Shown here piece by piece: positions 1-64,000 of a stretch of DNA of 64,000 nucleotides. A program made the position numbers and the translations under genes. Source of the stretch: a bacterium (GTDB taxonomy: Bacteria; Eisenbacteria; RBG-16-71-46; CAIMUX01); assembly GCA_030431975.1 (NCBI GenBank), contig JAUIHP010000004.1:252001-316000 (forward strand), written 5' to 3'. The notes beneath the pieces were generated by a model. It was not told where the DNA came from, ran no database searches, and saw only the letters and a list, made by a program, of their open reading frames with translations. Positions within the stretch are counted from its first letter, which is position 1; each line of letters starts with the position of its first letter.

Positions 1-177
1 GATGCGGCCGGTCGCCGGGTTCGGACGATCGTGGACGGAGAGCTGGATGCCGGAGCCCACGAACTCGTCTGGGACGGAACGGACGATGCCGGACGCTCGT
101 TGCCGGCCGGGGTGTACTGGGCACGCCTCGATGATGGAGTTCAGGAGTCGAGTTCCAAACTCGTCAGTTTGAGATAG
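1..177 (+). CDS. C-terminal end of a secreted protein with FlgD/T9SS-like domain (5' end outside window)
   Basis: Frame 1 is open from the first base to the TAG at 175-177 and gives 58 residues. It carries the typical end of a FlgD Ig-like / type A sorting-like domain: a turn with YxxxG-R-x-V, then WDGTDDAGR and LPAGVYWARL, then a short basic tail. The same 58 residues recur with three substitutions at the end of the next gene, and the DNA differs at about 19 of 177 positions, nearly all third codon positions. The two genes are therefore tandem paralogs or share a recently homogenised domain. The domain is known as a C-terminal anchoring or secretion module; the function of the missing N-terminal part cannot be judged. 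Confidence 0.85.
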   Translation, partial: DAAGRRVRTIVDGELDAGAHELVWDGTDDAGRSLPAGVYWARLDDGVQESSSKLVSLR

Positions 178-214
178 GGAAGTTGGATACCGGGTCGTGT
201 TTCCGGATCGGGTC

Positions 215-289
215 CGCGACCCGACCCGGCGCGACCCGACCGACCGCGGCCCGGCAAACCGCGGCCCGGCAAACCGCGCCCTGGCAAGC
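215..289 (+). repeat. Five-unit 15-bp tandem repeat in the intergenic region
   Basis: Five head-to-tail units of exactly 15 bp: 215-229, 230-244, 245-259, 260-274 and 275-289. Units 3 and 4 are identical (CGCGGCCCGGCAAAC) and the others are diverged versions. The array lies 85 bp upstream of the next start codon. A 15-bp unit length recurs at several other places in this window. Confidence 0.8.
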
Positions 290-373
290 CTGCCCGGCCA
301 GCTCCGATGGGAAGGTTCACACCGGCGCCGGCGGCTATGCTCGGCGAACCAACTTGAAGGGGGAAATGTTTCC

Positions 374-3300
374 ATGAGCGAGTTTCTGCGTCCTCGTCGC
401 CGAGAAGTGCCCCACGAACAAATGCCCCACGAACAAATGCCCTACCGAGACAGGCCCTACCGAGACGATCCTTACGGAGATGTGTCCCGCCGAGGGCTTT
501 CCGGCCAACCGCAGGGCCGAGGACCGTCGCTCCGAGTGTTGCCGTTTCGACGTGTTCTCACCGTGGGACTCGCTTTGCTTGCGGTGTCCGTCCAGGTACT
601 GCCGGCCACGGCGGTGGAAAAAGACTCACCGCGCCTTATTGACTTGGCGCCGGCCGATCCGCAACAGCGATTCGATGCTCCTCCCGCAGCTGTGCGTTCG
701 GCGCAGCGCTTCGCTCCGGGTGACACCATCACGTTCGGCTACGTCGACGCCAACGGCTTTGCTGTCGAAGGAGAGGTCTGGACCTTCGACCATGGTCATT
801 CCGACCCATTTGAAGGCTGGTACTCGATCGACTTGACTGAGAACGCCGAGACGTACTTCCGGCACATCAGCGATAACATCTGGGATGCGGATCCAAACAA
901 CGTTGTGCAGGCGCCCGTCCTCAGCGGAATGGGGTCGGCCTGGTGTGGAGCCTTCGGATCGGAGGCCAATGAACTCTGTTGGGAGTCCGGCCTCGGATAC
1001 GGCAACAGCTTCTGCCAGCGGCTGACCAGCCCGAGTTTCTTTCACGACGGTTCGAGTTCGGTCGACCTGAGCTGGCTGCACTTCAATGAGTCGGAGCTCG
1101 ATTTCGACTATTCCAATGTCTACCTGATGACGCTCCCCAGCGAGACCGAGACTCTTCTTCGTGCCTATTCCGGGGAAATCGGTCTCGCCCCGGACCACCC
1201 GGCGTCACCTCCGACCGGCGTGAGCGACATGGAGACTCTTACCGCCGCGGAGTTTGCCGGCGAAACCACGTACCAGATCGTCTTCGAGATGACCTCGGAC
1301 GGGGGATGGTCGGATTCGGACGGGCTCTCCCCGACGGCGTATGGTCCGTGCGGTTTCGATGATGTTTCCATCGACGGGACAAGCTTCGGATTCGAGTCGG
1401 ATCTGGAGGGATGGACGGCCGAGCCCTGCGACGGCATCGGGTCGTTCATCGGCGTGAACGACCTCAGCAACTACATGCTCGAGGACCCGTGCACCTGCCG
1501 TCTGGAAGGGAATGTGCTCGGGTTTCATGACGAGAACTTCGAACACCCCGAGGGGCAGCGCGAGCGGGCAAGCTCACCCATCGTGGATCTGACATCTGTA
1601 AGCCTACCGGAGGGGGAGGCTCGAACGATCTTTGCGCGGTGGTCGCAGTACGCCGTCCTTCCTGAGGCGAACGGCGTCTTCTACCGGTCCGGCTGGTACT
1701 ACTTTCCCTCTGTCTGTCCGGTGACCGGAGTGGAACAGTGGGAGTTCACGCCGACGCCCTTGCCATGGTTCCCCGACGACCGGGCTTGCACCGAGAACAT
1801 TGCCAACGGCACCTCGAACGACATTCCCATTCCCCCGGATGCAGAGCAGGTGCGATTTGCCTACGAGATCTTCGCATCCTGCGACGCGTTTGCCATTTTG
1901 AAGGACGTGTGTACGGACGTGACCAACTTCACCCCCGTCATCGACAACATTCGCGTCGGAGTCACTTCGCATCCCGTTGCGCCTCCAATCTCTTTCGACA
2001 ACGGCCTCCGGTACCAGGACGGCTTCGCACAAGGGACGGAAGTCAACCTACCGGACTTTCCGGGCAATGCCGACGTAACCCGCAATCGAAACTTCGGGAA
2101 CACCCCGCCCATCGTTCTCGGTGACTCCATCTACGTCACCGGTCCCTTGGCAGGAAACGATCCGGCGACCCAGTGGGAAGCCAAGCTTTGGTTCCAGGTC
2201 GACGAGGTCGGTCCTTTGGCGGACTCGCGCTACACCAGTTGGAGAGATCGCGTCCGGGACGGAAGAAACATCGACCCGGACCTCGCCGGGTCGGGTCCTT
2301 TGGAGTGGACCTTCGCCTTCATGGACTCGTTCCAGGTGGGCACGAACGTTGCGAGCTACAAGTATGTTTCGTACTTCCGCGAGGATGACGATGATTTCGA
2401 TGCTGGGTCCGGCGACCTCACCGATTCCCAGGAGATCATCGCCGACGGAGTTCTCTTCCCGGGTACGCAAGTGAACTACTTCGTCAGCTCGAACTTCATC
2501 GGCAGTTCGCAGCACTTTCTGCTTCCGGACACGGCCGGAGGTTTCTCCTTGGAGTTTGAGATCCTGCCGAGGTGGCGTGACGACGGAGGCGTGCTCAAGT
2601 ATCCGGCTCTGCTCTACGTCGATGCGTTCAATGCGGGCGCCGAGTTCTTCATCGAGAGTGCCTTTGACGCGCTGGGAGTCGAAGCGGACCGCTACGATTA
2701 CCTGGATGCGTCCTCGAACTGGAAGGCTCCGATGGCCAGAGGCAGCTCGGCCAGCTCGAACAATGGGTGCACGCTCCTCCAGCTTCTGGGGTACCGGGGG
2801 ATTCTCGTCAATTCGGGTACCAGCAACATCACCTCGGTCATGTGGCCGGCCGACTTCGTGCTCTTCAGCGACTGGCTGACAGCGGAAGTTTGTGAGGCCC
2901 AGACCGGCCGCCAGGGTTTGATCCTGAACGGCAACGGCATCGCGAATGCGATGAAGAGCAACGGAGCTCTCTTCCTGACCCAGTTGGGCGCCTCCCACAT
3001 CGACGACCAGTACAGCGACTTTTCCGGGGACGTCAATGATTGCGTCCGTATCGAGAGCCCGGCCGGCGGCGGCGAGGACTTCGGCACCAGCAACTCGCTC
3101 GGTGATTACGAGTACGACGTCTACGGCAACTGGTGCCCGACTCAGCTCTCGTTTGATGTTCTCGGAGTGGCGAACTCGGGCGTCGGAAACCGTGTCTACC
3201 TGAACGTCAGTGACCTCGAGACCGAGGTCCCCTTCGCACAGGTCACGAACGAGTTCGACAACAACCGGACGATCCTCGATGCCACGTCCTATCACACGCT

Positions 3301-3754
3301 TTCCGCGGTCGATCCCGTCTTGGAGTGCGTCAGTGACTCGGATCACATCGTCACTGCGGCGGCCAACGAGATATTGGCGGCACTGGAGTGGATCTACGGA
3401 GTGGGGCAGATTCCGGGGCTGATCGAAGACCCCTGCGAAGGCGTAGCTGCCGACGCGCCCTGGAGCGCACCCGGCGGAGTCACGCGGATGTTCTCGAGTA
3501 TCCCGAATCCCTACAACCAACGGACAACGGTGCGCTTCTCGTTGGCGCAGAGCGGGCAGGCCCAGGTCGCGATCTATGATGCGGCGGGTCGCCGGGTTCG
3601 GACGATCGTGGACGGTGACCTGGATGCCGGAGCCCACGAACTCGTCTGGGACGGAGCGGACGACGCGGGACGAGCATTGCCGGCCGGCGTCTACTGGGCG
3701 CGACTCGATGATGGAGTTCAGGAGTCGAGCTCGAAGCTCGTCAGCCTCAGATAG
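374..3754 (+). CDS. Large secreted protein with FlgD/T9SS-like C-terminal domain
   Basis: An exported protein of 1126 residues, function unknown. ATG 374 is chosen because AAGGGGG lies about 8 nt upstream; the frame is open further upstream but runs through repeat DNA without a ribosome site. The N-terminus has a long charged, repeat-built region (about residues 10-45), then a hydrophobic signal segment (about 58-80, LTVGLALLAVSVQVLPATA). The body is rich in Asp, aromatic residues and Cys with no recognisable catalytic motif. The last ~90 residues form a FlgD Ig-like / sorting-type domain (NPYNQRTTVRFSL, WDGADDAGRALPAGVYWARL), nearly identical to the end of the preceding gene. Similar large proteins in FCB-type bacteria are surface or secreted proteins. 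The unusually long N-region before the signal segment is odd. Confidence 0.8.
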   Translation: MSEFLRPRRREVPHEQMPHEQMPYRDRPYRDDPYGDVSRRGLSGQPQGRGPSLRVLPFRRVLTVGLALLAVSVQVLPATAVEKDSPRLIDLAPADPQQRFDAPPAAVRSAQRFAPGDTITFGYVDANGFAVEGEVWTFDHGHSDPFEGWYSIDLTENAETYFRHISDNIWDADPNNVVQAPVLSGMGSAWCGAFGSEANELCWESGLGYGNSFCQRLTSPSFFHDGSSSVDLSWLHFNESELDFDYSNVYLMTLPSETETLLRAYSGEIGLAPDHPASPPTGVSDMETLTAAEFAGETTYQIVFEMTSDGGWSDSDGLSPTAYGPCGFDDVSIDGTSFGFESDLEGWTAEPCDGIGSFIGVNDLSNYMLEDPCTCRLEGNVLGFHDENFEHPEGQRERASSPIVDLTSVSLPEGEARTIFARWSQYAVLPEANGVFYRSGWYYFPSVCPVTGVEQWEFTPTPLPWFPDDRACTENIANGTSNDIPIPPDAEQVRFAYEIFASCDAFAILKDVCTDVTNFTPVIDNIRVGVTSHPVAPPISFDNGLRYQDGFAQGTEVNLPDFPGNADVTRNRNFGNTPPIVLGDSIYVTGPLAGNDPATQWEAKLWFQVDEVGPLADSRYTSWRDRVRDGRNIDPDLAGSGPLEWTFAFMDSFQVGTNVASYKYVSYFREDDDDFDAGSGDLTDSQEIIADGVLFPGTQVNYFVSSNFIGSSQHFLLPDTAGGFSLEFEILPRWRDDGGVLKYPALLYVDAFNAGAEFFIESAFDALGVEADRYDYLDASSNWKAPMARGSSASSNNGCTLLQLLGYRGILVNSGTSNITSVMWPADFVLFSDWLTAEVCEAQTGRQGLILNGNGIANAMKSNGALFLTQLGASHIDDQYSDFSGDVNDCVRIESPAGGGEDFGTSNSLGDYEYDVYGNWCPTQLSFDVLGVANSGVGNRVYLNVSDLETEVPFAQVTNEFDNNRTILDATSYHTLSAVDPVLECVSDSDHIVTAAANEILAALEWIYGVGQIPGLIEDPCEGVAADAPWSAPGGVTRMFSSIPNPYNQRTTVRFSLAQSGQAQVAIYDAAGRRVRTIVDGDLDAGAHELVWDGADDAGRALPAGVYWARLDDGVQESSSKLVSLR
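408..469 (+). repeat. In-frame 15-bp duplications at the start of the secreted protein
   Basis: Two pairs of 15-bp units: 408-422/423-437 (TGCCCCACGAACAAA twice) and 440-454/455-469 (CCCTACCGAGAC plus three bases). They encode MPHEQMPHEQ and PYRDRPYRDD, so each duplication adds five residues without breaking the frame. Confidence 0.8.
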
Positions 3755-3846
3755 GTATGGCCACGGCCCCGCCGCAGCCGTAGTTTGGCCAGGTCAAACG
3801 GAGCGGACTTGAGGGCCGTGCTACGACTACCTATGATGAGGGCGAA

Positions 3847-4575
3847 ATGAAACGACTCACGATTGTCACGATTGCGATTGGCTTGGCGGCTCTGATTTCG
3901 GTTCCTGCCAACTCCGAAGTCCTCGAAGTCTCATCGAGCAAAGACAACACGCTGTTCGAGTCCGAGGACGGTTCGCTCAGCAACGGCTCCGGTCCCGAAA
4001 TCTTCGCCGGAACGAACGGGCAGAACCTTAGGCGCCGTGGTCTCCTCTATTTTGACTTTGTCGACGCGCTGCCCGAAGTTGTCGTCGTCGACAGTGTTTT
4101 CCTCTATTTGAGCGTGACCAACGCTCCCAACGAGACAACGCAGTCGTTCAGCCTCTCCGTAATCAGCGAGGAATGGGGAGAGGGCAGCTCCGTTTCGAAC
4201 GGCGGACAGGGCGCACCCGCAGAAAAGGGGGATGCGACGTGGCTTCACCGCTTCTATCCGAATGAGTTCTGGAGTGAACCGGGAGGGAGTGACGATCCCA
4301 CGGGAAACCAGTCGTTCACTTTGGGTGGGAACGGGACCTATGAGATCTCTGGACCTCGACTGACGCTCTTGGTCAGCGCTGCCGCTGACGGTGTGATCCT
4401 CAACGAAGGTTGGATCCTTCGGGGTAGTGGAGACCTCAACTCTGCCCGCCGTATTGCGTCCCGGGAGAACACGAACGCCAATCTACGCCCGCGACTGGTC
4501 ATCCACTACCGCGACATCACGCCGATCCGCGAGACGAGTTGGGGGCGATTGAAGAAGGTGCTTGGGGGCGACTAG
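3847..4575 (+). CDS. Secreted DNRLRE-domain-like protein
   Basis: A 242-residue exported protein. ATG 3847 follows GAGGGCGAA and begins a clear signal peptide (MKRLTIVTIAIGLAALISVPANS). The mature part begins SSSKDNTLFE and continues with GLLYFDF, matching the DNRLRE / disaggregatase-related domain, in which SxxDNTLYE and RGLLxFD are hallmarks. Members are beta-sandwich modules on secreted proteins, often thought to bind glycans or the cell surface. The protein ends with a short motif, ETSWGRLKKVLGG, that could be a terminal sorting or anchoring signal. It follows the large secreted protein on the same strand after 92 bp and converges on the next gene. Domain assignment is by eye. Confidence 0.75.
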   Translation: MKRLTIVTIAIGLAALISVPANSEVLEVSSSKDNTLFESEDGSLSNGSGPEIFAGTNGQNLRRRGLLYFDFVDALPEVVVVDSVFLYLSVTNAPNETTQSFSLSVISEEWGEGSSVSNGGQGAPAEKGDATWLHRFYPNEFWSEPGGSDDPTGNQSFTLGGNGTYEISGPRLTLLVSAAADGVILNEGWILRGSGDLNSARRIASRENTNANLRPRLVIHYRDITPIRETSWGRLKKVLGGD

Positions 4576-4597
4576 TGTCCTGTTCTGAGACAGGACA
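4576..4597. terminator. Hairpin between convergent genes, probable bidirectional terminator
   Basis: Perfect 8-bp inverted repeat TGTCCTGT / ACAGGACA with a six-base loop, starting directly after the stop codon of the plus-strand gene and ending 10 bp before the end of the minus-strand gene. There is no T-tract on either side, so termination is inferred mainly from position. Confidence 0.45.
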
Positions 4598-4607
4598 GTA
4601 GGGGCGC

Positions 4608-5996
4608 TTACCGGAACGACCTTAGAGAGAGAATCTCCGTCCGGTTGTCCGCCTCGCTGACATCCAGCGTCCACTCATCCACCGTCTGATCGAACCGATC
4701 GAGAAACCGCGCCTTAACGGAGTCGACACCGGGTGGGACTTCGATTTCGGCAGCGTAGATCGTCCCCGGCAGCAGAATGAGGCTGCGTGTGTCGGCCTGC
4801 TCCGTGGCCAGATTGATCGCGTTGACGACCCAACCCAGCACTTCGTTTTCCTTCTTCGCCGCCTTCCGCTCCGCCTCCTTGATGAAGGCGCGGGCAATGG
4901 TCTTGAGCAGAATCTTCGGAAGTTTGCGGTTGAAGTCGTCTCGGGCGATGGCGCTGAGATCCAGGACGGGATAGCCGCGAACGGTCCGTCCGTTTGACAG
5001 TTCCAGCTCGCAGGAGGAAACCGCCGAGCCCAAGTCTTCGAGTCGAGGGAACGCGAACCGAAGGACGTGGTCCAGGTTTCCGGGGTCGCGATAATCGTAG
5101 ATCTGCGCCCCGTAGCGATCGACATAGAGTCCGGCGCGGGCGTACTGATCGTCGTCGCCACGATCGAAAATGGGAATCGTGATGTCGACGCTTTCCAACT
5201 GGGGAACGTATCCGGCTTCAAAGAAGACGATGAGTCGCCGCGACCCCGAGGAACCCGAGTCGACGCTGGTCACGCCGAGTCTTCGCGCCTCGCTCGACTG
5301 TCCCGTTCGCATCAGGGACCGCCCGAGATCCTCTTTGACACCCGGCGGAGTCCCGACACCATAGCGCCCGCTTTCCCCACCGTAACCATCGTAGGCGCGG
5401 CGTAGGGCGACGGCCGCGTCGTTCCACTCTCCGTTCGCGGCGTAGAGCATCCCGGTGAAGTAGTCGAGGAACGCGTTCTGCGCGGCCTCGTCCTCATCCT
5501 CGTCATCATAGAGCTGCGAGGACAGGTAGTTGGCTTTCCGAGCCTCGACCAGGGCTTCGTCGAACTGACCGAGCTCGAGGTAGTTGAGTGCACGGTAGTA
5601 CTGCACGAGCTGCAACTCGTGCGGACTTCCGCGGTAGGGCAGAGTCCGGTCGGAGGTGAGAAGAGCCAGACCTTCCCGGGTCACCGACTTGGTGTAGAGG
5701 TCCTCGGCCCGGGTCTCGGCCTGCTCGAACGCCTCGTTGCTCTCGCGCCACCGACCGGAGAGGTGAAGGAGGTAGCCCTTCTCCAGCAGGTGCAGCAGAT
5801 CGCTGTCCTTGCCGCCGACCTTCTCATACTCCGACCAGGCGCGATCGACGTCTCCCTGCCAGAGAGCTTCGCGCACGAGGGAAAGATCCTGCGCCCGCGA
5901 AGCGCATCCGGATTGGACGGCGGCGAGGGCCACGACCGCGAGAAAGAGAAGGGCGTGCAAGGCGCGTCGAGGTGCCTGTGCCGCCCGGGTGATCAC
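4608..5996 (-). CDS. COG3014-like TPR lipoprotein, partner of LpoB
   Basis: A 462-residue lipoprotein. GTG at 5996 is chosen because it overlaps the lpoB stop as GTGA and directly gives a lipoprotein signal peptide (hydrophobic run then AAVQSGC, Cys at about residue 33). A start upstream at 6050 would place this signal internally. The middle has TPR-like helices (SDLLHLLEKGYLLHLSGRW, then YYRALNYLELGQFDEALVEA). The C-terminal half is a beta-rich domain with a conserved basic stretch (KLPKILLKTIARAFIKEAERK). This matches the uncharacterised COG3014 family, which habitually sits beside LpoB. It probably acts at the outer membrane with LpoB in cell-wall synthesis control; that role is inferred from context. 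Confidence 0.8.
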   Translation of the reverse strand: MITRAAQAPRRALHALLFLAVVALAAVQSGCASRAQDLSLVREALWQGDVDRAWSEYEKVGGKDSDLLHLLEKGYLLHLSGRWRESNEAFEQAETRAEDLYTKSVTREGLALLTSDRTLPYRGSPHELQLVQYYRALNYLELGQFDEALVEARKANYLSSQLYDDEDEDEAAQNAFLDYFTGMLYAANGEWNDAAVALRRAYDGYGGESGRYGVGTPPGVKEDLGRSLMRTGQSSEARRLGVTSVDSGSSGSRRLIVFFEAGYVPQLESVDITIPIFDRGDDDQYARAGLYVDRYGAQIYDYRDPGNLDHVLRFAFPRLEDLGSAVSSCELELSNGRTVRGYPVLDLSAIARDDFNRKLPKILLKTIARAFIKEAERKAAKKENEVLGWVVNAINLATEQADTRSLILLPGTIYAAEIEVPPGVDSVKARFLDRFDQTVDEWTLDVSEADNRTEILSLRSFR

Positions 5997-6700
5997 GGCG
6001 AGTACGCGCTCCGGCCGACGTACTTCTTGATCTTGGTCTGGCCGAGCCACGTTTTCACGTTGGTCTCGATGTCGATCAACTCGAGATCGATCTGGTAGAA
6101 ACGAACTTCCTTGCCGTCTTCCCGGTCATTGATCTGATTGATCTCGCCGAGCAGCATGTAGTCGGCGCCGACTTCGCGTCCCATTTGCTTCAGCGTCTCG
6201 GGAGATGCGTTCAGGCGCTGATCTTCCTTCTCGGCGCGCAGATCGCCGCGCTCTTCCGCGGAAGCCACGACCTGGATCTCACCGGAGTTGACCATGGCCC
6301 GCTCGATGTCGCGGAGAAACGTTCCGACCGCGATGTGTTCGAGAGACTTGTTCCGGATGGAGCCGGTGATGACCGTGGGCTGATCGCTGTTCCGTTGTTG
6401 GTAGCGGGTCAGCCACTGGTGGTTGAGACAATCGGCGATGATCTCTTCCGAGACCTGCCGCGAGTCGGTGTCGTTCCACTTGCCCGAAAGATCAATCTGC
6501 TCACTCGGATCGACGCGGCTGACGACCTTGCTCGAACAACCGACGCCCGAATAGGTGACGAACACCAAAGCGAGCATCATCGGGATGATGACCGTGAAGC
6601 GATCGCGGGACGGGCCGCCCGATGCGCCGAGCAACAGGCCGCGCCCAAAGGGCCGTGCAGTCCCAGCCCGCGTACGGTTGCGGGACGGTGCGTGATTCAT
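5993..6700 (-). CDS. lpoB: Penicillin-binding protein activator LpoB family lipoprotein
   Basis: A 235-residue protein. ATG 6700 has GGAGG nine bases upstream. The signal segment is unusually far in (about residues 38-54) and ends in a lipobox-like YSGVGC. The mature part follows the LpoB fold: VSEEIIADCL, then RNKSLEHIAVGTFLRDIERAMVNSG, then GADYMLLGEINQI and a final beta-strand region. In E. coli LpoB is an outer-membrane lipoprotein that stimulates PBP1b. The gene overlaps the downstream TPR lipoprotein by four bases, implying translational coupling, and follows the spermidine-synthase-like gene after 78 bp on the same strand. No penicillin-binding protein gene is in the window. Confidence 0.88.
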   Translation of the reverse strand: MNHAPSRNRTRAGTARPFGRGLLLGASGGPSRDRFTVIIPMMLALVFVTYSGVGCSSKVVSRVDPSEQIDLSGKWNDTDSRQVSEEIIADCLNHQWLTRYQQRNSDQPTVITGSIRNKSLEHIAVGTFLRDIERAMVNSGEIQVVASAEERGDLRAEKEDQRLNASPETLKQMGREVGADYMLLGEINQINDREDGKEVRFYQIDLELIDIETNVKTWLGQTKIKKYVGRSAYSP

Positions 6701-6778
6701 AACGCGTTACCTCCAACGTTTCCTGCCCTGCTTCACCGGAAGATTCAGGGAGACGGCGGCCTCCTTGCAACCGGGTAC

Positions 6779-9700
6779 TTATCTCATCGTGGAAAGATCC
6801 TCGAGGATTGCTTCCAATTCTCCGTGATTCGGATTATGTCGCAACCCGTTCTCAGCCACCGTACGTGCCTCTCCGGCTTTGCCTTCGCGCATGAGCAACC
6901 CTGCGTGCGCGACGAAAGCGTTGCCGTAGTAGGGGTTGGCGGCGATGGCCTCCTCCAGGAACTGGTGGGCGCGACCCGGGTCACCTCCGCGGGCGGCCAG
7001 CTCGGCCAGGGCCAGGAGGGCGTAGTAGGAAAACCCACCGCTGCGTCGCTCCGCCGCCTGCTCCAGGTGGCCGACGGCCTCCGGCCGGCCCTTCATGGCT
7101 TCCGCCACGCCGACATGGAAGAGCGCCTGGGTCAGTTCTGGCGCTCTCTCCAAGACCTGATAGGCCAAATCGGGATTGGAACCGGGCGGCGTTCCGTCCA
7201 GGGAGCGGGCTCCCTGAACCCGAGCGGCATCGGCGGCTTCGGCCCGCTCCAGCCATGCAGAAAGTGAGTCCCTCTCCGCCGGCGCTTCACGTTCCAAAGA
7301 GCGGAGGGCCGCGTCCGTCCGGATCGCCGTGATCTCCGACCAGGGGTTTGCGTACTGCCCGACCTGCAGCTGTCCGGGCTCCCAACGGAAGGGGTACTCC
7401 GCGGTCGCGCGAAGAAGCGAGAGCTGGTCCCAACCGCGAAAGATCTGAGTCAGGTCGGCTAGTCGTCGGGGAGCTGCCGTCCGCGCCAGATTCGTCCGTA
7501 CCTCGGAATCGGCCTTCGCGCGGATCATCTCGAGCGGGGCCTTGTGCTCCAACCAGGGCTCGTCGTCCGTATGAAGGTTGGGAGCCGATGCGGCGACCTC
7601 CCGCGTCGTCGTTTCACCCGCGACAAGAAAGAAGGCGAGGTCTTCCGGTTCGTGCCAGTGAATGCGGGATCTCCAGGCTTGGACGGAAGGACTCTGCAGG
7701 CGCTTCGAAGTCCGGGCTTCGGGAAGTGACAAGGCCTGCTCTGAGGCCAGGATGATGTAGTCCCACGGGTTGGTTTGAAAAACCACGGCGTGGGGAAAGA
7801 CATCGACGAGAGTGGCCAGAATGACTGAAACGGCCTCGTCGGAGAGATCGTAGTTCTGCACCCACTGCGCGAAGATTCCGCCCGGGGTCAGATGCTCGCG
7901 AACCGATTGATAGAACTCGCGAGTGAAGAGATTGGAGACGCCCGACATCCACGGATTCGACGGCTCCGACGTAATGACTCCGTAGCGTTTGTCGGAGTAC
8001 CGAAGCTGCGTGCGGCCGTCTTCGACGATGAGCCGGCAACGGGGATCATCGAGCGGATTCTCGTTGATGCTGTGAAAGAATTCCGAGGCGGCGATGACGC
8101 CGGACTCGATCTCGAGAACGTCGAGAGATCGGACTTCCGGATAGGCGAGGGCGGCGCCTGCGGTCATTCCGCTTCCGTAGCCGACGACCAGAACGTCATC
8201 CGGATCCTGGGCGAAGAGAATCGGAAGGTGACCGAGCAACGACTGCGTCAGGACGTCACCCGGACCTGTGCTCGCGTCCGGCTTGCCCGCGACGTGTAGA
8301 CTGGCCGTTCCCAGCGAACGAAAGACGGCGACCGATGTGTTCAGTCCTTCTTCGTGGAAGATGAGTTGTTCTGAACGGCTTTCGCCCTTGTCCTGCCCAG
8401 CGTAGAGGTCGCGATAGAGACCCAGATTCGACCGTCCGATCTCCCAATCCGGAGCCAACGCAAAGAAGAGACACCCTGCGACCAAACCGGCTGCAGCGAG
8501 GATCGGTGCTCTCGTTTGGCGGGTGTCGAGGAACTCGCTGACGGCCAGCGCAGCCGCAAGAAGGAGGCTCAGGAACGAGCCCAGGACAAGGGTCGAGATA
8601 ACCCCGAGACTTGGGATGAGAAGAAATCCTGCGGCCAGGCTCCCGACGATGCCGCCGAAGGTGTTGGAAAGGTAGAGGCGACCGACGTGGGTCTCCGGTG
8701 CGGCCGCATCCCCGCTCTGCTGAAACGCGAGAACGAGAAACGGAAACAGTGCGCCCATGGCCAGGCACGGCGCCAGCAGCAGAACCGCGGAACACGCGAT
8801 CTGCGGAACGGCCAGTGCGGCCAATCCGGGGAGTCCGGAGCTTTGGACGAAGAGGCCAGCGTAAAGGTCGGGGAGAGCGTTCAGTAGTGGAAGGACGGCC
8901 AGTGCGCTCAGTCCGATCCACGCTTCGAGGCCGAGAATCACACCCCAGCCCCGGCGCTTTGATGTTGCCCAACGACCCGCGAGCCAACTTCCGAAACCCA
9001 CGCCGAGTAGATAGGTCCCGAGCATGGCGGAAAATGCATAGACGGACGGACCAAAGGTCAGGCCGAGGACCCGGAACCACGCAACTTCCAGGGCCAGAGC
9101 CACGGCGCCGGAAAGCGCGGTGACAATCAGGAGTAAGCGTTGACGGGACGTCGGCCTCGGTGCGCCGTCCTTCGCGGGCGTGGCCTCGGAGGCCACACCC
9201 GACGTCGTATCCAAAGTAGGGCCGGCCGATCTAGGGCCGGCCGATCGCGCGAGCGAGAACGCCAGCATCGCGACGGAGATGTCGATCGCGGCCGCGACCC
9301 AGGTCGACCGCATGAGCCCGAGCGCCGGAATGAGTACGAACGCTGCCGCCCAGGTCCCGGCGACCGCGCCCATCGTGTTCAGTCCGTAGAAGCGTCCCGC
9401 TTCTCGTCCGTCTTCCCGGTCGGCCCGGGCCGTGGCGCCGACGACGACGGGCAGGGTCATGCCCATAAGGACGACCGCGGGTAACAAGGCAAGGAAGACG
9501 ACGACGAACCGAATCAAAAGGAAGAGCGGCGGGTTCGGTGCCAAGGCGTCGCTCAAGGCGGCAAAGACCGGGGGTAGGGCCCGAAAGAACGGAATGGAGA
9601 GAGCGCCCAGCACGGCGATGCCGACCTGGAGGCGTGCATAGGTCAGAAGTGAATTCTCGATTCGGGAACCGAGCCGTCCGGCGATGTGGCTTCCCAACCC

Positions 9701-9855
9701 CAGGCCGGCCATGAACGCAGCGATCACCGTCGAGACGGCGAAGAGCGAGTTGCCGAGCAGATACGACAACTCTTTGGACCACGCCACCTCGAGAAGAAGG
9801 CTGGTGGCGCCGGAGAAGAAGAAGCCGACTCCGAGGAGTCGGCGTGTCGATGGTG

Positions 9856-9859
<4 letters not shown>
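6779..9859 (-). CDS. Fused polytopic membrane / spermidine-synthase-like / TPR protein
   Basis: A 1026-residue protein. ATG 9859 overlaps the egtB stop as ATGA; the frame continues upstream only through egtB. Residues 1-510 contain about a dozen hydrophobic segments in two similar halves (SGATSLLLEVAW and SGAVALALEVAWFR). Residues 545-790 are a spermidine-synthase-like Rossmann domain with VLVVGYGSGMTAG (about 553), DVLEIE and SEPSNPWMSG (about 628). The last 150 residues are TPR-like. This is the fused MFS/spermidine synthase family, for which true aminopropyl transfer is generally not shown. SEPSNPW stands where polyamine synthases have an Asp-containing catalytic motif, so another substrate is possible. 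Coupling to egtB hints at a shared process. Confidence 0.85.
9218..9247 (+). repeat. 15-bp tandem duplication inside the spermidine-synthase-like gene
   Basis: Two adjacent units AGGGCCGGCCGATCT and AGGGCCGGCCGATCG at 9218-9232 and 9233-9247. On the coding (minus) strand they lie in the linker between the two membrane halves and encode the doubled RSAGP-RSAGP stretch. Confidence 0.75.
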
Positions 9860-11199
<1,340 letters not shown>

Positions 11200-11451
11200 G
11201 TCGATTTCCTCTTCTTCGCGGCGGCGGTTCGCGGTCGTCGTTCGCATCGGTCCTTCGCGGCAGACGTCTTCGGGGAGCCTCCACGGGGTGCGCGGTTCAG
11301 TCAAGCAGTCGGAAGAATTCCCGAATTGGGGACCCCGTATCAGCACACAGGTTGGATGCCGAAATAGGGACTCCGGTTGCCAAAACTTTGACTTTCTTGC
11401 ACTTCCGGGCTTCGGACGGGGTTGGTACGGCGGTTGCTTCGTTTGGAAGTC

Positions 11452-12627
11452 ATGCGAACCAAACCCCATCTCGTCCCGGCTTCGATCGTCCTTCTCGTCC
11501 TAGTCCTCGGCGGCTTCTGGTCTGCACGGTCGTCGGAGAGCGATGATCCGCGGAACTCGAACGCCCCCCAACAATCCAACGCGTCCGGAACGTCCGCGTC
11601 TGGGACATCCTCGTCGGAAGGGTCCGACGCGACCGCCGATCACGACGCGGAGCCGACCGCGCGCAAACTCGCTCCACTTCCGGTCGGCGGAGTTGTCGTC
11701 TCGGAAGAACCGTTCGTTCTGACCGTGTTCGGCGCAGGCCGCGCTGAGGCCGAGACGCGCTCCGTCCTTTCCAGTTCCGTCGGTGAAGTCGTTCGACGGG
11801 TTCGGGTGCGTCCCGGTGACGCGATCGAAGCAGGCCAGACCTTGGTTGAACTGGCGAGAGAGCCGTTTCAGTTGGGGCTCGAAGAAGCGGAATCCCGGTT
11901 GGCCCGTGCGGAACTCGATTTCGAGGCCCAGCTTTTCAACGACTCCGGGGCCGACGAAGCCAAACGACTTCGCGTCGCTCATCGAACAGGAAAGACGGAA
12001 GCCGAGCTGGCCTTGAAGAGAGCCGAGCGCGATCTGGCCGGGACCCGAGTCCGCGCTCCGTTTACCGGCCGTGTCGTTTCCGTTGATGCCAATCCCGGTC
12101 AGCGCGTGCAGCCAAACGAGCCGTTGGTCACCGTGCTCGATGATCGAAAGATCCGTCTGCCCATCGAAGTGTTGGAGAGTGATTTCGCCAGGCTCGAAGT
12201 GGGCGCCGCCGCTCGTGTCCGCTTTCCGGCGTTGGAAGGCCGAGTCTTTGACGGCGCCGTCTCGGCTTTGGGCGCGGAAGTCGATCCGGATCGGGGTATG
12301 GCCCTGGTCTACGTCGAGCTCGACAACACCGACGGTTCGATTCGTCCCGGCATGTACGCCGAAGTGGTTTTGGAAGCCGGTGTCTTTCCCGACCGGATCG
12401 CCATTCCGCGCGACGCTGTCCTGGAACGCAATCGTCGCTTGGTCGTTTTCCGCGCGATGAGCGGACGGGCGGAGTGGACCTATGTCGAAACGGGAATGGA
12501 GACCGACACCCAGATCGAGATTCTCTCGGGAATCGCCGCCACCGATACGGTTCTGGTCGAAGGACATTTGACGCTCGCCCATGGCGCGCCGGTCAAAGTC
12601 AAACTGCAGTCCGGGCGGGGAGACTAG
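11452..12627 (+). CDS. RND efflux membrane fusion protein (HlyD/AcrA family)
   Basis: A periplasmic adaptor of 391 residues that links RND pumps to an outer-membrane channel. The N-terminus is one hydrophobic anchor or signal segment (SIVLLVLVLGGFW), followed by a Ser/Thr-rich linker with short repeats. A split lipoyl domain is visible (GEVVRRVRVRPGDAIEAGQ, later GRVVSVDANPGQRVQPNEP) flanking a short helical hairpin, then the beta-barrel and membrane-proximal domains (IRPGMYAEVVLEAG, IPRDAVLERN). ATG 11452 has GGAAG only two bases upstream; a TTG at 11422 is an alternative. It is first in an operon with two RND pumps, divergent from egtB. The 252-bp intergenic region shows a TTGACT at 11388 but no convincing -10. 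Confidence 0.88.
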   Translation: MRTKPHLVPASIVLLVLVLGGFWSARSSESDDPRNSNAPQQSNASGTSASGTSSSEGSDATADHDAEPTARKLAPLPVGGVVVSEEPFVLTVFGAGRAEAETRSVLSSSVGEVVRRVRVRPGDAIEAGQTLVELAREPFQLGLEEAESRLARAELDFEAQLFNDSGADEAKRLRVAHRTGKTEAELALKRAERDLAGTRVRAPFTGRVVSVDANPGQRVQPNEPLVTVLDDRKIRLPIEVLESDFARLEVGAAARVRFPALEGRVFDGAVSALGAEVDPDRGMALVYVELDNTDGSIRPGMYAEVVLEAGVFPDRIAIPRDAVLERNRRLVVFRAMSGRAEWTYVETGMETDTQIEILSGIAATDTVLVEGHLTLAHGAPVKVKLQSGRGD

Positions 12628-12629
12628 GG

Positions 12630-15600
12630 GTGCATCTCTCCGAACTGGCCACGCGTCGTCCGGTCGCCACCTGCATGCTCGTTCTGGCCGGCGTTCTTCT
12701 CGGCTCCGTCAGCCTGAGTCGGCTCGAGGTCACACTCTTTCCCGACCTTTCCCCGTCGGAGATTCACGCTTGGGTGGGCTATCCCGACGCGGGGATTCAC
12801 GAAGTGGAAGAAGGGGTGGCGCGACCGATCGAGGAAGTTCTGGTCGGCGTCCCGGGTGTTCGTGGCTTGCGGACGGAAGTCCTGGCGGGCGGCGCCGAGT
12901 TCCACCTTCGACTGCAGCCGGGAGAAGATGCGGAACTGGTCGCGTTGGCCGTGCGGGAGCGGCTGGATGCCGTTCGCTGGGAACTTCCGGAAGGAGCGGA
13001 GCGACCTGTTCTCCTGAGCGGTGTGGGAGAGAGTCCTGCGTTCATCCTGGCCTTGGCCGCGCCGGACCAGGTCCTGGCATCAGAGTGGGCGGAGTCCGTG
13101 TTACGTCCCCGACTGGAGCAACTCGAAGGCATCGCCCGAGCTCAAGTCGTCGGCGCCCCGGAGCCGGAGATCACGATCGTTCCCGACGCCGCGCGTATGA
13201 ATGCGTACGGCGTCACCGTCGATGAACTCAACCGAGCGCTCGACCGAATCGATGTTCCTTCGGAAGGAGGAACGGTGCGTCGCCGTGGCGTTCGTTATGC
13301 GGTCGAGCTGGATGCCGGGATCGAATCTGCGGAGGACGTCGCCCGAGCCATCGTGCGCGAGGGCGCGCGTCCCTTGCGCATCCGCGACATCGCCGACGTC
13401 GAGGACGAGCATGTTTCCGAAGAGGGGTGGAGCCGGTTGGACGGCACACCTTCGGTCGGAGTTCTCGTCTACCGCTCGGCCGGGACGAATCTCGTGGCGA
13501 CGGCACGCAGTCTGAAAGAAGAACTCGCGCAGATCGAGGGCGAGGGCGCCCCCTACCAGACTCTTCTCCTGCAGGATCCGTCCCCGTTCGTCGAACAGTC
13601 CATCTCGGGAATTTGGCAGGCCGTGGTGTTGGGTGGCGGGCTGGCCTTTCTCGTGCTGGCCTACTTCCTGAGAGATGCCCGGTCCGCGTTGGTTTTGACG
13701 CTCTCGTTGCCGGCATCGGTACTGGTCTCGTTCGTCTTCTTCGAGCTGTTGGACGTGTCTCTCAACCTGATGTCTCTGGGCGGCATCGCTCTAGGTGTCG
13801 GAATGCTGGTCGACAACGGAATCGTCTGTCTGGAAAGCATCGACCGCTTCAAGGCGAAGGGTTGGGATGCCGTCGAGGCCGCTGGACGAGGAGCGCGGGA
13901 GATTGCGCAGCCGATCCTGGCCTCGACCCTGACGACCTGCGCCGTCTTTGTTCCGTTGGCGGCTGTTCCCGGTCCAATCGGCGGTTTGTTGCGGGACCAG
14001 GCCGTGGCCGTCGCGGTGTCGCTGTTCGTCAGTTTGATTCTGGCGCTGACCTTTCTGCCGACCCTGGCCGCACGATTGGGAGGTCGGTCTTCCGAAGTTC
14101 GTCGGCCAGGTTTCGGCATCTACCACCGCGCACTGCGTGCCACGTTGCGGCATCCGGGGTTGGCACTCGGGAGCGTCACTCTTCTCGTTCTCGTTTCCGT
14201 TGCTGTTCTGCAGTCCCGCCCGCGCGAGATTCTTCCGTCGATGAAGACGGACCAGCTGGAGTTTTCGCTGACCTTGCCCACGGGGACGGACGTGCAGGTT
14301 ACGGATCTGGCCGCTCGCGAGGTCGAGGGCTGGTTGCAACAGCGGGACGAAGTCGATCACGTGTTCAGCTCGGTGGGAACGGCCGGTGAGCTCATCCTCT
14401 CCCCCCACCGTCGTTTTCACCGAGCTACTTTCTTTGTCCGGCTTCGTTCCGGTGCCGAGAAGAGCCGGGCCGCACTGGCCGCTTCGCTTCAGGACAACTT
14501 CGCGGATCGCGGCTCCTGGGTGCTGGAGATGGGAGGGTCCCATCCCGAACTCGAGACCATCCTTCCGCGGGGAGAGGCAGCCCTGCTGTGTGAAGTGACC
14601 GGTCCGGATGCCGAGGTTGCCGCGGCATTGGCCGATGAGATGGCGGAACGGGCCAATGCTTCGGTCTCGGGCGCCGGCCTCGAGGTTCCCTTTCGCTTCG
14701 ATCGCGAAGAGTGGTCGCCGAGTTACGGACTGCGCCCGCGCGAGGAGTCACTGGCCCGTCTCGGCCTCTCTGAGGACCAGGTGCGTCGGGGAGCGGAAAG
14801 CCGACTGTCGGCTCAGGAACTGCGAGCCGTGCAACGCTTCGACCGTGAGATTCCGGTCACCGTGCGCCCGAAGGATGTGGGGTCGCCGAACACGGGAACG
14901 CTCTGGGCGGACGGCCGAAGGTTGCCCGCCCGCGAGGTCCTGGCCGGCGGGGTCATTCTCGAACCGGCCCACTTGTTGCGAGTCGATCAAACCCGCGTTT
15001 CCCGCGTCTCCTGGGACGGCCCTTTGCGCCAGGTGGAAACGGCGAAGGCCGCATTGGAAGAGGCACGCACGGGTTGGGACTGGCCGGATGGATACCGCTT
15101 CGAGTTCGCGGGTCTCCGAACCGAGTTGGAAGAGACTGGAGACGCCCTCGAGCGTTCGCTTCTTCTGTCCTTGGGGTTGGTGCTTCTGATCCTGGCCGCG
15201 CAGTTCGAGTCGTTGCTCCTTCCGTGGTTCGTGCTCGTGGCGCTTCCGTTGGCCCTCGTCGGCGTCGCCTTGGGACTGGCCGTGACCCAGGACTCTTTGA
15301 ATGCGATGTCCGCCGTCGGTTTGGTTGTGCTGGTCGGAATCGTCGTCAACGACGCCATTCTCAAAGTGGACCTTCTGCGACAAGCCGATTCGTCGCAGGT
15401 CGGTGTGGTTCGGGCGGTCTTTCAGGCGAGCCGACAGCGGTTTCGTCCCATCATCATGACGACCCTGACGACGACGTTGGCCTTGTTGCCGGTGTATCTG
15501 GGCGCAGGTCATGAACTGCGCGCGCCGCTGGCCACGACGGTCATTGGGGGGCTGACGAGCGCGACCGTTCTCACTCTCTTCGTCGTGCCGGTTGCCTTTG

Positions 15601-15662
15601 TTGCCGTGGCCACGATTCGCCGCCGTATGGTGCGACCCTCTCTTCGGTCGGCGGCATCATGA
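12630..15662 (+). CDS. RND efflux pump permease 1 (HAE1/AcrB-like)
   Basis: A 1010-residue inner-membrane, proton-driven RND transporter. GTG 12630 lies 2 bp after the fusion-protein stop, with GGGGAG as ribosome site, and gives the family start motif RRPVAT (residues 8-13). It shows the usual two repeats of one transmembrane helix, a large periplasmic loop and five helices. Helix 4 has GMLVDNGIV, so the first proton-relay Asp is present and the second is Asn. Helix 10 has GIVVNDAIL, with Asn where AcrB has the relay Lys; both variants are common outside the classic AcrB group. The stop overlaps the next ATG as ATGA. Two pumps with one adaptor recall MdtABC. No outer-membrane channel is encoded nearby. 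Confidence 0.92.
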   Translation: MHLSELATRRPVATCMLVLAGVLLGSVSLSRLEVTLFPDLSPSEIHAWVGYPDAGIHEVEEGVARPIEEVLVGVPGVRGLRTEVLAGGAEFHLRLQPGEDAELVALAVRERLDAVRWELPEGAERPVLLSGVGESPAFILALAAPDQVLASEWAESVLRPRLEQLEGIARAQVVGAPEPEITIVPDAARMNAYGVTVDELNRALDRIDVPSEGGTVRRRGVRYAVELDAGIESAEDVARAIVREGARPLRIRDIADVEDEHVSEEGWSRLDGTPSVGVLVYRSAGTNLVATARSLKEELAQIEGEGAPYQTLLLQDPSPFVEQSISGIWQAVVLGGGLAFLVLAYFLRDARSALVLTLSLPASVLVSFVFFELLDVSLNLMSLGGIALGVGMLVDNGIVCLESIDRFKAKGWDAVEAAGRGAREIAQPILASTLTTCAVFVPLAAVPGPIGGLLRDQAVAVAVSLFVSLILALTFLPTLAARLGGRSSEVRRPGFGIYHRALRATLRHPGLALGSVTLLVLVSVAVLQSRPREILPSMKTDQLEFSLTLPTGTDVQVTDLAAREVEGWLQQRDEVDHVFSSVGTAGELILSPHRRFHRATFFVRLRSGAEKSRAALAASLQDNFADRGSWVLEMGGSHPELETILPRGEAALLCEVTGPDAEVAAALADEMAERANASVSGAGLEVPFRFDREEWSPSYGLRPREESLARLGLSEDQVRRGAESRLSAQELRAVQRFDREIPVTVRPKDVGSPNTGTLWADGRRLPAREVLAGGVILEPAHLLRVDQTRVSRVSWDGPLRQVETAKAALEEARTGWDWPDGYRFEFAGLRTELEETGDALERSLLLSLGLVLLILAAQFESLLLPWFVLVALPLALVGVALGLAVTQDSLNAMSAVGLVVLVGIVVNDAILKVDLLRQADSSQVGVVRAVFQASRQRFRPIIMTTLTTTLALLPVYLGAGHELRAPLATTVIGGLTSATVLTLFVVPVAFVAVATIRRRMVRPSLRSAAS

Positions 15663-15742
15663 AACGCGAGATATCGAGCATCGTGTCGAGCGGTACCGGC
15701 ATGACGGGTGGCCTCTGTTTGCGTCGCGCGGTGGCGACATGA
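15659..15742 (+). CDS. Mini-ORF a between the two RND genes, coupled by ATGA on both sides
   Basis: A 27-codon reading frame whose ATG overlaps the first RND stop (ATGA at 15659-15662) and whose TGA overlaps the next mini-ORF start (ATGA at 15739-15742). It ends LRRAVAT, resembling the RRPVAT motif at the N-terminus of RND pumps. It may be a remnant of a duplicated 5' end acting as a translational relay. No independent protein function is suggested. Confidence 0.4.
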   Translation: MKREISSIVSSGTGMTGGLCLRRAVAT

Positions 15743-15790
15743 GGTGCCTAACCCACCCGGCGCGGCGATCGGTGGCGACATGAGGTGCCT
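15730..15790 (+). repeat. 41-bp-period tandem duplication of the second RND gene's 5' end
   Basis: The 20-base string GGTGGCGACATGAGGTGCCT occurs at 15730-15749 and again at 15771-15790, a 41-bp period; flanking bases are also partly conserved. Because 41 is not a multiple of three, the duplicated start region cannot be read in frame with the pump and is closed by a TGA that overlaps the true start. Confidence 0.85.
15739..15783 (+). CDS. Mini-ORF b, duplicated start of the second RND gene
   Basis: Fourteen codons, MRCLTHPARRSVAT, followed by TGA. This is a copy of the real pump N-terminus (MRCLIQPMRRPVAT) displaced by 41 bp. Both ends are ATGA overlaps, with mini-ORF a at 15739 and with the pump at 15780. 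It is probably translated only as a coupling leader. Confidence 0.4.
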   Translation: MRCLTHPARRSVAT

Positions 15791-18700
15791 CATCCAGCCG
15801 ATGCGTCGACCGGTCGCGACCTGGTCGATCTATCTGGCGGTGAGTTGGGTCGCGCTCAGTTCGCTTTCGGGTGTGCCGCTGTCGCTCGCGCCACCGACGG
15901 AAGAGCCCATGCTTTCGGTCACCGCCTTCTGGCGGGATGCCTCGCCGCGGCTGGTCGAAGCGCGCGTCACCCGGATGATCGAAGGCGAACTGCAACGCCT
16001 GCCGCGGGTGACCGAAGTACGTTCGGTCTCGAGCCGTGGGACGGCCCAGATTGATGCCAGCTTCGAAGTCGGTGCGCCGATGGAACGGATCCGTGTGCTG
16101 TTGCAGGACCGGCTCTCCGTTCTACGCAGTGCCTTGCCGCAGGACGTGAGTCCGCCGCAGATCCAGACCTACGTTCCGGAAGAGTTTGACGAGGGGATGT
16201 TCTTCGTTCTGCGCGCCAGTGGTCCCCAGGCTCCGGCTGCGCTGAGCTCCGCCTTGGAGAAGAAACTGCTACCTCGTCTGCTTTCGATTCCCGGCGTCGC
16301 CGGCGGGACGGTCTACGGCGGACCCCGCGAGCAGATTCGAATTGATCTGAACCCGGACAACGTCGCTCAGGGACGGATCGATCCCGGCCGTGCCGGTCAG
16401 GCGGTGGCGGAGGTCGGTGGACTGGAGACCCTGGGTACGGAGAGGCAGGGTTCGCACCGCATGCCGATCGTCTGGGAACGGCCCGAGGCCACGGCGGCCG
16501 CCGTGGCTGCGCGTCCCTCTTCACGAGGCCGCTATCGTCCGGTGACGCTCGGCGAGGTTGCAGATGTTCGGGAAGGTTGGGAAACGCCGCGGAGCATCGC
16601 GCGCGTCGACGGCGAACCGGCCGTCCAGGTTGTTCTCGAACGGGAGCCGGGCAGCAACGTCATCGAAGTTGCAGATGCACTGCATGCGGCGCTGGAACGT
16701 GCGGATGAGTTCCTTCCGCCGTGGGTCGAGTTGGAAGTGCTCCACGACCAGAGTGAGACCATCCGCGAAGAATTGGGAGCGCTCACGAACCGGGCCGGGT
16801 TCGCCGCCATCGCCATCTTCGTCGTGCTGCTGTTGAGCGGCCGCGGACTCCGCGCGTCCGTCGTCGTGCTTTCGACGCTCGTCTTCGTCTCGCTCTCGTC
16901 CCTGTTGCTGTTTCGGCTTTTCAATCTCGGTTTCAACCTCGTGACGTTGGCCGGTGTGGCCCTGGCCTTCGGCATGGCCGTCGACAACTCGATCGTGGTC
17001 CAGGAGAACGCAGCGGACCGTGCGCGTGGCCGGGGCCATCCGCTGCGGATCCTGGCCGCGACGCGCGAAGTGTTGTTTCCGTTGTTGGCCGCGACCGCAA
17101 CGACAGCGGTCGTGTTGTTACCCTTCCTTTACCTGAGCGGAGATCTGCGGCGGTACTACCTGCCCTTCGTTCTCTCCGTCGGGCTCTCCCTGACGGCGTC
17201 GTTGGTCGTGGCGCTGACGTTGACCCCGCTGCTGAGCCTTTGGGCTCTGCGTGGTCCAAGCAGGGGACGAGACCGAGAAGCCAGTCCGGAACGATTCTCG
17301 CCCCCGAAACCGATCGCACCTTCTGAAGAGGGCAGCACGGTCAGGCAATGGGCTACCAAGTCGGTATCCTCGATCGGATCGATTCGGCGCGTTCCGACGA
17401 AACTTGTCGAGAAGGCCGGGCGTTTTCACGCGGCAACTCTGTCCTGGGGACTTCGTCACCCGTGGCCGGTCGTTACGATGGCGACCTTGGTCTTTGCAGG
17501 ATCCGTCTGGGTCTTTCATGAACACGTCGACCGCGGAGCGTTCTTTCCTCCCGGCGGGGACACCGGGTTGCAGGTTGGGCTGGCTCTACCGCGCGGCGCC
17601 CAGGCCGACCGCACCGATTCCATCCTTCAGGAGTTCGAGAAGATCGTGCTCGAACACCCTCTGCGCGCACAAGGGTTCGTCACCCAGGTCGAAACGAGTA
17701 TTCGTGAGAATCGGGGAGGTATACGAGTTCGGCTGCATCCCGTGGTGGTCGGTTCCGCCATTCCCCAAGTGCTCAAGGATGAACTCAGCCAGCGTGCGGC
17801 CATGCTTTCCGGCGTCGATGTCAGCGTGTCCGGCTTCGGTCCCGGGTTCAATAGCGGCAGCAGCAACGTTTCGCCGTCCTACCAACTGCGCCTCAAGGGT
17901 CCCGACTTTGTCCGCCTGGAAGAGTTGGCTGAAGACCTGGGGCGCCGTCTCGAACGACATCCGCGTGTCCGCGACGTCGACACGCACGCGGTCGGCTGGA
18001 TGGTCGAGGGTGAGGTCGCTCTTCATTTCGTCCCGGAGATGGAAGAGCTGGAACGAAGCCGAGTGTCGCCTCGCCGTCTTGTCGAGTCGTTGAGTCCCGC
18101 ACTCGCGGGCGAGCTTTCGGAGTTCACCCTTCGACGTGCCGACGGTGAGATTCCCGCGCGGGTTCGCTGGAATGACGGGTCGGCGCCGGATCCGGCGGAG
18201 ATCGGGCGGTCTTTCCTTGTCACCGAAGACGGTCGGCGGATTCCCATGCAGAAGCTCTTCCGTACGGAAGACCGTCCTGTGCAAACCGAAATCCGAAGGC
18301 GCGATCAACAGTACGAGCGCGGCGTCGCCTTCGACTTTCGCGGACCGCGGCGCGTCGGGAGTCGATTTGTCACGTCTCTCGTCGAGGGAACCGAACTGCC
18401 GCCCGGATACACGTTGGAGGAGGGGATGGGGGTCTATCTGGGCCGTGATCAGGAACGGGAGATTCTCTGGGCCGTTCTCTTCGCCCTGACTCTCGTCTAC
18501 CTGGTCGCCGCGGCACTCTTCGAGAGTCTGCTTCTTCCGTTTGTCGCGCTCCTTTCGGTCCCCCTGTCTTTCGTGGGGATTCCACTTCTCTTCTGGGCCA
18601 CGGGGGATCCGTTCGACCGGACCGCCTACATCGGCTTGGTGCTCTTGGTGGGGATCGCCATCAACACTGCGCTTCTGTTTGTGCACCGGGCCGGAAAACT

Positions 18701-19043
18701 TCACTCCAGAGGAGTCGGAGCCGCCCAAGCCGCCGCACGAGCAGCTCGCGAGAGGGCGCGACCGATCCTTTTGACCACGGCCACGAGCGTGGCCGGGCTG
18801 CTTCCGTTGGCGCTCTTCGGGGATCCGGGTGCGGGTGATTCGTGGAGAGCCTTGGCTCTTTCGGCTTCGGCCGGGCTGCTGGCTTCCAGTTTCGTCACGC
18901 TCTGGATCCTGCCGCCGCTCTTTGTCCTGACGGCCCGCATCGGTGACGCATTGACCCGCCAGGCTCGGCGGGTTTGGAGGCGGGCTTCACCGTTGTCGGT
19001 GGCGGGGGACGCCACCCAGACCACGACTTCGTTTTCGACATAG
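15780..19043 (+). CDS. RND efflux pump permease 2 (HAE1/AcrB-like)
   Basis: A second RND transporter of 1087 residues. ATG 15780 is chosen because it begins the MRCLIQPMRRPVATW motif and overlaps mini-ORF b as ATGA; the frame is open back to a GTG at 15708, which is less likely. Helix 4 reads GMAVDNSIVVQENA and helix 10 GIAINTALLFV, so the second relay Asp and the relay Lys are absent, as in the first pump. A hydrophilic insertion of about 60 residues (roughly 495-555, Arg/Pro/Ser-rich) lies between helix 6 and the second half and explains the extra length. It probably forms a heteromeric pump with the upstream permease, as in MdtBC. Substrates are unknown. Confidence 0.9.
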   Translation: MRCLIQPMRRPVATWSIYLAVSWVALSSLSGVPLSLAPPTEEPMLSVTAFWRDASPRLVEARVTRMIEGELQRLPRVTEVRSVSSRGTAQIDASFEVGAPMERIRVLLQDRLSVLRSALPQDVSPPQIQTYVPEEFDEGMFFVLRASGPQAPAALSSALEKKLLPRLLSIPGVAGGTVYGGPREQIRIDLNPDNVAQGRIDPGRAGQAVAEVGGLETLGTERQGSHRMPIVWERPEATAAAVAARPSSRGRYRPVTLGEVADVREGWETPRSIARVDGEPAVQVVLEREPGSNVIEVADALHAALERADEFLPPWVELEVLHDQSETIREELGALTNRAGFAAIAIFVVLLLSGRGLRASVVVLSTLVFVSLSSLLLFRLFNLGFNLVTLAGVALAFGMAVDNSIVVQENAADRARGRGHPLRILAATREVLFPLLAATATTAVVLLPFLYLSGDLRRYYLPFVLSVGLSLTASLVVALTLTPLLSLWALRGPSRGRDREASPERFSPPKPIAPSEEGSTVRQWATKSVSSIGSIRRVPTKLVEKAGRFHAATLSWGLRHPWPVVTMATLVFAGSVWVFHEHVDRGAFFPPGGDTGLQVGLALPRGAQADRTDSILQEFEKIVLEHPLRAQGFVTQVETSIRENRGGIRVRLHPVVVGSAIPQVLKDELSQRAAMLSGVDVSVSGFGPGFNSGSSNVSPSYQLRLKGPDFVRLEELAEDLGRRLERHPRVRDVDTHAVGWMVEGEVALHFVPEMEELERSRVSPRRLVESLSPALAGELSEFTLRRADGEIPARVRWNDGSAPDPAEIGRSFLVTEDGRRIPMQKLFRTEDRPVQTEIRRRDQQYERGVAFDFRGPRRVGSRFVTSLVEGTELPPGYTLEEGMGVYLGRDQEREILWAVLFALTLVYLVAAALFESLLLPFVALLSVPLSFVGIPLLFWATGDPFDRTAYIGLVLLVGIAINTALLFVHRAGKLHSRGVGAAQAAARAARERARPILLTTATSVAGLLPLALFGDPGAGDSWRALALSASAGLLASSFVTLWILPPLFVLTARIGDALTRQARRVWRRASPLSVAGDATQTTTSFST

Positions 19044-19086
19044 ACCCAGAGCCGGGAATGGCCCCGGCCACACAAGGAGGAAACTC

Positions 19087-20268
19087 ATGACGTTCATCAC
19101 TCGATTTGCCTGGGGAGGATTCGTTTTCTGTCTCGGGCTCTTCCTGGTTCAGGTCGCCTTCGGCGCTCCGGAAAAGATGCATCGATCCGGACCGGAAGGG
19201 AATGGCGGCTACACCCTGACCGAGACGTGGTCGGTCGGAGGACCGGATGCCGACGACCCGGCGCAGTTCTACGAAAGACTCGGCAGCGTGTCGTTCGATG
19301 CCGACGGTCAGGGCCGGCTCTATGTTCTCGACAACGGGAATCACCGTGTCCAGGTCTTCGACAACAACGGCCGTTTTCTGCGATCGATCGGAAGCGAGGG
19401 CGAAGGCCCCGGAGAGTTCACGTTCGCCCGGGACATCTCCGTCAACGCCTCCGGACAGGTTGCGGTGTTTGACATGGGAACCGCGCGAATCAGCATCTTC
19501 GAGAACAATGGAAAGCTTCTTCGCGATCAGATCGTGCAGGGGCAGGTCAAAGAGATGTCGCTGCTCGACGACGGGACACTCGTTTGCTCCGTCTCCAACC
19601 GATCCGAACTCGTTGCTTTCGACAAGAACGGTGACGTCATCTGGGAGTACGGAAAGGTCGAGCCGAAGATGAACGTCCGCGAGATCAACATCGAAGGGGC
19701 CTACCAGACTGTGGCCAGCCGGTTGGTCATGCAGGGCCATCAGCCTCTTCTCGCCTCCGGGGGCGCCTACGGAGTTACCGCGTACCAGGATGGCGAGCCG
19801 GTCGCGGAGTGGAGTCGTCCCTTTGAGCGCCGGGCCGTGGAGCTGCCGGACATGAGTGCCGACGAAGAGGATGGAGGTCCGGTCGTCGTCATGATTCAGC
19901 GGGACGAAGGTTCGGGTGGTCATGGCGGCGGAACTTCGAACACCCGAAGCTGGAGTTCGTCCGACGGTGACGGCGAGACCATGACCTTCGATCTCGACGA
20001 CCTGCAGAACATGGTTCCGAAGCACGCTCCTGATCTTCGGGGACTCCTGGCCTGGCCGGATGGAAACACCTGGGTCGTGACCGGTGAGGGCGAGGATGAC
20101 GAGATGATCGTCGATGAGTGGAGCGAGGACGGAAGGTACCTGCGCCGCTTTTCCATTCCGCGGTACTCTTGGTTGACCGTGGGCGGCGAAGGGATCCTTT
20201 ACGGTCTCACGCACGACGAGGATGACTATCCGATCGTGCACCGGATCTCCGTGGAAGCCGTGAGCTGA
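19087..20268 (+). CDS. Exported NHL/6-bladed beta-propeller protein
   Basis: A 393-residue protein. AGGAGG lies 8 nt before ATG 19087. A signal peptide (about residues 1-27, ending VAFGA) is followed by NHL-type blades: GRLYVLDNGNHRVQVFDNNGRFLRS is the classic signature, then GQVAVFDMGTARISIFENNGKLLR. Later blades are less regular, and a Gly/Ser/Asp-rich acidic insertion (about 255-310) interrupts the propeller. Such proteins are periplasmic or surface-exposed binding scaffolds. It follows the RND operon after 43 bp that contain a GC-rich hairpin (19051-19068) and precedes the histidine kinase by 56 bp. It may be a sensor partner or an efflux-associated protein; neither is shown. Confidence 0.82.
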   Translation: MTFITRFAWGGFVFCLGLFLVQVAFGAPEKMHRSGPEGNGGYTLTETWSVGGPDADDPAQFYERLGSVSFDADGQGRLYVLDNGNHRVQVFDNNGRFLRSIGSEGEGPGEFTFARDISVNASGQVAVFDMGTARISIFENNGKLLRDQIVQGQVKEMSLLDDGTLVCSVSNRSELVAFDKNGDVIWEYGKVEPKMNVREINIEGAYQTVASRLVMQGHQPLLASGGAYGVTAYQDGEPVAEWSRPFERRAVELPDMSADEEDGGPVVVMIQRDEGSGGHGGGTSNTRSWSSSDGDGETMTFDLDDLQNMVPKHAPDLRGLLAWPDGNTWVVTGEGEDDEMIVDEWSEDGRYLRRFSIPRYSWLTVGGEGILYGLTHDEDDYPIVHRISVEAVS

Positions 20269-20324
20269 TCGGGGAGTCGTATCGCGGGCGAGGCGCGGAA
20301 AACTCTGATGGAACCGGAATCGCA

Positions 20325-22079
20325 ATGACGCTCAAAGTTCGACTCGCTGCCATGATGGTGACCATCCTCGTGGCTGTGCTTGCCCTGCAGTTTCTGCTTC
20401 TGGAGCGGGACCGGCGCGAGACGATGGAGCGGCTGACCGAAATCGGTTCCGGTCTCGATCGGTCGACGGCCCTCCTGGTGGCCGAAGCGCACGACATGGC
20501 GCAGCGTCCGATGTCCGGCGGGTTGGAGACCTTGCTCGAACGCGTGGCCGGAAGTGAGGGGCTGGCCAACGAAGAGGCCGAGTTGACCATCGTGGTCTGG
20601 TCGGACTCCTCGCATCAACGCCATCACTTCACGGATCCGGACAGCTTCCCCAAGTACCTCCTCGATTTCCACCCGGCTCGACTGTCCGGGCGCTTCGACT
20701 CTCTCGGGTCGCGAGCGGACAGACGCGGATTCTTTTCAGACGAGGCTGTCGATCTTTTCGTGCAGGGAGAGGGCGACTCGATGGTCGTCCGCGGAGAGTT
20801 CGAAACGATCGAGGATCTGACCTGGCACCAGGTCGTGGTTCGAGGTGAGGCGGCGGCAGAGAGCACGACCTGGGAAGTCACGGAAGATTTCGTGACCACG
20901 GAGGGAAGGACGGGCCCGGGGCCGGTCCGAGGCACCCGAACCTTGCGTACCCAAGGCCGGTTTCGCGCTGCGAGTTCGGACACGAGCTTGGACATGATCA
21001 TCAACCTGCCGCTGCCCACCGCATCGGCGGACAGTTTCCTCTCACTGCAGGTACGGTATCCGCTCGACACGATTCAGGCTGAGCTCGAAGCGCAGCGGAA
21101 GCGTGGACTCCTGTGGCTGGGTACCGTTCTGGGCGTCGGTGTGCTCGGCGCCATTCTTGTCGCCGGGCAGTTCACCCGTCCCATCCGCACTCTGCAGTCC
21201 TCCTTCCGAAGTGTGGAAGGCGGGGACCTCTCCGTTCACGTCGACCCGGAGCGTAGAGATGAGATCGGGCAGCTGACCGAGTCCTTCAACGAGATGGTCG
21301 ATCGGCTCCGGGAGTCCCGTGAAGTCGAGAGCCGCTTGGGGGAGGCCGAGCGACTGGCTTCCGTGGGGCGACTTGCGGCCGGTGTCGCCCATGAAGTGCG
21401 CAATCCCCTCAACGCCATTCAGCTGACGATTGAACAGATGCGGGAAACCGCTCTCACCGCAATCGATGAGAAGGCGCCGAAAGCCAAGATCGAGCGCTAC
21501 CATCAACTCGTTTCGAAAGAAGTCGCGCGGCTGGAGAGTTTGGTCGGGGCGTTCCTCGACCTCGCCCGGCAGGAAGAACTCGAACTCACGGAAATGGACG
21601 CGGCCACCAGTCTTCGCACCAGTGTCGAACTCTTTCGATCGCAGGCGGAAGAGCACGATGTGCGTCTGGAATTCTTTGCATCGGTGGAGGGTTCGGAGTC
21701 GAAGGTGCCCGTCCTGGCGGATCCCGCGCGCTTACCCGCCGTTTGGAACAATCTGCTTTCCAATGCTCTGGGCGTGACACCGGCGGGGGGAAGTATCGAA
21801 GTCCGTGCGATTCGGGAAGGGACGGATTGGGTGGTGACGATCCAAGATTCCGGTCCGGGCATCGCCCCGGAAGACCGGGGAAGGATCTGGGATCCGTTCT
21901 TCTCCCGGCGCAACGACGGAACGGGTCTTGGTCTCAGCATCGTTCGGGCCGTGGCCGAGCGGCACGGAGGAACCGTCCGGGTTCTGCCTTCGGAAAGAGG
22001 AGCTCACTTCGAGGTACGCTTGCCGATGATTGGTGCGGCCTCGGACAGTCAGACTGGGCAGAAAGGGGAGACGACGTGA
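20325..22079 (+). CDS. Membrane sensor histidine kinase (NtrB/ZraS-type)
   Basis: A 584-residue kinase. An N-terminal membrane segment (about 8-28) and a second one (about 262-285) enclose a roughly 230-residue periplasmic sensor domain of no recognised family. It continues with HAMP (FTRPIRTLQSSF onward), a HisKA dimerisation domain with the phospho-His in VAHEVRNPLN (about residue 355), and an HATPase domain with N box WNNLLSNAL, G1 DSGPGIAPEDRGRIWDPFF and G2 GTGLGLSI. Its stop overlaps the regulator start as GTGA, so the two form a translationally coupled pair. Position after the efflux operon suggests it may control envelope or efflux genes. Confidence 0.93.
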   Translation: MTLKVRLAAMMVTILVAVLALQFLLLERDRRETMERLTEIGSGLDRSTALLVAEAHDMAQRPMSGGLETLLERVAGSEGLANEEAELTIVVWSDSSHQRHHFTDPDSFPKYLLDFHPARLSGRFDSLGSRADRRGFFSDEAVDLFVQGEGDSMVVRGEFETIEDLTWHQVVVRGEAAAESTTWEVTEDFVTTEGRTGPGPVRGTRTLRTQGRFRAASSDTSLDMIINLPLPTASADSFLSLQVRYPLDTIQAELEAQRKRGLLWLGTVLGVGVLGAILVAGQFTRPIRTLQSSFRSVEGGDLSVHVDPERRDEIGQLTESFNEMVDRLRESREVESRLGEAERLASVGRLAAGVAHEVRNPLNAIQLTIEQMRETALTAIDEKAPKAKIERYHQLVSKEVARLESLVGAFLDLARQEELELTEMDAATSLRTSVELFRSQAEEHDVRLEFFASVEGSESKVPVLADPARLPAVWNNLLSNALGVTPAGGSIEVRAIREGTDWVVTIQDSGPGIAPEDRGRIWDPFFSRRNDGTGLGLSIVRAVAERHGGTVRVLPSERGAHFEVRLPMIGAASDSQTGQKGETT

Positions 22080-23587
22080 GCAACGACACGGAACAGGTCG
22101 TGGATGAGGCCAAGACGGTCGAGGCTCTTCGCATCTACCTGGTTGACGACGAGGCAAGCCAGCGCGAGATCCTGGCCGACATTCTCGAGAGCGCCGGATA
22201 CTGCGCCCAGGCCTTTGCCACCGGTCCCGAACTCCTCGCGGCGATGAAGGAAAACCCGGCCCAACTCGTTCTCACCGACCTCAAGATGCCGGTCATGGAC
22301 GGGTTGGAGGTCCTCGCCGCCGTGAAGCAGGACCACGAAGGGTGTGCCGTTCTTTTGATGACAGCCTACGGCACGGTGTCCTCCGCGATCGAAGCCATGA
22401 AGCTCGGTGCGTTCGACTATCTGCAGAAGCCTTTCGACAAGGACGAACTCCTGCAACGCGTCCATCGTGTGGCCGAGCGTTGCGCTTTGATCGGCGAGAA
22501 CCAAAGGTTGCGACGCGAACTGGGTTCGCAAAGGCGGTCGGAGATTCTTGGGGAGTCCTCGGTCGCGCGTGAGTTGCGTCGACGGGTGGACAAGATCGCC
22601 AAGTTGCCCGGTGACGTTTTGGTTTCGGGGGAGAGCGGAACCGGAAAGGAACTGGTGGCCCGGGCGCTTCATTTCGGCTCCGCGCGGGCCGGAGGTCCCT
22701 TCGTTGCGTTGAACTGCGCGGCGATTCCGGAGGGGCTTGCCGAAAGTGAACTCTTCGGCCATATGAAGGGCGCGTTCACGCACGCCTCCAGTTCGCGGGC
22801 CGGACGCTTCGAGCAGGCGGACGGCGGGACACTCTTTCTGGACGAAGTCAGTGCCATGCCGCTGCCTCTTCAGGCGAAGCTGCTGCGCGTTCTGCAGGAG
22901 CGCGTCGTGGAACGGGTCGGTTCCGACCGACCACGCAAGCTGGATGTGCGGGTCGTGGCCGCGACCAATCTCGATTTGGTCGAGAGTGCTCGGGCGGGAA
23001 CGTTCCGTGAAGACCTCTATCACCGGCTGAACGTGCACGAGGTTTGGATCCCACCGCTTCGGGAGCGGGGAGAGGACGTCGTTCTTCTCGCAGAAACGTT
23101 CACCCGTCGGGCAGCAGAGCGCTTCGGTTTGCCGCCGGTCGACCTGGAGCCGGGGTTGCTCGACTTCTTTCGTTCCTACCCATTCCCCGGAAACGTCCGG
23201 GAACTCGAACACATGATGGAGAAAATGGTCGCACTCAGTGACGGCGACCCGCTCGGGCCGAGTGATCTTCCGCCGTCCGTTCGTCGCCGAGTGCCGTCTG
23301 CTCGACATGCAGACCGATCCACTGTGAGTTTGACCGGCGGCACGAGTGACGGCACTACGGATGCGTCGGCTGCCGGGCCGTCCCAAACGATGTCGGAGGA
23401 CGGTTTCGGACAGGACCCGGAGTCTTTGCTCTCGTCGGGACCCGTCTCCCTCTTCGACATTGAAGAGCGCCTGCTCAAAGAAGCCATTCGACGTTCCGGT
23501 GGAAATCTCAGCGAGGCGGCGCGGCTCCTCTCCATCTCTTACAAGACGATGCGCTACCGAGCCCGCAAGTTCGGTCTCGACGAGTAG
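22076..23587 (+). CDS. NtrC-family sigma-54-dependent response regulator
   Basis: A 503-residue regulator. GTG 22076 overlaps the kinase stop and has AAGGGGAG upstream; the open frame further upstream is a shadow of the kinase gene. The receiver domain shows YLVDDEA and phospho-Asp in LVLTDLKMPVMDG (about residue 67). The AAA+ domain has Walker A GESGTGKE (about 185), FGHMKGAFTHA (about 227-236), Walker B GTLFLDEV and the R-finger region. A Fis-type helix-turn-helix (NLSEAARLLSISYKTMRYR) ends the protein. The sigma-54 contact loop reads GAFTHA instead of GAFTGA, an unusual substitution at a near-invariant site. Targets are unknown; no convincing -24/-12 promoter was found in the neighbourhood. 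Confidence 0.93.
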   Translation: MSNDTEQVVDEAKTVEALRIYLVDDEASQREILADILESAGYCAQAFATGPELLAAMKENPAQLVLTDLKMPVMDGLEVLAAVKQDHEGCAVLLMTAYGTVSSAIEAMKLGAFDYLQKPFDKDELLQRVHRVAERCALIGENQRLRRELGSQRRSEILGESSVARELRRRVDKIAKLPGDVLVSGESGTGKELVARALHFGSARAGGPFVALNCAAIPEGLAESELFGHMKGAFTHASSSRAGRFEQADGGTLFLDEVSAMPLPLQAKLLRVLQERVVERVGSDRPRKLDVRVVAATNLDLVESARAGTFREDLYHRLNVHEVWIPPLRERGEDVVLLAETFTRRAAERFGLPPVDLEPGLLDFFRSYPFPGNVRELEHMMEKMVALSDGDPLGPSDLPPSVRRRVPSARHADRSTVSLTGGTSDGTTDASAAGPSQTMSEDGFGQDPESLLSSGPVSLFDIEERLLKEAIRRSGGNLSEAARLLSISYKTMRYRARKFGLDE

Positions 23588-23676
23588 GTCGTGCGATGCG
23601 GCCGCGCGGAGCGGCGGCGGCGAGAGTTTGTTACGGTCGATGACCGGCGGGCCGTTCCACGTCGCCTTCCGTGCGA

Positions 23677-25146
23677 CTACATCGTCAAGTCGTAAAGGGT
23701 CACCGCGACGGTGAGCAGCGCGACGATCAAGAGGGCCGCCAAGTATCCTCCGGAGAGTAGCCAGAACTTGAGCGCCGTCTTCCGGTATCCCTGCCCGTAG
23801 AACCGTTTCATCGCAAGAAACAGATAGATCAGGCTGACGATGATGAAAGCGGTCCCGGCCCATTCCCTTCGAATGAGTACGGCCGGCGTGAGAAGCAGAA
23901 AAAGAAACGCATGGCAGTGGATGGAAAAGATGAGGTGCTCGACGTAGAAGCGTCCCCGCCGCACGTAAATCAGCTTCAGAAGCGCGGCAAAGAGGGGGAA
24001 GAGGACGAAGAGCATCTTTGGAGCCAGGTCCCAGGCTCTTCGCGGGATCAGCTTCGGATCGATCTCCCGCTCGCGTCCAAACGCCCGGATCGTCGAACGG
24101 TTGTCACCATCCGCATCACTGAAGATGGGGATGTCGACATCCGCGTTTGCGGAGTCGACGTGCGCCTGGACTTCGGCGGGAAGCCCCGGCAACCGGCAAA
24201 ACCTGGCCAAGCCCCCGGTGAGTGCGAGTGTGTCGGTCTCGGACATGCCGATGACGTTTCCGTCCTTCCAGATCACCTCGTCGGGATCCAAAACGGCCCA
24301 CAAACGTCGAAGCTCCACCCGCAACGAGTCATCGACGTGGCTCCAGGCGCTAATGGGAAACTCGCCCGGACCGAATTGAACGTTCCAGTTGCCGCTGTCC
24401 CGCAGATTGATTCCAGCCACGGGTGGGCGGGAAGCGAGCTTCTTCTGGGCGGCTCGTCTCGCTTTCTCTGCTGCCGCCTCCGAGTCCGAGTCCGATCCCG
24501 ATCCCGATCCCGATCCCGATCCGGAGTCCGAGCCGGAACCCGAGCCGGAACCCGAGCCGGAACCCGAGCCGGAACCCGAGCCCATTGCTGTCCCCGTCTC
24601 GCCGCTGCCGTCGACCGCGCCACCAAATCCGCCATCGACGACGTCACCAATGCCCCCATCCACGTCATCCGAGCCAATCTCGTCGTCCGGCTTCGCCCGG
24701 CCTGATGCGCCGTCTTTGACGCCTTCAAAGAAGCCGCCGCTGGGTTCTTCGTAGGAATTCCAGCCTTCTTCCAGGTCCTGCATGATCCCGGCGCCGCCTT
24801 CAGAGGAAGACCCAGTTTCGTCTTCGCCCCACATCGACCGCCCGACGATCAAGGGCACCACGAAGAAGAAGAGCAAGCTGGAAATCAGGTAGAGACGAAT
24901 AGGCGAGACGTAGCGTTGCCTTCTCCCGGCGGCATACTCGACGGAAAGAAAGCCGGGCTTGACTAGGAGTGGCCAGAGCGTTCGGAAGAACCGGTTGTCC
25001 AGAGAAAGGTAGGCGTCGAAAAACTGGTGAAGGAAGTCACGGACCGATGTCAGTCCGACGGACTCCTGCCCGCACTCGGAGCAGAAGCGTCCGTGTCGCG
25101 GCGCCCCACAGTTGAGGCACCGCGTCTCTTCGGAATCCCCGGACAT
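23677..25146 (-). CDS. DUF3667-like membrane protein with zinc ribbon and Gly-Ser/Asp-Ser tract
   Basis: A 489-residue protein. The N-terminus has a zinc ribbon (CLNCGAPRHGRFCSECGQ, residues 10-27), then the conserved block DFLHQFFDAYLSLDNRFFRTL and KPGFLSVEYAAGRR typical of DUF3667, then a membrane helix. A long low-complexity region (about 140-225) holds a Gly-Ser/Asp-Ser run encoded by hexamer repeats. The C-terminal part has four hydrophobic segments (about 375-489). ATG 25146 lies 13 bp after the ATP-grasp stop on the same strand, so it is probably third in the glgA - ATP-grasp - DUF3667 transcript. Function is unknown. Confidence 0.78.
   Translation of the reverse strand: MSGDSEETRCLNCGAPRHGRFCSECGQESVGLTSVRDFLHQFFDAYLSLDNRFFRTLWPLLVKPGFLSVEYAAGRRQRYVSPIRLYLISSLLFFFVVPLIVGRSMWGEDETGSSSEGGAGIMQDLEEGWNSYEEPSGGFFEGVKDGASGRAKPDDEIGSDDVDGGIGDVVDGGFGGAVDGSGETGTAMGSGSGSGSGSGSGSGSGSDSGSGSGSGSGSDSDSEAAAEKARRAAQKKLASRPPVAGINLRDSGNWNVQFGPGEFPISAWSHVDDSLRVELRRLWAVLDPDEVIWKDGNVIGMSETDTLALTGGLARFCRLPGLPAEVQAHVDSANADVDIPIFSDADGDNRSTIRAFGREREIDPKLIPRRAWDLAPKMLFVLFPLFAALLKLIYVRRGRFYVEHLIFSIHCHAFLFLLLTPAVLIRREWAGTAFIIVSLIYLFLAMKRFYGQGYRKTALKFWLLSGGYLAALLIVALLTVAVTLYDLTM
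24481..24582 (+). repeat. Hexamer/dodecamer repeat coding a Gly-Ser/Asp-Ser tract
   Basis: Tandem hexamers: GATCCC repeated five times with flanking GAGTCC units, then the dodecamer GAGCCGGAACCC four times in a row. Read on the coding (minus) strand this gives the GSGSGS...DSDS run in the DUF3667 gene. The unit preserves frame at any copy number, so length variation is likely. Confidence 0.85.
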
Positions 25147-25159
25147 CGGCGGTCCCAGG

Positions 25160-26383
25160 CTACTCCGCGTAGATTCGGATGGACTGCGAGATCATGGCCA
25201 GGATCTTCCGCAGTTCGTCATAGTCCGGGTGTCGTACCCGCATCCAGGCGTTGGCCATGTACCCGCCCTCGACGCCTCCGGTTCGCGCTCCCGGCGGCGG
25301 GAAGCGGTGTGTCACGATCATATCTCCGAAACGCTCCAGGACTTCATCGACGCCCTCGTAGTGCGTGATCCGCCCTTCCTGGTTGGGTCGCAGGGCGAGC
25401 ATGGCGCAGGAGTACTGGCGCGAAAGCTTCTGATCGGTCCGGCCGTGGGTCACGGCCAGCGCCCAGTCCTTGTAGATGTCGAAGTCGTTGGCCGCAGAGT
25501 AGACGTCCCAGCCGCCGACGCCGGGTGGACGGCAACCGATCTCCGAGAACTTCAGTCCCTTCGGGCCGTAGAACCACTCCATGTGGGTCGGAGAGGTTTC
25601 GATTCCCAAAGCGGCGCGCACCTTCTTGTAGAGCTCGCGCGCTTCGTTGTAGCCGTCGGCCACGTCGATTCGGTTCGTCGTGATGAAGTACGGGTCGACG
25701 TCGCGGGTGCGCATCGCTTCCAGTACGTTGGGGTAGTAGTGGGTGGCGAAGTCATGCACGACCTCGCCATTCACCGTCAGCGTGTCGTAGAAACCTTCGT
25801 GGCCTTCGATGAACTCTTCCAGGGCGACGGAGACGCCGCTGCCGAGCCGGCTTTCGCGGATCGCGTTGTTGGCTTCATCGTCGTTCGTCACTTTGTAGGT
25901 GCCTGCCGCTCCGGCGCCGCCGCGCGGCTTGATGATGATGGGATAGCCGACCTTCTCGATGAAGGCGCGCACGTCCTGCTCGGTTTCCGCGTGGTCGGAC
26001 TCCGCGCAGGGAACGTCGGCTTCACGCAAAGCTTCCTTCATCGCGACCTTGTCCCGGCAAAGAAAGGCCGTGCGAACACTGGTTCCGGGAATGGTGCACT
26101 TCTCCCGGACGTTGGCCGCGGGAAGAATGTGGGCCTCGACCGTCGCTTCCAGGCGGTCGACCCATCCTCGGGCTTGGATCTTACGAACGGTTTCGAGCAT
26201 GGCTTCTTCGTGGACGACCGACGGCACCTGCTCGTAGGCATAGAGCCAACTCTTCAGTTCATCATCGAGGATTTCGACGGGGCTCTCTCCGACGCCGGTC
26301 ACCTTGGCACCCGTCTCGGCCAGGCCGCGAACGAACTCACGCTGGTTGGAGGGGAACGCGGGTTCTACGAATATGACGTGCAT
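25160..26383 (-). CDS. ATP-grasp ligase family protein, paralog 1
   Basis: A 407-residue ATP-grasp enzyme, predicted to join a carboxylate to an amine (or similar nucleophile) via an acyl phosphate. ATG 26383 has AAAGGAG six bases upstream. It begins with a Rossmann-like N-domain (MHVIFVEPAFPSNQREFVRG), then the family block CRDKVAMKEALREADVPC, nucleotide-binding YPIIIKPRGGAGAAGT (about 145-160), EEFIEGHEG, and the metal-binding end THMEWFY and SEIGCRPPGVGG. The usual Asn of the metal site (ExNxR) is Gly here (EIGCR). Three paralogs with the same blocks lie on the other side of glgA. It is cotranscribed with glgA (48 bp) and the DUF3667 gene (13 bp). Substrates are unknown. Confidence 0.85.
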   Translation of the reverse strand: MHVIFVEPAFPSNQREFVRGLAETGAKVTGVGESPVEILDDELKSWLYAYEQVPSVVHEEAMLETVRKIQARGWVDRLEATVEAHILPAANVREKCTIPGTSVRTAFLCRDKVAMKEALREADVPCAESDHAETEQDVRAFIEKVGYPIIIKPRGGAGAAGTYKVTNDDEANNAIRESRLGSGVSVALEEFIEGHEGFYDTLTVNGEVVHDFATHYYPNVLEAMRTRDVDPYFITTNRIDVADGYNEARELYKKVRAALGIETSPTHMEWFYGPKGLKFSEIGCRPPGVGGWDVYSAANDFDIYKDWALAVTHGRTDQKLSRQYSCAMLALRPNQEGRITHYEGVDEVLERFGDMIVTHRFPPPGARTGGVEGGYMANAWMRVRHPDYDELRKILAMISQSIRIYAE

Positions 26384-26431
26384 GTCTGTCTCCTTTGACG
26401 TGTGTGTGCCGGAAGGACGATGCGCCGATCG

Positions 26432-27901
26432 TCAGCCTTCGAGTCCGGCCAGTCGCCGATAGAGTCGAACGTATTCTTCTCCCTGTTGGTCCCAGGAATA
26501 GTCCCGGGCCATTCCATTTCGCTGCAGCTTCCTCCAGTTTTCCTGGTCCTTGTAGAGTTCGAGGGCGGAGTTCAAGGCCCATCCCAGGCCGATGCCCGTG
26601 TAGTGATCGAAGACGACGCCCGTCCCGTCACCCTCGTTGGGATCGAAGAGACTGACCGTATCGGCGAGTCCGCCCGTTCGCCGGACGACCGGAATCGTTC
26701 CGTAACGCAGGCTGTACATCTGGTTGAGCCCGCACGGTTCATAGCGGGACGGCATGAGGAAGATGTCCGATCCCGCCTCGATGAGGTGAGCCAGTTCGTT
26801 GCTGAATCCGGAATGGAAGTGGACCTTCCCCGCGAAGCGACGCGCCAGGTCGTGGAAGAAGTCTTCGAACTTCTTTTCACCGGATCCCAGAATGATGAAA
26901 CGGAAGTCTTTGTCCCGAAGCAGATGCGGCAGGACGTCCTGAACCAGGTCGAGTCCTTTCTGCCAGGTCAAACGCGTGACCATTCCTACAATCGGGATGT
27001 CCTTGCCGGCTTCCAGCCCAGCCTTTTCGAGCAGGGCCTCCCGGTTCCGATCCTTACCAGACATGTCTTCCGCGGTGTAGTGATGCGGAATGAACGGGTC
27101 ATGCGCGGGATCCCATTCGGTGTAGTCCACACCGTTGAGAATGCCGATCAGGTCCTGGCTTCGGTGGCGAAGGATTGCTTCCATGCCCATGCCCTGATCC
27201 TCGGTTTGAATCTCCTGGGCATAGGTCGGACTGACCGTAGTGAGTTTGGTCGCGTAGAGAAGTCCGGTTTTGAGGAACCCGATCTGCCCGCGCGACATGT
27301 CCTCCTGATGAAACAGGTAGGACTCGTTTCCGAGGTCGATCTCGTCGGCGATCTGGGACGAGAAGATCCCCTGATAGCCGATGTTGTGGATGGTGAGGAT
27401 CGTGCGCGTGTTCCGAAACAGTTCGTCCCAGCTGTACTTCGTGCGAAGGAGAAGCGGAATGAGTCCCGTCTGCCAATCATTGCAGTGAATGATGTGTGGC
27501 GCCCAGCCCATCCGCTGACAGGTCAGCAGGACTGCATGGTTGAAGACGAGGAACCGGCGGTGTTCGTCCTTGTCGTTGGTATAGATGTCTTCCCGGCCGA
27601 AGAGAGACGGACAGTGGATGAAGTGGATGGGCAGGTCACCGTCCGGCTCCTGTGTCGTGTACACGGAGAAGACCAGCTTGTGCCCGGCGCCCAGTTGCAC
27701 CGTGATGCCCTGGAGGCCCTCGATCGGTTCGAGGTGACGTTTGCCGTCGTCGATCCGTCGGTACAGAGGCAGAAAGGCGCGGACATCATGCCCGGTGCCG
27801 TGCAGATACCGGGTCAGGGCGGCCGAGACGTCGGCCAGGCCACCTGCCTTGGCGAACGGTGCGAACTCGGAAGAGGCGAAGCAGATTCTCAATGGTTCCA
27901 T
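26432..27901 (-). CDS. glgA: Glycogen synthase (ADP-glucose type, GT5)
   Basis: A 489-residue glycosyltransferase that extends alpha-1,4-glucan from ADP-glucose. It begins with the GT5 signature FAKAGGLADV (residues 15-24), where KxGGL contacts the ADP-glucose phosphate. The C-terminal catalytic block is clear: MPSRYEPCGLNQMYSLRYGTIPVVRRTGGLADTV. The length is typical of bacterial GlgA. ATG 27901 has no good ribosome site upstream. It is the first gene of a minus-strand transcript continuing into ATP-grasp paralog 1, and is divergent from the three-gene ATP-grasp operon across 129 bp. No other glycogen gene (glgB, glgC, glgP) is present, so its product may not be storage glycogen. Confidence 0.92.
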   Translation of the reverse strand: MEPLRICFASSEFAPFAKAGGLADVSAALTRYLHGTGHDVRAFLPLYRRIDDGKRHLEPIEGLQGITVQLGAGHKLVFSVYTTQEPDGDLPIHFIHCPSLFGREDIYTNDKDEHRRFLVFNHAVLLTCQRMGWAPHIIHCNDWQTGLIPLLLRTKYSWDELFRNTRTILTIHNIGYQGIFSSQIADEIDLGNESYLFHQEDMSRGQIGFLKTGLLYATKLTTVSPTYAQEIQTEDQGMGMEAILRHRSQDLIGILNGVDYTEWDPAHDPFIPHHYTAEDMSGKDRNREALLEKAGLEAGKDIPIVGMVTRLTWQKGLDLVQDVLPHLLRDKDFRFIILGSGEKKFEDFFHDLARRFAGKVHFHSGFSNELAHLIEAGSDIFLMPSRYEPCGLNQMYSLRYGTIPVVRRTGGLADTVSLFDPNEGDGTGVVFDHYTGIGLGWALNSALELYKDQENWRKLQRNGMARDYSWDQQGEEYVRLYRRLAGLEG

Positions 27902-27981
27902 AGGGAGACCAGTCTACCCTCGATCGGGTGATCTGTGGCGTGCGGATTCCCGCGATGAGGCCGGTCCCGTCCGCGTTTTGG

Positions 27982-27990
27982 TGCTAGACT
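27982..27990 (+). promoter_or_regulatory. Possible extended -10 promoter for the ATP-grasp operon
   Basis: TGCTAGACT, an extended -10-like element (TGN plus TAGACT), lies 41 bp upstream of the first ATP-grasp start in the divergent region with glgA. No good -35 is visible. The same TAGACT hexamer lies 42 bp upstream of the selenoprotein start. Confidence 0.35.
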
Positions 27991-28030
27991 GGCCGGATCG
28001 AATCGGGCCGCCGTGTCAGCTGAGGGCAGG

Positions 28031-29248
28031 ATGAACGTTCTACTACTATCGCCAGGCTATCCACCGGAGATGCCCCACTTCACGCGGGCCCTGGCTCAGG
28101 TCGGGGCCTCGGTCTTTGGGGTCGGGGACCAGCCTCCAGCCATGCTCGCGGATGACGTTCAGGCCGCACTTTCCGATTACCTACAGGTTTCCACGCTTTG
28201 GAACGAAGACGTCCTCCTGACCGAGGTCCGCCAGTGGCTGGGTGCACGGCGTGTGGACCGGGCCGAGTGTCTGTGGGAGCCCGGAATGATCCATGTGGCG
28301 CGGTTGCGGGAGGCTCTGGAGATTCCGGGCCTAACCGTTGCGCAGACGGTTCCCTTCCGGGACAAGGAAGAGATGAAGCGGGTCCTCGACGAGGCCGGTC
28401 TCCGGACGCCCAAGCATCGCCGTTGTTCGTCGGTTCGCGAGTGCTGGAGCGCCGTCGAGGAAATCGGCTACCCGATCATCGTCAAACCCATCGACGGGGC
28501 GGGATCCAGAGACACGCATCGTGTCGAGGACGAGCCCCAGCTGCAAAAGGTCCTGGGCGACCTGGCTCACGTTCCCGTTGTCAGCGTCGAAGAGTTCATC
28601 GATGGCGAGGAGTACACCTTCGACACCGTTTCCGTCGAGGGGAAGCCGACGTACCACAACATCGCCTGGTACCGTCCGCGACCGCTCGTAGCCCGCAACA
28701 ACGAATGGGTCAGTCCGCAGGTGTTGGCACTTCGGGATGTCGACAGGGAGGACCTGACGGCGGGAGTGGAGCTCGGAAAACGCGTGCTCGAAGCGCTCGA
28801 GTTCGAAACCGGATTCACTCACATGGAGTGGTACCGCAAGGCGGACGGCGAGGTTGTCTTCGGCGAGATCGGCGCGCGTCCCCCGGGAGCCCATCAGGTC
28901 GATCAGATGAATTACGCCTGCGACTTCGACGTCTTCGTCGAATGGGCCAACGCGATCGTCGGCGGTGCGTCCGTCGGCGAGGTCGATCGCCGCTACAACG
29001 TGGCCACCGTCTACAAGCGCGCTCAGGGAGAGGGCCGGATTCAGCGAATCGAGGGACTGGAAGAAATCGTCGAGCGCTACGGAGAGTTCATCGTCTGGGA
29101 AAATCTCCTGCCGGTCGGCGCCCATCGACGGAACTGGCGCCAGACCCTGGTCTCGGATGGGTTCATCATGCTTCGGCACCCGGACCTCGAAGAGACGATG
29201 GCCATTGCCGACGAGATCGGAAAAGGACTGCAGCTCATCGCCGGTTGA
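28031..29248 (+). CDS. ATP-grasp ligase family protein, paralog 2
   Basis: A 405-residue protein and first gene of a three-paralog operon. ATG 28031 follows GAGGGCAGG; an in-frame GTG at 28013 is possible but would add six residues before the conserved MNVLLLSPGYPPEMPHFTRA. Family blocks in order: FRDKEEMKRVLDEAGLRTPKHR, YPIIVKPIDGAGSRDT, VEEFIDGEEYTFDT, and GFTHMEWYR followed by FGEIGARPPGAH. The Lys, the acidic residues and the final Arg of an ATP-grasp site are present, and Gly replaces the usual metal-site Asn. It most resembles paralog 4 by eye. It ends 13 bp before paralog 3. Confidence 0.85.
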   Translation: MNVLLLSPGYPPEMPHFTRALAQVGASVFGVGDQPPAMLADDVQAALSDYLQVSTLWNEDVLLTEVRQWLGARRVDRAECLWEPGMIHVARLREALEIPGLTVAQTVPFRDKEEMKRVLDEAGLRTPKHRRCSSVRECWSAVEEIGYPIIVKPIDGAGSRDTHRVEDEPQLQKVLGDLAHVPVVSVEEFIDGEEYTFDTVSVEGKPTYHNIAWYRPRPLVARNNEWVSPQVLALRDVDREDLTAGVELGKRVLEALEFETGFTHMEWYRKADGEVVFGEIGARPPGAHQVDQMNYACDFDVFVEWANAIVGGASVGEVDRRYNVATVYKRAQGEGRIQRIEGLEEIVERYGEFIVWENLLPVGAHRRNWRQTLVSDGFIMLRHPDLEETMAIADEIGKGLQLIAG

Positions 29249-29261
29249 GGAGGGATCCACC

Positions 29262-30479
29262 GTGCATGTCGTCTTCGTCGCGCCGTTTCTCATGGAGACG
29301 ACGCTTCGCTTCATCAAGGGAGCGACCTTGGTTCCCGGAGTTCAGGTCACTCTCGTCAGCCAGCAGCCGGCTGCGGCGGTACCGGCCGAGATCCGCGAAC
29401 GGTTGGCTTCGCACCGACAGGTCGAGAACGCACTCGACGCGGCGCAGTTGTTGAGTTCGATTCAACAAGCAACCGCGTCCTTCGGCGCGCCGGAGCGTGT
29501 CTTCGGCGCTCTCGAACAACTCCAGGTTCCTTTGGCCGAAGTCAGGGAAACGCTGGGCCTCAGCGGGATGACGACGACGGCCGCGCACAATTTCCGCGAC
29601 AAGTCCCGAATGAAGACGGTGTTTCAGGAGGCCGGCATTCCCTGTGCACGTCACAGGCTCATCGGCTCCGCCGCCGACGCCGCGAGCTTCGTCACCGAAG
29701 TCGGATTCCCCGTGGTAGTCAAACCGCCGGCCGGCGCGGGCGCGCGTCACACCTTTCGGCTCGAGAACAAAACGCAGCTGGAGGAGTACCTCGTTACATA
29801 CCGTCCGAAGCCGGATGACCCGACGCTCTTCGAGGAGTTTCTGACCGGCCGCGAGCACTCCTTCGACAGCGTGTGGATTCAGGGGCAGCCGGTTTGGCAC
29901 TCCATCAGCCGGTACTACCCGACGCCTCTCGAGGTCATGGAGAATCCGTGGATTCAGTGGTGCGTCGTTCTGCCCCGGGAAATCGACGGTCCGGAGTTCG
30001 AGGACATCCGCGCTTCGGCCTCCGCCGCACACGTCGCTTTGGGCGTCGGCACCGCGCTGACCCATCTGGAGTGGTTCCGGCGCGATGACGGAGGGATCGC
30101 CATCTCCGAAGTCGCGGCCCGACCTCCGGGCGCGCAGTTCGTCACTCTGATCAGCTATGCCCATGACCTGAACTTCTACCGGGCCTGGCCGGAGATCATG
30201 ATCAAAGAGTCTTTCGCCGTCCCGGAACGTCGATATGCTTGCGGCGCCGCATTCCTTCGGGGGCAGGGCAAAGGCACGGTCAAGGCCATCCACGGTCTCG
30301 ACAGCCTGCCCAAGTCTCTGGACGGACTCGTTGTCGAATCACGGATCCCCAAGATCGGCCAGCCCGGATCGAGCTCCTATGAAGGAGAGGGCTACGTCAT
30401 CCTTCGGCATCCGGACACTTCACTGGTCGAGACCGGACTTGCGGAGATCGTTCGCCGCATCCGGGTGGAGCTGGGTTGA
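29262..30479 (+). CDS. ATP-grasp ligase family protein, paralog 3
   Basis: A 405-residue protein. GTG 29262 is chosen for the strong upstream GAGGAGGG and because it gives MHVVFVAPFLMETTLRF, matching the starts of its paralogs; the open frame before it is a shadow of paralog 2. Blocks: FRDKSRMKTVFQEAGIPCARH, FPVVVKPPAGAGARHT, FEEFLTGREHSFDS, and ALTHLEWFR followed by SEVAARPPGAQ. It is the most divergent of the four: its N-domain lacks the GxGD turn of the others and is Gln/Ala-rich (about 40-90). This suggests a different acceptor or donor. Its stop overlaps the next gene's ATG by one base (TGATG). Confidence 0.85.
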   Translation: MHVVFVAPFLMETTLRFIKGATLVPGVQVTLVSQQPAAAVPAEIRERLASHRQVENALDAAQLLSSIQQATASFGAPERVFGALEQLQVPLAEVRETLGLSGMTTTAAHNFRDKSRMKTVFQEAGIPCARHRLIGSAADAASFVTEVGFPVVVKPPAGAGARHTFRLENKTQLEEYLVTYRPKPDDPTLFEEFLTGREHSFDSVWIQGQPVWHSISRYYPTPLEVMENPWIQWCVVLPREIDGPEFEDIRASASAAHVALGVGTALTHLEWFRRDDGGIAISEVAARPPGAQFVTLISYAHDLNFYRAWPEIMIKESFAVPERRYACGAAFLRGQGKGTVKAIHGLDSLPKSLDGLVVESRIPKIGQPGSSSYEGEGYVILRHPDTSLVETGLAEIVRRIRVELG

Positions 30480-31702
30480 TGCGTGTTCTTCTGATCGCTC
30501 CGGGATTCCCGGCGGAAATGCCCCTGTTCACGCGGGCCCTGGCATCCCAGGGCGCCGAGATCATCGGTCTTGGCGACGGCGGGGCTTCGGGTCTGCCTCC
30601 CGAGGTCCGCGAAGTGCTGGTCGACTACTGGCAGGTTCCCGGGCTTTGGAAAGAGAACGAGGACGGCGCGGTCCGCGAAGTGCAGGATCGGGCGCAGCAC
30701 GTCCACATCGATCGCGTCGAATGTCTCTGGGAGCCGGGAGTGCTTCTGGCTGCCCGCATTCGGGAAGCTCTCGATCTACCCGGAATGGGTTATGAGCAGA
30801 CGCTGAACTTCCGGGACAAGGAGAAGATGAAGGGCGTTCTCGACGAGGCCGGAATTCGCACGCCGCGTCACGGCAGCGCCACGACCAATCAGCGCGCGTT
30901 CGAGCTGGCCGAGGAAATCGGCTATCCGCTCATTCTCAAACCCATCGCCGGCGCTGGAAGCATGAACACGATGCAGGTCGAGAATCAGACCGCGTTCGAG
31001 TTTGCGTTGCGGCGGCTGCAGTCGGTTCCGGAAATCAGCGTCGAGGAATGTGTCGAAGGCGAGGAGTACACCTACGACACGATTTGCGCCAACGGCGAGG
31101 TGCTCTTCGAGAACGTTTGCTGGTACCGCCCCAAAGCTTTGGTCGCAAGGTCAGAGGAGTGGATCAGCCCGCAAACCATCGGCGTACGCGACCAGGATCG
31201 CGAGCCGATGAAAAAGGGCATCGAGATGGGGCGGGCCGTCCTCAAGGCGCTCGGTTTCGATACCGGGTTCACGCACATGGAGTGGTTCCACAGCCCCTCC
31301 GGCGAAGCCGTCTTCTGTGAGATCGCGTGTCGGCCACCCGGCGCGCGCAGCGTCGACGTCATGGTTCAGGCCACCGACACCGACCTCTACACGTCGTGGG
31401 CCGAAGCGGTCCGACACGGAAAGCTCTCTGCGCCCATCGAGCGAAAGTTCAACTCGGCGGTCATCTTCAAGAGAGCGCGTGGAATGGGTCGCATCCACCG
31501 CATCGACGGGGTGGAAGAGCTGCAGAAGCGCTTCAGCTCCAGCGTCGTTTCGGTCGATCTGCTTCCGGTGGGCTCGCTGCGTCGAAACTGGAAGCAGACG
31601 CTTCTTTCCGACGGTTGGATAACGCTGCGAAATCCCGATTTCAACACCACGCTCGAGATGGCCGACATCGTCGGCCGGGAAGTTCATCTCTTCGCCGATT
31701 GA
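30479..31702 (+). CDS. ATP-grasp ligase family protein, paralog 4
   Basis: A 407-residue protein starting at ATG 30479 in a TGATG overlap with paralog 3, so it is translationally coupled. It begins MRVLLIAPGFPAEMPLFTRA, very like paralog 2. Blocks: FRDKEKMKGVLDEAGIRTPRHG, YPLILKPIAGAGSMNT, VEECVEGEEYTYDT, and GFTHMEWFH followed by CEIACRPPGARS. In all four paralogs the E-x-x-x-R-P-P-G end resembles the EIAPRPHN end of PurK rather than the ENxR form. A hairpin downstream (31753-31779) probably ends the operon. Likely role: the last ligation step of an unknown small-molecule or peptide pathway; this is inference. Confidence 0.85.
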   Translation: MRVLLIAPGFPAEMPLFTRALASQGAEIIGLGDGGASGLPPEVREVLVDYWQVPGLWKENEDGAVREVQDRAQHVHIDRVECLWEPGVLLAARIREALDLPGMGYEQTLNFRDKEKMKGVLDEAGIRTPRHGSATTNQRAFELAEEIGYPLILKPIAGAGSMNTMQVENQTAFEFALRRLQSVPEISVEECVEGEEYTYDTICANGEVLFENVCWYRPKALVARSEEWISPQTIGVRDQDREPMKKGIEMGRAVLKALGFDTGFTHMEWFHSPSGEAVFCEIACRPPGARSVDVMVQATDTDLYTSWAEAVRHGKLSAPIERKFNSAVIFKRARGMGRIHRIDGVEELQKRFSSSVVSVDLLPVGSLRRNWKQTLLSDGWITLRNPDFNTTLEMADIVGREVHLFAD

Positions 31703-31752
31703 TCGCGCTCCGCTCTCGCCAGAAGCTTCGGTTGTCGTCAGAAAGTCCCGGG

Positions 31753-31797
31753 AGAGGTGGTACCTGCGGTGCCACCTCTATCTCGTTGCGCGTTTTT
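31753..31797 (+). terminator. Long hairpin after the ATP-grasp operon
   Basis: A 12-bp stem (AGAGGTGGTACC / GGTGCCACCTCT, one wobble pair) with a three-base loop spans 31753-31779, 50 bp after the stop codon. A TTTTT run follows at 31793-31797, further from the stem than in a classic intrinsic terminator. Likely terminator or 3'-end stabiliser. Confidence 0.55.
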
Positions 31798-31943
31798 GCC
31801 TTCCGTTCCAGCCGCGAGCGCGGTGGTTCCGTCGCTTACATTTTTGCGGCGTTTCGATGGAATTCACGGCGGAACCCGCATCTACGTAGAACTCCGTAAG
31901 TGTAAGAGAAGCGCGGGAATCGTAGTTTCTTCCGTGTTTGGTT

Positions 31944-31970
31944 GGAACCTCGGCACGGGTCTTTCGTATA
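31944..31970 (+). promoter_or_regulatory. ECF-type promoter candidate upstream of the structured RNA
   Basis: GGAAC (31944-31948) and CGTATA (31965-31970) are separated by 16 bp, the arrangement of ECF-sigma promoters (AAC in the -35, CGT in the -10). It points to a start near 31978, just before the folded region. An ECF sigma gene lies 480 bp downstream, so control by that factor is an attractive inference. Confidence 0.45.
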
Positions 31971-31977
31971 TCAGGGC

Positions 31978-32280
31978 ACGAGTCGAACGAAGCCGCACTG
32001 AATGAGTGGGTCAGGGCGGTTTCATCCAAGAGGGAGGGGGACCGGACTAGAGTTGGGATACGAGAGCCGATAGGCAGCGCGGCTTCGAATCCCGAAATCG
32101 AGTTACGAACCTCCTCAGGGCTCTGGCCCGTTCGTCCCCTTCCCTCGCCTCCGTTTTGTTTGCAGATCTCCTGGTGGATCTGGCAGGACCCGAGCCCCCA
32201 TATCCCCCTTTGAGGGCCCGGGTAGATCCACAGTCAGAGCGGGGAGGAGAGTCGCCAGGCGCTCCTCCCCGCATCTTTTT
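31978..32280 (+). ncRNA. Candidate structured non-coding RNA of about 300 nt
   Basis: This stretch lies in a 748-bp gap without a credible gene. By eye it folds into consistent helices. A 13-bp helix is formed by 32030-32042 (GAGGGAGGGGGAC) with 32134-32146 (one wobble). It encloses 32053-32059 with 32089-32095, which in turn encloses 32065-32069 with 32080-32084. A separate hairpin has GTGGATCT (32174-32181) and AGATCCAC (32224-32231) as its base. A strong intrinsic terminator closes the unit. A promoter-like ECF site lies upstream. It does not match the landmarks of tmRNA, RNase P RNA, SRP RNA or a tRNA. No covariance evidence is available, so the RNA and its 5' end are predictions. Confidence 0.5.
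32239..32280 (+). terminator. Strong intrinsic terminator of the candidate RNA
   Basis: An 11-bp GC-rich stem (GCGGGGAGGAG 32239-32249 with CTCCTCCCCGC 32262-32272), a 12-base loop and a TTTTT run at 32276-32280. The T-tract sets the plus orientation. No coding gene ends within 500 bp upstream, so it implies a non-coding transcript. Confidence 0.85.
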
Positions 32281-32386
32281 CCGCAGTCCAGTGCTGAACC
32301 GACTTTCTTCCAAAGGCTTTTCTACTCTCTGACCCTTCTTCATGGGTAGCTTCAGGACGGCCTTCTGAGGTTTCTTCAAACACGGC

Positions 32387-32415
32387 TGTAACCGGGGCGT
32401 CCTTCATGGGTCATA
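32387..32415 (+). promoter_or_regulatory. Possible ECF promoter of the sigma/anti-sigma operon
   Basis: TGTAACC (32387-32393) and GTCATA (32410-32415) with a 16-bp spacer resemble ECF -35/-10 elements, 36 bp before the sigma start codon. ECF genes are commonly autoregulated. The -10 is weak. The string CTTCATGGGT occurs twice nearby (32338-32347 and 32402-32411). Confidence 0.35.
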
Positions 32416-32450
32416 CCTCACGAACGCCGTGACGGGGAGGGAAGTGCGGA

Positions 32451-33005
32451 TTGAACGGGACCGAGATCCAGGCGAGAGGCGCACCATTCTGGGAGAACGC
32501 CTACCGGGAACACGGCCCCTCCATCCTGTCCTTCCTGAGACGGCGGCTTCCGAGTCCGGATGAGGCCGAGGACCTCCTGCAGGAGACCTTCGTTCGCGCC
32601 ATCCGCACCCCGGAGCCGCTGGAAGACCCGGCCAAAGCCCGGTCCTATCTCTTCACGACGGCGCACAACCTGTTGGTGAATCACCTGCGGCGGTCCGACG
32701 CCAAGGTCACCGAGGCCGAACTCCAGCGAATCGAAGAGGAGGTGGCTCGGGCCAGTTCGGACTCCCGGGTGCAGGTACGGGAGATTCGGGAGCGGCTGGA
32801 AGTGGTTCTCGATCTCATGACGGATCCGGAGCGAAAGGCCTTTGAAGCCGCCGTCATTCGCAACGAGTCCTACAGCGACATCGCCTCCCGACTCGGCTGG
32901 AGCCGGGAGCAGGTCAAAGTGAACGTGTTTCGAGCCCGAAAGAGAGCGATGCGGGAAATGGGAGACCTTCTCGATCGAGTCCGGGCTCAGGAGGAAAGAG
33001 GATGA
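32451..33005 (+). CDS. ECF-type RNA polymerase sigma factor
   Basis: A 184-residue sigma-70 family protein of the extracytoplasmic type. It starts at TTG 32451 with GGGAGGG about 10 nt upstream; no ATG or GTG in frame fits region 2. Region 2 is visible (YREHGPSILSFLRRRLP, DEAEDLLQETFVRAIR) and region 4 contains the helix-turn-helix SYSDIASRLGWSREQVKVNVFRARKR. The stop overlaps the anti-sigma start as ATGA, so sigma and its inhibitor are made together. It probably directs transcription of its own operon and perhaps of the upstream RNA candidate in response to an envelope signal. Confidence 0.92.
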   Translation: MNGTEIQARGAPFWENAYREHGPSILSFLRRRLPSPDEAEDLLQETFVRAIRTPEPLEDPAKARSYLFTTAHNLLVNHLRRSDAKVTEAELQRIEEEVARASSDSRVQVREIRERLEVVLDLMTDPERKAFEAAVIRNESYSDIASRLGWSREQVKVNVFRARKRAMREMGDLLDRVRAQEERG

Positions 33006-33601
33006 GCTGCCCCGAAGAGTTCCAGGCCGACATCTCGGCCCTCATGGACGGCGAGCTCGAGCGCGACGAAACGCTCCGTGTCATCGACCGGTTGCTCGAA
33101 GACTCCGATTGCCGGGAAGGCTATCTGGAAATGCGTCGCCTGACCACGGTCGTGGCCGCTGCGGAGATTCCGGGCTCTCTACCCGAACGTGCGTGGAAGA
33201 CCATTCGTTCGAAGACGGGGTTGGATGCTCCCGTTCGGAGCTGGGCCTGGTTGAGGCCGATTCCGGTTCCGGCATGGATGCTCGGTGCGGCCGCGGTTCT
33301 GGTCCTCAGTCTGCTCGTTTGGACGAACGTGCCGACCGAGGTCGACCCGGGGGTTCGCTTTCAGCCGGGAGTGACCATCGAGGTCGGGTCGAATGAAGAC
33401 GCGATGACGGATCAACGGTTCGTGGAACTGACGACCGAGATCCTGCAGGCGGACCGCCGCTATCACCGCAAGATGCTCGAAGTGATGAATGAGATCGAAG
33501 GGAACACCTTCATTGCGGAAGGCTCGAACAGCGATGCCCGACGCGTGGTTCCGGAAGGTGGACGGGAGCGGAGAGACTCCGACCCCGAGATCGGAGGATG
33601 A
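33002..33601 (+). CDS. Membrane anti-sigma factor (RseA-like N-terminus)
   Basis: A 199-residue protein. AGGAGG lies about 7 nt before ATG 33002, which overlaps the sigma stop. The N-terminal cytoplasmic part begins with an RseA-like block (ISALMDGELERDE, residues 11-23) that binds ECF sigma factors; there is no HxxxCxxC zinc motif. One membrane helix follows (about 92-108, AWMLGAAAVLVLSLLVW), then a periplasmic domain of about 90 residues that ends in a charged tail. The layout fits an inner-membrane anti-sigma factor released by regulated proteolysis. The release signal is unknown. Confidence 0.82.
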   Translation: MSCPEEFQADISALMDGELERDETLRVIDRLLEDSDCREGYLEMRRLTTVVAAAEIPGSLPERAWKTIRSKTGLDAPVRSWAWLRPIPVPAWMLGAAAVLVLSLLVWTNVPTEVDPGVRFQPGVTIEVGSNEDAMTDQRFVELTTEILQADRRYHRKMLEVMNEIEGNTFIAEGSNSDARRVVPEGGRERRDSDPEIGG

Positions 33602-33606
33602 GACCG

Positions 33607-34875
33607 ATGAAGAATGCCAGGAAACTCATGCAGCAGGAGAGTCGGAAGATGAGCGCACGGATGGCCGGCAGTTGGATCGCAGGTCTCTCCATTCTTACGA
33701 TCGCCGGGGGCGCAGCGGCCCACGAGTACGACGGATTCATCTACGGCAAGGTCACGATGCGCTCGGGCGACCACTACGAAGGGCGTCTGCGCTGGGGCAA
33801 GGAAGAAGCCTTCTGGGATGATCTCTTCCATTCGAGCAAAGTCGAACTTCCGGCTTACGACGAACTGCCCAGGGGGCGAAGCCTGCGCAAAGACCGCGGC
33901 GGTCGTATCGAGCTCTTCGGCGGCATCGACATCAAATGGAAGGACAGCGGCGGTGGAACGCGCATCTTTGCCAGTCGCTTCGGGGACATCGAAACGATCG
34001 AAGTGACCGGAGACGAGGACGCGGTCGTCCACATGAAGAACGGCGACGACATCGAAGTTTCCGGATACGCCAACGACGTCGGCAACAGCATCACCGTTTG
34101 GGACAGCTCGTTGGGCAAGGTCGATCTCAAGTGGCGTCGCATCGACACCATCGAGTTCATGCAGACCCCGAGTTCGATCGACGTCGACGGCTACCGTCTC
34201 TGGGGCGTCGTCGACACCGATGCCGGCGAGTTCCGCGGTTGGATTCAGTGGGACAGCGAAGAGTGCCTCTCCACCGACATCCTCGACGGCGAGTCTCAAG
34301 ATGGTGAACTCGACATTCCTATGGGCCGCATTCGCTCGATCGAAAAGCACCGGGGCGGAAGTCAGGTCGAACTCAAGGATGGGCGCACTCTTTACCTCGA
34401 CGGCACGCAGGATGTCGACGATTCCATTCGGGGAATCATGGTCGAAGACGAACGCTACGGTCGCGTCGAGGTGAGGTGGGACGCTTTCGATCGGGTCGTC
34501 TTCGAAGAGAAGAAGTCGAGCGGCCGCGCCTACAACACCTACAACGGTGGAGGACGTCTCGACGCCACCGTCACCGACCTGGACGGAGAAGAACTACGCG
34601 GTCACATCTACTTCGATCTCGATGAGTCGGGCGGCTTCGAGTTCCTCAATGGATCCTCCGTCGATGTCGAGTACAACATTCCGTTCCAGATGGTCTCCGT
34701 CATCGAGCCGAGAGGATCCCGTTCGGCTCGTGTTCAGCTGGTCAGTGGGGAACGGGTTCGCCTTGGAGACGGACAGGACGTCAGTGACAAGAACGACGGC
34801 GTACTCCTGATGCGGGACGGTGAGCCGGCCTACCTCGCCTGGGAAGACCTGGAGAAGATCGAGTTCCACTGGTAG
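33607..34875 (+). CDS. Exported repeat-built beta protein, third gene of the ECF operon
   Basis: A 422-residue protein of unknown function. ATG 33607 is preferred because GGAGG lies nine bases upstream. ATG 33598 overlaps the anti-sigma stop as ATGA, and ATG 33649 also has GGAGAG. All give a signal peptide ending GGAAAHEY. The mature protein is three related units of about 110-145 residues (about 41-185, 188-305, 315-422). Each has a G-x-I/V-x-W-D strand pair, a stretch ending IPxxxIxSIE or similar, an x-V-x-L-x-x-G strand and a closing x-V-x-W-x-x-F/L-x-x-I/V-x-F/E. It is all beta and Asp-rich. Position in the operon suggests the periplasmic signal sensor or main effector of the sigma system. 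Confidence 0.75.
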   Translation: MKNARKLMQQESRKMSARMAGSWIAGLSILTIAGGAAAHEYDGFIYGKVTMRSGDHYEGRLRWGKEEAFWDDLFHSSKVELPAYDELPRGRSLRKDRGGRIELFGGIDIKWKDSGGGTRIFASRFGDIETIEVTGDEDAVVHMKNGDDIEVSGYANDVGNSITVWDSSLGKVDLKWRRIDTIEFMQTPSSIDVDGYRLWGVVDTDAGEFRGWIQWDSEECLSTDILDGESQDGELDIPMGRIRSIEKHRGGSQVELKDGRTLYLDGTQDVDDSIRGIMVEDERYGRVEVRWDAFDRVVFEEKKSSGRAYNTYNGGGRLDATVTDLDGEELRGHIYFDLDESGGFEFLNGSSVDVEYNIPFQMVSVIEPRGSRSARVQLVSGERVRLGDGQDVSDKNDGVLLMRDGEPAYLAWEDLEKIEFHW

Positions 34876-34935
34876 CCGGGGCGGCGTCCGCGGTTACACC
34901 TACCCGCGCGGACGGCGATTCGGTTTGCCGGTTTG

Positions 34936-34971
34936 AAGGACTCCCGGAAACATACCGGGGGTCCTTTTTTT
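34936..34971 (+). terminator. Intrinsic terminator of the ECF operon
   Basis: A 12-bp stem (AAGGACTCCCGG / CCGGGGGTCCTT, one wobble), seven-base loop, and a run of seven or more T from 34965. It lies 60 bp after the last gene of the operon. Confidence 0.9.
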
Positions 34972-35055
34972 CGGCGAGAGCCGAACCAAGGCTGGTGTCA
35001 GCGGAGAAAGCGGGTCGAATCGAGGTTCTCCCGCGTCGTCGTCGGCCGAGTCTCG

Positions 35056-35061
35056 TATACT
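35056..35061 (+). promoter_or_regulatory. TATACT -10 seven bases from a start codon: possible leaderless promoter
   Basis: TATACT matches the sigma-70 -10 consensus in five of six positions and ends 7 bp before ATG 35069. No Shine-Dalgarno sequence precedes that ATG. Transcription from this site would start at or next to the ATG and give a leaderless mRNA. No clear -35 is present. Confidence 0.45.
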
Positions 35062-35068
35062 TCTCCGG

Positions 35069-36397
35069 ATGTCCTCCACCTTACGCATTCTTCTTCTCTC
35101 GCCGTTTCATGGCGGTAGCCACAAGGCGTGGGCCGAAGGTTGGGCGCGCCGAAGTGAGCACCAGATCGAGATCCGAAGTCTGCCGGACCAGTACTGGAAG
35201 TGGCGGTTGACGGGAGGTGCGCTGCGCCTGGCCGACGACTTCAACTCGCGGCCTCCGTTTGCCGGCGAAGCTCCGGATCTCATCGTGGCCACCGACATGC
35301 TCGATCTTTCGACGTTCCTCGCGTTGACCCGTGAGAAGACGGCGGGCATTCCGGCGATCCTCTATGCGCACGAGAATCAGTGGACCTATCCGTTGCCGGA
35401 AGACCCGGAGACCGGGCCGATGCGCCGACAGGGCGGCAAGCCGGACCGTCAACTTGCCTGGATCAACATCCGGTCGATGTTTGCGGCGGACATTGTGGCC
35501 TTCAACTCGTCGTTTCATCGCGAAGAGTTTCTTTCCTCGCTGCCGGCGTTCTTTCGACACTATCCGGATGAAACAGATCCGAGCTGGACGCAACGGATCG
35601 AAGCGAAGTCCCGGGTTCTTCCATTGGGAATCGATCTCGGACGGCTGGATGATGAAGTGTTTGCCGCGCCGAAGGTGCGATCGCAGGACCGGGTTCCCCT
35701 CGTTCTTTGGAACCATCGGTGGGAGTACGACAAGGATCCGCAAACCTTCTTTGCGGCCGTCGACCATGCGCTGTCCCAGGGAGCCGAGTTCCGACTCGCC
35801 GTTTGTGGCGCGAACGTCCGCCACGAGGCTCCGGAGTTCGACGCGGCGCGAGCCCGGCACGAGGATCGGATCGCGCATTGGGGATACGCTGATGCCGACA
35901 CCTACCGGCGGCTTCTCTGGGAATCGGATGTCGTCGTTTCGACGGCCCGCCACGAGTTCTTTGGAATCTCGGTGTGCGAGGCTCTGTATTGTAGAACGAT
36001 GCCGGTTCTGCCCCGAAGTCTGGCCTATCCGGAACTCATTCCCGAGACTCTCCGCGGGCGGGTTCTCTACGACGCAGTGCCAAACGCCGACGAGAAGATC
36101 CTGAAAGCCGGGCGGGCCCTGGCCGCGGCGGTCGGCTTCGTAGCAAACGAGCGTTCCGAGGCTCAAGGCCACGGCGCCCGAAGCCAGGTTGCCCAAAGGC
36201 AGGGCGCCCAAAGCCACGGCCTCCAAGAGCAGGATGCCCGAAGGCAGGATGCCGGGGGAAACAACACCGCGAACGAGGAGCCGGCGCTGGAAGCCACGTT
36301 GACGCAACTCCGCGACGCAGTTTCCGTACATGATTGGTCCGTGCGTGCGCCGGAGTACGATCAGAGAATGCGTGAGTGGCTGCAGACGAAAGGGTGA
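35069..36397 (+). CDS. tRNA-queuosine alpha-mannosyltransferase-like protein (DUF3524, GT4 fold)
   Basis: A 442-residue glycosyltransferase. It opens with LRILLLSPFHGGSHKAWAEG and continues PDQYWKWRLTGGALRLA, PDLIVATDMLDLSTFLAL, ILYAHENQWTYP and WINIRSMFAADIVAFNSSFH, the signature blocks of the DUF3524 family. The human member GTDC1 (QTMAN) mannosylates queuosine in tRNA-Asp. The C-terminal sugar-nucleotide part has LWNHRWEYDKDP and STARHEFFGISVCEAL. Near the C-terminus (about 365-394) is a Gln/Arg/Gly-rich insertion made by six 15-bp repeats, absent from typical members. There is no ribosome site before ATG 35069. The stop is close to a DUF456 gene on the same strand. Confidence 0.85.
   Translation: MSSTLRILLLSPFHGGSHKAWAEGWARRSEHQIEIRSLPDQYWKWRLTGGALRLADDFNSRPPFAGEAPDLIVATDMLDLSTFLALTREKTAGIPAILYAHENQWTYPLPEDPETGPMRRQGGKPDRQLAWINIRSMFAADIVAFNSSFHREEFLSSLPAFFRHYPDETDPSWTQRIEAKSRVLPLGIDLGRLDDEVFAAPKVRSQDRVPLVLWNHRWEYDKDPQTFFAAVDHALSQGAEFRLAVCGANVRHEAPEFDAARARHEDRIAHWGYADADTYRRLLWESDVVVSTARHEFFGISVCEALYCRTMPVLPRSLAYPELIPETLRGRVLYDAVPNADEKILKAGRALAAAVGFVANERSEAQGHGARSQVAQRQGAQSHGLQEQDARRQDAGGNNTANEEPALEATLTQLRDAVSVHDWSVRAPEYDQRMREWLQTKG
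36161..36250 (+). repeat. Six-unit 15-bp tandem repeat inside the mannosyltransferase-like gene
   Basis: Six consecutive 15-bp units starting at 36161, 36176, 36191, 36206, 36221 and 36236, each a variant of GCCCAAAGCCACGGC or GCCCGAAGGCAGGAT. They encode five-residue units AQGHG-ARSQV-AQRQG-AQSHG then LQEQD-ARRQD. The insertion keeps the frame. Confidence 0.85.
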
Positions 36398-36405
36398 ATG
36401 AGCGA

Positions 36406-36954
36406 ATGATGGAAACGTTGAAAGCGTGGGGAAGTGCGGTCTGGGCCGGACTCTCCGGTGTCGGCGGCCTGGTTCTTCTCGACGTCGTCCTCGTCGCCGC
36501 GCTCCTCATGATTCCGTTGGGTCTCGGTGGCAACTTCGTGCTGCTCGGCACCGCGCTTCTGATCGGCTTTCTCACCAACTTCTCGGTGATCAGCGTCTGG
36601 GTCATCGCAGTCTTCGCCATCCTGGTCATACTCGGAGAAGTCGTCGAGGCCGTCCTGGGCTCTTTCGTCGCGCAAAAGTTCGGGGCGAGCAAGTGGGGCA
36701 TGCTCGGTGCGTTCCTCGGCGGACTGGTCGGCGCCGTCATCGGCACGGCTTGGCTACCCATCATCGGCTCCCTCATCGGTTCCTTCGCCGGCGCCGCGGC
36801 CGGCGCCGTGGCCCTGGAGCTGATCAACGGCAAGGAAACCGAGCCGGGGTTGAAGGCGGGCTGGGGAGCGTTTCTCGGAAAGGTTCTTGCAACCGCATTC
36901 AAACTTGGCGTCGGCTTTGGGATGGCGCTCTACCTCGTCATCCGGACGCACTAG
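36406..36954 (+). CDS. DUF456-family membrane protein
   Basis: A 182-residue hydrophobic protein. ATG 36406 is chosen with AAGGG 11 nt upstream. ATG 36409 and a GTG at 36394 that overlaps the preceding stop as GTGA are alternatives. It has about five membrane segments with the Gly-rich pattern of DUF456: LGLGGNFVLLGTALLIGFLT, then FGASKWGMLGAFLGGLVGAVIG, LIGSFAGAAAGAVALEL and a final KVLATAFKLGVGFGMALYLV. The function of this family is unknown. Close spacing to the glycosyltransferase suggests cotranscription. Confidence 0.82.
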   Translation: MMETLKAWGSAVWAGLSGVGGLVLLDVVLVAALLMIPLGLGGNFVLLGTALLIGFLTNFSVISVWVIAVFAILVILGEVVEAVLGSFVAQKFGASKWGMLGAFLGGLVGAVIGTAWLPIIGSLIGSFAGAAAGAVALELINGKETEPGLKAGWGAFLGKVLATAFKLGVGFGMALYLVIRTH

Positions 36955-36993
36955 CCCACCCGCTCCGGTTTGGTTCCGCTGGAGCGAGCCAAA

Positions 36994-37025
36994 AAGAGAC
37001 GGCCTCCAGAAGGAAGCCGTCTCTT
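36994..37025 (-). terminator. Terminator between convergent genes, T-tract on the minus strand
   Basis: Stem AAGAGACGGC / GCCGTCTCTT with an inner TCC/GGA extension. Read on the minus strand it is followed by TTTTT, so it mainly terminates the minus-strand CxxCH protein gene ending at 37129. It may also act on the plus-strand DUF456 transcript. Confidence 0.75.
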
Positions 37026-37128
37026 GCAAGTCCCATCCACACCCGATGCGGGTGTCGTCAGAAACGTCGAAGCTCAGTAAGCAGAGCTTGGTATCGCCGC
37101 CTCGCTACGATCTCCACGACCAGATCGA

Positions 37129-38013
37129 TCAGCGAACCAGGACGACGCGCTCTGCGGCCCGCTCGGTCGGCGTCTGCAGGACGGTGTAGTACACGCCCGC
37201 CGGAAGCGCACGACCCTGGTCGCTCATTCCATCCCAGTCCAGTTGGTATTCACCTTCGGCCATAGAGCCGGAAGCCAGCTGGCGCACGGTCCGGCCATGA
37301 ACGTCCACAACTCGTAGATCGACCGTCGAGACCTGGTCGAGCGCAAACCGGACGACACTGCGTCCCGGTGCCGGGTTCGGAAAGAGCTGAAGCGGCGCAT
37401 CAGACAACACCACGGGGCCGTCGACATCGGAAGCGGCCTCGGGGACGATGAGATCGATTGTGTAGATCAGGTCCCCCGAGCTCGCGAAGTTGTTGTTGGC
37501 GGCGTTCCCGGCCAGGTAGAAGTGGGTTTCGCCGGATCCGACGGCCGGTGCGGTCCAGTCGATGAACCAACTGGTCCCGCCTGAGACCCCGGAATCGGTT
37601 CCCGCGGAAACGTGCTTGGCGTAGTCGCGGTCGTCGGGAGTCGCGCCTTCCGAGATCTGCGTCCGACCCATGTCGACGGATGCGAGGTCGCCGCCGCCGC
37701 TGTCCATGTCGGACTCCAGAAGCACCGTCATCTCAAATCCCCAACGCGATTGGACCGGATCCGCGATCACGACCTCGAGCGGGTACACCGCTCCCGGGTC
37801 GTAGGCTGCGGGCAGTCCCATGATCGCGACAGAGCCATCCCCGGTGTTAACCGTGCCGGAATGACAAAGGGTGCAGTTGAAGTTGTTCGGAGGATCTCCG
37901 GCGGTGCCGTCCGGCGGCCCTCCCGAGAAAGCCGATGCCGCCACCGGAATGGTGACGGCCATTAGTGCACAGATTCCCGACACCCGTAGAGAGGATGGGA
38001 CCGGAAAGGACAT
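37129..38013 (-). CDS. Secreted protein with choice-of-anchor V-like domain, CxxCH and FlgD/T9SS-like C-terminus
   Basis: A 294-residue exported protein. A signal peptide (about 1-28, ending VAASA) precedes FSGGPPDGTAGDPP and NCTLCHSG, a single CxxCH as found at the start of the choice-of-anchor V / Reeler-like module; it could bind one c-type heme. A beta-sandwich follows with RWGFEMTVLLE, HVSAGTDSG and FYLAGNAANNNFASSGD. The last 85 residues are a FlgD / type A sorting-like domain (LFPNPAPGRSVVRFAL, LPAGVYYTVL). It ends upstream of a strong terminator and is divergent from the respiratory operon. Probably a surface or secreted protein; role unknown. Confidence 0.82.
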   Translation of the reverse strand: MSFPVPSSLRVSGICALMAVTIPVAASAFSGGPPDGTAGDPPNNFNCTLCHSGTVNTGDGSVAIMGLPAAYDPGAVYPLEVVIADPVQSRWGFEMTVLLESDMDSGGGDLASVDMGRTQISEGATPDDRDYAKHVSAGTDSGVSGGTSWFIDWTAPAVGSGETHFYLAGNAANNNFASSGDLIYTIDLIVPEAASDVDGPVVLSDAPLQLFPNPAPGRSVVRFALDQVSTVDLRVVDVHGRTVRQLASGSMAEGEYQLDWDGMSDQGRALPAGVYYTVLQTPTERAAERVVLVR

Positions 38014-38105
38014 GAGTGGGCCTCCTGATGGATCGCGAGGGTTGAATGGGTGAGGGGCATAGCCCCGCCAGTGTGCCGACTCCCCGATAAAAAGCCTGGA
38101 CGAAT

Positions 38106-38135
38106 AGGGTATCCGGGATGATGGCGTCCGGTCAA
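38106..38135 (-). promoter_or_regulatory. Sigma-70-like promoter for the secreted CxxCH protein
   Basis: On the minus strand TTGACC (38135-38130) and TACCCT (38111-38106) are separated by 18 bp, about 90 bp upstream of the start codon. Confidence 0.4.
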
Positions 38136-38290
38136 AGAGAACTGGATTAGATTGGGAGTCTCATGCCAATTCTCCGACAAACTGGGTATGGATTTCTACT
38201 TATCCCAAGAAACAGCCGATTCAAAGGATCAAAGGGAAGACAATCGGACCTAACTCCAGCGCCGGCTGACAAATAGTGGTCTTTCTGCCC

Positions 38291-38319
38291 TTGACTTGTG
38301 TACGGGACCGGTCTACAAA
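38291..38319 (+). promoter_or_regulatory. Sigma-70-like promoter for the act-cox operon
   Basis: TTGACT (38291-38296) and TACAAA (38314-38319) with an ideal 17-bp spacer, in the 473-bp intergenic region before actA. The leader would be about 160 nt. Nothing else convincing was seen in 38014-38486 apart from the divergent minus-strand promoter. Confidence 0.55.
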
Positions 38320-38486
38320 CCGTTAGCTGTGCCTCGAGGCCGATCTTGACGCTTCCGGGTCCGATGGGTAGCATGGCGAACTTGTGAAACTTTGCACGAA
38401 CTTTGCTTCGGGCGTTCCTGCGCAGCCGGGTCAGCAAGTCATCAGGGAAAACCCACCGGGTTCGGCGCTCAAAACGAGGTAAGCGG

Positions 38487-39137
38487 GTGAATCGCTTTAT
38501 TTTTCCCAAGTGGCTGGACCAAATCCGGCCCGTCCTTCTGCTTGTGCTTCTAGGAGCACCGGCCTACCTGATTACGATCGGGTACTACGGGATGTGGCCC
38601 ACGACCCGGACGCAGGGCTATATGCCCGAGCAGCCGGTACCCTACAGCCACGCTCTCCATGTCGGTGAACTCGGGATGGACTGCCGGTACTGCCACAACA
38701 CGGTGGAGAAGTCCTCCCACGCGTCCATTCCCCCGACTTCCACCTGTATGAACTGCCACAGCATGATTCGAACGGAAGCGCCGACCCTGCTTCCGGTTCG
38801 CGAGAGCTACGCCAGTGGCGAGGCTGTCGAGTGGATCAAGGTTCATGACCTCTCCGATTTCGTCTACTTCAACCACAGCGCGCACGTGACGCGCGGAATC
38901 GGCTGCGAAACCTGCCACGGCCGGGTCGACAAGATGGAAGAAGTCTGGCAGGAAGCCCCCATTCGCATGGGCTGGTGCCTCGATTGTCACCGCAACCCCG
39001 AGAAACACCTGCGACCGGTGGAGCACGTCACCACGATGGGCTATCAACCGGCGGAAGATCAGAGCGTCCTCGGAGCGAGGCTCAAAGAGGAATACAACAT
39101 CAACCCGAACACGGACTGTTCCACATGTCATCGATGA
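38487..39137 (+). CDS. actA: Alternative complex III subunit ActA, pentaheme cytochrome c
   Basis: A 216-residue membrane-anchored cytochrome. GTG 38487 with GAGGT 6-7 nt upstream is chosen so that the single N-terminal membrane helix (VLLLVLLGAPAYLITIGYYG) follows the start closely. Five CxxCH heme sites are visible: CRYCH, CMNCH, CETCH, CLDCH and CSTCH (about residues 66, 88, 140, 164, 211). In alternative complex III ActA passes electrons from the quinol-oxidising core to cytochrome c or directly to the oxidase. Its stop overlaps actB as ATGA. First gene of a 14-kb respiratory operon. Confidence 0.93.
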   Translation: MNRFIFPKWLDQIRPVLLLVLLGAPAYLITIGYYGMWPTTRTQGYMPEQPVPYSHALHVGELGMDCRYCHNTVEKSSHASIPPTSTCMNCHSMIRTEAPTLLPVRESYASGEAVEWIKVHDLSDFVYFNHSAHVTRGIGCETCHGRVDKMEEVWQEAPIRMGWCLDCHRNPEKHLRPVEHVTTMGYQPAEDQSVLGARLKEEYNINPNTDCSTCHR

Positions 39138-42100
39138 AACCGGAGCCGAATCCGCTGCCGGAAACGCGTCCGACCACCGGGCGTGACTACTGGCGCAGCC
39201 TGGAAGAGTACGCCCAGACGCCGGAGTTCCAGGACATGGTCCATCGGGAGTTCCCGAGCATGGCTCCGGATGTCGTCAGCGACACCAGCCGTCGTGAATT
39301 CCTGAAGATCATGGGCGCGTCGCTGGGGATGGCCGGGCTAACCGGCTGCATGTGGCCGCAGGAGAAGATCCTCCCGTTCGCGGAGCGTCCCGAGGGACGA
39401 ATGCCCGGGATTCCCGTCTTCTACGCGACCGGAATGGAGCTGAGCGGTGTGGCCCGCGGTCTTCTCGCGAAGAGTTTCGATGGCCGCCCCGTCAAGATCG
39501 AAGGGAACCCTCAGCATCCCGAGAGCCAGGGCTCTTCGGATGTCGTTTCCCAGTCCGTCATTCTCGAGATGTACGACCCGGACCGCTCCCGCAACGTTGT
39601 TGAGGCACAGGGCGCTCAGACGTTCCAGCGGACATGGACGGAATTCGCAGCCGCAGCCGGGAAGGCCCTAAACGGCCAACGAGGCCGGGGCGCCGGATTG
39701 GCGGTCCTTTCTGAAACGACCAGTTCTCCGACCATGGCTGCGCTTCGCGCGCAGTGGATGCAGGCCTTTCCCGAGTCGGACTGGGTCGAATGGGAAGCCG
39801 TCGACCGGGACAACGAGCGGGCCGGTAGCCGCGCCGCCTTCGGCTCGGTACTTCGTCCCCACTATCATTTCAACCGGGCCGACGTCGTGGCGAGTTTCGA
39901 CGAGGACTTCCTTGTCTCCCATCCGGCTTCGGTCAAGTATGCCTTCGATTTCGTAGAAGGACGCCAGGCTCCCGGTGGGCATGGCGGACATGGTGCCTCC
40001 GGTCATGACTCGGGGCACGACTCGCACGGCCACGCCGCCAATGACGGTCACGGCAACGACCACGCCCACGGCGGCGCAGACATGCGGAAGGGCAGCTTCA
40101 ACCGGCTCTACGCGGTCGAGCCGTGCTACAGCCCGACCGGTGGAATGGCCGATCATCGTCTTCCGGTCGCTCCTTCGGAAGTGAGCACGGTTTTGGGTGA
40201 ACTCGCTGCCGAGTTGTTCCTGGGCAGCGGTCTGACTCATCCGTCGCTCGACGGTGCGCTTCGTTCCCGCCTCCAGGCGTTCCGCCAGGGTGGAAAACAC
40301 GCCGCGTTCGTCAAACAGATGGCTGCGGACCTGATGGCTCACCGGGGCGCTTCCGTGATTGCGGTGGGTGCGCGTCAGCCAGCGTCGGCCCACGCGCTTG
40401 GACACCTGATCAACGCTGCGCTCGGCAACATCGGTCAGACAGTCCACTTCGCTGCGGATCCGTCCGGAGATCGTCCGAGCTACATGAGCGCACTCACCGG
40501 TCTTGCCGGCAAGATGAAGGCAGGACGGGTCCGTACGGTTCTCATTCTCGGTGGAAACCCGGTCTTCGATGCGCCCGGCGATCTCGGGATGGCGGATGCT
40601 CTTTCCAATGTCGAGACCCGAATTCATCTTTCGCTGCACGAGAACGAGACGTCGATGGCGTGCAACTGGCGTCTGCCACGTGCGCACTTCCTCGAAGCAT
40701 GGGGTGACAGCCGGGCCTGGGACGGAACGATCACGATTACCCAGCCGCTCATTCGGCCGCTCTACGACGGCCGCTCAGCCACTGAGGTCGTCTCGGCCCT
40801 GCTGAACGGTGTCGAGACGCGGGGTTACGACCTGCTTCGGGCGCAAATGGGCGGTAGCGAAGAGAGATGGCGCGCTGCCCTCCATGATGGACTGGTGGCT
40901 GGATCCGGCTTTGCGATGCAGACGCCTTCGGTGGGCGGAGCCGGCCTCAGCGCCGTGCTTTCGAACCTGTCTCCAAGGGAGGCTTCTGCCTCGAACGGTG
41001 AGCTCGAAATCTCCTTTGCTCCGGACCCTGCGATCTACGACGGACGTTTCGCCAACAACGGTTGGCTTCAGGAACTGCCGGACCTGCTGACGAAGCTGAC
41101 GTGGGGGAACGCACTTCTCCTTGGCGTATCCACGGCCAACGCGATGGGACTGTCCGACGGTGACGTTGTCGCCCTGGAAACGGACGGGCGGAAGATCGAG
41201 GTACCGATTTGGACGACGCCGGGACAGGCGCCGCATTCGGGCCATCTCTATTGTGGTTACGGCCGCACGTCGGCCGGGCAGGTCGGAACGGAAGTCGGGG
41301 TGGATGTTTACCCGCTGCGAGGTTCGTCCGCGTGGCATCAGGCCTCCGGAGTCAAGATCACCAAGGTCGGCCGGACGGAAGAACTCGTTTCGACTCAGGA
41401 TCACTTCGCCATCGACGATGCTGGTCAGAAGGCAACGGCGAGCCGGCTGGGCGCCCTCGTTCAGGAAGCAACGGTCGAGGAGTTCAGCCACGGTCACGGT
41501 CACGACGACCACGGGCATCATCCTCCGGCGCTTCCCTTGTGGGATCCGCACGAGTACGACGGCAATCGTTGGGCGCTGACCATCGATCTCAATTCCTGCA
41601 CGGGTTGCAACGCCTGTGTCGTCGCCTGTCAGTCCGAGAACAACATTCCGGTTGTCGGTAAGGCCGAGGTCGCGATGGGCCGGGAAATGCACTGGATCCG
41701 CGTCGACCGCTACTTCCGCGGAGACCCGGAAGACCCCGCATTGGTCCTGCAGCCCGTTTCCTGCCAGCAGTGTGAGAATGCTCCCTGCGAGCAGGTTTGT
41801 CCGGTGGCGGCCACGGTCCACAGCAGTGAAGGCCTCAACGACATGGTCTACAACCGCTGCATCGGGACGCGGTACTGCGCGAACAACTGCCCGTACAAGG
41901 TGCGCCGCTTCAACTTCTTCAACTACAACGGTGGAATGGAAAGCGTCGAGAAGATGCGGGCCAACCCCGATGTGACCATGCGTGCCCGCGGCGTCATGGA
42001 GAAGTGCACGTTCTGCACCCAGCGCATCTCGCAGGTGAAGATTCAGGCCAAGAACGAGCGCCGGCCGATCGAGGACGGAGAGATCCGGACCGCCTGCGAG

Positions 42101-42313
42101 CAGGCTTGTCCGACCCGGGCCATCACCTTCGGAAATCTCAATGATCCGAACAGTCGCGTTCGCAAGCTGCAGGACGACGACCGTTCCTACGCCATGCTCG
42201 ACGGACACCTGCACACGAAGCCGCGTCTGAAGTACATGAAGAAGCTGCGGAATCCGGCCGCCGGTCTCGCTGGTAGTTCCGGCGACCACGGCCACGACGG
42301 TCACCACGGTTAG
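39134..42313 (+). CDS. actB: Alternative complex III subunit ActB (molybdopterin-enzyme-like plus Fe-S domain)
   Basis: A 1059-residue peripheral subunit. ATG 39134 overlaps the actA stop; ATG 39125 in frame is an alternative. It carries a Tat-type motif ([18 protein letters not shown], about 56-73), a molybdopterin-oxidoreductase-like body and a C-terminal ferredoxin-like domain with Cys clusters [11 protein letters not shown] (about 822), [13 protein letters not shown] (about 876), [13 protein letters not shown] (about 909) and CTFC (about 957). ActB holds Fe-S clusters that may relay electrons; the Mo cofactor is absent in characterised complexes. Three His-rich stretches stand out (about 281-315, 784-797 and the last ten residues), which are not part of the core fold. 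Confidence 0.93.
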
Positions 42314-42330
42314 GGGAGACGAGCCGGTCG

Positions 42331-43779
42331 ATGAGACAGAATCAGCAAGTTCAGCTCGAGCTGGGTCGGACCCCCCTTGTCGAAGGCGGTCACGACTTCC
42401 ATGCCGTGACCGAGATTGTTTCATCGGTCGTCGAGCGTAGGAAATGGCCTATGGCCTGGTGGGTCGCCTTCCTGGCGAGCTTCGGGACCCTGGGCATCCT
42501 CGGACTCATGATCGGATGGCTCTTCTGGCAGGGTGTCGGCGTCTGGGGCGTCAACAACCCGGTCGGCTGGGGTTACGCCATCATCAACTTCGTTTTCTGG
42601 GTCGGCATCGGTCACGCCGGAACCCTGATCTCCGCCATCCTCTTCCTTCTCAGACAGAAGTGGAGAACGTCGATCAATCGATTCGCGGAAGCGATGACGA
42701 TCTTCGCGGTGATCTGTGCGTTGGTGTTTCCAGGCATCCACGTCGGGCGCCCCTGGCTCGCATGGTGGTTGTTCCCGCTTCCGTATCCGCAGGCGATGTG
42801 GCCGAACTTCCGGTCTCCGCTCCTGTGGGACGTCTTTGCGGTTGGAACCTACTTCACGGTTTCACTTCTCTTTTGGTACGTCGGACTCATTCCGGACCTG
42901 GCCACAATCCGGGATCGCGCCACGACCAAGTTCCGCCGTTTGATCTACGGTTTCTTCGCCCTCGGCTGGCGTGGTTCCCACCGTCACTGGCACCGCTATG
43001 AAGTGGCGTACCTGATCCTGGCCGGCCTGGCCACGCCCCTCGTTCTTTCCGTGCACTCCGTCGTTAGTTTCGACTTTGCCACGTCGCAGCTTCCCGGATG
43101 GCATACGACGATCTTCCCGCCCTACTTCGTTGCGGGCGCTGTCTTCTCCGGATTTGGAATGGTGTTGACCTTGATGGTTCCCTGCCGCGCTCTCTTCGGG
43201 ATGCAGGACCTGGTCACGATGCGCCATCTCGAGAACATGTGCCGGATCCTTCTCGTCACCGGCATGATGGTGGGCTACGCCTACAGCATCGAGTTCTTCA
43301 TCGCCTGGTACGGCGGAAACGAATACGAGAAGTTTGCGTTCATCAACCGCGCCTTCGGTCCCTACGCCTGGGCCTACTGGACGATGGTGAGTTGCAATGT
43401 TCTTTCTCCCCAGATCTTCTGGTTCCGCTGGGCCCGTCGAAACCTCTGGGTCATGTTCATCATTTCGATCTTCGTCAATATCGGTATGTGGTTCGAGCGC
43501 TTCGTCATCGTCGTGACCTCGCTGAGCCGGGACTTCCTCCCGTCGGCATGGGCGTACTACAAGCCGACCATGATCGACACTCTGACCTTTGTAGGCAGCT
43601 TCGGTCTCTTCTTTACGGCGTTCCTCCTTTTCATTCGCTTCCTCCCGATGGTGGCGATTGCCGAGGTCAAAGCGGTGATGCCGGAGGCCCACGCAAGTCA
43701 TGGACATGATCCGGATGACGGCGGCAATGCACCGGTCGGCGGACCGGCACTGCAGCCTGCCGGAGGAGGTCGCCAGTGA
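42331..43779 (+). CDS. actC: Alternative complex III subunit ActC (NrfD-like quinol-binding membrane subunit)
   Basis: A 482-residue protein with about ten membrane helices of the NrfD/PsrC family, the likely quinol-oxidation site of the complex. Hallmarks are [47 protein letters not shown] and [19 protein letters not shown] ribosome site GGGGAG precedes ATG 42331. The C-terminus has a short His/Asp stretch ([14 protein letters not shown]). Its stop overlaps actD as GTGA. Confidence 0.93.
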
Positions 43780-44342
43780 GCGTCGCCCAGAATCAGGCCG
43801 CTGAGGCCGAGAAGGCCCAGTTCTTCGGCTACCTCGTTGAGTTCGACTCGGTCGATGAGGTTATGCACGCCGCAGAGCGCGTTCGGGACGCGGGTTACAC
43901 GAAGTGGGACACGCACACGCCGTTCCCCGTTCATGGCATGGACAAAGCCATGGGGATCAAGTACACGAAGCTGCCCATCGTCGTCCTGGGCGGCGGTCTG
44001 ACCGGATGTCTGGGCGCATTGCTCATGCAGTGGTGGATGAACGCAGTCGACTATCCCTACATCATCAGCGGTAAGCCGTTCTGGAGCATTCCGGCAAACA
44101 TTCCGGTTACGTTCGAGCTCACGGTGCTGTTCTCTGCATTGACGACGGTCTTCGGAATGCTCGCTTTCAACCAGCTGCCGCAGTGGCGTCACGGTGTCTT
44201 CGCCAGTGAGCGCTTCCTTCGGGCCACCGACGACAAGTTCTTCATCAGCATCGAGGCCAAGGATCCCAAGTTCGACGCCAAGAAGACGGCGGACTTCCTC
44301 TCCACGTTAGGTGGGGGCGAAGTCGAAGCTCTGGAGGAGTAG
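43776..44342 (+). CDS. actD: Alternative complex III subunit ActD (DUF3341)
   Basis: A 188-residue membrane protein starting at GTG 43776 in a GTGA overlap with actC. It has the DUF3341 pattern: an N-terminal soluble part ([40 protein letters not shown]), two membrane helices ([21 protein letters not shown] and [18 protein letters not shown]) and a soluble tail that starts with [10 protein letters not shown]. It is a structural subunit without cofactors in known complexes. actE begins on the base after its stop. Confidence 0.92.
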
Positions 44343-44984
44343 ATGCCCAAGTGGGTCGTTCCAGCATTGGTCCTGCTCGGATCGTTGGCACTGGTGCCGC
44401 CGCTGCTCATCGCACGTGAGCGGTCGACGACGTTCCGCGAACCGAAGGTCCACCTGATTCCGGACATGGACCATCAGTTCAAGTACAAGGCGCAGCAGGA
44501 GAATCCGCTCTTTGCCGACGCCCGAGCGATGCGACTGCCCGTGGAAAACACGGTTGCCCGGGGCGAGTTGAAGGCGGACAGCCATCTGAACATGGGGGTC
44601 GTAAACGACGAGTGGGCGACCACGTTCCCTTTCCCGATCACGGCTGACGTCATGGCCCGGGGAAAGCAGCGGTTCGACATCTACTGCTCCCCGTGTCACG
44701 GATTGGACGGTCGGGGCAACGGCACCGTGGCGGTTCGGGCCCTGGCCCGCGGCGAGTCGAAGTGGATTCCGCCGCTGTCGTTCTACGACGCCACCGTCGT
44801 GGGGCGCGCTCACGGCCACATCTACAACACGATCAAGAACGGGATTCGAAACATGCCGGGCTACGCCTCGCAGATCGAAACCGAGGACCGCTGGGCCATC
44901 GTGGCCTACGTCCGCGCTCTTCAGCGCAGCCAGAACGCGACCATCGAGGATGTACCGCAGAGCATGCGGTCGTCGATGAGGTAA
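44343..44984 (+). CDS. actE: Alternative complex III subunit ActE, monoheme cytochrome c
   Basis: A 213-residue cytochrome beginning immediately after actD, with GGAGGAG inside the actD end as ribosome site. An N-terminal hydrophobic segment (VVPALVLLGSLALVPPLL) anchors it or serves as a signal. One heme site is seen in FDIYCSPCHGLDGRGNG, with a probable Met ligand in IRNMPGYASQI. It would receive electrons from ActA and pass them to the oxidase or to the CoxB cytochrome domain. Confidence 0.92.
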   Translation: MPKWVVPALVLLGSLALVPPLLIARERSTTFREPKVHLIPDMDHQFKYKAQQENPLFADARAMRLPVENTVARGELKADSHLNMGVVNDEWATTFPFPITADVMARGKQRFDIYCSPCHGLDGRGNGTVAVRALARGESKWIPPLSFYDATVVGRAHGHIYNTIKNGIRNMPGYASQIETEDRWAIVAYVRALQRSQNATIEDVPQSMRSSMR

Positions 44985-44991
44985 GAGACGA

Positions 44992-46200
44992 ATGGCAGGT
45001 CACGTGGACGCGCACAACGATAACTGGTCGATAGGCGGCATCGCCGACGGAGTGTCCCGCATCGGGATCGTCCTCGGTGTTCTTGGCCTGGCGGCGGCCG
45101 GCTTCCTCGGCTTCGCTCAGGAAGGAAACACGGAGCACTTCTACTCCGCCTGGCTCGTCAACTTCTGCTTCTTTCTCTCCATCACGTTGGGGGGACTCTT
45201 CTTCGTGTTGGCGCAGCACCTGACGGGAGCGACCTGGTCCGTGGTCGTTCGACGCCTCGCCGAGGTCGTGGCCTCGAACGCCTGGCTCATGCTTCTGCTC
45301 TTCGTACCCATCGTCCTGGGAATGAAAACGCTCTTCCCGTGGGCCAATCCGGAAGTGGTGAGTGGGGACCACATTCTCGAGGGGAAGGCTTCCTTTCTGA
45401 ATCAGAACTTCTTCCTCATTCGCAGCGGCATCTATTTTCTCGTCTGGATTCTTGCTTCGCAGTACTTCCTGCGCCGCTCGACCGGACAGGACGAGACCGG
45501 AGATATCGGGACGACGCTGTCGATGGAGAAGACGGCTGCGCCGATTACCCTGCTCTTCGCCGTCACGGTGACCTTTGCTTCCTTCGACTATCTGATGTCC
45601 CTGGAGCCGCACTGGTTCAGCACGATCTTCGGGGTCTACTACTTCGCGGGAAGCTTCCTCTGCTTCGTCGCCTTCCTCTCGGCAACGGTCCTCTTCCTGC
45701 AGGGGCGGGGACGCATGAAGGCCGCGGTGACTCCAGAGCACTACTATGACCTTGGAAAGTGGATGTTCGCCTTCACTGTCTTCTGGGCCTACATCGGTTT
45801 TTCTCAGTACTTCCTCATCTGGTACGCCAATATCCCCGAAGAAACAGGTTGGTACTACGTCCGCCAAAACAACGGATGGACAACCTTGAGCTGGATCATG
45901 CTCATTGGGCATTTCATCATCCCATTCCTGGGACTCCTGCCCCGGCCGATCAAGAAGAACCCGGTCACTCTCGGGTTCTGGGCCGTCTACATCATGATCA
46001 TGCACTGGCTTGATGTCTTCTGGATCGCGATTCCCAACGCGTACCCGAACGGGATCCCGTTCCACCCGCTCTACATTGCCTGTTTCCTGGGCATGGGCGG
46101 ACTCTATGTCGCATTCGTAGCGTTGGGCCTGAAGAACCGCTCACTTGTTCCCGCCCGGGATCCGCGTTTGCCGGAGTCCCTGGCCTTCGAGAACGCTTAG
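44992..46200 (+). CDS. actF: Alternative complex III subunit ActF (integral membrane)
   Basis: A 402-residue protein with about ten membrane helices. It shows the family blocks FYSAWLVNFCFFLSITLGGLFF, the HLTGATWSVVVRRLAE motif, SFDYLMSLEPHWFSTIFGVYYFAG and GFSQYFLIWYANIPEETGWY, as expected for ActF of alternative complex III. It is related to ActC by fold and is not known to bind quinol. The gene follows actE by 7 bp. Confidence 0.92.
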   Translation: MAGHVDAHNDNWSIGGIADGVSRIGIVLGVLGLAAAGFLGFAQEGNTEHFYSAWLVNFCFFLSITLGGLFFVLAQHLTGATWSVVVRRLAEVVASNAWLMLLLFVPIVLGMKTLFPWANPEVVSGDHILEGKASFLNQNFFLIRSGIYFLVWILASQYFLRRSTGQDETGDIGTTLSMEKTAAPITLLFAVTVTFASFDYLMSLEPHWFSTIFGVYYFAGSFLCFVAFLSATVLFLQGRGRMKAAVTPEHYYDLGKWMFAFTVFWAYIGFSQYFLIWYANIPEETGWYYVRQNNGWTTLSWIMLIGHFIIPFLGLLPRPIKKNPVTLGFWAVYIMIMHWLDVFWIAIPNAYPNGIPFHPLYIACFLGMGGLYVAFVALGLKNRSLVPARDPRLPESLAFENA

Positions 46201-46208
46201 GAGAGAGC

Positions 46209-46610
46209 ATGGCAGTACGCACCGAGGAAGGCGCGGACCCGAATGGATTCTGGACGGCAGTCGTAGGCGCCATCGGGGTCGTCGTAACGATGGCCATCAT
46301 CGTGGCCTTACAGGCGCTCTTCAACCGCGTCGACGCCGACGAGAGGCAGCGGAAGATCTATGACGCCGTATCGAACGAGCTCACCCGGGCGCGCGCGGAA
46401 CAGCTCGAAGGGATGAACACCTACGGTTGGGTCGACAAGGACGCAGGGGTTGTCGCCATTCCGATCGACAAGGCCATGGAGTTGACAGTACGGGACCTTC
46501 AGGTCTCGCGGCGAAACACGATGCACGGCGGAATGGACGGCTCGGGTCATGGTTCGGACCACGGCGCGGGTGCAGGCGATCACCAGGGCGCCGGGGGCGC
46601 AGGTCACTAG
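46209..46610 (+). CDS. Small single-pass protein with His-rich tail in the act-cox operon
   Basis: A 133-residue protein with one membrane helix (about 14-38, WTAVVGAIGVVVTMAIIVALQ), a helical linker (DERQRKIYDAVSNELTRARAEQ) and the conserved block YGWVDKDAGVVAIPIDKAMEL. This block is typical of small proteins encoded just before SCO genes in ACIII/caa3 operons. The C-terminal 32 residues are Gly/His/Asp-rich (HGSDHGAGAGDHQGAGGAGH at the end) and could bind copper or another metal. No established function. It is spaced 8 bp from actF and 2 bp from the SCO gene. Confidence 0.8.
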   Translation: MAVRTEEGADPNGFWTAVVGAIGVVVTMAIIVALQALFNRVDADERQRKIYDAVSNELTRARAEQLEGMNTYGWVDKDAGVVAIPIDKAMELTVRDLQVSRRNTMHGGMDGSGHGSDHGAGAGDHQGAGGAGH

Positions 46611-46612
46611 TC

Positions 46613-47563
46613 ATGGCTGAGTGGCGACGGACAAATGGGACTTTCGCGACAGGAGCCTCGGTGCTTCTGCTCCGGGTCTTGTCATGTCTCGCCCTCGTGA
46701 TTCTGCTTTCGGGCGTTGCCATCCGTTCGTCCCTTGCTCAAATTGCCGGTCCCGTTCCAGAGGAACTGGACGAGGTCGAGATCGTCGAGCATGTCGATGA
46801 ACTCATCCCACTCGATCTCGAGTTCGTCGACGAGAACGGAGCCCCCGTCCGCCTTCAGGACTATTTCGACGGTGAGCGTCCGGTGCTTCTGACGCTGAAC
46901 TACTACGGTTGTCCGATGCTCTGCGGCCTCCAGCTCAACGGCATGGTCGATGCGATGAAGTTGATGGACTGGACTCCGGGACAGGAGTTCGAGTTCGTTA
47001 CGGTCAGCATCAACCCGCTCGAAACCCACACGCTGGCTCGTCTGAAGAAGCAAAACTACATCAAAGAGTACGAACGCCCCGAAGCCGCCCAGGGCTGGCA
47101 CTTTCTGACCGGCCATCGTGTCGCAATCGACTCGTTGGCGACGGCCACCGGGTTCGGCTACGAGTACATCGAAAAGACCGGTGAGTACTCCCACGCCGCG
47201 GTCGCCCTCGTCGTCACCCCGGACGGGCGGCTTTCCCGCTATCTGTACGGCGTTCTGTTCGATCCGAAGACGATCAAGTATTCCCTGGTCGAAGCCGGCG
47301 AAGGCAAGATCGGCAGCCCGCTCGACCAGATCATTCTCTTTTGTTTCCATTACGACGCCGAAGCCGGGGCTTACGCTCCCGTGGCTATGAACATCATGAG
47401 ATTGGGCGCCATGCTCACCGCGTTGGTCGTTGGAGGCGTGCTCTCTCTCTTTTGGATCCGGGATCGGCGCCGTACTCGCGGGCCCGAGAACCCCGGGCCG
47501 ACCCATCGTGCGACCGGTAGCGCCGAAAGGGCCGACCACGTCCACGTCGGAGGTGAACTGTGA
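46613..47563 (+). CDS. SCO1/SenC-family copper chaperone
   Basis: A 316-residue thioredoxin-like membrane protein that inserts copper into the CuA site of cytochrome oxidase. ATG 46613 follows the previous stop by 2 bp; the upstream open frame is a shadow. It has a signal or anchor helix (VLSCLALVILLSGVAIRSSLA), then NYYGCPMLCGLQLNGMVDA with the copper-binding CxxxC (about residue 100) and the third ligand His in EYSHAAVAL (about 193). A second membrane helix near the C-terminus (about 265-283) is found in a subset of SCO proteins. It directly precedes coxB and overlaps it as GTGA, fitting its role. Confidence 0.9.
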   Translation: MAEWRRTNGTFATGASVLLLRVLSCLALVILLSGVAIRSSLAQIAGPVPEELDEVEIVEHVDELIPLDLEFVDENGAPVRLQDYFDGERPVLLTLNYYGCPMLCGLQLNGMVDAMKLMDWTPGQEFEFVTVSINPLETHTLARLKKQNYIKEYERPEAAQGWHFLTGHRVAIDSLATATGFGYEYIEKTGEYSHAAVALVVTPDGRLSRYLYGVLFDPKTIKYSLVEAGEGKIGSPLDQIILFCFHYDAEAGAYAPVAMNIMRLGAMLTALVVGGVLSLFWIRDRRRTRGPENPGPTHRATGSAERADHVHVGGEL

Positions 47564-48564
47564 ATCTGTTCGTTGAACTCGTCGCCCGGCTCCTTGGAGT
47601 CACTCCGGCCATGGCCTCGGACAACGCATTGCGAGGTCTCTACCTGCCGCCGGAGGCGTCGACGAGTGCCGGCCACATCGACTGGATGTTCGACGTCATC
47701 CTGTGGATTTGCATCTTCTTCTTCGTCCTGATCGTCGTACTCATGGGGCTCTTCATCATGCGCTACCGGGTCAAGGACCCGAACGCCGAAGGGCCGCGGA
47801 TCTACCACAACACGGCCTTGGAAGTGACCTGGACGGCCATTCCTTTGGGGATCGTCGTCGTCATCTTCTGGCTGGGATTCAAAGGCTATATGGACCTGGC
47901 CGTGCCGCCGGCCAATGCGTATGAGATCCAGGTCACGGGACAGAAGTGGAGCTGGTCTTTCACCTACCCGACGGGACATGTCGACAACGTCCTTCATGTA
48001 CCCACGGATCGACCGGTGACCTTGATCATGACGTCCACCGACGTCATCCACAGCATGTACCTGCCGGCCTTCCGCGCGAAGATGGACGTCTTCCCGGGCC
48101 GGTACTCCAAGCTCTGGTTCGATGCGGATGAGCCTGGCACCTATCCGCTATTCTGTGCGGAGTATTGCGGCACGGAGCATTCCTCGATGATCTCTGAGGT
48201 TGTGGTCCAGGAAGGCCCGGAGTTCGACGAATGGCTGACCGTTGCGTCCAACATTCTGGCCACGATGACGCCGGAAGAAGGCGGGAAGTACCTCTGGGAG
48301 AAGCGGGGCTGCAATCAGTGCCACTCCGTCGACGGCTCGGCCGGAATTGGCCCGACCTTCGTCAATCTCTTCGGAGCACAAAGAGCGTTCGGTGACGGCA
48401 CGACGACGGTTGCCGACGAGAATTACATTCGGAAGTCGATCCTCGAGCCGCAAAGCCAGATCGTGGCCGGTTTCGACGGCGTCATGCCCACCTTCCAGGG
48501 TCGTTTCAACGACGAGGAGTTGGGAGCGATGATCGCCTACATCAAGAGTTTGACGTCGTCCTGA
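47560..48564 (+). CDS. coxB: caa3 oxidase subunit II with fused cytochrome c
   Basis: A 334-residue subunit. GTG 47560 overlaps the SCO stop. Two membrane helices (about 47-68 and 90-110) are followed by the cupredoxin domain with CuA ligands in FCAEYCGTEHSSM (about 198-210). A C-terminal cytochrome c domain has CNQCH (about 251) and a Met ligand in GVMPTFQGR. The fusion defines a caa3-type oxidase, in which electrons can enter without a soluble cytochrome. Confidence 0.95.
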   Translation: MNLFVELVARLLGVTPAMASDNALRGLYLPPEASTSAGHIDWMFDVILWICIFFFVLIVVLMGLFIMRYRVKDPNAEGPRIYHNTALEVTWTAIPLGIVVVIFWLGFKGYMDLAVPPANAYEIQVTGQKWSWSFTYPTGHVDNVLHVPTDRPVTLIMTSTDVIHSMYLPAFRAKMDVFPGRYSKLWFDADEPGTYPLFCAEYCGTEHSSMISEVVVQEGPEFDEWLTVASNILATMTPEEGGKYLWEKRGCNQCHSVDGSAGIGPTFVNLFGAQRAFGDGTTTVADENYIRKSILEPQSQIVAGFDGVMPTFQGRFNDEELGAMIAYIKSLTSS

Positions 48565-48643
48565 GCCGGAACTCGGGACGGGTTTGCATAGAGCGGGTCG
48601 ATCGGGACGGATTTCGCGGGTCGCCGACGAGACGAGGTAAGAC

Positions 48644-50344
<1,701 letters not shown>

Positions 50345-50406
50345 GAACCCGCAAGGGACGACGGTAGGAGGACGCGGACCTGGGTCCGCGGACAGGGGGA
50401 TTCGAA

Positions 50407-51429
50407 TTGTCCGATCACGGTGACCACCCGGATTATCTAGGGCACCACTACGACACGCCGGAGCAGCAGTTCGACTCCGGAAAGTTCGGAATGTGGCTGT
50501 TCCTGGCGACGGAGATCCTGCTCTTTGCCGGACTCTTCTGCGCCTATGCCGTCTACCGGTCGAATCATCCGGAGATCTTCCACTACTCCGAGCAGTTCCT
50601 CGATCGGAAGCTCGGCGGCATCAACACCGTCGTTCTCATCACGAGTAGCTTCACCATGGCCATGGCCGTGCGTGCCGCCCAGCTCGGGAAGAACGGCGCG
50701 ACGGCGATGTTCCTCGTCCTGACCATCCTTGGAGGCTTCGGCTTCATGGGGATCAAGAAGGTCGAGTACGAACACAAGTGGAAGCACGGACTGCTTTGGG
50801 GCAACAAGTACCAGGACCAGGAGCACCATGACGGCCACGACGGTCACGGTGGTGAGCACGGAGACGAGGGCGCCCACGATGACGGGCACAGTCTGAACCT
50901 GGGCATTCCCGGGGTGACCATGGCCCATGCAGCGGACGGTGCGGGTGGTGGTTCCGCCGGTGATCACGGCGAGGATGCCTCACAGGCAGGCGCTGCGGCC
51001 GGAGACGGTGGTGATCACGGCGCTGCGACGCATGCTGCCGGCGAGCACAGCGACGCTGGCGGGCATTCGGACATGTCCGCGTCCGACAAATCCGCACCGA
51101 TCATGGTCGACGGCGAAGAGATCCCTCACACGACTCACGAGACCGGGGCTGCCGCTCCGGAAGGGTTGGCCGGGGCCGACGACAAACACGCGGACGATGG
51201 TGCCCCCGCCTACGTGCACATCTTCTTCGGAATCTATTTCCTAATGACCGGGCTACACGGACTACACGTCATCGCGGGTTTGATCGCGATAGCCTGGGTC
51301 CTCGTCCGAACGCTCAAGGGGCACTTCAGTGCCGAGTACTCGACTCCAGTCGACCTCGTCGGACTCTACTGGCACATCGTCGACCTGGTCTGGATCTACC
51401 TGTTTCCGCTGCTCTACCTGATCAGCTAA
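50407..51429 (+). CDS. coxC: Oxidase subunit III with a long His-rich insertion
   Basis: A 340-residue protein starting at TTG 50407, with GGGGGA as ribosome site. The subunit III core is clear: [25 protein letters not shown]-like loop replaced by [18 protein letters not shown], and the C-terminal [17 protein letters not shown] and [21 protein letters not shown]. Between helices, about residues 138-266, is a non-membrane insertion of about 130 residues rich in His, Asp, Gly and Ala (repeats of HDGH, GEHGD, DHGE). Typical subunit III proteins are about 200 residues, so the insertion accounts for the size. It could be a metal-binding periplasmic or cytoplasmic loop. Confidence 0.9.
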
Positions 51430-51447
51430 AGAGAGGACGCGAACGGA

Positions 51448-51801
51448 ATGTCTAGCGATCACGGTACAGGAACCGGACACGTCGTCCATCCGATGGTTCT
51501 CGTCGGGACTCTCGGCGCGCTCCTGGTTCTGACCTTCTTCACCGTCGCCGTAACCTGGGTCGACTTCGGACCGGCCGCGTTTCACATCGCCATGGCCATC
51601 GCGACGTTGAAAGCCGCCCTCGTGGTTCTATTCTTCATGCATCTGTATTGGGACAAACCGATCATCGCAATTACGTTCATCACGTCCCTCGTGCTGGTTG
51701 CGCTGTTCATCAGCCTGTCCATCAATGACACTCAGAACTGGATGCCGGAGATGATCCCGGACTACGCCCCTCGCATCGAGCGCACGACCGCCGGAGGCTA
51801 G
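51448..51801 (+). CDS. Cytochrome oxidase subunit IV family protein
   Basis: A 117-residue protein with three membrane helices (VLVGTLGALLVLTFFTVAVT, AFHIAMAIATLKAALVVLFF, IIAITFITSLVLVALFIS) and the subunit IV hallmark ATLKAALVVLFFMHLYWD. The N-terminus has a short Gly/His stretch (SSDHGTGTGHVVH). It is a small accessory subunit for oxidase assembly or stability, in the expected position after coxC. Confidence 0.9.
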   Translation: MSSDHGTGTGHVVHPMVLVGTLGALLVLTFFTVAVTWVDFGPAAFHIAMAIATLKAALVVLFFMHLYWDKPIIAITFITSLVLVALFISLSINDTQNWMPEMIPDYAPRIERTTAGG

Positions 51802-51859
51802 TCGGCTCTTTCGGCAACCGGCTGGCAAAACACGGGTCCGCACCAGGGAATACGCGACG

Positions 51860-52486
51860 ATGACGGCTTCCGGCGACGGACCCGATCCGTTTACGGTCAT
51901 TCGAAGTCAGAGTGGCCCGGACCGGGATCAGGTCAATCCTCCCGGCACCGGAACCTTGGGGTTCGCGGTGCTGCTCGCCTCTCTCAGCGTCCTCTTCGTG
52001 GCGAGCGTGGCCGGCTACCTCTACGTCCGGATCAACGCGTCGCAATGGCCTCCGGCCGGTATGCCCGGTCTCCCCATGAGTCTTTGGTTGAGTACGGCCG
52101 TGCTGCTCGGCTGTTCGGTCTTCATTCACCGTGCGCTCAAGGCCATTCAGAAGGACGATCAGAAGGGGTTGCGGCGCAATCTGCAGTGGACCCTGGTTCT
52201 GGGGTCGCTCTTTCTCGTCCTGCAGACCCTCAACTACGTCGGCCTGGCCCAGTCGAACCTGACGGCCAAGACCAATCTCTACGGCTTCACGTTCTACCTA
52301 CTGACGGGGCTTCACGCAGCCCACGTCATCGGTGGACTCATTCCGCTGATCATCGTGACGCATAGAGCGAGGCGCGGGCGGTACTCGTCCTTCTTCCATC
52401 CGGGCGTGACCTATTCGGCGATGTATTGGCACTTTCTCGATGGGGCATGGGTCGTGCTCTTTGCGGTGCTCTTGATCGGAAGCTGA
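51860..52486 (+). CDS. Second heme-copper oxidase subunit III-like protein
   Basis: A 208-residue five-helix protein of the subunit III family: GTLGFAVLLASLSVLFVASVAGY, WLSTAVLLGCSVFIHRAL, then YGFTFYLLTGLHAAHVIGGL and YWHFLDGAWVVLFAVLL. This is a normal-length subunit III in addition to the coxC just upstream. The start ATG 51860 has no strong ribosome site. Two subunit III-like genes in one caa3 operon also occur in other bacteria with alternative complex III. It is the last gene of the operon by spacing. Confidence 0.85.
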   Translation: MTASGDGPDPFTVIRSQSGPDRDQVNPPGTGTLGFAVLLASLSVLFVASVAGYLYVRINASQWPPAGMPGLPMSLWLSTAVLLGCSVFIHRALKAIQKDDQKGLRRNLQWTLVLGSLFLVLQTLNYVGLAQSNLTAKTNLYGFTFYLLTGLHAAHVIGGLIPLIIVTHRARRGRYSSFFHPGVTYSAMYWHFLDGAWVVLFAVLLIGS

Positions 52487-52893
52487 GGGCCATCGAGTCG
52501 AGACGATTCGATCGTCGGGCACCTTCTTTGCAGAGACCTCGATGTAACCGACGATCTCGCGAACGAGGGAAGACGATGAGGGGATGGACTCTCCCTTGCG
52601 CTGGCTCAAGCGGCGGCGGAGGGTGCCGATAACCCTTTCGTGGCATCCGCGCTGGACCCTTTGGGGTCGGGGCGGGCTTTGGACGCGGCGGGAAGTCCGG
52701 TGTCGGCGTGCCTAACGAGGTACGGAGACATACGGATGGCGATTCCACTCTTCCAGAGATACGCTGTACGTTGGGTCTCGCTTCGCCGGGGGGGCAAAGT
52801 GACTTCGAGTCCCAGGGACTTGGCCTGCCTTCTTCTGAGCCTTGCGAGCATCGTCATAGACAAGGTCCGCATCTAATGTCTTGGAGGTGTCGC
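52487..52893. other. Non-coding gap after the respiratory operon
   Basis: About 400 bp without a convincing gene. A 78-codon open frame (52640-52876) has no ribosome site and no recognisable content. A small hairpin GGACCC-TTT-GGGGTC is present near 52655. No clear terminator for the cox operon or promoter for the next gene was recognised. Confidence 0.4.
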
Positions 52894-54405
52894 ATGGAGG
52901 CAAGGAATGCTTCCCGCGCTGGATCGCTCCGGTTCTTGACGGTCTGGAGTTCGATGTCCGCGATGGTTCTGTCCGTTCTCTTCCTGGCCTCGGCCGGTTG
53001 CGGGGACGACGAGGATGACGGAGGAACGACTCCTCCCGCCGGTGATGTCTATCAGGACATTATCGACGAGTTCGCTCTCTCGCCGCTGCCTGCCATCCCC
53101 TATCCTGCGAACAACCTGTTCAACGCAGAGCGCATCTCTTTGGGCAAACTCCTCTTCTTTGATCCGATTCTCGGCGGTGAGTCTGCGCCGTGGATCAAGT
53201 CGGAGATGGGCGTGGATCCCTACCGCTACCGGGCCAACGACATGGCGTGCGCGACCTGTCACTTTCCGTCCTTCGCCTTTGCGGACGGCCGTCGTCTTGG
53301 CGCCGGTGTCGGAGGGGCGCAGTTCGATGACATGGATATCGGCCCGACCCGTGTCGTGCCGGCTCCGTCCACGATCACGGGCGCGGATCTCGGCCGGGTT
53401 CCGAGGAACACTCCCACCGTGCTGAACACGGCGTTCAACGGTAGCGAATCGATCCATCCCACGGCCAAGAGCACGCAGTTCATGGACGGCCGTGTCACCG
53501 GTGGCCTGGAGGAGCAGGCGGTTCTGCCCATCACATCCCGGGACGAGATGGCCGGCGACGCCTACGGCCGTGAGTTGACAGGTGAGACCGTGGCCGCAGA
53601 AGTCATTCAGGACAGTGTCATGGCCCGAATCCGCGCCATTCCGGAGTACGTCGACCGCTTCAGACAGGCCTTTGCTTCAGAGATCCGTACGGCGGAGGAC
53701 ATCGAACTCGAGCACCTGGGTCGGGCCATCGCGGCTTACGAGAGAGAGTTGATCACGCCGAACTCCCGCTACGACCAGTTTGTGGCGGGAGACCGCTCGG
53801 TTTTCTCCGAGACGGAGGCCGAGGGCTTTGAGCTCTTCTTCGGGAAGGGACTCTGCGGCGACTGTCACAGTGGACCGATGCTTTCCGACTACACCTTCCG
53901 GATTCAGGGCGTAGGTGATGACTACGACTCGATCCTTCCCGGCTTTGAAGGAAAGAACGGGGAAGGCGGCGATTGGGGACGGTTCCACGCCGACCCCGAG
54001 GCTTTTGCCGACCAAAAGTTCTCGTTCCGCACGTTGACCGTCCGAAACGTCGAGTTGACGGCTCCCTTCTTCCATTCCGGCAGCGCCGGGACGCTGCACG
54101 AAGCGGTCGAGTTCTACAATCGAGGGGGCCTGGGACAGAACGACATCTCGACGGCGGACCTGACGGCGGCCGGAGTCGTGCGTGACCCGTCGATCCGTCC
54201 GCTCGGACTGACGGAGCACGAGATCGATGCCATCGTCGCGTTCATGAAGACGACGACCGCGCCGGTTCAGCAGGGTCCGCTCGGAATCGATCTGACCACG
54301 GTGCCGTACCGGGTGCCGAGTGGCCTGCTTCCGCCGGGGATGCCGACTCCGGCCGGGCGCGGACCGTTCCTCATGGACGGAAGTGACGGCGCGACGCTGC
54401 ACTGA
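52894..54405 (+). CDS. Di-heme cytochrome c peroxidase / MauG-family lipoprotein
   Basis: A 503-residue protein. ATG 52894 is chosen for the upstream GGAGGTG and because it gives a lipoprotein signal (VLFLASAGC, Cys at about residue 34). The two heme c sites are CATCH (about 118) and CGDCH (about 320). Also present are RISLGKLLFFDPILGG, FADGRRLGAGVGG, RNTPTVLN, TVRNVELTAPFFHSG and a C-terminal LTEHEIDAIVAFMKT block, all typical of bacterial di-heme peroxidases. Such enzymes reduce peroxide or oxidise protein residues in the periplasm. It follows the oxidase operon but is separated by 400 bp. Confidence 0.9.
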   Translation: MEARNASRAGSLRFLTVWSSMSAMVLSVLFLASAGCGDDEDDGGTTPPAGDVYQDIIDEFALSPLPAIPYPANNLFNAERISLGKLLFFDPILGGESAPWIKSEMGVDPYRYRANDMACATCHFPSFAFADGRRLGAGVGGAQFDDMDIGPTRVVPAPSTITGADLGRVPRNTPTVLNTAFNGSESIHPTAKSTQFMDGRVTGGLEEQAVLPITSRDEMAGDAYGRELTGETVAAEVIQDSVMARIRAIPEYVDRFRQAFASEIRTAEDIELEHLGRAIAAYERELITPNSRYDQFVAGDRSVFSETEAEGFELFFGKGLCGDCHSGPMLSDYTFRIQGVGDDYDSILPGFEGKNGEGGDWGRFHADPEAFADQKFSFRTLTVRNVELTAPFFHSGSAGTLHEAVEFYNRGGLGQNDISTADLTAAGVVRDPSIRPLGLTEHEIDAIVAFMKTTTAPVQQGPLGIDLTTVPYRVPSGLLPPGMPTPAGRGPFLMDGSDGATLH

Positions 54406-54440
54406 TCGAAATGTGGGCTGAGATCCACGGAGATTCGCGG

Positions 54441-54490
54441 CCCAGGCCGGCCTGAGTCGGCCTGGGCCGGCCTGAGTCGGCCTAAGCCGG
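54441..54490 (+). repeat. Five-unit 10-bp tandem repeat
   Basis: Five consecutive decamers of the form CCYRRGYCGG: CCCAGGCCGG, CCTGAGTCGG, CCTGGGCCGG, CCTGAGTCGG and CCTAAGCCGG. They lie between the peroxidase gene and the selenoprotein gene. Confidence 0.85.
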
Positions 54491-54559
54491 GTCGGGATGG
54501 ATCCGGCCACTCTGCCAAGAAAGCCGCGTTGCCGCCAACTCTCGCACCGGTGTTGCGGC

Positions 54560-54565
54560 TAGACT
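54560..54565 (+). promoter_or_regulatory. Possible -10 element of the selenoprotein gene
   Basis: TAGACT lies 42 bp before the start codon, the same hexamer and nearly the same distance as before the ATP-grasp operon. No good -35 is visible. Confidence 0.3.
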
Positions 54566-54606
54566 CTATCCGAAGGGGCGACTATCACCACATCTTCGGA
54601 GGAAGA

Positions 54607-55341
54607 ATGAACCGTCGAAACCTCATCCGTTCTGCACTTGCCATCGCTTTCAGCGGTGCGATCTGCGTCTCCGGCGCCCTCGATCTTGCGAGGGCCGACG
54701 ATGCCGCCGCGGAGTCCGAACCCATGGTCCTTCGGGTCTACAGCGACTACGTGTGACCGTGGTGCTATCTCAGTACCGGGCGTATTGAGCGGCTCCAGAA
54801 CGAATTCGAGATCGAAGTCGAACTCATCCACTTTCCGCTGCATCCGGACACTCCGATGGAAGGGGTGAAGCTGCTGGACCTCTTCGGCGGTCCTTCCGCG
54901 GCGCCCAGACTCGAGCAGTCGAAGAAGCGCCTGGCGGCGATCGCCGAGCAGGAAGGTCTTCCGATGGGCACGAAGCGGGAGATGACCTACAACAGTCGAC
55001 TGGCTCAGGAACTCGGCCTTTGGGCCGCCGAGCAAGGGAAGGGACCCGAATTCGACAACGCCACCTACCGTGCCTACTTCGTCGATGGAAGCAACGTCTC
55101 GGACGTGGATCTTCTGGTCGAGTTGGCGAAAGGTGTCGGTCTCGATCCGAAAGCGGCCAGGAAGGTCGTCGTCGAGCGGACGCACCAGGCGAAGGTCGAT
55201 GAACATTGGAACCGGTCCCGCCAGTCGGGTGTCAGCGCGGTTCCGACGTTCCAGATGGGCGGACAGCAGGTTGTCGGCGCGCAACCCTACGAGGTTCTGC
55301 GTCAGCTGGTGATCGAAGCCGGGGCCAAAACGCGGGGTTGA
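54607..55341 (+). CDS. Exported DsbA/FrnE-family selenoprotein (in-frame UGA = Sec, UPWC active site)
   Basis: A 244-residue thioredoxin-fold protein read through an in-frame TGA at 54754-54756 (codon 50). GGAGGAAG precedes ATG 54607. The signal sequence contains a twin Arg (MNRRNLIRSALAIAFSG) and ends near ARADDAAA. The mature part begins MVLRVYSDYV-U-PWCYLSTGRIERL, aligning with the YSDxxCPWCY active site of the DsbA/FrnE family with Sec in place of the first Cys. The frame then stays open for 195 codons with family features (FPLHPDTP, the cis-Pro segment VSAVPTFQMGG). A hairpin directly after the UGA fits a bacterial SECIS. It probably performs thiol/selenol redox chemistry in the periplasm. 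Pseudogene is unlikely given the intact frame and conserved motif. It converges on the di-heme oxidase gene with 7 bp between stops. Confidence 0.92.
54754..54789 (+). promoter_or_regulatory. Bacterial SECIS element for UGA recoding
   Basis: The UGA (54754-54756) is followed after 12 nt by an 8-bp stem, CUCAGUAC (54769-54776) with GUAUUGAG (54782-54789, one G-U pair), closing a five-base loop CGGGC. Distance from UGA to the loop (about 21 nt) and the G-rich apical loop fit the known SelB-recognised bacterial SECIS. Confidence 0.82.
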
Positions 55342-55348
55342 TCCTCGC

Positions 55349-56734
55349 CTACAACGACTCGAGAAACGCGAGCAGTGCCGCCCGGTCCCCGGCCGACATG
55401 GACCGGACGGCTTCGCGTGAGTCCTCTGCTTCACCCCCGTGCCACATCACCGCTTCCAGAATGGATTTGGCCCGCCCATCGTGAAGCAGGTTGTACTCGT
55501 TCTGAACCGTCCGGGTCAGTCCCAGTCCCCAAAGGGGTGTCGTTCGCCACTCCGAACCGGTGGCTTCATAGTCCGGCCGGCCGTCGGCCAGGTCCGGGCC
55601 CATGTCATGCAGAAGCATGTCGGTGTATGGACGAATCGTCTGGTGTGAGACGGAGGGGATTCCCTCCAGGTGACCCGTCTCGAGGCTCGGCGTGTGGCAG
55701 GTCGCGCACTGCGCTTCCTTGAAGAGTTGCTGTCCTCTTCGGACGACGGGGTCTTCCACGTTGCGGCGAGCGGGGACGGCCAGCGTCTGCGTGTAGAACG
55801 CCGCCAGCTCGACCGTTTCCATGTCGATTTCCGGATCGTCGGCGACGCCGTCCGCCTGGGGCTGCCCGATTGCGCTGTCCGTCGGAAAGATGGGATTGGT
55901 CACGCCCATGTCGTTGCGGTAGGCGGCGGCTGCCTGTTGGACCAATGTCGGCTGGTTGGCCTTCCAACCAAACCGTCCGAGTTCCATCGTTTGATTCCTG
56001 ACGTCGTAGACCCAGTTCGGTCGCCCGGAGATTCCATCGCCGTCGGCGTCGGCTTCGTCGGCCATGGCCAGGATGTCTTCTTCGGGGATGGCTTCCAGAA
56101 GCCCGCGTCCGAAGACCGGAAGCGCGATGCGCGGTGACGTCATGATGTCGGCGGGAAGGTCCGTGTACGCGTCCTCCAGCGCATAGGAAGGTCGATGCAG
56201 CGTGTAGGACTCTCCGTCGTCGAACTCTTCCACGATCTGCTCGTAGGTGACCCGGACACGAACTTCCGGTTGGACGCCGAACAACGACTTGTCACTCAGT
56301 TGGAGTCCGAAGCCCGGCGCGGGAACGGGACCGCCGTGCTCGTCCTTACCGGGAACACTGGCCCGGAGCAGCAGAGAACTCGGTTCGGTTCCCAGAAAAG
56401 GGCGTCCGCGGCCGTTGTTGACGTGACAGGCCGTGCAGGCATTGTTGTTGAAAACGGGCCCAAGCCCCGGATTGACCGGGGCTCCGGCGCCGACGAAGGC
56501 CGACTCGAAGGCCAGATCCCCATCGAGATGGCGGTCGAGGTCGGACACGTTGGGAGCGGGGAAGGTGTAGGCCTGATTCGTCGCGTTGAAGATCGTCGTT
56601 TCGCCTCCGGAGAGGTACTCGGACAGATCGACTTCCGGTGCCTCGGTCGGTGAGTCCTCCGAACAGCCGACCGAACAGGCGACCACGATGATCCCGACGG
56701 CCGGTACCAACGCGTCTTTCAGACGTGCTCTCAC
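55349..56734 (-). CDS. Di-heme oxidoreductase (DUF1111, thiol-oxidoreductase-like) lipoprotein
   Basis: A 461-residue lipoprotein (ACSVGC near residue 24) with two heme c sites, CTACH (about 98) and CATCH (about 342). Family blocks are GLGPVFNNNACTACHVNNGRG, GRPNWVYDVRN and FGWKANQPTLVQQAAAAY, then RTTPLWGLGLTRTV and LLHDGRAKSILEAVMWHGGEA near the end. This is the DUF1111/COG3488 family, which regularly accompanies imelysin and is implicated in iron acquisition. It is the last gene of the porin - imelysin - di-heme operon, 113 bp after the imelysin gene. The enzymatic reaction is not established. Confidence 0.9.
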   Translation of the reverse strand: MRARLKDALVPAVGIIVVACSVGCSEDSPTEAPEVDLSEYLSGGETTIFNATNQAYTFPAPNVSDLDRHLDGDLAFESAFVGAGAPVNPGLGPVFNNNACTACHVNNGRGRPFLGTEPSSLLLRASVPGKDEHGGPVPAPGFGLQLSDKSLFGVQPEVRVRVTYEQIVEEFDDGESYTLHRPSYALEDAYTDLPADIMTSPRIALPVFGRGLLEAIPEEDILAMADEADADGDGISGRPNWVYDVRNQTMELGRFGWKANQPTLVQQAAAAYRNDMGVTNPIFPTDSAIGQPQADGVADDPEIDMETVELAAFYTQTLAVPARRNVEDPVVRRGQQLFKEAQCATCHTPSLETGHLEGIPSVSHQTIRPYTDMLLHDMGPDLADGRPDYEATGSEWRTTPLWGLGLTRTVQNEYNLLHDGRAKSILEAVMWHGGEAEDSREAVRSMSAGDRAALLAFLESL

Positions 56735-56847
56735 TTCTGGATCCTCCTTCCCGACTCACTCCCGTGTTGGGCTGGCCCGATCGATTCACGACGGTCTTCT
56801 GCGGTGACGACGATCATGAGCGTGAAGACCATCATGAACGGTTCGTG

Positions 56848-58047
56848 CTAGCTGACGATCAGCGGTTTGACCGACGTTTCCAGGGTCTGGACCAACTTGT
56901 CGATGGACTGCTGGGCCGCTTCGATAACCGCGTTCTGATCAAGGTTGTCGCGGAACGGCTCCGGGATCTGTCCGATGGCGGTGATGGCATCGTCGATCTG
57001 CGACTTGACGAGATCGTCGATCTGCTCGTTCTGGCTGCGAACGTACTCGTCGAGACCCACGCCGTCCGACCCCAGGTGATACCCGCCGGTGTAGGCGTTA
57101 CGCACGCTGCGAAGGTTGTTCGAAAAGTCGGTCAGGGAGTTCCAGCTGAACTGGGACTCGACGAGGTCGGTGTTTCCTTCGTCGAACGGGTCGGCGATCT
57201 TGCCGTTGGCGACTTCGTCGCAGAGGCCGATCATTCCCTCGACGATTTCGAGAAGTGCGTCACGCTGCGTGACGTAGGGGCTTCCGCTCAATCCCGCCTT
57301 CTGGAACTGTCCGGCGTACTCGTCCTCCCAAGCGGAGAAGAGAGCGTCGGTGTCGTCGCGGAGTACGGTGCAGACCGCGACCAGATAGTCGATCTCCCGA
57401 GCGGTCAAGTCGCCGACGGAGCGGGAGTCGCCTTCCCGGAAGAGAAGGAACTCGATGGTGTGAAAGCCACGCAGCGCGGGGCCTAGGCCTTCGGCGACGG
57501 TGTCGGAGTTCAGCTCCAGGTCCGATGCCAGTACGTTGCTCAGTTGCTGGCGATCGACCGGCCAGGAATCGAGGGCCGGGTCGAGAGAAAGGAAGGTTGC
57601 CGGACCGAAGAGGAACGCCTCGCTGGACTCCCACGGCTCGCGCGTATCAACCCACCTTTGTGCAGCCGCGTCGAGGAGGGACTGATCGGCCGGTGTCGCC
57701 TGCAACGCCGTGGCCGCGTCAAGAAGGTCCTGTGCGCGGCCGGCCAAGTCTTCGTAGGTCGCCTTGGCCACGTTCTCGGCAAAGCTCTCCAAGGTGGAGC
57801 TGAAGTCAGTCTGCACGTTGGGTGACGTCGGATCCCCGTCGCTGTCGTCGTCCGAGCAGGCGCCCAGGGTGAGGCTGAGCCCAAACGCCAGGCACGCGGT
57901 CAACGTCGTTCCGGCGAATCGAGCCGTTCCGGCGAACCGGGTCTTTCCGTCGGCTCGATTGGAATGGTCCCTGTCGCTGCGCATCGGGTCTTGATTCGTG
58001 AGGGTTTGGTTCGGTACTCGGTCCTGCGGATTCGGCTCGGTCTTCAA
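56848..58047 (-). CDS. Imelysin-family (M75-like) lipoprotein
   Basis: A 399-residue lipoprotein. It starts at TTG 58047 with GGAGGA six bases upstream; an ATG at 57984 lacks a ribosome site. The signal peptide lies inside (about 44-64, lipobox LTLGAC) after a long hydrophilic leader that contains a short direct repeat (RFAGTARFAGTT). The mature domain is helical with the GxHxxE motif in GFHTIEFLLF (about 191-200) and an Asp-rich N-terminus. Imelysins are periplasmic or surface iron-uptake proteins; the ancestral peptidase activity is not expected in most. Neighbouring porin and di-heme genes support an iron or metal uptake role. Confidence 0.88.
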   Translation of the reverse strand: MKTEPNPQDRVPNQTLTNQDPMRSDRDHSNRADGKTRFAGTARFAGTTLTACLAFGLSLTLGACSDDDSDGDPTSPNVQTDFSSTLESFAENVAKATYEDLAGRAQDLLDAATALQATPADQSLLDAAAQRWVDTREPWESSEAFLFGPATFLSLDPALDSWPVDRQQLSNVLASDLELNSDTVAEGLGPALRGFHTIEFLLFREGDSRSVGDLTAREIDYLVAVCTVLRDDTDALFSAWEDEYAGQFQKAGLSGSPYVTQRDALLEIVEGMIGLCDEVANGKIADPFDEGNTDLVESQFSWNSLTDFSNNLRSVRNAYTGGYHLGSDGVGLDEYVRSQNEQIDDLVKSQIDDAITAIGQIPEPFRDNLDQNAVIEAAQQSIDKLVQTLETSVKPLIVS

Positions 58048-58082
58048 GGGTCTTCCTCCATCACGCCAATCCAGACGTGCGG

Positions 58083-59357
58083 TCAGGGGTTCGGGTCGCC
58101 ACCAAGGATCTCGGTCGAGAACGCTAGGTTGAGACTGAAAGTGTTCTCGTCGTTGAGGACATCGTCTCCGAAGGTTCGATGAGACCAGTCCGCTTTGACG
58201 ACGATGTCGGGGTGGGGCACGTAGTTCAGTCCCGCCGTGAAGAGGTTTCTTTCGAAGCGCGGGACGTCGAAGATCCCGGGAGAAACCTCATGCATGCTGT
58301 CGTAGGCGGAGTACTGGACGAACGGAAAGAGACGCCACTCTTCGTTCTTGGTGAAGAGCGGTGCGATGTCATAGCCGAGCTCGACGTACCACCCAAGTGC
58401 GGCGTCGGCGACCGGCGTTCTCGAGACCTGCAGGTTGCTCGAAAGTCGGCTGTTCTTTGAGCTGATGAGATCGGCGTTCTCGAGGTCGCCGCGCAGATAG
58501 ACGGCTCGTGCCTTCCATGGGCCGCGGTCCAGCGTCGCGTGAACATCAAAGACGGTGAGGTGAGCGTCCGTGCCTTCCATGTCCGGCTTCGGGCGGTTTC
58601 CCGTCGTGTTTCCCCGGTAGACGGAACTTCCCACCTGTGCGCCGTCGGCCAGGGACACGTCGAACCGGACAGCCCAAGCCAGGTCGGAAGCGCGGACCCC
58701 TTCGAAGCGGCCCTGGCCGGCGTCCGAAACGAAGAACTTGGAGTTGAATGCCGTCGAGTCGAGGGCGTTGACGAGTTGGGCCTGGTACGCGACCGGTCCG
58801 CGGCGGCCAAAGAGTTCCAGGCCGGTCTCGTCCCACGTCGTCGGAATGAGACTGACCTCGGCTTCCGGCCGAACGGTGGTGAAGTAGGCGGTCGGTCGGT
58901 GCGACTTGTTGATGAGTCCGACCGCCACGATGAGATGTCCCGCACGAAGGTTGATCGCTTCGTTCCAACGCTTTGTCAGGTGCAGCTGCTCGAGGACGAC
59001 CTCGCCGCCCTTTTCCGTTTCGATCTCGTACTCCCCGAACTCTTCGTACTCGAGTTCGAGCGCCGTGCCGGTGCCTCCGTGTTCGTACTCGAGTTCGATC
59101 TCCAGGGAGAGGTCGGTTCGGAATTCGTACTCCAACTCGACAGCGAAGTAGGGGATGTCGACGACGGCCCGCGAGTCCGAGGGGGCGCCGGTCGGCGAGG
59201 TGCGTTGATCCGGTCCGTAGTCGTAATGGGAGTAAAGGACGTCACCGTAGACATCGAGTTCGACGCGCCTGTCGGAGGCGCTTCCGGTCGATCCCAGAGT
59301 GATTAGGAAGGCGGCCGCCAGGAAGGACGGGAGATTCGGATGCAACCAGCTTGGCAA
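58083..59357 (-). CDS. Outer-membrane beta-barrel protein (porin-like)
   Basis: A 424-residue protein. The likely start is TTG 59357, with CGAGG six bases upstream, followed by a signal peptide (PSFLAAAFLITLGSTGSAS). The mature protein shows alternating beta strands with aromatic girdles (VELEYEFRTDLSLEIELEYE, AVRFDVSLADGAQVGSSVYRG, WYVELGYDIAPLF) and ends with a strand SLNLAFSTEI, as in phosphate-selective or short-chain porins. LHLTKRWNEAINLRAGHLIVAVGLINKSH recalls porin O/P-type proteins. First gene of a three-gene operon with imelysin and a di-heme oxidase, so the substrate could be an iron compound. Start codon is the least certain part. Confidence 0.78.
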   Translation of the reverse strand: MPSWLHPNLPSFLAAAFLITLGSTGSASDRRVELDVYGDVLYSHYDYGPDQRTSPTGAPSDSRAVVDIPYFAVELEYEFRTDLSLEIELEYEHGGTGTALELEYEEFGEYEIETEKGGEVVLEQLHLTKRWNEAINLRAGHLIVAVGLINKSHRPTAYFTTVRPEAEVSLIPTTWDETGLELFGRRGPVAYQAQLVNALDSTAFNSKFFVSDAGQGRFEGVRASDLAWAVRFDVSLADGAQVGSSVYRGNTTGNRPKPDMEGTDAHLTVFDVHATLDRGPWKARAVYLRGDLENADLISSKNSRLSSNLQVSRTPVADAALGWYVELGYDIAPLFTKNEEWRLFPFVQYSAYDSMHEVSPGIFDVPRFERNLFTAGLNYVPHPDIVVKADWSHRTFGDDVLNDENTFSLNLAFSTEILGGDPNP

Positions 59358-59383
59358 GTCGGCCTCGAGAGGTGAAGGTTGAG

Positions 59384-59544
59384 TTGTGGACGGAAGATTG
59401 CGGACGGGATCGATCCAAGTATTTCTGCCAGTTGGGCGTTACGGCGACGATTCGCCGTCGGCTTCGGCGGCCCTGGATTGGATCCTCAAGGACGCTGCGT
59501 CGTCGCCATTTACGAGTTTGGCGTCCGCAATCTTCCGGCCACAA
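59384..59544. mobile_element. 161-bp element bounded by 23-bp inverted repeats (MITE-like)
   Basis: The ends 59384-59406 and 59522-59544 are inverted repeats with 22 of 23 matches; each contains CGGAAGATTGCGGACG. The 115-bp core has no open frame that can be supported. It sits in the 5' untranslated region of the porin operon. No clear target-site duplication is seen, so it could be a miniature transposable element or a large regulatory or RNA hairpin. Confidence 0.45.
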
Positions 59545-59580
59545 TTTGTTGCGACTGAGTCTCAATATCGACGAAGGGGC

Positions 59581-59609
59581 ACGTTAGAAGACTTAAATAC
59601 GACGGTCAA
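59581..59609 (-). promoter_or_regulatory. Sigma-70-like promoter for the porin-imelysin operon
   Basis: On the minus strand TTGACC (59609-59604) and TAACGT (59586-59581) are spaced 17 bp, in an AT-rich stretch about 225 bp before the porin start. No Fur-box-like sequence was seen. Confidence 0.35.
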
Positions 59610-59717
59610 GTATGGATTTATCCGGATGTGGCGAGAAGGCGAGGAATCGTGGATGAGGATTCCTAATGACCCTCAAATCGCTGCTTACCAGTCGGTTGGA
59701 AGATCAGTGAAGTCGGC

Positions 59718-61046
59718 TCAGGATCGGAGGCGGTCAAGGAACTTCCAGTACGAAGGGAAGGTCTTGGCCACACAACCGGGGTCCAGGATCGTCACGCCGG
59801 GCGCGCGGAGACCGGCGACCGCAAATGCCATGGCCATTCGGTGGTCGTCGTAGGTCTCGATTTCGGCCGGTAGAAGGGTACCGGGCTGTCTGGCTTCGAT
59901 GGTCAGATCGTCCCCGTGTACCTCGACCCTGGCTCCGAGCTTTTGCAGTTCGGCTTCCAGGGCGGCCATGCGGTCCGTCTCTTTGACGCGAAGATTGCCG
60001 ACGTCACGAATGACCGTCGGTCCCTCTGCGAACAGCGCGACGACGGAAAGAGTCTGTGCGAGATCCGGTGTGGCGTTCAGATTGACGTCGATGCCGCGCA
60101 GTTTCGCCGGTCCGATGACCTCCACGAAGTCGGAACCGGTTCGAACCCGGCAGCCCATCGCCGCCAGGTGCTCGGCGAATCGCACGTCACCCTGAAGGCT
60201 GGAGTCACCGAGTCCCTCGATCCGACAGCGCGCACTCGGGGTGACCGCTGCCGCCGCGAGAAAGTAGCTCGCATTGGAAGCGTCGGGCTCAACCGCATAG
60301 TCGATCGCTTTGTAACCGGAGCCCCCGACACGAATGCCGGACCAGTCGGCCTCCGCTTCAACCTCGGCTCCGAAGCGCTCCATGAGACGGGCGGTCATCT
60401 GAACGTAGGGCAGGCTGAGGACAGCACCGTCAAACTTGATCTCGATTCCCCCGGGAAGAGCGGGCGCGATGAGTAGAAGAGCACTGATGAACTGGCTGGA
60501 AAGAGTCGGAGTGACATGGAACGAAAGGCCGGACGGAGGAGTCGCGTTCCCCGGCTCATCACCGCGTACTTCAAGGGGCGGACAACCGGGCTGACCAAGA
60601 AAGCGAATGTCTGCACTGGCCCGCTCCAGGAGTTCGACCAAAGGACCGATCGGCCGCTCGCGCATCCTCGGCGTCCCGTCGACTCGGTAGGGTCCCGGTC
60701 CCAGAGTGCATGCCGCGGTCAGAAAGCGCACAGCCGTTCCGGCATTCCCGAGCGAGAGCTCCGCGGACGAGACCGGGATCCGTCCTGCGTTTCCCTGCAC
60801 CTCGACTTCGAGCCGATCGGGCCCCTGAGAGGAAAAGGTCACTTCGAATCCGAGTCGCGTCAGTCCGTCCAGCATGCGCTCCGAGTCGTCGGACTGAAGG
60901 ACATGGGTGAGGTGGGAGCGACCTTGGGCCAGCGCCGCAAGAAGAAGGGCGCGGTTGGTCAGACTCTTCGATCCCGGGAGGTCGGCGATGGTGACGTCAA
61001 ACGGCTTTTCGAGAGGTTCGATGGGAAGGGAGGTGGCGTTCGTCAT
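59718..61046 (-). CDS. aroA: 3-phosphoshikimate 1-carboxyvinyltransferase (EPSP synthase)
   Basis: A 442-residue enzyme of the shikimate pathway that joins shikimate 3-phosphate and PEP. AAGGAG lies six bases before ATG 61046. Motifs: LPGSKSLTNRALLLAALA (about 23-40, PEP and S3P binding Lys), LSLGNAGTAVRFLTA, GTPRMRERPIGPLVELL, LRVKETDRMAALEAEL and YDDHRMAMAFAVAG. Length is normal. Aromatic end products feed amino acids and quinones. It follows the DUF3179 gene after 75 bp on the same strand. Confidence 0.96.
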   Translation of the reverse strand: MTNATSLPIEPLEKPFDVTIADLPGSKSLTNRALLLAALAQGRSHLTHVLQSDDSERMLDGLTRLGFEVTFSSQGPDRLEVEVQGNAGRIPVSSAELSLGNAGTAVRFLTAACTLGPGPYRVDGTPRMRERPIGPLVELLERASADIRFLGQPGCPPLEVRGDEPGNATPPSGLSFHVTPTLSSQFISALLLIAPALPGGIEIKFDGAVLSLPYVQMTARLMERFGAEVEAEADWSGIRVGGSGYKAIDYAVEPDASNASYFLAAAAVTPSARCRIEGLGDSSLQGDVRFAEHLAAMGCRVRTGSDFVEVIGPAKLRGIDVNLNATPDLAQTLSVVALFAEGPTVIRDVGNLRVKETDRMAALEAELQKLGARVEVHGDDLTIEARQPGTLLPAEIETYDDHRMAMAFAVAGLRAPGVTILDPGCVAKTFPSYWKFLDRLRS

Positions 61047-61081
61047 GAGTGTCTCCTTGGCAACGACTCGTTGGTTGCCCA

Positions 61082-61118
61082 GCCCGATCTCGCTACGACC
61101 TTCATGAATAGATCGGGC
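61082..61118 (-). terminator. Hairpin downstream of the DUF3179 gene
   Basis: A perfect 9-bp inverted repeat GCCCGATCT / AGATCGGGC with a 19-base loop, between the DUF3179 stop and the aroA start. No T-tract on either strand, so it may be an attenuator or RNA-processing site rather than a terminator. Confidence 0.35.
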
Positions 61119-61121
61119 CCG

Positions 61122-62228
61122 CTACAGGATCGGATCGTCGGGGCGGCAGGCGTACCAGGCGAACCAGAAGACGGGGCGCGAGACCAGGGGCCCTCGGTCC
61201 GCTCGCTCGACCCACGCCGAGACGTGCTCCTCGCCAAAGACCTGAAAGCGAAGGGGCACGCCGCCGAGGTTCGTGCTCCAACTGCCGCGGGTGTCGGCGG
61301 ACGCCCGGACTTCTTCGAGATCGAAGATAACCCATTCACTTCCGGACGCTGCCGCGCTTGTTTCCACAGCGATGCAACGCGTCTTGTATGGACGTTCCGT
61401 CGGATCGGGAAGCGGCTCTGCCGGGAAGCGGAGAATGTCGTTCCCGTGATACGTACTAAACGGGGAGCGTCGGTAGGCCATGATCTTGCGATCGTCCCGT
61501 GCGAGCACACGGGTCCTTGGATGCTGCGCCACCCAGGCCTTCCACGGAACGAGCTGCACGGAGAGCGGGCGCAATGTCTTCGATCGAGCGGCCGCGGGTC
61601 CGGAGATCGCTTTCCCCAGGAGTGGACTCCAGAGAGATTCCTTTGACTCCAACGTTGCGCCCTCTGGGCCGGACTCGGGAGAACCCGATCTTGTGCCGGG
61701 TGGGCTTTCGATCGCCCTGTCGTAGAGAAGATGGTGGTTGTTGTAGAGCAGGCCACTGAGTCCAAAGGTCAACGTCTCGCCGTCGACGCGACGGTCGAAC
61801 GCTGCTGCCAAACCAGCCAGAGGCGAATACGAAACGACGATGGGAATCCCGGCCAAAGTGTCGTTGACGACTTCATGCCAGTTGAGGATTTGCAGCGGGT
61901 ATGCGATCTGCTCGTTCCCCACCGAAACTCCGACGACCAGATCTCCGGAGACGACGTACTTGTCGCGCCCCCGGTATCCGGTGGCCTCTTCTGCATCGTA
62001 CCGTTGGGGAAGGTCGAGCACGTCGAGCCCGTCGCGAGCCAGGTGGGATCCGATCAGGTCCGCTTCGTCGATGAGGAGAGTGTCGAAATCGAACCCGTAG
62101 GTTCGCGGATCATGGCCGTCTCCCAGTCGCTCGATGCCGCGGGCTTCGAGGACCAGATGAATCATGTAGGCGGCCGTGCCCCCCGTGACGAGGATGGACA
62201 ACGCGACCAGCCACCACAGCGAACGCAT
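61122..62228 (-). CDS. DUF3179-family membrane-anchored or exported protein
   Basis: A 368-residue protein with an N-terminal hydrophobic segment (WLVALSILVTGGTAAYMIHLVL). It shows DUF3179 blocks: VVGVSVGNEQIAYPLQILNWHEVVNDTLAGIPIVVSYSPL, then FGLSGLLYNNHHLLYDR, a LWSPLLGKAISGP segment and YHGNDILRFPAEP. Its ATG 62228 shares a base with the ctaB stop (TAATG), so it is translationally coupled to heme O synthase. Function of the family is unknown; coupling hints at a role linked to oxidase or heme A biogenesis. Confidence 0.85.
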   Translation of the reverse strand: MRSLWWLVALSILVTGGTAAYMIHLVLEARGIERLGDGHDPRTYGFDFDTLLIDEADLIGSHLARDGLDVLDLPQRYDAEEATGYRGRDKYVVSGDLVVGVSVGNEQIAYPLQILNWHEVVNDTLAGIPIVVSYSPLAGLAAAFDRRVDGETLTFGLSGLLYNNHHLLYDRAIESPPGTRSGSPESGPEGATLESKESLWSPLLGKAISGPAAARSKTLRPLSVQLVPWKAWVAQHPRTRVLARDDRKIMAYRRSPFSTYHGNDILRFPAEPLPDPTERPYKTRCIAVETSAAASGSEWVIFDLEEVRASADTRGSWSTNLGGVPLRFQVFGEEHVSAWVERADRGPLVSRPVFWFAWYACRPDDPIL

Positions 62229-63319
62229 TAGCGGGGCTGGTTAGATGCGGAGGGGACGGAAGGCTCAGTGCCGGTCGGCACCACCGTCTCATGAAACTTC
62301 AGCGCGTCTTCAGACGGCACGGTTCCGAAAGACGTCGTCGCCGCGTTGAGTTGCAGTACAGCCTGATCGGAGGACGGTGTTACGTCCTTGACTTCCTCGC
62401 GAGCCGGAACCGCGTCCGGCGCGACACGAAAAACCGGACCGAGGTGCGTGGCCGGACCACGGTCCAACACCATCAGCCCAAGTAACACGGGGAGGTAGGC
62501 CAGCGATGCAAAGAAGACGCGTCGTGCGTGACGCTTGTGTCCCGATTCGCGGAGTTGGATCGAAAAGACGACGAGACCCACGGCCAGGACACAGGATCCC
62601 CAGAAGAAGTTCCAGCCTGCGAGCCCGGTCAACGTTGCGGCCAGTCCCAGAGGAAGCAGCGCCGCGCTGTAGAGCACGACCAGGTTGAGCGTCAGCACCC
62701 CGGAACGGTCGACGCCGGGAAGCATGCGGAACCCGCCGCGCTCGTAGTCTTCCTTGTAGAGCCAGGCCAGGGAAAGAAAGTGCGGCATTTGCCAAACGAA
62801 GAGGATGAGGAAGAGAACCCAGGCGCCCGCGTCCAACGAGTTGTGCACCGCCGTCCAACCCATCATAGGCGGGATCGCTCCACAGACCGCGCCGACCATG
62901 GTGTTCAGCGGCGTTCGCGATTTCATCGGTGTGTAGACCAGGACGTAGAGGACCTGAATGATCAGGGCCAGTAGAGCCGTCAGCGGGTTGACGAAGAATG
63001 CGAGGATGAGGTCTCCCGCTAGGATGAAGACGGATGCGACGATCACGGCGTGGGAGAGAGTCAACGTACCGGCCGGAAGCGGACGATGCCGTGTCCGGTT
63101 CATGAGCGCATCCCGCTCCCTTTCCCAACACTGGTTGGCGGCATTGGCGCCCCAGGCTGCGAAAGTGGTTCCGAGGACCGTCCACAAAAGAGCCCACAGG
63201 TCGACGTTGGGGCCGGCGGCGACGAGAAAGCCAACCAGGGCGGTCAACGTCACGAAGGAGGCGAGTCGCGCCTTGGTCAGGACGAGGACTTCGTCGACAT
63301 ATTCGCGAGCCGTTCTCAT
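62228..63319 (-). CDS. ctaB: Protoheme IX farnesyltransferase (heme O synthase)
   Basis: A 363-residue UbiA-family enzyme that adds a farnesyl group to heme b, the first step to heme A for the caa3 oxidase. Active-site blocks are NCWERERDALMNRTRHRPLPAG (Asp-rich motif, about 62-83) and YKEDYERGGFRMLP. Eight to nine membrane helices are visible. The C-terminus carries a non-membrane extension of about 80 residues beyond the usual end, of no known role. GGGAG lies about 10 nt before ATG 63319. It is divergent from a probable heme A synthase gene across 134 bp. Confidence 0.94.
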   Translation of the reverse strand: MRTAREYVDEVLVLTKARLASFVTLTALVGFLVAAGPNVDLWALLWTVLGTTFAAWGANAANQCWERERDALMNRTRHRPLPAGTLTLSHAVIVASVFILAGDLILAFFVNPLTALLALIIQVLYVLVYTPMKSRTPLNTMVGAVCGAIPPMMGWTAVHNSLDAGAWVLFLILFVWQMPHFLSLAWLYKEDYERGGFRMLPGVDRSGVLTLNLVVLYSAALLPLGLAATLTGLAGWNFFWGSCVLAVGLVVFSIQLRESGHKRHARRVFFASLAYLPVLLGLMVLDRGPATHLGPVFRVAPDAVPAREEVKDVTPSSDQAVLQLNAATTSFGTVPSEDALKFHETVVPTGTEPSVPSASNQPR

Positions 63320-63453
63320 ACGTCCATCTCCCTGGACCGACTATCAAGGAAACTAATCTCGTTTACCGGTCAGATAAAGTCGATCTGATCGTTCGAAACA
63401 AGGTACCATTCCCGGTCAGGCAGTAGAACCAGAATCGTACCTGGAGGTTGCCT
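63320..63453. promoter_or_regulatory. Divergent control region of ctaB and the probable heme A synthase gene
   Basis: A 134-bp AT-richer region between divergent genes. The octamer CCGGTCAG occurs twice (63366-63373 and 63412-63419), and a CAGAT / ATCTG inverted repeat lies between, possible binding sites for a shared regulator. No firm -35/-10 pair was identified. Confidence 0.35.
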
Positions 63454-64000
63454 ATGGCGACGGCCGTCTCGAGCGCCCCTCTTTCAATCGCCGCGAGCTC
63501 TTCGGAGCGGGCCCACCCGTCCTACATTTTGACCTTTGGCTTCGGGATTTCCGTCGTCATGTGGGGGCTGGGTTTTGTCAGCCGAATGCCGCCGATTTGG
63601 CTTCCCAGTTCCGTGCTGCTCTTCGTCCTCCTCGCCGTCCAACTCGTCGGTGGTTTTTTCGCCGGTCGGGCGACCGGACTCGGAGCGAAGGCGGGGGCCA
63701 TCGCCGGGGCGACCAGCTCCGTCATCAATCTACTTGTCCTGGGGTCCCTGCTCGGCGGAGACGATCCGGGGCAGCTCCAGTCCGGGGCCGCCATCTGGGT
63801 TCCGGGTTCGATCCTGGTGGGTGCGGTTCTTGGTGGTGTCGGTGGCGGGTTGGCCTCGATCGTCGCGTCTTCTATGCCGTTGGTGGGGGCGGCGGGAATG
63901 GGTTCCTCCGCGATCGAGAGGACCGCGGCGCCCACCGATCCGTCGCGCGTCTTCCCCGCGACGGGCGTTGTTCGTCCGCGGATCTGGACGGGACGCTTCG
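63454..64000 (+). CDS. N-terminal part of a polytopic membrane protein, probable heme A synthase (cut by window end)
   Basis: 182 codons are visible from ATG 63454 (GGAGG 8-9 nt upstream) to the window edge. The visible part has four hydrophobic segments (SYILTFGFGISVVMWGLGFV, LLFVLLAVQLVGGFFAG, SSVINLLVLGSLLGG, SILVGAVLGGVGGGLASI), then a hydrophilic linker ending RPRIWTGRF. Position next to ctaB and the final WTGRF, which resembles the start of the first CtaA helix region, suggest COX15/CtaA with an extra N-terminal membrane domain, as seen in some environmental phyla. The catalytic His residues would lie beyond the window, so this is an inference from context. Confidence 0.55.
   Translation, partial: MATAVSSAPLSIAASSSERAHPSYILTFGFGISVVMWGLGFVSRMPPIWLPSSVLLFVLLAVQLVGGFFAGRATGLGAKAGAIAGATSSVINLLVLGSLLGGDDPGQLQSGAAIWVPGSILVGAVLGGVGGGLASIVASSMPLVGAAGMGSSAIERTAAPTDPSRVFPATGVVRPRIWTGRF

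Follow-up and report, generated by a model that had tools for sequence, protein, structure and literature searches.

The stretch of DNA analysed here (the window, 64,000 nucleotides) very probably contains a real selenoprotein gene, whose in-frame TGA would be read by SelB under the direction of a hairpin. The product would be an exported FrnE-type DsbA protein with a UPWC active site, acting as a selenol/thiol-disulfide oxidoreductase in the periplasm. The gene, its selenocysteine (Sec) codon, the SECIS element, the Sec machinery of the genome and the predicted fold are all evident from the sequence.

Gene and protein

The gene is located on the plus strand, like all features described below unless indicated otherwise, and extends from position 54607 to 55341. 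Its 244 codons are open except for a single TGA at codon 50 (54754-54756), the final stop is likewise TGA (55339-55341), and a Shine-Dalgarno-like GGAGG (54598-54602) lies 4 nt upstream of the ATG. The product, 244 residues with one Sec, was assigned by translation, PF01323, PDB and AlphaFold/Foldseek comparisons. In the context YSDYV-U-PWCY, the TGA corresponds to the first active-site position of FrnE/DsbA, residue 1 of UPWC, where a first-pass annotation had placed it, and domain sequence extends to either side of it. The read-through product matched PF01323 (DSBA) from residue 42 to 233 (1.5e-34) with 119.9 bits against a curated cut-off of 25.6, a score that makes it a member of the DsbA family. 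Two further residues were invariant in an alignment of 18 sequences, the resolving Cys C53 of UPWC (54763-54765) and the cis-Pro P213 (55243-55245), the latter within AVPTF, the loop already recognized before. C53 is the sole Cys of the mature protein and none follows it.

The assignment to the FrnE type, also proposed at the outset, was borne out by sequence and structure comparisons. The nearest sequences with solved structures are FrnE of Deinococcus radiodurans (1.6e-25) and SCO1869 of Streptomyces, and the AlphaFold model has a mean pLDDT of 86, with low values confined to residues 1-34. In a Foldseek search with this model, the top five matches were FrnE structures, followed by SCO1869. 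The protein shares with the FrnE subfamily these nearest structures, the cis-Pro and a CP(W/F)C-type site with U in place of the first C. Two traits of the subfamily are absent: there is no Cys beyond C53 that could form a C-terminal CX4C, and instead of a cytoplasmic location a hydrophobic signal sequence is predicted, by hydropathy only, as for its counterparts of genomes G002 and G005. Because of the latter deviation, the protein is named FrnE-type rather than a typical FrnE.

The standard ORF list of this locus contains a 161-codon C-terminal ORF starting at 54856 and a 291-codon antisense ORF. It had been expected that annotation would split the gene into a 49-residue peptide and a truncated C-terminal ORF; the latter (161 aa) was indeed found, and that piece alone is listed. 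Standard gene finding loses the protein, as the gene would be split at the TGA and an antisense ORF occupies the same ground. The antisense ORF (54559-55434, minus strand) encloses the entire selenoprotein gene, and gene finders might pick it instead. An Rfam scan of the locus gave nothing relevant.

Putative signal sequence and probable export

The putative signal sequence MNRRNLIRSALAIAFSGAICVSGALDLARA (54607-54696), likely cut after ARA, was deduced from hydropathy and an AxA-like site. Its 12-residue hydropathy maximum is 2.36, and the TGA homologues of G002 and G005 have hydrophobic N-terminal segments with maxima of 2.82 and 1.97, respectively, so that each of the three Sec genes in the window's order has a signal-like segment. 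By hydropathy alone, export of the window protein is likely. As remarked in the first-pass annotation, this would be unusual: the FrnE subfamily has been described as cytoplasmic (PMC8945050), and most of the Cys homologues and Sec homologues outside the order that were inspected have start codons approximately 5-17 residues before the motif and lack a signal sequence.

It is conceivable, though unlikely, that the window protein is a cytoplasmic selenoprotein as well. An in-frame ATG at 54724, 10 codons before the TGA, could serve as the start and would resemble the starts of the Sec genes in other lineages and of cytoplasmic relatives. However, GGAGG at 54598 and the ATG at 54607 are well spaced, and a hydrophobic N-terminus is seen again in G002 and G005. 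Moreover, the window protein aligns with these two from its residue 10 onwards, which argues that the N-terminal extension is coding. There is about an even chance that these genes are a separate, exported branch of Sec-FrnE, in which a single bacterial order gained a signal sequence and so brought a formerly cytoplasmic selenoenzyme into the periplasm, placing a selenium-based disulfide enzyme beside VKOR-DsbA and DsbD.

SECIS element

The hairpin (54769-54789) consists of an 8-bp stem (54769-54776 paired with 54782-54789) and the loop CGGGC (54777-54781). It is present in the minimum-energy fold, and its loop begins 20 nt past the TGA. Bacterial SECIS elements are described by a loop of 3-9 nt, a G within the first two nucleotides of the loop, a spacing of 16-37 nt, a stem of 4-16 bp and an MFE of at most -7.5 (PMC13188914); the hairpin lies within these limits with its stem, loop and spacing and a value of -15.8 kcal/mol. 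Taken alone, the folding energy is unremarkable (z -1.15): 41% of synonymous recodings folded equally well, while just 0.84% contained an 8-bp stem that conformed to the rules. The real proof lies in comparative evidence rather than in folding energy.

All eight pairs are formed in each of the six Sec genes close enough for comparison (48 pair cells, all standard pairs), a count that excludes the distant Sec genes of G197 and G133, which have a different sequence at the hairpin site. Three pairs were changed on both sides in a compensatory manner, and none of 500 shuffles reached the covariation score. When the register was slid, only 23-46% of the positions in the six Sec genes paired, and in 80 Cys homologues the hairpin register yielded 2-7 of 8 pairs. 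The hairpin codons also show the strongest synonymous conservation of 186 windows, the codon being unchanged at 0.72 of identical residues against 0.38 elsewhere. The G267 protein is only ~34% identical, yet the 20 nt of the SECIS core of its gene, CTCAGTACCGGGCGTATTGA, match those of the window gene exactly. Longer folds of several orthologues favour other pairings over the hairpin. The stem and GGG-containing five-base loop initially seen at SECIS distance are therefore a conserved element with compensatory changes, unusually well kept across distant genomes, and this aids the finding of further members.

A Cys-FrnE gene at L028 (1018-1038) has kept CTCAATACCGGGCGCATCGAG, with the CGGGC loop and six of the eight pairs of the SECIS. 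This may be a fossil SECIS that outlasted a change from Sec to Cys. A scan of the window for frames with a TGA plus hairpin gave five other passing hairpins, all of which looked off-frame when judged by eye.

Sec and Cys at codon 50

A TGA at the position equivalent to codon 50 was detected in eight further genomes, two of the window's order and six others, and Cys occupies this position in 81 other homologues. The Cys/Sec alternation that had been suggested as a check is therefore evident. The homologues of the same order are 58% identical to the window protein (G002, and G005 over a partial gene), and three of the eight are distant (29-35% identity). In a sample of 290 genomes, 10 including the window's own possess a homologue at E <= 1e-25, nine with TGA and one with Cys, and in all nine Sec-type homologues the TGA falls at the active site. 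Cys was found in all of 80 further homologues from named genomes, mostly Alphaproteobacteria, whose Cys:Sec ratio is biased because the search motif contained Cys. Distant FrnE-like genes with a TGA at the active site (UPFC) occur in other lineages at L119 (G267), L120 (G197) and L121 (G133). Judged by these alignments, the gene shows what is expected of a bacterial selenoprotein, its in-frame UGA standing where homologues have Cys.

In a tree of 90 proteins, the window gene forms one supported clade with those of G002 and G005, and five Sec/Cys changes are needed; the deep order of this tree is unsure because of several long branches. A search for selA in five of the genomes gave matches above the cut-off in G070, G144 and G218. 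None was found in G002, and G005 yielded no more than a fragment of 24 bits where a contig ends; these two assemblies are incomplete (68% and 75%). A pattern scan of viral contigs for YVUPWCY returned four chance matches, none with an open frame, and in a tblastn search of plasmids every match was below 60% identity (best 34%).

Sec machinery of the genome

The presence of SelA, SelB, SelC and SelD had been predicted, and missing machinery had been named as a reason to reject the selenoprotein. All four were found in the source assembly (6.19 Mb, 97% complete): selA scored 494 bits and selD 373 bits, the latter carrying a TGA of its own in TCAGUASKL, and selB exceeded its cut-off and encodes the SelB beta-barrel domain. 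The tRNA-Sec exists in one clear copy (70.7 bits; ARAGORN agrees, anticodon TCA), while a second Rfam match above the cut-off (47.2 bits) is a tRNA-Ser according to ARAGORN. The selD gene (L019:1531-1533, G000:C52) is a selenoprotein gene too, with TCAG-U-ASKL, and standard annotation would cut it short.

As TGA is one base off TGC or TGT, it might be suspected that the TGA arose through an error in sequencing or a nonsense mutation of recent date, in an ordinary Cys-FrnE gene or a pseudogene. Such an origin is highly improbable in view of the full Sec machinery, the recurrence of the TGA in eight independent genomes, the conserved hairpin and the synonymous constraint. Translation of the TGA as tryptophan or by leaky suppression is hardly credible: the frame would be open under any sense reading, but 81 homologues have their catalytic Cys at this position, the genome has Sec machinery and the gene a SECIS, and the gene's own stop is TGA.

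Proposed function

For the selenoprotein, we infer the following course. With the hairpin (54769-54789) as guide, SelB and Sec-tRNA-Sec would decode the TGA at 54754 as selenocysteine, and the N-terminal signal sequence would take the protein across the inner membrane. By its family, the protein is most likely a thiol-disulfide oxidoreductase in which Sec makes the attack. In the periplasm it would most likely act as a fast selenol/thiol-disulfide oxidoreductase, as a reductase or isomerase and less likely as an oxidant. The selenolate of U50 would attack the disulfide of a substrate, C53 would resolve the mixed selenyl-sulfide, and a separate partner would reset the U50/C53 pair. For D. radiodurans FrnE, the C-terminal CX4C has been proposed to reset the active site (PMC8945050); since the window protein has no CX4C, an outside partner should be needed. 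Two candidates for this partner are encoded in the genome, a DsbD-like protein that combines DsbD_TM with thioredoxin and a protein in which VKOR is joined to DsbA-like domains. The VKOR protein (L122, G000:C18:74458-74808; 669 codons) has two DsbA-like domains, the second apparently without CxxC.

Genes for cytochrome c oxidase, MauG-type and DHOR di-haem proteins and imelysin are located nearby; between 52708 and 58047, two di-haem proteins (CCP_MauG, DHOR) and imelysin flank the selenoprotein gene. This neighbourhood is not conserved in G144, G070, G002, G218 and nine Cys loci, the sole shared neighbour being a MauG-like peroxidase near the homologue in L061. As the neighbours are, with this exception, not common to the relatives inspected, no substrate is claimed, and for the same reason the partner and the direction of the reaction are guesses.

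Comparison with known systems

The nine Sec-FrnE genes and their many close Cys relatives are a good system for testing the benefit of Sec to a DsbA-fold enzyme, and also for asking whether periplasmic relocation altered the role of the enzyme. DsbA-like selenoproteins were listed as early as 2006 (PMC1794560), a UxxC selenoprotein form of PF01323 followed in 2008 as 'DsbA 1' of GOS (PMC2398784), and a review of 2026 names the 'DsbA-like protein form 1' with UxxC (PMC13188914). The window protein has the Pfam family (pfam01323), the UxxC and a bacterial SECIS directly after the UGA in common with this group, but these lists (PMC2398784, PMC13188914) report no signal sequences, whereas one is predicted for the window protein. 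Sec-FrnE is also on record for Mamiellophyceae green algae (PMC6627142); likened by description, these are Sec-FrnE proteins as well, though of eukaryotic genes. The DsbG-like Rcas_1661 family (seleno)lipoprotein (NF041057) is likewise a family of selenoproteins of thioredoxin fold with UxxC, exported as its name lipoprotein implies. Membership in this family was rejected, as the match scored 49.8 bits where the cut-off is 190 and covered no more than the C-terminal part, and no lipobox was seen by eye in the window protein.

The closest relative of known structure is FrnE of D. radiodurans (DR_0659; PDB 5CNW, 5CO3, 5XWH), the best PDB sequence match (1.6e-25) with TM values of 0.76-0.81. Its CPWC is equivalent to the UPWC of the window protein, with Cys there and Sec here. 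It is cytoplasmic, in contrast to the window protein with its putative signal sequence, and has the C-terminal CX4C that the window protein lacks, a motif present in many but not all FrnE members (PMC8945050). The kind of protein is thus already known, as Sec in PF01323/DsbA-like proteins and in FrnE has been published, and the gene is a confirmed further example, while its exported branch could represent a novel form of Sec-FrnE.
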